From positions 1-28,329 of IMG/VR virus record IMGVR_UViG_3300012920_000192: a stretch of 28,329 nt of DNA. One strand, given 5' to 3'. The position numbers were made by a program, and so were the translations under genes. The notes under the pieces are model-generated. The model was not told the origin of the DNA and did no database searches. It was given only the letters and a program-made list of their open reading frames with translations. The DNA is from a virus. This document shows, one piece after another, positions 1 to 28,329 of the stretch (position 1 is its first letter; each line of letters opens with the position of its first letter).

Positions 1-1
1 G

Positions 2-133
2 TTTTGTTCTGGTTGTGTGAACCACTGTAAAATTATGCCAGATTTAGAGAAAATTGGCGAATCTGCGTTAGAAAATAAAGAAAATTTGACAGAAACGAAT
101 CTACGACACGCTTATATGCGTTGTAAATACTAA
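2..133 (+). CDS. C-terminal end of an unidentified small protein (5' partial)
   Basis: Reading frame 2 is open from the window edge to TAA at 131-133 and encodes 43 residues. The fragment starts with a cysteine-rich patch (C-x2-C-x4-C, with a neighbouring His), which could bind a metal. A charged helical-looking stretch follows, ending in Arg-Cys-Lys-Tyr. An internal ATG at 35 would give only 32 residues and split the Cys patch, so the true start probably lies upstream of the window. It is followed by a late-promoter-like octamer and the next small gene. I do not recognise the family; being a gene at all rests on frame, strand and packing with its neighbours. Confidence 0.5.
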   Translation, partial: FCSGCVNHCKIMPDLEKIGESALENKENLTETNLRHAYMRCKY

Positions 134-141
134 CATAAATA
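134..141 (+). promoter_or_regulatory. Late-promoter-like octamer CATAAATA
   Basis: CATAAATA differs by one base from the T4 late -10 element TATAAATA. It follows the stop codon at 131-133 and ends five bases before the ATG at 147. With T4 spacing, transcription would start at about the A of that ATG. The same variant occurs at 24411-24418 before another gene. Confidence 0.5.
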
Positions 142-146
142 GAAAT

Positions 147-338
147 ATGACTTATTGCAACAATTGTGGACACGAATCTCATTGTGGAAACAGATATACT
201 GTTGAAGATGAAGACGGATTTACAGGAGAATCTTATGAAAGAGAAATTTGTAAACATTGTCGTTGTGAAAAGTGCGAAATATCAATAGAAGATGAAATAA
301 AATACGAAATAAATGAAGATTTATTTAATGGAGCATAA
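147..338 (+). CDS. Small zinc-ribbon-like protein, 63 aa
   Basis: This small acidic protein carries two cysteine knuckles, C4-x2-C7 near the N-terminus and C35-x2-C38 with a further C40-x2-C43, plus H9, H12 and C13. The arrangement suggests a zinc ribbon, but ligand assignment is inference. There is no signal peptide or membrane segment. No ribosome-binding site precedes the ATG; instead a late-promoter-like octamer ends five bases upstream, so the message may be leaderless. Small proteins of this type occur beside baseplate genes in marine T4-like phages as far as I recall, but I know of no assigned function. The next gene starts six bases after its stop. Confidence 0.72.
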   Translation: MTYCNNCGHESHCGNRYTVEDEDGFTGESYEREICKHCRCEKCEISIEDEIKYEINEDLFNGA

Positions 339-344
339 AAAATT

Positions 345-602
345 ATGAGTAAAATGAGATTATACAAATTTTGGAATGAAAATGGTGATGAAAAAGAAAA
401 AGAAGCGATGAGTTTGAAAAAAGCAGTAATGTCAGTTCAAGGCGATTACAAAGACAGATTTATAAGTGTTGAATATGTTAGTAAAAAAGGTAAACAAATT
501 AGTCAATCTGTAGAAATACCTATGGGTAGAAAGATTAGACAGTCAATGGCCTTAGAAAAAAAGAGATTAGCCAAAAAAGCAGCGTTAGAGGCTAGAAGAT
601 AA
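345..602 (+). CDS. Lysine-rich hypothetical protein, 85 aa
   Basis: I do not recognise this protein. It is strongly basic. The first half has alternating hydrophobic residues that could form beta strands (around residues 5-60), and the last 25 residues are rich in Lys, Arg and Ala and probably helical. A GGAG at 330-333 lies about 11 bases before the ATG, somewhat far for a ribosome-binding site. Its TAA shares one base with the ATG of the next gene (TAATG at 600-604), implying coupled translation. The position just before the PAAR and baseplate genes suggests a virion or assembly role, but nothing in the sequence proves it. Confidence 0.7.
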   Translation: MSKMRLYKFWNENGDEKEKEAMSLKKAVMSVQGDYKDRFISVEYVSKKGKQISQSVEIPMGRKIRQSMALEKKRLAKKAALEARR

Positions 603-745
603 TGGCAAAATTAGCAAAATCATTTGTGGCGCATGAAAGAATGCCTAAAAAAACATCACAAGGAAATAGAAAAGGTGTTAAATTTAGTTCAATGAACAAA
701 TCTCGTAAAAGATCATTTAAATTTTACAACTCACAAGGAAAATAA
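602..745 (+). CDS. 47-aa basic protein beside the baseplate genes
   Basis: This short ORF runs from ATG 602 to TAA 743-745 and links to both neighbours by TAATG junctions (600-604 and 743-747). That tight chaining is the best evidence it is real. The product is very basic, about one third Lys/Arg, with no hydrophobic segment. It has a Ser-Met-Asn-Lys-Ser-Arg-Lys-Arg-Ser stretch near the C-terminus and few acidic residues, so nucleic-acid or protein-surface binding is possible. I recall similar short basic ORFs next to baseplate genes in marine T4-like phages but no function. It is easily missed by a 60-residue cutoff. Confidence 0.68.
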   Translation: MAKLAKSFVAHERMPKKTSQGNRKGVKFSSMNKSRKRSFKFYNSQGK

Positions 746-1008
746 TGCCTGGTATTAGTAGAAACGGACAAGATGTGGCTGGTGGTGTCGCCATAGAAGG
801 TAGTTCTAATGTTTCTGTTAATGGTAGTGGTGTTGTAAGATTAGGTGATAAAGTAGCAAGTCACGGTTTAGCGCCACATTCACCAACACCACCTATGACT
901 AGTAGTTCATCTACTATAAGAGTAAATAGTATTGGTGTATGTAGGGCTGGTGATAGTGCTTCTTGTGGACATACTATTTCTGGTAGTTCAAACGTAAACG
1001 CTGGTTAA
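745..1008 (+). CDS. PAAR-domain tail spike tip protein, 87 aa
   Basis: PAAR proteins cap the central spike of contractile tails and sharpen it for membrane penetration; the T4 counterpart is gp5.4. The whole protein matches a single PAAR domain. It has short glycine- and serine-rich turns, two histidines in the first half (H40 and H45), and in the second half C66 within Gly-Val-Cys-Arg-Ala-Gly-Asp and a Ser-Cys-Gly-His motif (C74, H76) that supplies likely zinc ligands. The length is normal for the family. The ATG overlaps the previous stop. It lies directly upstream of gp25, as expected for a baseplate cluster. No effector extension is present, so it is a plain tip. Confidence 0.9.
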   Translation: MPGISRNGQDVAGGVAIEGSSNVSVNGSGVVRLGDKVASHGLAPHSPTPPMTSSSSTIRVNSIGVCRAGDSASCGHTISGSSNVNAG

Positions 1009-1013
1009 TAGTG

Positions 1014-1021
1014 TATAAATA
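1014..1021 (+). promoter_or_regulatory. Late promoter TATAAATA before gene 25
   Basis: This is an exact T4 late -10 octamer in the gap between the PAAR gene and gene 25. It ends five bases before the ATG at 1027, so T4 spacing puts the transcription start on the start codon. The octamer also lies inside a potential RNA hairpin (1006-1027) described in the findings. Confidence 0.7.
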
Positions 1022-1026
1022 TTGTT

Positions 1027-1455
1027 ATGCCTAGTTATAGTGTAGAAAACATATCTAACAATAGTAAAAGATCAAATAGAATCTATAAAGATTTAGATTT
1101 AGATTTTGGTAGAAACACTGTGACAAATGATGTAAATAAATTAACTGATGTTGAGGCAGTTAAAAGAAGTGTTAGAAATTTAATTCAAACTAATCACTTT
1201 GAAAGACCATTCCATCCAGAGATTGGTGGTAATGTAAGAGCACTATTATTTGAACCAGTCACACCATTGACTGCTCTTAACTTACAAAGAAAGATAGAAG
1301 AAGTTTTAAATAATTTTGAACCAAGAATTAAATTAGTACAAATTTTAGCAAGACCAGATATTGATGGAAATAGGTATTCAATTCAAATCAGTTTTTATGT
1401 AATTGGTGTCACTAATCCAGTTACAGTAGAAACATTTTTAGAGAGATTAAGATAA
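1027..1455 (+). CDS. 25: Baseplate wedge subunit gp25
   Basis: gp25 is the small conserved wedge component of contractile tails, related to GpW/gp25 and TssE, which joins the wedge to sheath initiation at the inner baseplate. The diagnostic stretch is at residues 42-100: a helix, then the Glu-Arg-Pro-Phe-His-Pro-Glu-Ile-Gly-Gly turn (59-68), then Leu-Phe-Glu-Pro (74-77) and a long helix ending in Asn-Phe-Glu-Pro-Arg-Ile. The 142 residues are close to T4 gp25. No Shine-Dalgarno sequence precedes the ATG, and a late promoter sits immediately upstream. It is followed after one base by gene 6, the expected partner. Confidence 0.95.
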   Translation: MPSYSVENISNNSKRSNRIYKDLDLDFGRNTVTNDVNKLTDVEAVKRSVRNLIQTNHFERPFHPEIGGNVRALLFEPVTPLTALNLQRKIEEVLNNFEPRIKLVQILARPDIDGNRYSIQISFYVIGVTNPVTVETFLERLR

Positions 1456-1456
1456 A

Positions 1457-3310
1457 ATGGCAAGTAATAAATTAGAAGTTTCAGAATTAGATTTTGATAA
1501 TATAAAAAGTAATCTAAAAACATTTTTACAAAATCAATCAGAGTTCCAAGATTACGATTTTGAAGGTTCTGGCTTTGCTGTTCTTTTAGATGTTCTTGCT
1601 TACAATACACACTACTTAGGTTTCAATGCCAATATGTTGGCAAACGAAATGTACCTAGACAGCGCTGACATTAGAAAAAATATTGTGTCATTAGCAAAGA
1701 TGTTAGGTTATACACCAACATCACCTAAATCACCAACTGCATCAATTGATATTTTAGTAAACAACGCAAGTGGGTCTTCTATCACTATGGCAAAAGGAAC
1801 AACTTTTACAACGACAGTAGATGGAACGACTTATCAATTTGTGACAAATGCTGATCATACAATTTCAGCAAGTTCAGGTGTTTATAATTTTTCAGGTATA
1901 TCAATTTTTGAAGGTACTTTAGTCACATTTAAATATACAGTAGATAGTTCTGATCCAGATCAAAAATTTATTATTCCAAGTGTAAACGCTGATACATCTA
2001 CATTAAAGGTCACAGTTCAAAATTCAGTATCAGATACAACAACAGCGACATATACAAAGGCATCAGATTTTACTTCCATAGGTAGTACATCAAAAGTTTA
2101 TTTTTTACAAGAGGGTGAAGATGGTAAGTTTGAAACTTATTTTGGTGATGGTGTTATTGGTAAATCTTTAGATGATGGTAATATTGTAATTTTAGAATAT
2201 ATTGTTTCAAATAAAGCTGATGCAAATGGCGCTTCTTCATTCGCACTATCAGGTAGTGTTGGTGGATTTACAGATGTCACAATAACAACTAAATCAAATG
2301 CTCAAGGTGGTGCAGAGGCACAAACAAAAGAGTCTATAAGATACAATGCACCATTACAATACGCAAGACAAGATAGAGCAGTCACAACAAGTGATTACGA
2401 AACACTTGTACAAGAAATATATCCAAATGCTCAATCAGTTTCAGCTTGGGGTGGTGAAGATGATGAAACACCAATTTATGGTGTAGTAAAAATTGCCATT
2501 AAAGCAGCATCAGGTTCTACATTGACAGATACTACAAAACAAAGTATTAAAACACAATTACAAAAATACAATGTTGCTTCAGTTAGACCAGAAATTGTTG
2601 ATCCAGAAACTACATCTCTTATACTTAATACAACTGTAAAGTATGATGAAAAAGCAACTACAAAAACTTCAGATACAATAAAATCAAATGTCATAACCAC
2701 TTTAACAAATTATAATACAGATACACTAACACAATTTGATGGTGTGTTTAGACACTCAAAAGTTATAGGTTTAATAGATGATACAGATAATAGTATCTTA
2801 TCAAATGTGACTAAATTAGACATAAGAAAATCATTTACTCCAACATTAAGTTCATCTACAAGATATGATGTTTATTTTAGAAATGGTATTTTTAATCCAC
2901 ACTCTGGACATAAATCAGCCACTGGTGGAGTTATAAGTTCAACAGGTTTTAAAGTACCAAATGATAGTAATGTTTATTACCTTGATGATGATGGAAGCGG
3001 AAATATTAGAAGATATTATTTTGTAGGTTCTGTTAGAACATACGTAAATAACACTCAAGGAACAGTTGACTATGCATCTGGTCAAATCACAATTAACTCT
3101 TTAAATGTTGCGTCAGTAGAAAATATACGAGGTGCATCATCTACTGTTATTGAAATAACTGTAGAGCCAGAGTCTTATGATATAGTTCCTGTTAGAGATC
3201 AGATTTTAGAAATAGATACAGCAAACTCAACTATCACAGTAGAGGCAGATACATTTGTTGGTGGTTCTGCTGATGCTGGTATTGGATATACAACAACATC
3301 TAATTACTAA
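1457..3310 (+). CDS. 6: Baseplate wedge subunit gp6
   Basis: gp6 (baseplate_J-like) forms the inner ring that clamps wedges together during contraction. The 617 residues compare with about 660 in T4. The N-terminus has the typical Leu-Asp-Phe-x2-Ile-Lys pattern followed by a helical region containing Asp-Val-Leu-Ala-Tyr-Asn-Thr-His-Tyr (about residues 45-55). A central beta-rich region follows, then the Tyr-Asn-Ala-Pro-Leu-Gln-Tyr-Ala-Arg-Gln-Asp-Arg-Ala-Val-Thr segment (about 295-310), a hallmark of baseplate J/gp6 proteins that precedes the dimerisation domain. It begins two bases after the gene 25 stop, and its stop overlaps the next start (TAATG at 3308-3312). Confidence 0.93.
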   Translation: MASNKLEVSELDFDNIKSNLKTFLQNQSEFQDYDFEGSGFAVLLDVLAYNTHYLGFNANMLANEMYLDSADIRKNIVSLAKMLGYTPTSPKSPTASIDILVNNASGSSITMAKGTTFTTTVDGTTYQFVTNADHTISASSGVYNFSGISIFEGTLVTFKYTVDSSDPDQKFIIPSVNADTSTLKVTVQNSVSDTTTATYTKASDFTSIGSTSKVYFLQEGEDGKFETYFGDGVIGKSLDDGNIVILEYIVSNKADANGASSFALSGSVGGFTDVTITTKSNAQGGAEAQTKESIRYNAPLQYARQDRAVTTSDYETLVQEIYPNAQSVSAWGGEDDETPIYGVVKIAIKAASGSTLTDTTKQSIKTQLQKYNVASVRPEIVDPETTSLILNTTVKYDEKATTKTSDTIKSNVITTLTNYNTDTLTQFDGVFRHSKVIGLIDDTDNSILSNVTKLDIRKSFTPTLSSSTRYDVYFRNGIFNPHSGHKSATGGVISSTGFKVPNDSNVYYLDDDGSGNIRRYYFVGSVRTYVNNTQGTVDYASGQITINSLNVASVENIRGASSTVIEITVEPESYDIVPVRDQILEIDTANSTITVEADTFVGGSADAGIGYTTTSNY

Positions 3311-5889
3311 TGGCAAAGTTTACAGATAAAATATCAAACCTGATTAATCAACAGGTTCCAGAGTTCGTATTAGAACAACACCCTAAATTTTTAGAATTTT
3401 TAAAAACTTATTATACATTTATGGAGTCAGCCGAATTAGGTGTGACTTCAGTTCAAACAACAGATGGTATTCAATTAGAAACAGAAACAGCGCAAGAAAA
3501 TGAATTAATATTAGATGGCTCTCGTATTGATACAGATAGAACACAATTAGATGCCGGTGATAAAATACTTTTAGAAAGTTCTACTTATGGTAAATTTACT
3601 AGAGGTGAAACAATCACTGGTCAAACTTCAAAAGCAACTACGACTGTACTTGCTGAAGATTTAGATAATAATAGACTTTTTATATCAGCACAAGATAAGT
3701 TTATAGATGGTGAAACAGTTGTAGGCGCTAGTTCTAACGCTACAGCGATTATTAATAATTATAAACCAAATCCAGTAAACAATATACAAGAGTTATTAAA
3801 TTTTAGAGATCCTGATAAAGTTATATCAAATTTCTTAACAAAATTTAGAAACGAGTTTTTAAATACATTACCAGAAACATTAAGTAATGGTGTTGACAAA
3901 AGAAAGTTAATTAAAAATATTAAATCATTATACCGAGCAAAAGGTACAAATAGAGGACACCAATTATTTTTTAGATTATTATTTGGATTAGAATCAGAAA
4001 CAATATATCCAAGAGAAAGTATATTAAGAACATCTGATGGTAGTTGGGATACAAAAAAGATATTAAGAGCAATTGGAACTGTTGGTGATACAACTAATTT
4101 AATAGGTAGAACAATAACAGGCGAAACATCAGAAGCCACAGCAATAGTTGAAAATGTATTTAAATTTCAAATTGGTACAACTGAAGTATCTGAATTAATT
4201 TTAAATGATGATACTATTTCAGGTACCTTTGTAATAAGTGAAGTTGTAAGAGGTACATCAAGCGATGATGATGATATTTTTATCAAAGCAACTGTCACAG
4301 GTATTCCTAAAACAATTTCTATAACTAATGATGGAAATTTATATACTGAAGGAGATAGTGTATCAATTACTGGTGGTGGTAATGGATCAATTATTCAAAT
4401 AGATTCTGTTGGAAGAGGTGGTATTACAGATTTTGTTATTGCAACAGCAGGGTCTGGTTATGAGATTGGTGATGCTATAGAATTTACAAACACAGGAACA
4501 GGTGGAGGAAGTGCCAGTGCAAAAGTATCAGTAGTTAATGGAGGATTTACACAAGAAACTTCAACATCAACTGTTGATGACCATATAGTTTTGGAAGATG
4601 AAACAACAAGAGGTGATTCATACACAGGAAATAAAGTTGTACAAGAAAGTGGTACTGGCACTGGCGATATTACAGATATTAGAATTATATCAAGTGGAAA
4701 TAATTATCAATCTTTACCTGTAGTCGCAGTAGATGATACAAATGGATCAAGTGCAGTTGTATTTGCAAATGGTACAGATGTAGGTAGAGTATTAGGAATA
4801 AAAATTGTAGAATCAGGTTCAGGTTATGAAGCATCTCCATCACCACCCACATTAAAATTACCAAGTTATATTATTGTTTCAGGTGTTTCAGGTACATTTC
4901 AAGTTGGTGAAACTGTCACAGGACTTGATTCAACATCAACAGCAGTTACTGCCACTGTTGTTTCATTTACAGCAGGCACAGGTATATTAAAAGTTTCTAG
5001 TCCAACAGGGCAATTTTCTGAAAAAACAACAATCACATCTGCAAGTGGTGCAACAGCAACAGTTGAAAAAAATGATTTAGGTACAGCGACAGTGACAGTT
5101 GGAGCTGTTGTTGATACTACGGGTACTTATATTAACCAAGATGGTCATTTATCTGATGACTCAATGAAAGTACAAGATAGTTTATATTACCAAGATTTTT
5201 CTTATGTAATTAAAGTGGGTCGTTCAATATCTGATTGGAGAGATAGTTTTAAAAAGACAGTACACACATCAGGTTTTTATTTTTCTGGACAAGTTAATGT
5301 AGAAACACGAGTTGATGCTCAATTAAGAAGTTTCAATACAATTAATTCTGGTGTTGCGATTGAAGGTATACAAACAATATTAAATACATTATTCTCAACA
5401 ATCTTTGGAAGAAGATTAGGAACAACTAGTGATGGTACAAGTTTAAGAGTTAGTCCTCAATCTGGTGTTGATCCAGACTTTACTGATTCAACTAGCGATC
5501 ATTTCACAACAAATACTAGAGATGTCACTTTAAATCAACATATAACTTTAAAAAATGTTGGTGGAACAATAAAAGAATTAACTGATATTAGAAGTAATAC
5601 AACAAAGTATGGTGTACCTGTGGCTGGTCCTACATTAAAGAGTATTCAAAGACTAATTTTAAATAGTTTCTACGCAAACTCTATATCAATAGAACAATTA
5701 AATGCTTTAAGATTAACAGGAACATTAAATTCTAGTATAGACGGGGAATTAAATAATCTATCTGACTTTAATTTTAAATCAAAGACTAATTTTGCGATAC
5801 CAGCAGAAGTATGGCAAGTATCTAGTGATAGTTTTGATGAGGATAGAGATACTTTTGATGAAACTAATATAACTTTTGATGCTGCTTAA
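3310..5889 (+). CDS. Large baseplate-associated structural protein at the gp7 position, 859 aa
   Basis: It follows gp6 in the place T4 uses for gene 7, but I see no clear T4 gp7 similarity and give no symbol. The N-terminus (1-45) resembles large virion proteins of marine T4-like phages: a Pro-Glu-Phe-Val turn, then Pro-Lys-Phe-Leu-Glu-Phe-Leu-Lys. Residues 160-250 are a conserved helical block (Lys-Ser-Leu-Tyr-Arg-Ala-Lys-Gly-Thr). Two short beta-repeat types recur: Gly-Glu-x-Ile-Thr-Gly-x-Thr-Ser at about 98, 132, 265 and 532, and Ser-Gly-x-Gly/Asn-Tyr units at about 372, 453 and 493. The C-terminus carries an acidic Asp-Glu-rich repeat. A wedge or peripheral baseplate role is inferred from order and repeats. 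Confidence 0.82.
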   Translation: MAKFTDKISNLINQQVPEFVLEQHPKFLEFLKTYYTFMESAELGVTSVQTTDGIQLETETAQENELILDGSRIDTDRTQLDAGDKILLESSTYGKFTRGETITGQTSKATTTVLAEDLDNNRLFISAQDKFIDGETVVGASSNATAIINNYKPNPVNNIQELLNFRDPDKVISNFLTKFRNEFLNTLPETLSNGVDKRKLIKNIKSLYRAKGTNRGHQLFFRLLFGLESETIYPRESILRTSDGSWDTKKILRAIGTVGDTTNLIGRTITGETSEATAIVENVFKFQIGTTEVSELILNDDTISGTFVISEVVRGTSSDDDDIFIKATVTGIPKTISITNDGNLYTEGDSVSITGGGNGSIIQIDSVGRGGITDFVIATAGSGYEIGDAIEFTNTGTGGGSASAKVSVVNGGFTQETSTSTVDDHIVLEDETTRGDSYTGNKVVQESGTGTGDITDIRIISSGNNYQSLPVVAVDDTNGSSAVVFANGTDVGRVLGIKIVESGSGYEASPSPPTLKLPSYIIVSGVSGTFQVGETVTGLDSTSTAVTATVVSFTAGTGILKVSSPTGQFSEKTTITSASGATATVEKNDLGTATVTVGAVVDTTGTYINQDGHLSDDSMKVQDSLYYQDFSYVIKVGRSISDWRDSFKKTVHTSGFYFSGQVNVETRVDAQLRSFNTINSGVAIEGIQTILNTLFSTIFGRRLGTTSDGTSLRVSPQSGVDPDFTDSTSDHFTTNTRDVTLNQHITLKNVGGTIKELTDIRSNTTKYGVPVAGPTLKSIQRLILNSFYANSISIEQLNALRLTGTLNSSIDGELNNLSDFNFKSKTNFAIPAEVWQVSSDSFDEDRDTFDETNITFDAA

Positions 5890-5896
5890 AAATTAT

Positions 5897-5904
5897 TATA
5901 AATA
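5897..5904 (+). promoter_or_regulatory. Late promoter TATAAATA before the fibre cassette
   Basis: An exact late octamer lies just after the 5889 stop. The predicted start near 5910 leaves a short leader containing an AAGGAA ribosome-binding site (5915-5920) seven bases before the GTG start at 5928. The octamer sits between an AT-only inverted repeat (5891-5896 with 5904-5909). Confidence 0.75.
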
Positions 5905-5927
5905 TAATTAAGTAAAGGAATAAAAAC

Positions 5928-6971
5928 GTGGCAAAACAAACAATTAATATCGGATCAACAGCAAATGATGGAACAGGTTCTACGATTAGAGCTGGTGGTG
6001 ATTTAATTAATGATAACTTTAACGAAATTTATACTGCTTTAGGAAGTGGTACTGCTTTAAATGTAGATACATCTGGAGCTAGTAATGGACAAGCGCTTGT
6101 TTTTAATAGTGGATCAGGTAAATTTGTTGCTGGAACTCCATCTGTCACATCATCTTTTACTATTTCTGGTGATGGTGGTAGTAATCAAACAATTTCATCA
6201 AATGATACTTTAAATGTTCAAGGTGGTACAGGTATTGATACAACAGGTGTTGCTACTGATACACTTACAATTGCAATAGACTCATCTGTTGTCACAAAAA
6301 CAGGAACTCAAACACTATCTGCTAAAACTTTAACAACACCAGTAATTAATGCTGGTGCTCAATTAAAAAATGGTGCTACAAGCGCTGGTTTTTTAGAGTT
6401 TTTTGAAGATAGTGATAACGGCACTAATAAGGTCACATTGATCGGACCAGCGTCTACTGCTGATGTCACAGTCGTACTACCCGCAGCTGCTGATACACTT
6501 GTAGGTAAAGCAACAACTGATGTTTTAACAAATAAATCAATTGATAGTGATAACAATACAATCACAAATATTGTAAATGCTGATATTAAAGCAAATGCTG
6601 GAATCGTTAATAGTAAATTAGCAAATTCAACTATAACAGTCACAGGTGACTCGGGTTCAACAGCAATTGATCTAGGAGATACTTTAACTATAAATGGTGC
6701 TGGTGGTTTAACAGCTGCTATGTCAGGTGACACACTTACATTAACACAATCAAGTGCATCATTAACATATTCAAAAGGAACAGCAACTGGTGACGGATCA
6801 ACTGTTGGTTTTACTATAAATAGTGGTAGAGCAGTAGATAATATGTTAGTATTTGTCAATGGTATTTGTTTAGTACCTACAGATGACTATACAATATCAA
6901 GTACAACTTTAACTTTTGCTACGGCACCCGCAGCATCAGCAGAGATAACATTTAGGTATTTACCAATATAG
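5928..6971 (+). CDS. Tail fibre-like virion protein, 347 aa, GTG start
   Basis: The N-terminus has the signature of a common marine phage fibre family: Ile-Asn-Ile-Gly-x-Thr-Ala-Asn-Asp-Gly-Thr-Gly, then Gly-Asp-Leu-Ile-Asn-Asp-Asn-Phe-Asn-Glu-Ile-Tyr (residues 5-38). This probably docks or trimerises the fibre. The middle is Thr/Ser/Asn-rich shaft sequence with Thr-Gln-Thr-Leu-Ser-x-Lys-Thr-Leu and Thr-Asn-Lys-Ser-Ile units. The last 65 residues form a compact domain (Gly-Asp-Gly-Ser-Thr near its start, Ile-Ser-Ser-Thr-Thr-Leu-Thr-Phe near its end) that recurs as a stand-alone protein at 17250-17492. GTG is chosen because AAGGAA lies seven bases upstream. It heads a three-gene cassette between wedge genes. 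Confidence 0.82.
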   Translation: MAKQTINIGSTANDGTGSTIRAGGDLINDNFNEIYTALGSGTALNVDTSGASNGQALVFNSGSGKFVAGTPSVTSSFTISGDGGSNQTISSNDTLNVQGGTGIDTTGVATDTLTIAIDSSVVTKTGTQTLSAKTLTTPVINAGAQLKNGATSAGFLEFFEDSDNGTNKVTLIGPASTADVTVVLPAAADTLVGKATTDVLTNKSIDSDNNTITNIVNADIKANAGIVNSKLANSTITVTGDSGSTAIDLGDTLTINGAGGLTAAMSGDTLTLTQSSASLTYSKGTATGDGSTVGFTINSGRAVDNMLVFVNGICLVPTDDYTISSTTLTFATAPAASAEITFRYLPI

Positions 6972-6979
6972 GATAAAAT

Positions 6980-8116
6980 ATGGGAGCTATAACTAGAACA
7001 ATATCAAATAATTTAACAACCGATTTAGGTGGTGTTGGTGGTGTTAATTTTAGAAACCTTCTTATCAATGGAGATATGAGTTTAGCTCAAAGAGCAGCTT
7101 CAAAAGCAAGTATAAGTTCTGGAAACACTACACATACTTGCGATCAATGGAAAACTTATATAAATTCTGCTGGAACTTGGACTCAAACACAAGAGTCATT
7201 AACAAGTGGAGAAGCTTATGAGAATGGATTTATAAAATCTCTAAAAATGGATTGTACAACAGCAAATGGTAGTTTAAGTGCTGGAAGTTTTTTAATAGTT
7301 GCTCAAAGTATTGAAGCACAATTTTGTCAAACAATCAGAAAAGGAAGTCCTGGAGCAAAACAATTAACAGCTTCTTTTTGGGTTAAAAGTACAAAAACAG
7401 GAACTAACATTGTACAATTTGTTGGCCTTGATAACACCGTTAGAATTGTTGCTAAAAGTTATACTATTAATGCTTCAAATACTTGGGAAAAGAAAACTTT
7501 AACTATTCCGGCAGATACTGATACAAATGGAAAAATTGCAAATGATAATGGTGAAGGATTAAGAATGTTATTTTGGGTTGCTGCTGGATCTAATTATACA
7601 TCTGGTACATTAGCAACAACTTGGGGTACCAACACAGATGCAAATAGAGCAGTTGGACAAATTAATAATGCAGATAGTACATCTAATAATTTTGAAATTA
7701 CAGGAGTACAATTAGAAACTGGACCATCAGCATCTGATTTTGAGTTTTTACCACCCGATGTACATTTAGAAAGATGTCAAAGATATTTTCAACACCATAT
7801 TAAAAATCCTAACGAAGCATATACAGGTGGTTTTAGAAGTGCAACATCTGTTCAAATGGGAGTACAAATGTTTACACAAATGAGAGGACAACCAACAGCA
7901 ACTTATCAAGGTCTTAATTGCCACGATTTAGCAGATGGACAAAATTTAGATGCATCAGCAATTTCTTTTGGAGCTGTTAGTGGAACTTATGAGAGTGCTG
8001 TATGGTGTATAGTCACTTGTGATAGTGGTGGTAGTAATGGAGATGTTTCAATTGTATATGGAAAAGATACTGAAAGTACAGGAATATTAGGATTTTTTAT
8101 GGATGCGAGTTTTTAG
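6980..8116 (+). CDS. Tail fibre / receptor-binding-like protein, 378 aa
   Basis: Residues 24-38 hold the Phe-Arg-Asn-Leu-Leu-Ile-Asn-Gly-Asp-Met pattern typical of phage tail proteins whose central part resembles a carbohydrate-binding beta-sandwich. That sandwich seems to run to about residue 255. It closes with Phe-Glu-Ile-Thr-Gly-Val-Gln-Leu-Glu-Thr-Gly and the Leu-Glu-Arg-Cys-Gln-Arg-Tyr-Phe motif (about 262-269) that precedes the variable tip. The C-terminal 110 residues are the likely receptor-contact part. A GGATAA lies close upstream of the ATG, eight bases after the preceding gene. Host recognition is inferred from family and context; the ligand cannot be read from the sequence. Confidence 0.8.
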   Translation: MGAITRTISNNLTTDLGGVGGVNFRNLLINGDMSLAQRAASKASISSGNTTHTCDQWKTYINSAGTWTQTQESLTSGEAYENGFIKSLKMDCTTANGSLSAGSFLIVAQSIEAQFCQTIRKGSPGAKQLTASFWVKSTKTGTNIVQFVGLDNTVRIVAKSYTINASNTWEKKTLTIPADTDTNGKIANDNGEGLRMLFWVAAGSNYTSGTLATTWGTNTDANRAVGQINNADSTSNNFEITGVQLETGPSASDFEFLPPDVHLERCQRYFQHHIKNPNEAYTGGFRSATSVQMGVQMFTQMRGQPTATYQGLNCHDLADGQNLDASAISFGAVSGTYESAVWCIVTCDSGGSNGDVSIVYGKDTESTGILGFFMDASF

Positions 8117-8118
8117 AT

Positions 8119-8304
8119 ATGGATAATCAAAGTAGAAATTTTACAAACGTTGTTAAGTTCTATTATAATGGAACTGCAACAGGATATAATCTTGTAGAAG
8201 ATGGTGCAAAGAAATTTGTTCCTATTTCAGATAGTAATACAGATTATATAGATTTACAACAATGGATCGCTGATGGTGGAACTGTCACCGATAATGGGGA
8301 ATAA
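8119..8304 (+). CDS. Small tail-fibre assembly chaperone-like protein, 61 aa
   Basis: It starts two bases after the stop of the receptor-binding-like gene. The C-terminal half carries an Ile-x-Asp-Ser-Asn-Thr-Asp-Tyr-x4-Gln-Trp-Ile-Ala-Asp-Gly pattern (about residues 36-54). This resembles the short Asn-x-Asp-Tyr-x-Trp-x-Ala-x-Gly motif of phage tail-fibre assembly and attachment proteins, which often follow a fibre gene. The N-terminal half looks like two or three beta strands. A chaperone or tip-cap role is inferred from motif and position only, because the protein is much shorter than classical fibre chaperones. Confidence 0.65.
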   Translation: MDNQSRNFTNVVKFYYNGTATGYNLVEDGAKKFVPISDSNTDYIDLQQWIADGGTVTDNGE

Positions 8305-8333
8305 GTTTTATGAAAAATCATTTATGGAAATCG

Positions 8334-8341
8334 TATAAATA
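8334..8341 (+). promoter_or_regulatory. Late promoter TATAAATA before gene 8
   Basis: An exact late octamer lies in the 66-base gap before gene 8. The downstream leader closely resembles the one at 5897-5927: both run TATAAATATAAT, then AAGTAAAGGAA. This suggests a duplicated promoter and ribosome-binding-site cassette. The predicted start is near 8347. Confidence 0.75.
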
Positions 8342-8370
8342 TAATCATAAAGTAAAGGAAAGAATTGACA

Positions 8371-9831
8371 ATGCCGGCAATTATTACAAATAAATTTAGA
8401 ATACACAATAGTGAACAATTTAGTGAGTCTTTTTCAGAAAGTGCTCCTAATGTTTATTATTTGGGTATAGGAAAACCACAGGCTCACGGTACTTCAACTA
8501 GACCTGATGCAAGAACTGATAACGAGGGTACGGAAACTGCTCCTATAACACCCGCAGATTCAGTACAAGAAGAATTTTACGTTTTTGATGATCTATTAGC
8601 AGCAAAAAAAGTCACATCTTCTGATGTATCTTTTGCGATACCTAGAAGAAACTGGACAACTGGTACAGTTTACGATTATTATAGACACGATTATGGTAAT
8701 AGAGTAACAGGTGGTACATCTACTCAAACAGCCGATAGTGGTGCAACAAGTTTATTTGACGCAACTTTTTATGTTGTCACAGAAGATTACAATGTTTATA
8801 AGTGTATAGATAACAATGGTGGAGCAGCTTCTACTGTAAAACCTTCTGGAACATCAAATACAATTTTAACAACTGGTGACAGTTATAAGTGGAAATATAT
8901 GTACACACTATCTGCTTCTCAACAAGTTAACTTTTTATCTACTGACTTTATGGCAGTAGCAACAAATTCAACAGTATCATCTGCCGCAGTAGATGGTGCA
9001 ATCAATAATATAAAAATTAAAACTGCTGGTTCTGGTGGTACTAACGGTACACACGCAAGTGTTCCTATTAGAGGTGATGGATCAAGTGGTGTATGTTCAG
9101 TAACTATCGCTGGTAATGCAGTGACTGCAGTCACAGTGACTGCTGCTGGTACAGGTTATACATATGGTTATGTTAGAGTAGCAGATATTAATAGTGCTGG
9201 TGGTGGTTCTTTAAGCGGAGCTGAATTAGATTGTATTATTGAGCCAAAAGGCGGACACGGATTTAATGCAGTAAAAGAATTAGGTGGTTTTTTTGTAATG
9301 TTAAACACTAACTTTGAGGGTGCAGAAACTTCAAATTCAGGTGACTTTACAACTGCAAACGATTTTAGAAAAATAGTTTTAATTAGAGATCCTAAATCTG
9401 GTGGTTCTGCTGCATCGGCTACAACTTTAAGAGGATCAAAGGCAATTTTATTAACAGGTTCGCCAGGAACTTTTACTGCTGATGAAGAAATAAATCAAGC
9501 AACAACTGGCGCAGTTGGTAAAGTTGTAGAATACGACTCAACAAATAAAATTTTATACTACATACAAACTAGATTTAACGATCAAGGTGTAGATGCTAAT
9601 GGTAATTTGACAGCGTTTTCAGGTGCAAATACTATTACAGGTCAAACTTCAAGTGCTACTGGGACACCATCAACTTCATCATCTACAGTTGATAATGTGG
9701 CATTTACAAGTGGCTATAACGCAGGTGAGATTGATGCAGATACTGGTGATGTTATATATATTGAAAATAGATCACCAATAACAAGAGCTTCAGATCAAAC
9801 TGAAAACGTAAAATTGATAGTTGAATTTTAG
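8371..9831 (+). CDS. 8: Baseplate wedge subunit gp8, enlarged
   Basis: gp8 is a dimeric wedge protein. T4 landmarks are recognisable: Ile-x-Thr-x-Lys-Phe-Arg at the N-terminus, Thr-Pro-Ala-Asp-Ser-Val (about 60), Ala-Ile-Pro-Arg-Arg-Asn-Trp (about 90), Val-Tyr-Lys-Cys-Ile-Asp, Gly-Asp-Ser-Tyr-Lys-Trp-Lys-Tyr, and the C-terminal Ile-Glu-Asn-Arg-Ser-Pro-Ile-x3-Ser-Asp-Gln-Thr-Glu. At 486 residues it is about 150 longer than T4 gp8. The extra length lies between the Trp-Lys-Tyr segment and the C-terminus and holds Thr-Ala-Gly-Ser/Thr-Gly-type beta repeats like those of the protein at 3310. I choose ATG 8371 over an in-frame TTG at 8365 because the family N-terminus begins there; the AAGGAA at 8355-8360 is ten bases from the ATG. 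Confidence 0.9.
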   Translation: MPAIITNKFRIHNSEQFSESFSESAPNVYYLGIGKPQAHGTSTRPDARTDNEGTETAPITPADSVQEEFYVFDDLLAAKKVTSSDVSFAIPRRNWTTGTVYDYYRHDYGNRVTGGTSTQTADSGATSLFDATFYVVTEDYNVYKCIDNNGGAASTVKPSGTSNTILTTGDSYKWKYMYTLSASQQVNFLSTDFMAVATNSTVSSAAVDGAINNIKIKTAGSGGTNGTHASVPIRGDGSSGVCSVTIAGNAVTAVTVTAAGTGYTYGYVRVADINSAGGGSLSGAELDCIIEPKGGHGFNAVKELGGFFVMLNTNFEGAETSNSGDFTTANDFRKIVLIRDPKSGGSAASATTLRGSKAILLTGSPGTFTADEEINQATTGAVGKVVEYDSTNKILYYIQTRFNDQGVDANGNLTAFSGANTITGQTSSATGTPSTSSSTVDNVAFTSGYNAGEIDADTGDVIYIENRSPITRASDQTENVKLIVEF

Positions 9832-9841
9832 AGGGAAATAA

Positions 9842-12800
9842 ATGCCAAGTCCAACAGACTTTAACCTCTCGCCATATTATGATGACTTTACGGAAAGTAA
9901 AAAGTTTCATAGAATACTTTTCAGACCGTCATTTGCAGTTCAAGCGAGAGAATTAACACAGTCACAAACACAATTACAAAACCAGATAGAAAGAGTATCT
10001 GATCATCTTTTTGATAAAGGTGCTATGATTATTCCTGGTGAAATTGGTTATGACTTGGAATATTATGCTGTTAAGTTAACAAGTTTAGCTAGTGGTAATA
10101 CTTTAGCACAATTTACAGCTGGTACAATTTTAACAGGTGGTAGTTCAGGTGTTAAAGCAGAAATTGTAAATACAGCAGCGACAGATGGTACTGATCCAGA
10201 TACTTTATTTGTAAAATATAGAGATAGTGGTACATCAAGGACTGCCACAGCTTTTACACATGGCGAAACAATTACTGGAACAAATAGTGCCAGTGTTTCA
10301 TTATCTGCTGTCGTGGCAACTTGTCATACAGGTGCTGCAGCAGAAGTACAAGAAGGTGTTTATTACATTAACGGATTTCACGTACAAGTATCTAATCAAA
10401 CTATAATACTTGACAAATATACAAACACTCCAAGTTATAGAGTTGGTTTAACAGTTGCTGAATCATTTGTGACACCAAATGATGACTCAAGTTTAAATGA
10501 TAATGCTGCTGGTTCTTCAAATGTTAATGCACCAGGTGCTCATAGATTTAAAATAGATTTAACATTAGCGAAAAAAACATTAACATCAACAGAAGACTCA
10601 AACTTTATTGAGTTATTAAGATTATCAAATGGTATCTTACAAAATAGAGTTAGAACAACTGATTATGCTGTATTAGAAGAAACATTTGCAAGAAGAACAT
10701 TTGACGAATCAGGAAACTATACAATTAATCCATTTGACATAGATGTAAGAGAACATTTAAAAAATACAGGTAGTTCAAATGCAGATATTGTAAGAGGGAT
10801 TTTTACTTCAGGTAATGGTGGTGATTCAACTAAACTTGCTATTGGTATGTCACCAGGTAAGGCATATGTTAAAGGTTTTGAGATTGAAAAATTAGCAACT
10901 TCTTTTGTTGAAGTAGATAAAGCAAGAGATTTTGATACAGAAAATGCTTTTCAAACTAGATTTGATGTAGGTAATTTTGTAAATGTGACAAATATCCATG
11001 GTCAACCTGATACAACATTTGTATCTGGTGAAACAGAAGCATTTAAAAGAGTTAATTTATACCAAGAGGCAACAAGTTCTCGTGGTACAGAAAATGCTGG
11101 TACAGAATCAAGTATTAATACAATCGGTAGAGCAAAGTCCAGAGGTTTTCAATACGTATCTGGTACAGCAACATCAAATATATTTTCAAGTGCTAGTTTA
11201 ACAAGTGCCATATACAGACATTATTTGTTTGATATTAATTTGTTTACACACTTAAACATTACTAGTGCTCAGTCATTTACAACTGGTGAATTAATTACAG
11301 GTGGTACTTCAGGTGCGACAGGTACTTTAGAATCAATATCTACTACTGAAACAACTGCTGTTTCTGGTATATCAACAGCAAGTCCAGGGGTTTGTACATC
11401 AACAGGACACAATTTAAAAGAAGGACAACAAATTAAATTTAGCGCTATCAGTGCTGCTAACAATTCTACAGCAATGACAACTAGTGAAATATTTACTGTT
11501 AGAAACCCAGGCACAAATACATTTGAATTATTTGAAAGTGATGGTACAACTGCTACAAATATTACATCTTTTAGTTCAGCGGGTAATGCTGTACACGGTG
11601 TTGTTATTTTATCAAGTGTTAATGGTGACTTTGTTGCTGGTGAAACAATTACTGGTGGTACATCATCTAATACAGCAGTTATACAATCTGACGCTGTAGG
11701 ATTTAAAGGTGTCACAAGTTTTGACTTCCCACAAGTTAAACAAATTGGTATGGCAGGTTCGCCAACTTACACAGCAGACACTGCACTTGATGCAACAAAT
11801 GGATCAAATCTTACATTAACAGGTACATTATCTATCGCAAATAGTGGTGCGGCAGTCACAGGTTTCAATACAAGATTTACAGAAGAATTAGTAATAGGTG
11901 ACTCAATCTCATTTACTACGGACGGTGGTACTTCTTTAACTAGAATAGTTGAGGCTATTGTTAGTAATACTTCATTAACATTATCTGCCGCTGTAGGTGG
12001 TAGTGATGTATCAACAAAAACAATTGCTACAAGAAGAAGAACAAAAATACAATCACCTGAAAAAAATATTTCTATATTTAAATTACCTTATGAAAATATT
12101 AAAACACTAAAAACAACATCAAATGGTGGTGTCACAGATACAAGTTATAGCGCAAGAAGACAAACAGTTATAAATTTATCTGGTGGTTCAGAAACAATCA
12201 CTGCTGGTACAAATGAAATATTTCCAAGTTTAGCCGAAGGTGATTACACAGTTTCAGTTATGTCAGCAAGTGGAAGTGCTGTTGTTGGTGATGTATTAAG
12301 TTTAAGTGGAAATAATCACGCAGGTGGTACCATATTTACATTAGGTGGATCCCCAACAGGTAAACAGTTAACTTTAGATTTTGGTTCTAATTACGGAAGT
12401 GCAAAACTAAAAGTTATGTTTACTGTAAACAAATCAAGTACAGCGGCTAACTCAAAAACAAAAACTTTAAATTCAAATCAACAAGTACAAGTTTCTACTT
12501 TAGCAGCAGTCACAAAACAAGGTGGTATTAGTTTAGGTAAAGCTGATATTTTCAAATTAAATGCTGTTTATATGGCAGCAGATTTTTCTACTAACGCAAC
12601 TTCTAGTAATACAAATATTACTAGTAGATTTGAGTTAGATAATGGACAAAGAGATAACTTCTATGACATTGGTAGAATAAAATTAAAAACAGGTGAGATA
12701 ACTCCAACAGGTAGAATATTAATTGACTTTGATTATTTCACACACGGCGCAGGTGATTATTTTGATGTAGATTCATATTCTGGTGTTGTAGATTATGAAG

Positions 12801-15800
12801 ATATACCAAGTTATACTTCAGATACAACAGGAGAAGTTTATCAGTTAAGAGATAGTTTAGATTTTAGACCAAGAGTAGGTGCATCATCTACAATTAATTC
12901 AGGTGGACAAGATAGAAAATTTCAAACTACAGATAGTGCTTTAGATACAGAAGCTTCTACTGTAAATGTTGTTAAATTTGAATCAGACGTATCAACTGAC
13001 CACGAATTTTATTTACAAAGAGTTGACAAAATATTCATAGACAAAGATGGTAACTTTAAAGTATTAAAAGGTGCTAGTTCTTTAACACCTGAAATTCCTG
13101 ATGATTTAGATAACGCAATGCACTTATATACATTGTTTATTCCAGCTTACACATTAGACATTGCTGAAGTAGGTATTGAAGCAGTAGATAATAGAAGATA
13201 TACAATGAGAGATATTGGTAGATTAGAAAAGAGAATAGAAAATGTTGAATATTACACACAACTTTCTTTATTAGAATCAGCAGCACAATCTTTACAAATA
13301 CAAGACGCAGATGGTTTTGATAGATTTAAAAACGGATTTATTGTAGATAATTTTACAGGTCACGGAATAGGTGATGCTGGTAATTTAGATTACAAAGTAT
13401 CAATGGATTATGCGAAAGGTGAAATGAGACCAACATTCCACGAAGACGCAATACAATTAGTTGAAAGAGATGATGATGGTACGGCAATAGTTGACGCTGA
13501 TAGAACAGCATCAAACTATCAAAAAACTGGTGATCTAATTACACTACCTTATACAGAAGCAACTTTAATAGATCAACCTTATGCAAGTAAATCTGTTAAT
13601 GTTAACCCATTTGGTATCTTTACTTGGATTGGTTCTATTGCACTAACACCAACAAATGATGAATGGAAAGAAACTGAAAGAGCACCAGAATTAGTAATTA
13701 ATAATGATGATGGTACTTGGGACACTTTAGTTAAAAATTCAGGTAATCCAAATCTAACATCTGTTGAAATAGGAACAGTTTGGAACGAATGGCAAAATCA
13801 CTGGACAGGTGTATCAAACTCTAATAGTACAGAAACTTATAGAAGAAGACACGGTCACGGTTGGGCAGTTATGCAACGTGATATTCAAACAACAACTAGA
13901 ACAGGTACAAGAACAAGAGTTGGTATTAGACAAGTATTAGTTCCAAAAACTGTGACTCAAAATATAGGTGATAGAATTATATCAGTAGCATTTGTACCAT
14001 TTATTAGAAGTAGAACAATATCATTTAGCGCAACAAGATTAAAACCAAATACAAGAGTTTATCCTTATTTTGATAGTGATAGTGTATCAGCATATATTAC
14101 ACCTTCAGGAGGTAGTGCTGGAGACGCTGTAATTACAGATTCAAATGGTGCAGTTTCAGGTACTTTCGCAATACCTGATCCAAAAGTTGACGCTAATCCT
14201 AGATGGAGAACAGGTCAAAGAGTATTCAGATTGACAAGTTCATCTACAAATGATTTAACATCTGCGCCAGAAACTGCTGCAAACGCTGAATACATCGCAA
14301 GAGGTATTATTGAAACAGTACAAAATACAATAATTTCAACAAGAACAGCAGGAGTAGAATTTAGAGCAACTAACGAAACTGAAGCCGTGACACAAACTAG
14401 TGTTCAAAGAGGTGCTTCTCGTCAAGTAGGATACCACGATCCATTAGCAGAAACATTTATGATTGATGATGAAGGTGGTGTATTCTTAACTTCAATAGAT
14501 GTTTACTTTAGTTCAAAAGACGCAAATATTCCAGTGACTTTACAATTAAGAAATACTGTAAATGGTTATCCTGGACAACAAATATTACCATTTGCTGAAA
14601 AAACTTTAAACCCAAGTGCGGTAAATACAAGTACAGATGGTACAACAGCAACTACATTTACTTTTGATAGTCCTGTTTATGTACAAGAAAATACAGAATA
14701 CGCTTTTGTCTTAATGGCAAACTCAACAGATTACAATGTTTATGTTGCGAGATTAGGTGAAACTGCTTTAGATTCAGATAGAACAATCTCACAACAACCA
14801 TATGCTGGTGTATTCTTTAAATCACAAAATGGTGTGACTTGGACAGCAGATCAAAACGAAGATATTAAATTTAAAATTAAGAGAGCAGAATTTAGTAATG
14901 TCACAGGTACAATTACTTTAACAAATGATACTTTAGGTAGTAGAACATTAAAAAATAATCCTTTAAGAACAAAAAATGCTTCTAAAGAGATTACAGTTTT
15001 CCACCCTAACCATGGAATGCATGGTACAAGTAATAATGTCACAATATCAGGTGTTGCATCTGGAACATATAATGGTATTGCGCATACAGATATAAATGGA
15101 ACATACACATCTATTAAAGACGTGACTTTAGACAGTTATGTTATCACTTCAGGTTCTTCAAGTAATGCTACATCAACAGGTGATGTTGGTGGTACTACTG
15201 TTGTAGCAACTCAAAATAGAACATATGACGTATTAAACTTATCTGGTGTTCAAACAATGCAATTACCAGGAACAAGTATTAATCATTATATTAGACCTAC
15301 AACAGGTAAATCAATTCACGGTTCTGAATCAGAATTTACTTTGACATCAAGTGCAAATAAATTATCAGTGGTTAATAACGATAATATTTACTTTACAGGA
15401 CCAAATGCTGTTATGAGTGAGATAAATGAAACAAATGAAATGTCAGGTAATAAATCATTCTGGAATATATTAGAGTTCTCAACTACAAATACTAAATTGT
15501 CACCAGTATTAGATACTCAACGAATGAGTGCATTTGTAATTTCAAATAGATTAAATAACCCTACTGTAAGTAATACACCAGATTTTGTTGATGATACAGC
15601 GAACACAGGTACATCATCATCAGCAGTTTATTTAACTAAATCAATTAATTTAGAAAATACTTCCACAGCGTTAGATGTTAGATTATCTCAAAATGTAAGA
15701 TCAAGTTCAGGTGTTGAAGTTTACTTTAGAACATCTGGTCCTGATGAAGCAAGAAACATAGAAGATTTAAATTGGACACCATTTAATGGTGACGGTAGTG

Positions 15801-15973
15801 AAGACACAACAGTCACACCTGCTGAAGACGATACAACATTTAAAGAATACAAATATTCAGCAAGTGATATACAAGACTTTACAAGTTTTCAAATTAAAAT
15901 AGTATTAACAGGTTCAGTATCATCATATCCACCTATTATAAAAGATATGAGAGCAATAGCATTGGCAGTATAA
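9842..15973 (+). CDS. Giant virion structural protein, 2043 aa (tail/baseplate periphery)
   Basis: The N-terminus (Phe-Asn-Leu-Ser-Pro-Tyr-Tyr-Asp-Asp-Phe, then Arg-Pro-x4-Gln-Ala-Arg-Glu-Leu-Thr-Gln-Ser-Gln) matches the large DUF4815-type proteins of marine T4-like phages. Between about residues 90 and 650 lie Gly-Glu-x-Ile-Thr-Gly-Gly-Thr-Ser beta repeats and a unit with Ser-Thr-Gly-His-Asn-Leu. Residues about 1050-1150 are a conserved helical core (Arg-Asp-Ile-Gly-Arg-Leu-Glu-Lys-Arg-Ile). A Leu-Lys-Pro-Asn-Thr-Arg segment lies near 1400, and beta-sandwich-like domains with His-Pro-Asn-His-Gly-Met-His follow. It starts ten bases after gp8 behind a GAGGGA ribosome-binding site. Function at the baseplate rim or in fibre attachment is inferred from size, repeats and position. 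Confidence 0.85.
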   Translation: MPSPTDFNLSPYYDDFTESKKFHRILFRPSFAVQARELTQSQTQLQNQIERVSDHLFDKGAMIIPGEIGYDLEYYAVKLTSLASGNTLAQFTAGTILTGGSSGVKAEIVNTAATDGTDPDTLFVKYRDSGTSRTATAFTHGETITGTNSASVSLSAVVATCHTGAAAEVQEGVYYINGFHVQVSNQTIILDKYTNTPSYRVGLTVAESFVTPNDDSSLNDNAAGSSNVNAPGAHRFKIDLTLAKKTLTSTEDSNFIELLRLSNGILQNRVRTTDYAVLEETFARRTFDESGNYTINPFDIDVREHLKNTGSSNADIVRGIFTSGNGGDSTKLAIGMSPGKAYVKGFEIEKLATSFVEVDKARDFDTENAFQTRFDVGNFVNVTNIHGQPDTTFVSGETEAFKRVNLYQEATSSRGTENAGTESSINTIGRAKSRGFQYVSGTATSNIFSSASLTSAIYRHYLFDINLFTHLNITSAQSFTTGELITGGTSGATGTLESISTTETTAVSGISTASPGVCTSTGHNLKEGQQIKFSAISAANNSTAMTTSEIFTVRNPGTNTFELFESDGTTATNITSFSSAGNAVHGVVILSSVNGDFVAGETITGGTSSNTAVIQSDAVGFKGVTSFDFPQVKQIGMAGSPTYTADTALDATNGSNLTLTGTLSIANSGAAVTGFNTRFTEELVIGDSISFTTDGGTSLTRIVEAIVSNTSLTLSAAVGGSDVSTKTIATRRRTKIQSPEKNISIFKLPYENIKTLKTTSNGGVTDTSYSARRQTVINLSGGSETITAGTNEIFPSLAEGDYTVSVMSASGSAVVGDVLSLSGNNHAGGTIFTLGGSPTGKQLTLDFGSNYGSAKLKVMFTVNKSSTAANSKTKTLNSNQQVQVSTLAAVTKQGGISLGKADIFKLNAVYMAADFSTNATSSNTNITSRFELDNGQRDNFYDIGRIKLKTGEITPTGRILIDFDYFTHGAGDYFDVDSYSGVVDYEDIPSYTSDTTGEVYQLRDSLDFRPRVGASSTINSGGQDRKFQTTDSALDTEASTVNVVKFESDVSTDHEFYLQRVDKIFIDKDGNFKVLKGASSLTPEIPDDLDNAMHLYTLFIPAYTLDIAEVGIEAVDNRRYTMRDIGRLEKRIENVEYYTQLSLLESAAQSLQIQDADGFDRFKNGFIVDNFTGHGIGDAGNLDYKVSMDYAKGEMRPTFHEDAIQLVERDDDGTAIVDADRTASNYQKTGDLITLPYTEATLIDQPYASKSVNVNPFGIFTWIGSIALTPTNDEWKETERAPELVINNDDGTWDTLVKNSGNPNLTSVEIGTVWNEWQNHWTGVSNSNSTETYRRRHGHGWAVMQRDIQTTTRTGTRTRVGIRQVLVPKTVTQNIGDRIISVAFVPFIRSRTISFSATRLKPNTRVYPYFDSDSVSAYITPSGGSAGDAVITDSNGAVSGTFAIPDPKVDANPRWRTGQRVFRLTSSSTNDLTSAPETAANAEYIARGIIETVQNTIISTRTAGVEFRATNETEAVTQTSVQRGASRQVGYHDPLAETFMIDDEGGVFLTSIDVYFSSKDANIPVTLQLRNTVNGYPGQQILPFAEKTLNPSAVNTSTDGTTATTFTFDSPVYVQENTEYAFVLMANSTDYNVYVARLGETALDSDRTISQQPYAGVFFKSQNGVTWTADQNEDIKFKIKRAEFSNVTGTITLTNDTLGSRTLKNNPLRTKNASKEITVFHPNHGMHGTSNNVTISGVASGTYNGIAHTDINGTYTSIKDVTLDSYVITSGSSSNATSTGDVGGTTVVATQNRTYDVLNLSGVQTMQLPGTSINHYIRPTTGKSIHGSESEFTLTSSANKLSVVNNDNIYFTGPNAVMSEINETNEMSGNKSFWNILEFSTTNTKLSPVLDTQRMSAFVISNRLNNPTVSNTPDFVDDTANTGTSSSAVYLTKSINLENTSTALDVRLSQNVRSSSGVEVYFRTSGPDEARNIEDLNWTPFNGDGSEDTTVTPAEDDTTFKEYKYSASDIQDFTSFQIKIVLTGSVSSYPPIIKDMRAIALAV

Positions 15974-16203
15974 TGGCAAGATTAAAAGTAGAAGGATATC
16001 AAAGTTTAATTAGAGATACTAATTCTAATGGTATTGTTAATACAAATACAACAGAATACAGTATATATATGGCAAGAGCCAGAGCGAGAGAGAAACAAGG
16101 TGATGAAATTAGAAACGCTGTAAAAGAAATAAATAATTTAAAATCTGAATTAAGAGAAATTAAAACGAGTATTAGAGAATTAGTAGGAGCAATAAGTAAG
16201 TAA
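15973..16203 (+). CDS. Small helical virion-cluster protein, 76 aa
   Basis: Its ATG overlaps the stop of the 2043-aa gene (TAATG at 15971-15975). The first 30 residues (Leu-Lys-Val-Glu-Gly-Tyr-x-Ser-Leu-Ile-Arg-Asp-Thr-Asn) resemble short proteins following the same giant gene in marine T4-like phages. Residues 33-76 form a long charged helix with heptad-like Ile/Leu spacing, so a coiled coil is likely. No enzyme motif is present. Tight coupling suggests it acts with the preceding protein, perhaps as an assembly partner; that is inference. Confidence 0.72.
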   Translation: MARLKVEGYQSLIRDTNSNGIVNTNTTEYSIYMARARAREKQGDEIRNAVKEINNLKSELREIKTSIRELVGAISK

Positions 16204-16204
16204 G

Positions 16205-16729
16205 ATGGCAATAAGATCAGTAGCATCAACAGATACTTTAGAGACATTTAGAACGACATTTAATACTGTCGGGACAGACATAGGTGATCTAACAAGTCTA
16301 AGTACATCTCATAAAAGCACTTTAATAGGGGCGATCAATGAGGCTTTTGGTGCAACAAGTTCTTTTACTTTAAGAGACTCATCATCTACAACACAAGCTA
16401 TTTCTGGTGGTGATACTTTAAATGTTGTCGGTGCCAGTAATATTAGCGCAGCAGTAAGTGCGACTGACACTCTAACGATTTCATTAAATAGTACAATAAC
16501 AGGTGTGACAAGTATTACATCAACAACATTAACTGATGGTACTGCATCAATAAACAGTGGATCTATAACTGGTGTTGTAAATATAACTGGTTCTGGAGCA
16601 GGTTCAATAACTAGTATGGTAAATGTCACTGGTTCTGGAACAGCTAATTTTACTACAGATGTACAAGTTAATAGTGTATCTGTGGCAACTAAACCTTTTG
16701 CGATTGCTCAAGCAGTAGCTCTAGGTTAG
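16205..16729 (+). CDS. Fibre-like structural protein, 174 aa
   Basis: The N-terminus (Phe-Arg-Thr-Thr-Phe-Asn-Thr-Val-Gly-Thr-Asp-Ile-Gly-Asp-Leu at about 15-29, then Lys-Ser-Thr-Leu-Ile-Gly-Ala-Ile-Asn-Glu-Ala) is the virion-docking type seen on several marine phage fibres. The rest is low-complexity Ser/Thr/Gly/Val shaft sequence with repeated Ile/Val-Thr-Gly-Ser-Gly units. The last ten residues, Phe-Ala-Ile-Ala-Gln-Ala-Val-Ala-Leu-Gly, also end the separate fibre at 26248-27237. It is short for a fibre and may be a compact shaft or connector. It starts one base after the preceding stop. Confidence 0.75.
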   Translation: MAIRSVASTDTLETFRTTFNTVGTDIGDLTSLSTSHKSTLIGAINEAFGATSSFTLRDSSSTTQAISGGDTLNVVGASNISAAVSATDTLTISLNSTITGVTSITSTTLTDGTASINSGSITGVVNITGSGAGSITSMVNVTGSGTANFTTDVQVNSVSVATKPFAIAQAVALG

Positions 16730-16760
16730 TTTTTGTAATGTTAATAAAGGTGTTAATCTA

Positions 16761-16768
16761 TATAAATA
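16761..16768 (+). promoter_or_regulatory. Upstream late promoter TATAAATA of a tandem pair
   Basis: An exact late octamer lies in the 136-base gap between the fibre-like gene and the gene at 16866. It is the loop-proximal part of a 12-pair hairpin (16750-16777, two G-U pairs). GTTAAT recurs at 16740, 16752, 16770 and 16811. No ORF starts within the next 95 bases, so it would give a long leader. Confidence 0.6.
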
Positions 16769-16832
16769 GGTTAATACGGGCAAAATTATTTGTATAGTAT
16801 CAATGATTTTGTTAATAACACATTTAAAACTA

Positions 16833-16840
16833 TATAAATA
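16833..16840 (+). promoter_or_regulatory. Downstream late promoter TATAAATA of a tandem pair
   Basis: A second exact octamer lies 72 bases after the first. It is followed by an AAAGGA ribosome-binding site and ATG 16866. The octamer is framed by a direct AACTATA repeat. It is the better-placed promoter for the downstream small genes and adhesin. Confidence 0.72.
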
Positions 16841-16865
16841 ACTATAAGAGAATAAAGGAAATAAA

Positions 16866-17234
16866 ATGGCCAACGATTTTAAAAGATTTGCTAAACCCAA
16901 TGTAGGAACATCAACTGGTGCATCTGGTGATGCATTATATTCAGTACCTGCAGGTGCGGGTTCAAGTGCATTAGAGTCAATTGTAATTGGTATATCTATC
17001 TGTAATAAAAATTCCGCTGAAAGAACAGTAGGAATATTTTTAGATAATGAAGATGGATCAAATGATGCTTATATTTGTAATGGATTAAAAGTACCAGGAA
17101 ATACTACAGTTGAAGTTATGCAAGGAAACAAATTAATTCTTCAAAATGATGGATCAAACGCAGATGTATTAAGAGCTGAAGCTTCGGCAGGTTCTTCAAT
17201 TGATGTTGTTGTATCCGTTTTAGAAGACGTATAA
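16866..17234 (+). CDS. Small virion structural protein, 122 aa
   Basis: The protein begins Asp-Phe-Lys-Arg-Phe-Ala-Lys-Pro-Asn-Val-Gly-Thr-Ser and continues as an all-beta domain, with an Ile-Gly-Ile-Ser-Ile-Cys-Asn-Lys strand near 41-48, a Gly-Asn-Lys-Leu-Ile-Leu segment near 87-92 and a closing Val-Val-Ser-Val-Leu-Glu strand. I recall this pattern from a widespread family of small structural proteins in marine T4-like phages, with no defined role. AAAGGA lies close upstream of the ATG, and a late promoter precedes it. It heads the run that ends in the glycine-rich adhesin, so tip or fibre attachment is a reasonable guess. Confidence 0.75.
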   Translation: MANDFKRFAKPNVGTSTGASGDALYSVPAGAGSSALESIVIGISICNKNSAERTVGIFLDNEDGSNDAYICNGLKVPGNTTVEVMQGNKLILQNDGSNADVLRAEASAGSSIDVVVSVLEDV

Positions 17235-17249
17235 TAAAAAGAGTTAAAA

Positions 17250-17492
17250 ATGGTTAGATACATTCAGTCTAAAGATAGACCAACAGAGGTTAATGTTAGA
17301 ACAGCAACTGGTGATGGGTCAACAACAGGTTTTACAGTAACACAAGGTATGACAGTGAATAAAGTTATTGTTTCAATTAACGGGTTGATGCAGAAACCTA
17401 CTACTGATTATTCAATATCTAGTACAACATTAACATTTGGTACTGCACCTGATGCATCTGACTCAATTGTAATAAGGGAGCTACCAGTTTAG
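17250..17492 (+). CDS. Stand-alone fibre C-terminal domain, 80 aa
   Basis: After a short N-terminus the whole protein is one small beta domain with Ala-Thr-Gly-Asp-Gly-Ser-Thr-x-Gly-Phe-Thr, Asn-Gly, Pro-Thr-x-Asp-Tyr and Ile-Ser-Ser-Thr-Thr-Leu-Thr-Phe-x-Thr-Ala-Pro. It aligns without large gaps to the last 65 residues of the fibre at 5928-6971, with about half the positions identical by eye, and both end Arg-x-Leu-Pro-x. The separately encoded domain may bind another fibre or cap a shaft. It lies 15 bases after the previous gene and nine bases before the adhesin gene, pointing to co-expression. Confidence 0.78.
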   Translation: MVRYIQSKDRPTEVNVRTATGDGSTTGFTVTQGMTVNKVIVSINGLMQKPTTDYSISSTTLTFGTAPDASDSIVIRELPV

Positions 17493-17500
17493 AATAAGAT

Positions 17501-18967
17501 ATGGCAAAAATTAGACAATCAAATATAGATAAAAGTATTTTAAATGCTCAAACAGAATTATCAGCTCAAGCTGCAGATGACGATACATTTTTAGTTTTTG
17601 ATACAAGTGCAGGCGCACTTAAAAAAATTCAAAGATCAAATATAAAATCAAATCCCGCTAAAATAACAAGTGTTTCTCCAACATCTGTTGCTGAAGGAGA
17701 CGGATCAGGTAATCATACATTTACACTTTCTGGATCTGGTTATGTAGCAGGAACTACAGCAAATTTAATTAATGCATCAGGTGCAACAGTTAACTTTGAT
17801 ACAACGACAATTGACTCTTTAACACAAATTACTGGTGTGATAGCAAAATCTAGTTTACCTGGTAGCGGTGAACCTTATGATGTTAGAGTAAATAATTCTG
17901 ATGGTAATCAAACAATAACAGATCAAATTAATGTTAACCAAACACCATCTTGGACAACAAGTGCAGGAAGTTTAGGTACCTTTTCAGAACAAACTACAAT
18001 TAGTACAATTACAGTAGCTGCAACTGATCCTGAATCAGGAACAATAACATTTTCAGTAACTTCAGGTTCATTACCTGGAGGTTTATCTTTAAATTCTTCT
18101 AATGGTCAAATTACAGGTACTTTAAGTACAAATATTACAGGAACAACTACTACTAACTTTACAATAACTGCATCAGACGGAACTAATAGTGTAGGAAGAG
18201 CCTTTTCAATAACGGAAGTTCCAGCAGGAACTGAAACATTTACATCATCAGGTACTTTTTCTGTACCAACAGGTATTACTTCAGTTGATGTATTACTCGT
18301 TGCTGGAGGAGGTGGTGGTGGTACATCTGCTGGAGGTGGCGGAGGTGCTGGTGGATTAATTTATAAACCAGGTTTTACAGTCACACCTGGTGGTTCAATT
18401 CCAGTCACAGTTGGTGATGGTGGTGCGAATGCTGGACCTGGAGCATCTGGACAAGATTCTGTATTTAGTACATTAACTGCTAAAGGTGGTGGTGGAGGTG
18501 GAGGACCTAGAAACCAAGCTGGACAACCTGGTGGATCAGGTGGTGGTGCTGGTTGTGGTGGACCAACTGGTGGTAGTGGTAATCAAAGTACACAACCAGG
18601 TGATTCTGGAAACTTTGGTTTTGGTAATCCTGGCGGGAACGCTGGAAACCCACCTAATTGGGGCGCTGGTGGTGGCGGTGGTGCCGGTAATGCGGGTAAC
18701 TCTGGTGGACCTCATAACGCAGGTAATGGTGGTAATGGTAAATCATATTCAATATCAGGAACATCAGTGACATATGGTGGTGGTGGTGGAGCTGTGACCG
18801 ATCACAATATGGGTCCAGGTGGATCTGGTGGAAATGGTGGTGGCGGAAATAGGAATAGTTCAGGAACTGCCAATCGTGGTGGCGGAGGTGGTTCTGGTAA
18901 TGGCCAAGATGGTAATATGGGCGGTGGTGGCTCAGGCGGTAAAGGTATTGTAATTGTTGATTACTAA
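17501..18967 (+). CDS. Modular glycine-rich tail-tip adhesin, 488 aa
   Basis: Four parts can be read. Residues 1-50 are a docking segment (Ile-Arg-Gln-Ser-Asn-Ile-Asp-Lys-Ser-Ile-Leu). Residues about 53-145 resemble an IPT/TIG Ig-like domain (Ile-Thr-Ser-Val-Ser-Pro-Thr-Ser). Residues about 148-240 resemble a cadherin/He_PIG Ig-like domain (Leu-Pro-Gly-Gly-Leu-Ser-Leu-Asn, then Thr-Ala-Ser-Asp-Gly). Residues 243-488 are a glycine-rich domain opening with Phe-Thr-Ser-Ser-Gly-Thr-Phe-Ser-Val-Pro and a hydrophobic strand before the first poly-Gly. Such glycine-rich domains occur on phage tips and adhesins and can pack as polyglycine helices exposing variable loops. Receptor binding is inferred. 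Trp occurs only twice, once in a Pro-Pro-Asn-Trp-Gly loop. An enzyme cassette follows. Confidence 0.82.
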   Translation: MAKIRQSNIDKSILNAQTELSAQAADDDTFLVFDTSAGALKKIQRSNIKSNPAKITSVSPTSVAEGDGSGNHTFTLSGSGYVAGTTANLINASGATVNFDTTTIDSLTQITGVIAKSSLPGSGEPYDVRVNNSDGNQTITDQINVNQTPSWTTSAGSLGTFSEQTTISTITVAATDPESGTITFSVTSGSLPGGLSLNSSNGQITGTLSTNITGTTTTNFTITASDGTNSVGRAFSITEVPAGTETFTSSGTFSVPTGITSVDVLLVAGGGGGGTSAGGGGGAGGLIYKPGFTVTPGGSIPVTVGDGGANAGPGASGQDSVFSTLTAKGGGGGGGPRNQAGQPGGSGGGAGCGGPTGGSGNQSTQPGDSGNFGFGNPGGNAGNPPNWGAGGGGGAGNAGNSGGPHNAGNGGNGKSYSISGTSVTYGGGGGAVTDHNMGPGGSGGNGGGGNRNSSGTANRGGGGGSGNGQDGNMGGGGSGGKGIVIVDY

Positions 18968-18987
18968 ATAATACTAAAATATTATTT
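18966..18987 (+). terminator. AT-only hairpin after the adhesin gene, possible weak terminator
   Basis: AAATAATA (18966-18973) and TATTATTT (18980-18987) are perfect inverted repeats around a six-base loop, followed by a short T-rich stretch. There is no G-C pair, so the stem would be weak. It could reduce read-through into the enzyme cassette or be chance in AT-rich DNA. Confidence 0.25.
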
Positions 18988-19008
18988 TATTTAATTAAAG
19001 GAGTTGAA

Positions 19009-19473
19009 ATGACTGATAAAGAAGCAAAATATGATGGCGTAGATGAATTTGGAAATCCTAATTATTTAGCCTCAGAAGATAAAGGTGATATAGTATTAAA
19101 TACACTAAAACCTGGCGAAGTTCTAACAGATCAAGGAACCATAGTTGAAGAAAATTACGACTATGGAAGTATTACAGACCACGATAAAAGAGTCGTAAAA
19201 GAAATCATAAAACTATTAGAAGAACGAGCAAATGTACCTTGTAAAATGTTTGCTAAAGAATTAGCAATAAAGTTTGATATATCAAAAATACCAGAAATGA
19301 AATATGAAGATTCTAAATGGCACGAGTTAACTAAAGATTTTAGATTAGGTGAAGCAATCCAAGGGTTTAGACAAGACACTAGAGACGGTGAACAGATTAG
19401 AATACCACATATGGGTTTCTCAGCAGATTTAGAAGAACTTGAAAAATTAGCAGAACATTTATCTAAAAAATAG
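19009..19473 (+). CDS. Hypothetical protein, 154 aa, first gene of the enzyme cassette
   Basis: I do not recognise this acidic, soluble protein. Residues 1-50 look disordered, with Asp, Glu, Asn and Gly and a Tyr-Asp-Gly-Val-Asp-Glu-Phe-Gly-Asn-Pro-Asn-Tyr segment. From about 55 it becomes helical: Lys-Arg-Val-Val-Lys-Glu-Ile-Ile-Lys-Leu-Leu-Glu-Glu-Arg, then a second helix with the only Cys, and a final amphipathic helix (about 138-154). There is no membrane segment, signal peptide or catalytic motif. It has the best ribosome-binding site of the region, AAAGGAG at 18997-19003, five bases before the ATG, so it is probably well expressed. It may be an adaptor or a separate virion protein. Confidence 0.75.
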   Translation: MTDKEAKYDGVDEFGNPNYLASEDKGDIVLNTLKPGEVLTDQGTIVEENYDYGSITDHDKRVVKEIIKLLEERANVPCKMFAKELAIKFDISKIPEMKYEDSKWHELTKDFRLGEAIQGFRQDTRDGEQIRIPHMGFSADLEELEKLAEHLSKK

Positions 19474-19488
19474 TTTAAAATATTTTTT
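19465..19488 (+). terminator. A/T hairpin with T tract, possible attenuator
   Basis: AAAAAATA (19465-19472) pairs perfectly with TATTTTTT (19481-19488) around an eight-base loop, overlapping the TAG of the preceding gene. The 3' arm is itself a T tract. The stem has no G-C pair, so terminator strength is doubtful. It sits just before the first oxygenase gene, which lacks a visible ribosome-binding site. Confidence 0.25.
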
Positions 19489-19492
19489 GTTA

Positions 19493-20140
19493 ATGTTTTA
19501 TACAAATGTCCCTACAGTAAATACGGAAACTGGCGATAATATAATTTATCCATTTAGTCCTCCTATTTTTCAAACAGAAGTTGATAGCAACTTTACAAAT
19601 CAATTAATTGTAGAAGGTCGTAAACTTACAAAAGAAGAAGACGATTGGAATTATCAATTAGCAGGTAATTTGAAATATGGACGTTCATATCGTTTTAAAG
19701 AATCATTTAAATTAAGATCAGAAACATATTTAAAAATCTATGTAAAAAGATTTTGTGATGGAATAGATAAGTTATATGGTAATTCGTTAATGACAGATAA
19801 AATTACTCCATTAAAATTAGATGAATTGTGGATTAATTTTTCTCAAAAACACGATTTTAATCCACCACATGCACATAGTGGTGTTTTATCTTTTGTGATA
19901 TTTTGTAAGGTACCACCAGAAATATTTAAAACACAAGCAGATAGTAATAATCAAAGTGCAGGAAAAATTACTTTTTCATATGGTGAAAATATAACTAGTC
20001 TAATGGGTAATGATTATCCTATTGAGCCTTATGAAAATTTAATGTTTATATTTCCAGCACAATTAAAACATTATGTTTCACCGTATTGGGTTGATGCAGA
20101 GCGTATTAGTGTATCTGGTAATTTCAGCCTATCTAAATAA
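19493..20140 (+). CDS. Predicted 2-oxoglutarate/Fe(II) oxygenase A (2OG-FeII_Oxy_5-like), 215 aa
   Basis: The C-terminal half fits a small double-stranded beta-helix oxygenase of the 2OG-FeII_Oxy_5/TIGR02466 type. It has Leu-Trp-Ile-Asn-Phe (112-116), then Pro-Pro-His-Ala-His-Ser-Gly (H126, H128), a hydrophobic strand, Phe-Ile-Phe-Pro-Ala-x-Leu-Lys-His (H193) and Glu-Arg-Ile-Ser-Val-Ser-Gly-Asn-Phe (R204, the likely 2-oxoglutarate-binding Arg). The usual His-x-Asp is His-x-His here. The N-terminal half has the Ile-Tyr-Pro-Phe-Ser-Pro-Pro-Ile-Phe opening typical of the family. I choose ATG 19493; an in-frame TTG at 19487 lies in a T tract. No ribosome-binding site is obvious. Substrate unknown. 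Confidence 0.78.
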   Translation: MFYTNVPTVNTETGDNIIYPFSPPIFQTEVDSNFTNQLIVEGRKLTKEEDDWNYQLAGNLKYGRSYRFKESFKLRSETYLKIYVKRFCDGIDKLYGNSLMTDKITPLKLDELWINFSQKHDFNPPHAHSGVLSFVIFCKVPPEIFKTQADSNNQSAGKITFSYGENITSLMGNDYPIEPYENLMFIFPAQLKHYVSPYWVDAERISVSGNFSLSK

Positions 20141-20148
20141 TAAGTAAA

Positions 20149-20910
20149 ATGATGATACACAATTCATATTATTATATTGAATCTGCCTTGACACCTGATC
20201 AATGTCAAAAAATTATTGATTTAGGTTTATCTCAAATTGATAGTGTTAAAAAAGCAGGCGGGTCTACTGTTGCAACTACATTTGATGGTGGTCACAAAGA
20301 AGCTTTAGAAAAATTAGGTGAACCCGTTTCTCCTCAGGCAGATAAAACCGTAGAAGATTTAAGAAAAGAAAAAGAAAAGAAAAGTTATATTAGAGATAGT
20401 GAAGTATCTTGGTTAAATCATCAATGGTTATATGATTTAGTATATCCTTTTTTACATAAGGCAAATAATGATTCTGGTTGGAAATATCAATTTGATTACA
20501 GCGAGACTTTTCAATTTACCAAATATGGACCTAATCAATTTTATGGTTGGCACGCAGATGGCGAGAGTTGTCACCATGGAAAGTATAAAAGATATATTCC
20601 AGGTATTACTAAAACAGGGCCAGATGGTGAAATGCCTAAAGGTTATACTACAGTTCCTGATATGGTAGGAAAAATTCGTAAACTATCTATGACAATTAAT
20701 TTAAATAAGCCTGGTGAATATGAAGGTGGAAATTTAAAGTTTGATTTTGGTCCACATAATCAAGGAAAACGTTTCCACGAATGTACAGAAATAAGACCTC
20801 AAGGATCAATCATTATATTTCCGTCATTTGTATATCATCAGGTAACTCCTGTGACTAAAGGAACAAGATACTCTCTAGTTTTATGGACACTAGGAAGACC
20901 ATTTGTGTAG
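20149..20910 (+). CDS. Predicted 2-oxoglutarate/Fe(II) oxygenase B (prolyl-hydroxylase / PKHD type), 253 aa
   Basis: This has the clearest complete catalytic set of the cassette: Trp-His-Ala-Asp (H135, D137), distal H230 in Phe-Pro-Ser-Phe-Val-Tyr-His-Gln-Val-Thr-Pro-Val, and R240 in Gly-Thr-Arg-Tyr-Ser-Leu-Val-Leu-Trp. This matches the prolyl 4-hydroxylase/PKHD superfamily, whose members hydroxylate protein or small-molecule substrates using O2, Fe(II) and 2-oxoglutarate. Tyr-Glu-Gly-Gly-Asn-Leu (191-196) is the usual turn before the second half of the barrel. A charged insert (about 55-80) and a Gly/Lys-rich loop (143-170) may contact substrate. Two adjacent ATG codons (20149, 20152) are possible starts. 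It begins eight bases after oxygenase A. Confidence 0.88.
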   Translation: MMIHNSYYYIESALTPDQCQKIIDLGLSQIDSVKKAGGSTVATTFDGGHKEALEKLGEPVSPQADKTVEDLRKEKEKKSYIRDSEVSWLNHQWLYDLVYPFLHKANNDSGWKYQFDYSETFQFTKYGPNQFYGWHADGESCHHGKYKRYIPGITKTGPDGEMPKGYTTVPDMVGKIRKLSMTINLNKPGEYEGGNLKFDFGPHNQGKRFHECTEIRPQGSIIIFPSFVYHQVTPVTKGTRYSLVLWTLGRPFV

Positions 20911-20939
20911 ATACTAAATAAGATAAAAAGGAGTATAAA

Positions 20940-21650
20940 ATGAGTGCGGCAAAATTTTTTAAAGAACATAGTTGGGTTAAGATAGATAATTATATTGACC
21001 AAAGTATGGCTAATTTATTTTATCATCATATTCAATTAGAAACTGCTAGATTAAGTTATTACGAAGAAAATGATATTAGAGTTGATATGGCATATAATGG
21101 TACCTTTACTGACGAACAAGCTCCAGGTGACTTTAGTAAATATGGTGATCCTATCTTTGATGCTTTTTTAAGTTTAGGTTTAGGAAAGATGCAAGATTTA
21201 ACTGGATTAAAATTAGTTCCTACATATTCTTATCATAGACTTTATACAAATGGTACAGAGTTAAAAAGACATAAAGATAGACCAAGTTGTGAAATTTCAA
21301 CTACACTTTGTTTAGGTTATGATACTTCAAACCTTGAAGATAAAAACTGGAATTGGCCTATGTATGTAAAAGAAAAAAATGGTGTAGAAACTCCAGTCTA
21401 TATGAAACCTGGTGATATGGTAATATATCGTGGTTGTGAGTTAGAACATTGGAGAGAGCCATTTATAGGTAATCATCACGCTCAAGTATTTTTACATTAT
21501 AATGAAGCTGGTGGTAAATACGATATTCCTTTTGATGGTAGACCTCTTTTAGGTATGCCTGTATTAGATCAAGTTGTAAGAAATGATGAAGAATTAAGCG
21601 AATATGAAAAACATAATACAACTAATAATGCTAGAAAAGTAATAGATTAA
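20940..21650 (+). CDS. Predicted 2-oxoglutarate/Fe(II) oxygenase C, 236 aa
   Basis: The likely iron site is Leu-Lys-Arg-His-Lys-Asp-Arg-Pro (H111, D113) and Glu-Leu-Glu-His-Trp-Arg-Glu-Pro-Phe (H170), within a barrel that includes Lys-Pro-Gly-Asp-Met-Val-Ile-Tyr-Arg-Gly (156-165). The distal His is followed by Asn-His-His-Ala-Gln-Val-Phe-Leu-His-Tyr, so the usual Arg about ten residues on is not in the standard place; R172 or another residue may bind the cosubstrate. The C-terminal 45 residues are charged and may be a tail outside the barrel. An AAGGAG ribosome-binding site (20928-20933) lies six bases before the ATG, the strongest site among the oxygenases. An ACTAAATA upstream resembles a degenerate late octamer. 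Confidence 0.84.
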   Translation: MSAAKFFKEHSWVKIDNYIDQSMANLFYHHIQLETARLSYYEENDIRVDMAYNGTFTDEQAPGDFSKYGDPIFDAFLSLGLGKMQDLTGLKLVPTYSYHRLYTNGTELKRHKDRPSCEISTTLCLGYDTSNLEDKNWNWPMYVKEKNGVETPVYMKPGDMVIYRGCELEHWREPFIGNHHAQVFLHYNEAGGKYDIPFDGRPLLGMPVLDQVVRNDEELSEYEKHNTTNNARKVID

Positions 21651-21653
21651 TAA

Positions 21654-22334
21654 ATGACTTGGAATATAAAACTTTTAAAAGATAATCCTTTATACCCTGC
21701 TTTAGTTATTGATAATTGGTATACTCCTAATGAAGAAAAGGCTGTATGGAAAGAGTTAGATTTTTATAGTGCAACACCTAAAAAATATTTAGAAAAGGCA
21801 GAAGATACAATTGTTGCTCGTGATAAAGATGGCTCGCCTAGAAGTACAGCATATAGATTTTATTTAGAAACATTTTATAATAATAAATTAATATCTCCAA
21901 TTTATAATTGTATGAAAAAACAACGATCACCAGAATTTAGAGATATTATGGGTAATTTTATGCCTTATGCTCGTAGTTTTTTATCTACTACAGAAGATAC
22001 ATCTTTAATATCTTATTATGAGGATAACGATCATTATAAACCTCACTATGATTCTTTTAGTTGGACTTGTTTAATATGGATGGTAAGAGAGCCTAAATTA
22101 TTTGATGGTGGTGATTTTTTATTAAATGAACCCAATTATGAAATTAAATTAAAAAATAATAGAATGGTTATGTTTCCTAGTTGTTTATTACATAGTGTCA
22201 CCCCTTTAAAATTTCATACTCAACCAGAAGAAGCGGGATACGGAAAATATACTATTACACATTTTTACTTTGCAATTCCTTTAGGTGATGGAAGTGACTT
22301 GTCGTTAGGAAACAATAAACTACCTAAATTATGA
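21654..22334 (+). CDS. Predicted 2-oxoglutarate/Fe(II) oxygenase D, 226 aa
   Basis: The sequence Asp-His-Tyr-Lys-Pro-His-Tyr-Asp (H131, D133) gives the His-x-Asp motif. Phe-Asp-Gly-Gly-Asp-Phe is the following turn, and Met-Phe-Pro-Ser-Cys-Leu-Leu-His-Ser-Val-Thr-Pro supplies the distal H180. Where most relatives have Arg before the last strand, this protein has Gly-Lys-Tyr-Thr-Ile (K198), so a lysine may anchor 2-oxoglutarate, as in collagen prolyl hydroxylases. It begins three bases after oxygenase C, and its TGA overlaps the ATG of the halogenase (ATGA at 22331-22334), which argues for coupled translation of the two enzymes. Substrate unknown. Confidence 0.84.
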   Translation: MTWNIKLLKDNPLYPALVIDNWYTPNEEKAVWKELDFYSATPKKYLEKAEDTIVARDKDGSPRSTAYRFYLETFYNNKLISPIYNCMKKQRSPEFRDIMGNFMPYARSFLSTTEDTSLISYYEDNDHYKPHYDSFSWTCLIWMVREPKLFDGGDFLLNEPNYEIKLKNNRMVMFPSCLLHSVTPLKFHTQPEEAGYGKYTITHFYFAIPLGDGSDLSLGNNKLPKL

Positions 22335-23797
22335 AAACAATAACAATAGTTGGTGGAGGTACTGCCGGATATATTACTGCGTTAATTTTAAAAACTAGAT
22401 ACGGAAGTAATATTGATATACAACTAGTTAAGTCAGATAAAATTGGTATTATAGGAGTTGGTGAGGGTTCAACCGAGCACTGGAAAGAGTTTATGGATTT
22501 TGTCGGTATTGATTTTAAAGAATTGATTACCGAATGTGACGCAACTTTAAAGTGTGGTATTATGTTTAAAAATTGGACAGATAATGATTTTTTACATAAT
22601 GTAAATGAATTAAAAAACTTTAAACACGGACAACATTTAGCAAGTTATTTAAAGTTAATGAATGAAGACTGTGATGTAAAAGAATTGAATAATCCTTGGT
22701 TTTGGGAAAACAAAGTTGGTAGAGAATTTTTATTAAGTGAATTACACAATTGTCCTACTAATCAATATCACTTTAACACATTTAAGTTAAATGAATTTTT
22801 AAATAAAAAATCAATAGAAAAAGGTTTAAGAGTTGTTGATGATGAGATAGTTGATGTAGAATTAAATAATAAAGGCGAAATATCAAATTTAAAAGGTGAA
22901 AAGAATAATTACAATACAGACTTTTATATTGATTGTACAGGATTTAAAAGATTATTAATTTCTAAATTAGGCGCAAAGTGGAAATCATATAGTAAGTATT
23001 TAAAAATGAAAGAAGCAATTGCCTTTCCAACAAATGGTACAGATGAATATAATGTTTATACAATTGCACGAGCTATGAAATATGGTTGGGCTTGGCATAT
23101 TCCCACTTATGGTCGTTGGGGTAATGGTTATATTTTTGATAGTGATTACATAAGTGCCGATGACGCAAAACAAGAAATAGAAGAAACACTAGGACATAAA
23201 ATAGATATAGGAAAACACGTTAAGTTTGATCCTGGTTGTTTAGATAAACCTTGGATTAAAAATTGTTTAGCAGTAGGATTAAGTGCTAACTTTGTAGAAC
23301 CATTAGAGGCAACATCAATAGGCACATCTATAAATCAAATGTTTTTGTTCATACATATGTTTGATAACTATAATCAAAAGATAATAGATGATTATAATTA
23401 TAAAATGGAATTGATAATGAACAATATTAGAGATTTTATTGTTTTACATTATATTACAAAAAGAGATGACACTAGTTTTTGGAAAGATTTAAAAACTATG
23501 AAGATACCTGATACATTAAGAGAGAATATAGAAAGATGGCAAACTAGATTACCTATTAGAGATGATTTTAGAGAAACAAATTATTACTTGTTTTTAGAAC
23601 ATAACTATTCTCAAATATTATATGCTTTAGATTTACTTAACAAAGAAAATATAAAAATCTTATATAATTCTTTTAATGAAGAACATAGAAAACATTTTGA
23701 TATAGGAATGAACGAATATAAAAACAATTTAAATGTTCCTCAAGTAAAACATAAAACATATTTAAAAGCAATAAGAGCGATGTATGCCACAGTTTAA
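22331..23797 (+). CDS. Flavin-dependent halogenase, tryptophan-halogenase family, 488 aa
   Basis: These enzymes use FADH2, O2 and chloride or bromide to halogenate aromatic or other electron-rich substrates. The FAD-binding Gly-Gly-Gly-Thr-Ala-Gly is at 8-13 and a second flavin-contact segment, Gly-Val-Gly-Glu-Gly-Ser-Thr, at 42-48. Lys74, in a Thr-Leu-Lys-Cys-Gly-Ile-Met-Phe-Lys-Asn-Trp context, corresponds to catalytic Lys79 of PrnA. The halogenase-specific WxWxIP is intact at 253-258, and Phe-Val-Glu-Pro-Leu-Glu-Ala-Thr-Ser-Ile (321-330) matches the active-site glutamate region, with Ala and Ser where PrnA has Ser and Gly. The length is near PrnA (538). No flavin reductase is visible, so the host would supply FADH2. 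It overlaps genes on both sides. Tryptophan as substrate is not implied. Confidence 0.92.
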   Translation: MKTITIVGGGTAGYITALILKTRYGSNIDIQLVKSDKIGIIGVGEGSTEHWKEFMDFVGIDFKELITECDATLKCGIMFKNWTDNDFLHNVNELKNFKHGQHLASYLKLMNEDCDVKELNNPWFWENKVGREFLLSELHNCPTNQYHFNTFKLNEFLNKKSIEKGLRVVDDEIVDVELNNKGEISNLKGEKNNYNTDFYIDCTGFKRLLISKLGAKWKSYSKYLKMKEAIAFPTNGTDEYNVYTIARAMKYGWAWHIPTYGRWGNGYIFDSDYISADDAKQEIEETLGHKIDIGKHVKFDPGCLDKPWIKNCLAVGLSANFVEPLEATSIGTSINQMFLFIHMFDNYNQKIIDDYNYKMELIMNNIRDFIVLHYITKRDDTSFWKDLKTMKIPDTLRENIERWQTRLPIRDDFRETNYYLFLEHNYSQILYALDLLNKENIKILYNSFNEEHRKHFDIGMNEYKNNLNVPQVKHKTYLKAIRAMYATV

Positions 23798-24410
23798 AGT
23801 TCGTAATTTATGGCCAACTCCTGTTTATGAAGCAGAGATACCTGTTGAACAAAAATGGAAAAATATAATAACAAATTTTGATTATGAGAGAACACCTATT
23901 GGTAATAGTGACATAACAAAAGATCGTTATATCTTTGAAAACAATTTAGAATTAAAAGATTTAGAAGAAAAAATTAAAAATCATTGTGAGATATTTGTAA
24001 AAAAATATCTACATATAAAAAACAATGTAGAATTTTATTTACAAAATTCTTGGGTTAATGTACATAATCCTAATGATGAATCACAGGTTCATTATCACGG
24101 AAATTCTTTGATAAGTGGAGTGTATTATCCAATCTTACCTGATGGCTCTGGTAATATAACATTTCATAAAAATCATTTACTTACTAATCTATTTCACCCT
24201 TGTATTAAAATAGAGTATGAAGAACACGATAATATTAATTGTGATTTTTGTACTGTAGATATAAAAGAAGGATCAATAGTTCTTTTTCCATCACATTTGG
24301 AACATAGCGTAGAAAGAAACAAAACTAGTGAAAAAAGATATTCTATCGCATTTAACTTTTTTGTAAGAGGAACATTGGGTAAAAAAGAATTTATATTAGA
24401 CTTAAAATAA
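23784..24410 (+). CDS. Predicted 2-oxoglutarate/Fe(II) oxygenase E (2OG-FeII_Oxy_5-like), 208 aa
   Basis: The N-terminus (Asn-Leu-Trp-Pro-Thr-Pro-Val-Tyr, 8-15) and the core match the 2OG-FeII_Oxy_5/TIGR02466 family: Ser-Trp-Val-Asn-Val (89-93), Val-His-Tyr-His-Gly-Asn (H103, H105), Ser-Gly-Val-Tyr-Tyr (111-115), Leu-Phe-Pro-Ser-His-Leu-Glu-His-Ser-Val (H174) and Lys-Arg-Tyr-Ser-Ile-Ala-Phe-Asn (R185). As in oxygenase A, the motif is His-x-His rather than His-x-Asp. It overlaps the halogenase by 14 bases with its start inside that gene, so it is probably translated by coupling. The two family members flank the other four enzyme genes, perhaps reflecting an old duplication or stepwise growth of the cassette. 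Confidence 0.85.
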   Translation: MPQFKVRNLWPTPVYEAEIPVEQKWKNIITNFDYERTPIGNSDITKDRYIFENNLELKDLEEKIKNHCEIFVKKYLHIKNNVEFYLQNSWVNVHNPNDESQVHYHGNSLISGVYYPILPDGSGNITFHKNHLLTNLFHPCIKIEYEEHDNINCDFCTVDIKEGSIVLFPSHLEHSVERNKTSEKRYSIAFNFFVRGTLGKKEFILDLK

Positions 24411-24418
24411 CATAAATA
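24411..24418 (+). promoter_or_regulatory. Late-promoter-like octamer CATAAATA after the enzyme cassette
   Basis: This is a one-base variant of the late octamer, the same as at 134-141, placed directly after the stop of oxygenase E. The predicted start near 24424 leaves a leader with AGGTGA (24426-24431) seven bases before ATG 24439. It would restart late transcription for the fibre genes downstream. Confidence 0.55.
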
Positions 24419-24438
24419 ATAAAATAGGTGATTAAAGT

Positions 24439-24669
24439 ATGACTGAAACTGTAAAACAAGACAAGATAATAATTGATGGTAAAGAATACACTATAAATGA
24501 TTTACCATTAGAAGTGAGAAATACAATTGTTGCTAGACAAGAAATTCAACAATCTAAGTTAAGACACGAATTAGAATTAGAAAAAATTGAAGTATTAACT
24601 ACTTACTATAATGATAAGATTAAAAAAGGGTTAGAAAAATTAAATGGCAGTCACACAAAAAACAGCTGA
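24439..24669 (+). CDS. Small DUF6447-like protein, 76 aa
   Basis: The N-terminal part reads as a short beta hairpin with Ile-Ile-Asp-Gly-Lys-Glu-Tyr (11-17), then Asp-Leu-Pro-Leu-Glu-Val-Arg (20-26) and a long charged helix to the C-terminus. This matches the layout of small DUF6447-type proteins common in marine T4-like phages, whose function is unknown to me. The helix may form a coiled coil. The 3' end overlaps the next gene by 26 bases in another frame, consistent with a compact operon. An AGGTGA ribosome-binding site lies seven bases upstream. Confidence 0.72.
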   Translation: MTETVKQDKIIIDGKEYTINDLPLEVRNTIVARQEIQQSKLRHELELEKIEVLTTYYNDKIKKGLEKLNGSHTKNS

Positions 24670-24994
24670 GAATTTTACAATAGATCAAGGCGCAGATTTT
24701 AGTAGAACACTAACAGTCACAACTGATGGATCTACTGCATACGATATTAGTGGTCGTACTTTACAAGCGCAAATGAGAAAAGGTTTTTCTTCTTCAACAG
24801 CAACAGCATCTTTTACTTGTACTGTTGTTTCAGGTTCAGCGGGAACATATAAATTAACACTTACAGATACAGTCACAGCTGCTATTGACTCAGGTCGTTA
24901 TGTATATGATGTAGAATTAATATTAGCAGATTCAACTATTGAGAAAGTACATAATGGTATTATAACAGTTCTTCCAGAGGCTACGAAAATCTAA
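24644..24994 (+). CDS. Ig-like beta-domain virion protein, 116 aa
   Basis: The protein begins with a Phe-Thr-Ile-Asp-Gln-Gly-Ala-Asp-Phe-Ser-Arg-Thr-Leu-Thr-Val pattern (11-25), followed by alternating strands and a closing Tyr-Val-Tyr-Asp-Val-Glu-Leu strand (about 87-93). This is the look of small Ig-like baseplate or fibre-associated domains (BppU-like N-terminal type) in phages; I make that comparison from pattern only. The start lies inside the previous gene. AAGGG at 24626-24630 is about 13 bases away, so initiation may rely on coupling. Its TAA overlaps the next ATG. A connector for the fibre encoded next is plausible. Confidence 0.72.
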   Translation: MAVTQKTAENFTIDQGADFSRTLTVTTDGSTAYDISGRTLQAQMRKGFSSSTATASFTCTVVSGSAGTYKLTLTDTVTAAIDSGRYVYDVELILADSTIEKVHNGIITVLPEATKI

Positions 24995-26211
24995 TGACAA
25001 AAGACTTAGATATAGAAATATTAGAATTACAAGCAGAAAAGAAAAGATTAGAAGAAGAATATAATAAGCAACAAGATACTGAAATACAATTACTTCTAAA
25101 AGAAAAAGAAGAATTAGAATTAGTTTTAGATAAAAAACAAGAAGAAGAAATTAAACAACTAGTTAAAGAAAAAGAAAATTTAGAAAAAGAGATATTAACA
25201 GAACAACAAAAACAAGATAAACTTAAAAAATTATTTGAATTACCTAAATTTGATAATGTTGATGAAAATGTTAAGACCAAAAAATCTGTCAACGAAGAAA
25301 AACTATTAAACACTCTAAAAGAATTAACAGGTGCTGTAAATAAATTTCAAACAGACGAAATTGTTAAAACTAATATTACAGAAAATGACTTTACTAAATT
25401 TGTGGCTAAACAACAAAGAACAAGTATAGTATCTGAAGATTTAGTAAATAATGTTAAAAAAGTTATTGAAACAGATACACAACCAGTTAGAAGTTTACAA
25501 CAAGACCATATTTACGAAAATGCTAATACAGATATCAATAATAAAGATACTGTATTAAAAGAGTTAACTAAACAAGCTAAATCAATAACAGAAGATATTG
25601 AATCTGGCGAAACAAGTTTAGATAAACTTACAGCAGAGTTTAGTAAATTTAAACAACTTACAACACTTCAATTACAATCGCTTGGTGGTGGTGGTAGTAC
25701 AAAAATATCTAATATGGACGATGTTGATATTTCAGGTCAACAAAATGGTTATGCTTTAAAATATAATTCATCTACAGGTAAATATGAATTTGGTTCAGTT
25801 TCAACGGCCATTGATTTATCTGCTGTAGACCAAGATATTGTACCTGATGGTAATGGTACAAGAAATTTAGGTAGTTCGTCAAAACGTTGGGGTGAGTTAT
25901 TTCTTTCAGGTGACACAATCAATTTAGGTGGGGCAACAATTAGTTCAGACGGAACTGGATCAATCGCTATGTCTGCTACAGGTGTCACTTTACCTACGGG
26001 TTCTAAAGTAGGTACTCAAAGTATTGCTCAAGCAGATGCGAAAACAGGTGTGGTGACTAAATCTGTACCTTTCTTTACAAAAGCGGGAGGTTTGAGCTCG
26101 GCAGCAACTACATTTACAATGGCAGCGGGGTCGTCAAATGCATCAGTATTTACTAGTTTTACAAAAGCAAATGGGACACAACAAAGTAAATTTGAGTTGT
26201 TTAGTTTCTAA
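24994..26211 (+). CDS. Coiled-coil tail fibre protein, 405 aa
   Basis: Residues 1-80 are a nearly uninterrupted Glu/Lys/Leu-rich coiled coil, and helical sequence continues to about 228. A Gly-Gly-Gly-Gly hinge (231-234) leads to a fibre section with Asn-Met-Asp-Asp-Val-Asp-Ile-Ser, then Asn-Gly-Tyr-Ala-Leu-Lys-Tyr-Asn-Ser and Arg-Asn-Leu-Gly-Ser-Ser-Ser-Lys-Arg-Trp-Gly-Glu-Leu (289-301). The last two are common in trimeric marine phage fibres. The C-terminal 70 residues are Ser/Thr/Ala-rich and end in Phe-Glu-Leu-Phe-Ser-Phe. The start overlaps the previous stop (TAATG). It is probably a long trimeric fibre with a helical stalk; the attachment point is unknown. Confidence 0.8.
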   Translation: MTKDLDIEILELQAEKKRLEEEYNKQQDTEIQLLLKEKEELELVLDKKQEEEIKQLVKEKENLEKEILTEQQKQDKLKKLFELPKFDNVDENVKTKKSVNEEKLLNTLKELTGAVNKFQTDEIVKTNITENDFTKFVAKQQRTSIVSEDLVNNVKKVIETDTQPVRSLQQDHIYENANTDINNKDTVLKELTKQAKSITEDIESGETSLDKLTAEFSKFKQLTTLQLQSLGGGGSTKISNMDDVDISGQQNGYALKYNSSTGKYEFGSVSTAIDLSAVDQDIVPDGNGTRNLGSSSKRWGELFLSGDTINLGGATISSDGTGSIAMSATGVTLPTGSKVGTQSIAQADAKTGVVTKSVPFFTKAGGLSSAATTFTMAAGSSNASVFTSFTKANGTQQSKFELFSF

Positions 26212-26222
26212 TAAAAAAGACA

Positions 26223-26230
26223 TATAAATA
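26223..26230 (+). promoter_or_regulatory. Late promoter TATAAATA before the last fibre gene
   Basis: An exact late octamer lies 11 bases after the previous stop. The predicted start near 26236 falls inside AAGAGGAG (26234-26241), leaving GAGGAG as the ribosome-binding site six bases before ATG 26248. The leader would be only about 12 bases. Confidence 0.72.
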
Positions 26231-26247
26231 AGTAAGAGGAGAAAATA

Positions 26248-27237
26248 ATGTCGTCAAAAGTACCAGTCAGAACAGTGTTTGATGGAAGTGGTAATGCCAC
26301 TGGTCTAGCAGAATATCAATCAGGTGAATTTATACCTTTATCACACGGTGGTATAGGTGCTGCTTTATCTATTGGTTCGGCAGGACAAGTATTAAAAGTA
26401 AATTCAGGCGCAAGCGCATTAGAGTTTGGTGCTGTTGAAGCAGTAATAAACATTGATGGCGCAACAAATTTAGAAAGTGCCACACTAGCAACAACTGACA
26501 AGTTTTTAGTATCAGACGGTGGTTCTGAAGGTAGAGCAACTTTAGATCAGTTAGTCACATTGATGGAATCTTCTATTGATGCGATTGGTGGTAATTTAAC
26601 AGTCACAGGTAATTTAACAGTTAACGGATCAACAACTACTGTTAATTCTACTAACACAACAATTGATGATAATTTATTAGAATTAAATTCAGGTGCAACT
26701 TCAAACGCAAACGATTCAGGAATAATTATTGAAAGAGGTAGTACAGGTGATAACGCTATTGTTGCATGGGACGAAAGTGCTGACAAGTTTGTACTTGGAA
26801 CTACAACAGCGACTGCATCTAGTACAGGTAATTTATCAATTACAACTGGAACATTAGTCGCAAATATAGAAGGTAATGTGACAGGAAACGTCACAGGAAA
26901 TGTATCAGGTACTTCAGGATCAACAACTGGAAATGCCGCTACAGCAACTGCATTAGAAACTGCTAGAAATATTGCTGGTCAATCATTTGATGGTACAGGA
27001 AATATTACAATAGCTTCAACAGATTTATCAAACACAAGTGCTATCGCATTATTAACTGCTACTCAAACATTTACAAATAAAACATTAACTAGTCCAAAGA
27101 TTAATGAAGATGTGGCAGTCACAGCGACAGCTACACAATTAAATCATACTGTTGGCGTGACAAGTGCTATTCAAACACAATTAGACGCAAAAGCGACTAA
27201 CGCATTTGCTATCGCTCAAGCTGTTGCACTAGGTTAA
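26248..27237 (+). CDS. Tail fibre-like protein, 329 aa
   Basis: The N-terminus (Val-Arg-Thr-Val-Phe-Asp-Gly-Ser-Gly-Asn-Ala-Thr-Gly-Leu-Ala-Glu, about 7-22, then Leu-Ser-His-Gly-Gly-Ile-Gly-Ala) is a recognisable docking segment of marine phage fibres. Shaft repeats follow: Gly-Asn-Leu-Thr-Val-Thr-Gly-Asn-Leu-Thr-Val-Asn-Gly (about 114-126), Asp-Asp-Asn-Leu-Leu-Glu-Leu-Asn-Ser-Gly, and tandem Gly-Asn-Val-Thr units. Near the end Thr-Gln-Thr-Phe-Thr-Asn-Lys-Thr-Leu-Thr-Ser-Pro-Lys-Ile is a typical fibre unit. The final ten residues are identical to those ending the 174-aa protein at 16205. It has a strong ribosome-binding site and its own late promoter. Confidence 0.83.
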   Translation: MSSKVPVRTVFDGSGNATGLAEYQSGEFIPLSHGGIGAALSIGSAGQVLKVNSGASALEFGAVEAVINIDGATNLESATLATTDKFLVSDGGSEGRATLDQLVTLMESSIDAIGGNLTVTGNLTVNGSTTTVNSTNTTIDDNLLELNSGATSNANDSGIIIERGSTGDNAIVAWDESADKFVLGTTTATASSTGNLSITTGTLVANIEGNVTGNVTGNVSGTSGSTTGNAATATALETARNIAGQSFDGTGNITIASTDLSNTSAIALLTATQTFTNKTLTSPKINEDVAVTATATQLNHTVGVTSAIQTQLDAKATNAFAIAQAVALG

Positions 27238-27251
27238 TACTCTACTATCCT

Positions 27252-27259
27252 TATAAATA
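27252..27259 (+). promoter_or_regulatory. Late promoter TATAAATA before gene 13
   Basis: An exact octamer with a predicted start near 27265 and an AGAGGAA ribosome-binding site (27269-27275) before ATG 27280. It overlaps an inverted repeat TCTACTAT / ATAGTAGA (27241-27248 with 27257-27264). Read-through RNA could fold there, whereas RNA started at this promoter could not. Confidence 0.75.
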
Positions 27260-27279
27260 GTAGAAAATAGAGGAATAGT

Positions 27280-28086
27280 ATGGCAACACCATCAAGTAGA
27301 GAAACATTAAAACAATACGCTTTAAGAGCGCTCGGAAAACCAGTCATAGAAGTTAACGCTGATGACGACCAATTAGAAGATAGAATTGATGAAGCGTTAC
27401 AGTATTTCGCACAATTTCACTATGACGGTATAAGAAGAACATACTTAAAGTATCAATACACACAAGCAGATTATGATAGAATAAACGCTGATTCATCTGA
27501 ATCAGTCACTAAAAACTCCGTGACAACTGCCTGGAAAGAGGGAAACGGTTTTCTTGTAGTACCTGAAAGTGTAGTATCAGTAATTAATATTTTTCCATTT
27601 TCAAACAAAGGTAATCTAAACTTATTTGATGTAAGATACCAATTAAGATTAAATGACCTTTACGATTTTTCTTCTACATCAATAATCAACTATGATGTTG
27701 TATTAAGACATTTAGATTTTTTAGATCACATACTTGTTGGTGAAAAACCATTAAGATTTAATCAACACGATAATAGATTATATATTGACCAAGATTGGAA
27801 AAATGATTTAGCAGTTGGTGAGTATATTGTGATTGAGTGTTATAGAAAATTAGATCCTGATACATTTACAGATGTATATAACGATATATACTTAAAAAGA
27901 TATGTCACTGCTTTGTTTAAAAAACAATGGGGCGCAAACTTATCTAAATTTAATGGCGTTGCTATGATTGGTGGCGTATCATTAAATGGTCAACAATTGT
28001 ATTCTGAAGCTATATCAGATATAGAAAAACTTGAGCAAGAAATAAGAAGTTCATACGAGTTAAACCCTGCAATGATGATGGGATAA
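27280..28086 (+). CDS. 13: Neck protein gp13
   Basis: gp13 forms, with gp14, the neck that joins the filled head to the tail. The opening (Arg-Glu-Thr-Leu-Lys-Gln-Tyr-Ala-Leu-Arg-Ala-Leu-Gly-Lys-Pro-Val-Ile, 7-23) followed by Asp-Asp-Gln-Leu-Glu-Asp-Arg-Ile-Asp-Glu-Ala-Leu is the family hallmark. The Gln-Trp-Gly-Ala-Asn-Leu-Ser-Lys-Phe segment (about 216-224) and the Gly-Gly-Val-Ser-Leu-Asn-Gly-Gln turn also match the family. The 268 residues compare with 309 in T4. The next gene, gp14, is its structural partner. It marks the return from accessory fibre and enzyme genes to the conserved T4-like structural module. Confidence 0.93.
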   Translation: MATPSSRETLKQYALRALGKPVIEVNADDDQLEDRIDEALQYFAQFHYDGIRRTYLKYQYTQADYDRINADSSESVTKNSVTTAWKEGNGFLVVPESVVSVINIFPFSNKGNLNLFDVRYQLRLNDLYDFSSTSIINYDVVLRHLDFLDHILVGEKPLRFNQHDNRLYIDQDWKNDLAVGEYIVIECYRKLDPDTFTDVYNDIYLKRYVTALFKKQWGANLSKFNGVAMIGGVSLNGQQLYSEAISDIEKLEQEIRSSYELNPAMMMG

Positions 28087-28090
28087 TGCC

Positions 28091-28329
28091 ATGGCCGTTA
28101 ACCATTATTTTCAAGCAGGTAAGGGCATAGGTAGTTCCGAAGAAAAAAGACTTTACGAAGATTTAATCATAGAAGGCCTAAAGATATATGGCCAAGATGT
28201 ATATTACTTACCACGAACACTTGTAAATAGAGATTTAATTTTAGGCGAAGATATGTTGTCTAAATTTTCATCTGCGCTTTTACTTGAAGCGTATATGGAA
28301 ACAACTGAAGGTTTTGCTGGTGAACAAGA
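28091..28329 (+). CDS. 14: Neck protein gp14 (3' partial)
   Basis: The first 79 residues are present, and the gene is cut by the window end. The sequence Gln-Asp-Val-Tyr-Tyr-Leu-Pro-Arg-Thr-Leu-Val-Asn-Arg-Asp (about 34-47) followed by Gly-Glu-Asp is the conserved N-terminal signature of T4-like gp14, preceded by Glu-Lys-Arg-Leu-Tyr-Glu-Asp-Leu-Ile-Ile-Glu-Gly-Leu. It starts four bases after gp13. An ATG at 28086 overlapping the gp13 stop is in another frame and closes after 14 codons, so ATG 28091 is the start. gp14 completes the neck with gp13. Confidence 0.92.
   Translation, partial: MAVNHYFQAGKGIGSSEEKRLYEDLIIEGLKIYGQDVYYLPRTLVNRDLILGEDMLSKFSSALLLEAYMETTEGFAGEQ

Follow-up and report, generated by a model that had tools for sequence, protein, structure and literature searches.

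The stretch of DNA analyzed here (the window, 28,329 nucleotides, IMG/VR virus record IMGVR_UViG_3300012920_000192) encodes a glycine-rich protein of a marine phage upstream of a group of oxygenase and halogenase genes, which raises the question of whether these enzymes modify the protein. The original prediction, made from the sequence, had read the protein as an adhesin and as the nearest candidate substrate of the enzymes.

The ORF at 17501..18967 (plus strand) starts with ATG and encodes 488 amino acids, in all likelihood a modular Gly-rich tail-tip adhesin. The expected glycine-rich part of about 245 residues was found (96 of the 248 residues at positions 241-488 are Gly), and residues 248-488 (18242..18964, plus strand) belong to the Gly_rich_2 family (PF21722; E 1.9e-21), the match spanning positions 1-225 of the 226-position profile with 77.5 bits versus a curated cut-off of 24.3. 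As had been stated, the protein contains only two Trp, W151 and W387, the latter within the loop P384-P-N-W-G388 (18650..18664, plus strand). Of the two Ig-like domains that had been proposed, the second is a He_PIG domain (PF05345; residues 157-238; 17969..18214, plus strand; E 9.5e-10), the sole Ig-like Pfam family in the protein, although this region is poorly modelled (pLDDT below 50 over residues 146-236). The first (residues 51-146; 17651..17938, plus strand) is beta-rich and possibly Ig-like: it has no Pfam match, its strands are predicted by AlphaFold at modest confidence, and Foldseek gives the full-length model weak Ig-fold matches (E from about 0.03 upwards). Residues 1-50 (17501..17650, plus strand; low pLDDT) had been called a docking segment; because they match no Pfam family, and similarity to phage proteins is limited to parts of residues 22-187 (31-43% identity to proteins from 11 phages of Pelagibacter, Methylophilales and Roseobacter), a docking role is one that we infer.

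The structure prediction that had been proposed as a check, performed for the monomer, yielded a confident model of the Gly domain (pLDDT 92.6, pTM 0.91). The model aligns with the tail-tip protein of mycobacteriophage Bxb1 (PDB 9D93 chain Qb; Z 16.8, 190 residues, rmsd 3.1) and with the fibre protein gp24 of cyanophage Pam3 (PDB 7YPX and 7YFW; Z 16.5, 182 residues, rmsd 2.8); these alignments cover 182-190 of the 248 residues, with Foldseek TM-scores about 0.5. Thus, as modelled, the domain has the TNF-like plus glycine-rich lattice fold of the Pam3/Bxb1 type. Supported by this similarity to two phage tail-tip proteins, the protein encoded at 17501-18967 is very probably a receptor-binding adhesin tip, as had been suggested. 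In the available passages on Pam3, the fibre domain is described as receptor-recognising, with a variable distal tip. The window protein differs from Pam3 in its N-terminus, which carries Ig-like domains instead of an alpha-helical shaft. In the window its gene lies close to oxygenase and halogenase genes.

The likeness to the gp38 adhesins of T-even-type phages (Salmonella phage S16, PP01; PF05268) holds as an analogy via Pam3, whose authors, in the passages available, liken the glycine-rich fibre to S16 gp38; the accessible text on gp38 adhesins describes receptor loops borne on glycine-rich strands. No match to Pfam GP38 was found in the adhesin, a scan to E 0.001 giving Gly_rich_2 and He_PIG alone, and S16 gp38 (PDB 6F45) is not among the structural matches listed for the Gly domain. 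The glycine-rich domain of the animal receptors ALK/LTK shows a related arrangement in the model, with Z at most 8.5 over about 130 residues, which is near the range that the tool calls middling.

Among the close relatives compared, the loop hypervariability expected by analogy with gp38 appears mostly absent. The window was compared with one distinct type of close relative, represented by two loci (L001 and L002) that are 2 nt apart in the adhesin gene. In this single comparison pN was 0.026 in the Gly domain versus 0.072 in the first Ig-like domain, where the excess of amino-acid changes sits, and the hypervariable loops of T-even gp38 had no general counterpart. The sole small cluster in the Gly domain, residues 360-366 (18578..18598, plus strand), lies beside a low-confidence model segment (366-369) and carries four of the 12 amino-acid differences of residues 241-488, while the PPNWG loop is identical. 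We also rejected W387 as a special site, since the position aligned with it is aromatic in all three groups of Gly-rich proteins (58% of halogenase-linked, 38% of 2OG-only and 45% of enzyme-free rows, the rows being domains that are not independent). Either W or H occupies it in 16/52, 2/72 and 7/129 rows, respectively.

The enzyme genes follow the adhesin as predicted, but not directly: a 154-aa ORF (19009..19473, plus strand) intervenes. It has no Pfam or PHROG match at the thresholds used and one chance-level PDB match (E 0.78). Its position would fit a chaperone like gp25 of Pam3; this assignment was rejected, as a sequence match is absent. From 19487 onwards, all on the plus strand, lie 2OG-Fe(II) oxygenase genes of the PF13759 family at 19487..20140 and of the PF13640 family (PHROG 61) at 20149..20910, an ORF at 20940..21650, a second PF13640 oxygenase gene at 21654..22334, a flavin-dependent halogenase gene (PF04820) at 22331..23797 and a second PF13759 oxygenase gene at 23784..24410; these oxygenases were assigned by Pfam and PHROG. 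The ORF at 20940..21650, annotated as 'ferrochelatase' by PHROG, has no Pfam and no PDB match, and with its conserved HxD...H motif it is probably another 2OG-type oxygenase.

The product of 20149-20910 matches PF13640 with 51.1 bits (cut-off 27), and among its 110 relatives H135 is conserved in 110, D/E137 in 110, H230 in 101 and R/K240 in 107 (H135, D137, H230 and R240 in the window). It thus fits a prolyl-hydroxylase-like profile with an HxD/E...H...R/K motif, and proline hydroxylation is its putative activity; the sequence match to PKHD-type hydroxylases (PiuC, Sbal_3634) is weak (E 1e-4). Phage 2OG oxygenases including PHROG 61 are reported to have a fold similar to that of EGLN3, a human prolyl hydroxylase (PMC12774648).

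The halogenase matches PF04820 with 345.5 bits (cut-off 21) and contains the FAD-binding GxGxxG motif in conserved form (GGGTAG). K74 and E326, which by comparison with PrnA we take to be the catalytic residues, are kept in 173 and 171 of 176 relatives, respectively. By these sequence features it is a member of the flavin-dependent tryptophan-halogenase family, and it matches VirX1 (PDB 6QGM; E 9.1e-45). VirX1 presumably originates from phage Syn10. The window halogenase matches Syn10 only distantly (27.7% identity by tblastn); in that phage, two halogenases closely follow three Gly-rich ORFs, one small ORF lying between. We know of no natural substrate of VirX1. The T4-type late promoter site TATAAATA is matched exactly at 16833..16840 (plus strand), its next exact copy occurs only at 26223, and the gaps between genes are at most 41 bp. 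The adhesin, the five 2OG-oxygenase-like genes and the halogenase therefore apparently share one late transcription unit, in which they would be co-transcribed.

Is the pairing of Gly-rich and enzyme genes recurrent? We collected 360 loci and performed each test on its named set, with a Gly threshold of 33% for the contig sets (30% and 40% were counted too for halogenase and control loci). A degenerate DNA pattern was used to gather Gly-rich loci because a search with a Gly-rich alignment yielded 11 loci, and negatives of the PF21722 genome search were not counted because this search overlooked Gly-rich ORFs of the record from which locus L009 was taken. A Gly-rich ORF was found in 30 of 80 halogenase loci, versus none of 80 baseplate (gp6) loci and two of 50 random loci. 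Conversely, 38 of 112 Gly-rich loci, picked regardless of enzyme content, contained an oxygenase or a halogenase; among controls the figure was 3 of 130 (Fisher p 9.8e-12). The other 74 Gly-rich loci had neither in the locus DNA covered.

For isolates, 14 genomes were chosen from 60 of 66 records, among the matches listed. Twelve of their 21 halogenases lie at most 4 kb from a Gly-rich ORF at a threshold of 30% Gly (1.57 expected, 0/20,000 rotations). The threshold was loosened to 30% after inspection of isolate proteins, and the test was rerun, giving 10/21 at 33% (1.41 expected, 0/20,000 rotations) and 3/21 at 40% (0.64 expected, 778/20,000 rotations); the rotation p-values overstate independence because several isolates share one layout. 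The 2OG genes are dispersed across the isolate genomes and mildly nearer to Gly-rich ORFs: 15/139 are at most 4 kb away (9.6 expected, p 0.11), and 33 are within 8 kb (18 expected, p 0.007). The adhesin-halogenase layout is present in the cultured phages Syn10, P-RSM6, P-TIM40, S-WAM1, S-SZBM1 and S-RIM44, and the corresponding layout with oxygenases in HTVC008M; S-PM2, Syn1, S-SCSM2R, AG-345-O18 and MT835646 were inspected locally, outside the 14-genome test.

This recurrence bears on the published view, in the literature encountered in part, that such enzymes act on small molecules; the adhesin would then be an unmodified neighbour. For a cyanophage cluster, the passages available propose that the product is a halogenated metabolite or that the capsule is decorated (PMC7824862); others mention protection from antibiotics as a speculative suggestion (PMC2984593) or invoke 2-oxoglutarate and nitrogen control (PMC3037559). 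The same reading covers synthesis of a hydroxylated metabolite, as well as roles in host-cell protection or 2-oxoglutarate/nitrogen signalling. Halogenases far from any Gly-rich ORF agree with it; they occur in P-SSM2, S-B64, S-SSM7 and S-MbCM6, and one of three is so placed in each of S-RIM44 and P-TIM40. We nevertheless consider a small-molecule role fairly unlikely, given the linkage to Gly-rich tail ORFs compared to controls, the place of the window enzymes within an apparent late structural unit, and the correlation of composition with enzyme type, itself weakened by the results for other residues and for the background (see below).

Linkage could also arise if a tail-fibre hotspot gathered Gly-rich tips and enzymes that do not interact, the composition of the tips following phage lineage. 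The dispersal of 2OG genes is consistent with such hitchhiking, and so is the absence of any excess of direct Gly-rich/enzyme adjacency within loci over shuffling (13 versus 13.5 and 12 versus 15.3). However, gp6 baseplate loci rarely hold either kind of gene (three with 2OG genes and one with a halogenase among the 80), and the order is biased: in 68 loci, a count that includes near-copies, the Gly-rich gene shares the strand and lies upstream in 52, lies downstream in three and is on the opposite strand in 13.

The composition of the Gly-rich domains was analyzed after three near-copies (L002, L007 and L008) of L001 had been dropped and each group had been thinned to a single segment for every cluster at 70% identity, reducing 76, 58 and 121 segments to 55, 56 and 116. 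In 71 of 82 nearest-relative pairs the member beside a PF13640-type enzyme had the higher Pro content, and where only other 2OG-type genes were present the split was 7 to 7 (14 pairs); aromatic residues were higher beside halogenases in 50 of 55 pairs. The Pro excess is mostly Pro-Gly (21.8 versus 5.85 per 1000 residues), and the aromatic excess is clearest for His. That Pro tracks the prolyl-hydroxylase-like type and aromatics track the halogenase argues against hitchhiking. Still, the compositional differences are not confined to the residues that the enzymes would target, since many others differ too: Thr, Arg, Gln, Glu, Lys and Asp between halogenase-linked and enzyme-free proteins (p 1e-3 to 1e-11), and Cys and Lys between 2OG-only and enzyme-free ones, as lineage effects would allow. 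Part of the Pro difference is explained by GC content, because enzyme-free proteins at GC 0.34-0.40 also have Pro at 0.083 (n 22), and in matched pairs with at least 50% identity the difference was small and not significant (7/11, p 0.21, and 4/5, p 0.31).

Enzyme-bearing loci had more aromatics in their remaining ORFs as well (0.145 and 0.142 versus 0.103). After subtraction of this background, halogenase-linked proteins exceeded enzyme-free ones for His alone (p 2.6e-4); their Trp was no higher (p 0.8) and their Tyr was lower (p 0.025), while they were still above 2OG-only proteins in all three residues. The emphasis of the original prediction on Trp is thus weakened, and the Gly domain of the window itself shows no aromatic enrichment, with 13 aromatics among its 152 non-Gly residues.

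Tree-based independent pairs gave no clear answer because the Gly-rich tree has few supported branches. For Pro versus PF13640 type, 0.8 pairs changed the same way, 0.1 the other way and 5.1 showed no difference; for aromatics versus halogenase the numbers were 1.1, 0.4 and 3.5, and the crossed controls were alike (Pro versus halogenase 1.8, 0.0 and 3.2; aromatics versus PF13640 type 1.3, 0.6 and 4.1). The halogenase tree included one halogenase per locus and omitted L012 and L017, along with every locus lacking a halogenase ORF longer than 380 aa. Such an outcome of the tree test is compatible with hitchhiking, which, weighed with the order bias and the nearest-relative pairs, we regard as unlikely.

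A further reading, quite improbable in our judgement, sees in the Gly-rich tip just the nearest marker of the tail module, the actual target being a sibling protein of the tail or baseplate, or one on the host surface. The window region does contain further late structural-looking genes, and in HTVC008M a single Gly-rich ORF is accompanied by four oxygenases, placed between the baseplate and the head-tail genes. The Pro signal, however, is in the Gly-rich segments; the remaining ORFs of these loci have equal Pro contents in all groups (0.042, 0.042 and 0.043).

Taken with these results, the recurrent pairing suggests that the enzymes decorate the tip, and modification of the adhesin is plausible; its standing as nearest candidate substrate is backed by the linkage and partly by composition. 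In the explanation that we prefer, the C-terminal domain would form a TNF-like base under a glycine-rich strand lattice with distal turns toward the host, and the adhesin would be a late product, encoded in one transcription unit with the 2OG oxygenases and the flavin halogenase. During assembly, the adhesin or its sibling tail proteins would be the most likely targets of these enzymes: prolines, mainly those of Pro-Gly, for the prolyl-hydroxylase-like enzyme of the PF13640 type, and exposed aromatic residues for the halogenase. So modified, the tip may be more rigid, more stable or a better receptor binder. To the statement as a whole, that of a late-made receptor-binding tip with co-transcribed enzymes that modify it or its siblings, we assign a probability of roughly 45%, slightly reduced in view of the background-corrected and other-residue results. 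It is based on the modelled fold, gene order, recurrent linkage and compositional correlation, from which co-transcription, virion location and chemistry are what we infer.

Giant viruses provide a possible parallel, as their collagen-modifying hydroxylases are a case of virus-encoded hydroxylation of own Pro/Gly-rich surface proteins; those viruses infect eukaryotes, and the substrates are collagens. In the open-access literature, covered as listings and passages, we recognised no paper linking these enzymes to tail-fibre modification. More tentatively, and with some doubt, a widespread cassette of tailed phages may tailor their own tips through prolyl-hydroxylase-like enzymes that hydroxylate Pro-Gly sites and flavin halogenases that chlorinate, brominate or iodinate exposed aromatics of glycine-lattice adhesins. 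Such adhesins would then supply the missing natural substrates for VirX1 and many other phage halogenases, as well as for some of the phage 2OG oxygenases.

Halogenases and 2OG oxygenases occur commonly in marine phages, where they have long been classed as metabolic genes; the passages of the literature encountered do not name their substrates. If the enzymes do decorate tail tips, the biochemistry of these proteins may have used the wrong kind of substrate, and host recognition by phages would gain a chemical layer that is invisible in the genome sequence alone.

The window, a 28,329-base IMG/VR virus record, carries T4-like genes, among them putative PAAR, gp25, gp6 and neck gp13 genes labelled from their sequences and order. 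The ORF at 17501-18967 (plus strand) encodes an adhesin of 488 residues, which matches He_PIG at residues 157-238 (E = 9.5e-10) and Gly_rich_2 at residues 248-488 (E = 1.9e-21) in Pfam, and, in PHROGs, two tail families and two unknown families, one of the latter with E = 2e-56. Both Trp residues and the PPNWG loop described in the original prediction are present. The model of the Gly domain, built from 51 sequences (pLDDT 92.6, pTM 0.91), resembles the Bxb1 tail tip (Z 16.8, 190 residues, rmsd 3.1) and the Pam3 fibre (Z 16.5, 182 residues, rmsd 2.8), both with Foldseek TM-scores of about 0.5, the next-best structural match being the ALK glycine-rich domain (Z 8.5). A BFVD search with this model matched 245 entries (E ≤ 0.001); of the 50 listed, most of those with a name were viral "glycine-rich domain-containing" proteins. 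Modelled as part of the whole protein, the He_PIG region comes out poorly and the first domain with modest confidence. The Pam3 paper describes a fibre with a TNF-like base and a glycine-rich tip, the tip having a conserved stem and variable distal ends, and considers receptor binding likely. The adhesin is a newly found representative of this already known tip type.

Downstream of the adhesin lie a 154-aa ORF with no family matches in Pfam or PHROGs, four 2OG-Fe(II) oxygenases (2OG; PF13759 and the prolyl-hydroxylase-like PF13640), an ORF labelled ferrochelatase in PHROGs (20940-21650, phrog_2954) and a flavin-dependent halogenase (22331-23797, PF04820; profile score 345.5 bits). The 20940-21650 ORF has no match in Pfam or PDB; because HxD (69/69 relatives) and the distal His (68/69) are nearly invariant in its family, it looks like a further 2OG-type enzyme, and the ferrochelatase label looks wrong. 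Two of the 2OG ORFs (21654-22334 and 23784-24410) additionally match phrog_274, "DNA endonuclease V", a name also carried by short ORFs near halogenases in cyanophage records, which suggests that this annotation may be propagating among oxygenases.

The T4-type late promoter box TATAAATA occurs eight times in the window, always on the plus strand. Eight copies are not remarkable in themselves (6.0 expected), but six of them (1014, 5897, 8334, 16833, 26223 and 27252) precede a listed ORF start by no more than 45 bp, whereas rotation predicts 0.36 (p = 0.00085). Since the box at 16833 precedes ORF 16866, the following exact copy is found only at 26223, and the gaps between the genes from 16866 to 24410 are 41 bp at most, the adhesin and the enzymes likely belong to a single late unit. 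A near-match box, CATAAATA, is located at 24411.

A similar arrangement recurs in other contigs. Gly-rich ORFs, defined by a length of 150 aa or more and a Gly content of 33% or more across 100 consecutive residues, were present in 30 of 80 halogenase loci (the best 80 of 598 for a halogenase alignment), or in 25 of 66 groups of these loci formed at halogenase identity of at least 85%, compared with 0/80 control loci of the baseplate gene gp6 and 2/50 loci drawn by an arbitrary 16-mer (0.38, 0.00 and 0.04 per 10 kb, respectively). At 40% Gly, the numbers were 25/80 halogenase loci of the same best 80, no gp6 loci and one random locus. As the gp6 loci are shorter, the comparison was repeated by length class, giving 7/24, 7/19 and 16/37 for these best 80 halogenase loci, 0/55, 0/18 and 0/7 for gp6, and 0/21, 0/21 and 2/8 for random loci. 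In the window the adhesin is upstream of the enzymes on the same strand; elsewhere Gly-rich genes are interleaved on the opposite strand (contigs L009, L010 and L011) or form a downstream trio on the opposite strand (L024, L026, L027 and L030). In the halogenase tree, 45 of 108 rows are linked to a Gly-rich ORF and the linked label switches 23 times, the unlinked rows including short contigs.

The reverse search used a degenerate pattern, VVAGGGGGG, with at least 120 matching loci, of which 120 were used and 112 contained a Gly-rich ORF. Among these 112, a 2OG-type gene was found in 36, a halogenase in four and either in 38, vs 3/80 gp6 and 0/50 random loci (Fisher p = 9.8e-12). Of 11 further Gly-rich loci, collected independently, six had a 2OG gene and one a halogenase. 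In all 36 loci with a 2OG-type gene it lay at most three genes from the Gly-rich ORF, but label shuffling within these short loci was nearly equal (1.86 genes observed vs 2.51 shuffled), with no excess of direct adjacency (12 vs 15.3). Among loci with both kinds of gene, near-copies kept, 52 had the Gly-rich gene upstream of the enzyme on the same strand and three downstream, and in 13 it was on the opposite strand.

In cultured phages we read 19 named records, two of them without annotation, around their halogenases, and nine had a Gly-rich ORF (30% Gly) in the stretch covered. Syn10 (L361, 6826-13587) has, from upstream to downstream, three Gly-rich ORFs, one small ORF, two halogenases and a run of 2OG-type genes; in P-RSM6, P-TIM40, S-WAM1 and S-SZBM1, Gly-rich "tail fiber assembly" genes and one ORF precede halogenases; and in S-SRM01 the immediate neighbours of the halogenase are a tail-fibre gene on one side and a gene annotated "adhesin tip complex" on the other. 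Actinomycetia phage DSL-LC01 (L378, 1-14630) has two collagen-like genes, one ORF, then halogenase and glycosyltransferase genes, with a large gene annotated ALK, containing a Gly-rich stretch, farther away. In HTVC008M, a Gly-rich ORF and four oxygenases lie close together between the baseplate and the head-tail genes, with the halogenase about 9 kb from the Gly-rich ORF. The halogenase frame of S-PM2 (L366, 11995-13470; NC_006820) contains an in-frame TAA.

In 14 whole genomes, halogenases within 4 kb of a Gly-rich ORF numbered 12/21 at 30% Gly (1.57 expected, 0/20,000 rotations), 10/21 at 33% (1.41, 0/20,000) and 3/21 at 40% (0.64, 778/20,000), p-values that overstate independence, as several genomes have a common layout. 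Halogenases away from Gly-rich ORFs (S-SSM7, S-B64, S-MbCM6, P-SSM2, and one of three each in S-RIM44 and P-TIM40) may be metabolic. The 2OG genes were only mildly nearer to Gly-rich ORFs than chance: 15/139 within 4 kb (9.6 expected, p = 0.11) and 33/139 within 8 kb (18 expected, p = 0.007).

In the Gly-rich segments, the median Pro fraction among non-Gly residues is 0.082 in halogenase loci (55), 0.098 in loci with 2OG only (56) and 0.038 with neither (116), compared with 0.042, 0.042 and 0.043 in the remaining ORFs of these loci. When each Gly-rich protein was paired with the closest relative that has no such enzyme beside it, Pro was higher beside PF13640-type genes in 71/82 pairs (p = 1.9e-12), with no bias where only other 2OG-type genes occur (7 vs 7 in 14 pairs). 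Pro was also higher in halogenase loci than in their enzyme-free relatives (44/55 pairs), probably because most of these loci also hold oxygenases: a linear model of Pro with GC and 2OG gives a weakly negative halogenase coefficient (t = -1.9) and a positive one for 2OG (t = 5.1). Pro-Gly, the context for collagen prolyl 4-hydroxylase, is the most enriched Pro context (21.8 vs 5.85 per 1000 residues). Beside halogenases, aromatics (W, Y, H, F) were higher in 50/55 pairs (p = 1.9e-9), with His higher vs lower in 46 to 7, Tyr in 42 to 13 and Trp in 34 to 17. GC-matched pairs preserved the Pro and aromatic effects (35/44 and 42/50).

Several observations temper this picture. Low GC accompanies high Pro also without enzymes, many other residues differ between the enzyme groups, and aromatics are raised throughout enzyme-bearing loci, not just in Gly-rich segments; after background subtraction, His alone is higher in halogenase-linked than in enzyme-free Gly-rich proteins, with Trp equal and Tyr lower, while His, Trp and Tyr are all higher than in 2OG-only ones. 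There was no clear Pro difference in pairs closer than 50% identity, and a tree test yielded five or six supported independent pairs, its crossed controls coming out much alike. Loci may also appear enzyme-free through truncation; with 2.5 kb required on each side of the controls, the pair effects persist (40/49 and 33/44). In the window, the Gly domain is Pro-rich (15/152 non-Gly residues) but not aromatic-rich (13/152), and the evidence there is therefore stronger for the proline step than for the halogen step; seven of 15 Pro in residues 241-488 directly precede Gly.

Two relatives carrying the window's locus (L001 and L002), 2 nt apart in the adhesin gene, were counted as one comparison, in which the adhesin is 93.4% and the halogenase 99.4% identical. 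The adhesin pN/pS of 0.61 is the highest among 18 compared genes except ORF 16866 (1.24, resting on five substitutions). The hypervariable loops expected by the original prediction were borne out only in a small cluster: four of 12 differences in residues 241-488 sit at 360-366, adjoining 366-369, the sole segment of the Gly domain model with pLDDT below 50. The excess of changes in this one comparison lies in residues 51-146 (pN 0.072, pS 0.048); the Gly domain shows none (pN 0.026, pS 0.058), and 14/15 Pro in residues 241-488 are kept, as are both Trp of the adhesin. The 76-aa ORF at 15973-16203 has the top pN of the compared genes (0.044), with three residues gapped in total against close relatives. 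In close relatives another halogenase lies some 8 kb farther downstream (L007, 17943-19412; L008, 15602-17071), a position past the end of the window.

PMC7824862, PMC2984593 and PMC3037559 link enzymes of this kind with metabolites, protection from antibiotics and nitrogen signalling, and PMC12774648 likens phage 2OG oxygenases, including PHROG 61, to human EGLN3; in searches of the open-access literature we recognised no proposal that such enzymes modify tail tips. The recurrent arrangement of tip and oxygenase or halogenase genes is likely functional, with the chemistry a candidate only. We put the whole mechanism, in which a late-made adhesin tip would be modified by the neighbouring hydroxylase at Pro-Gly and by the halogenase at exposed aromatics, at slightly under even odds (about 0.45). 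It is rather doubtful, although conceivable, that a widespread phage cassette tailors its own tips, adhesins being the natural substrates of many halogenases and some 2OG oxygenases. Confidence in both is reduced because the background-corrected aromatics are weaker and other residues differ. The arrangement of tip and modifying enzymes is the interesting part, and it can be tested in cultured phages.
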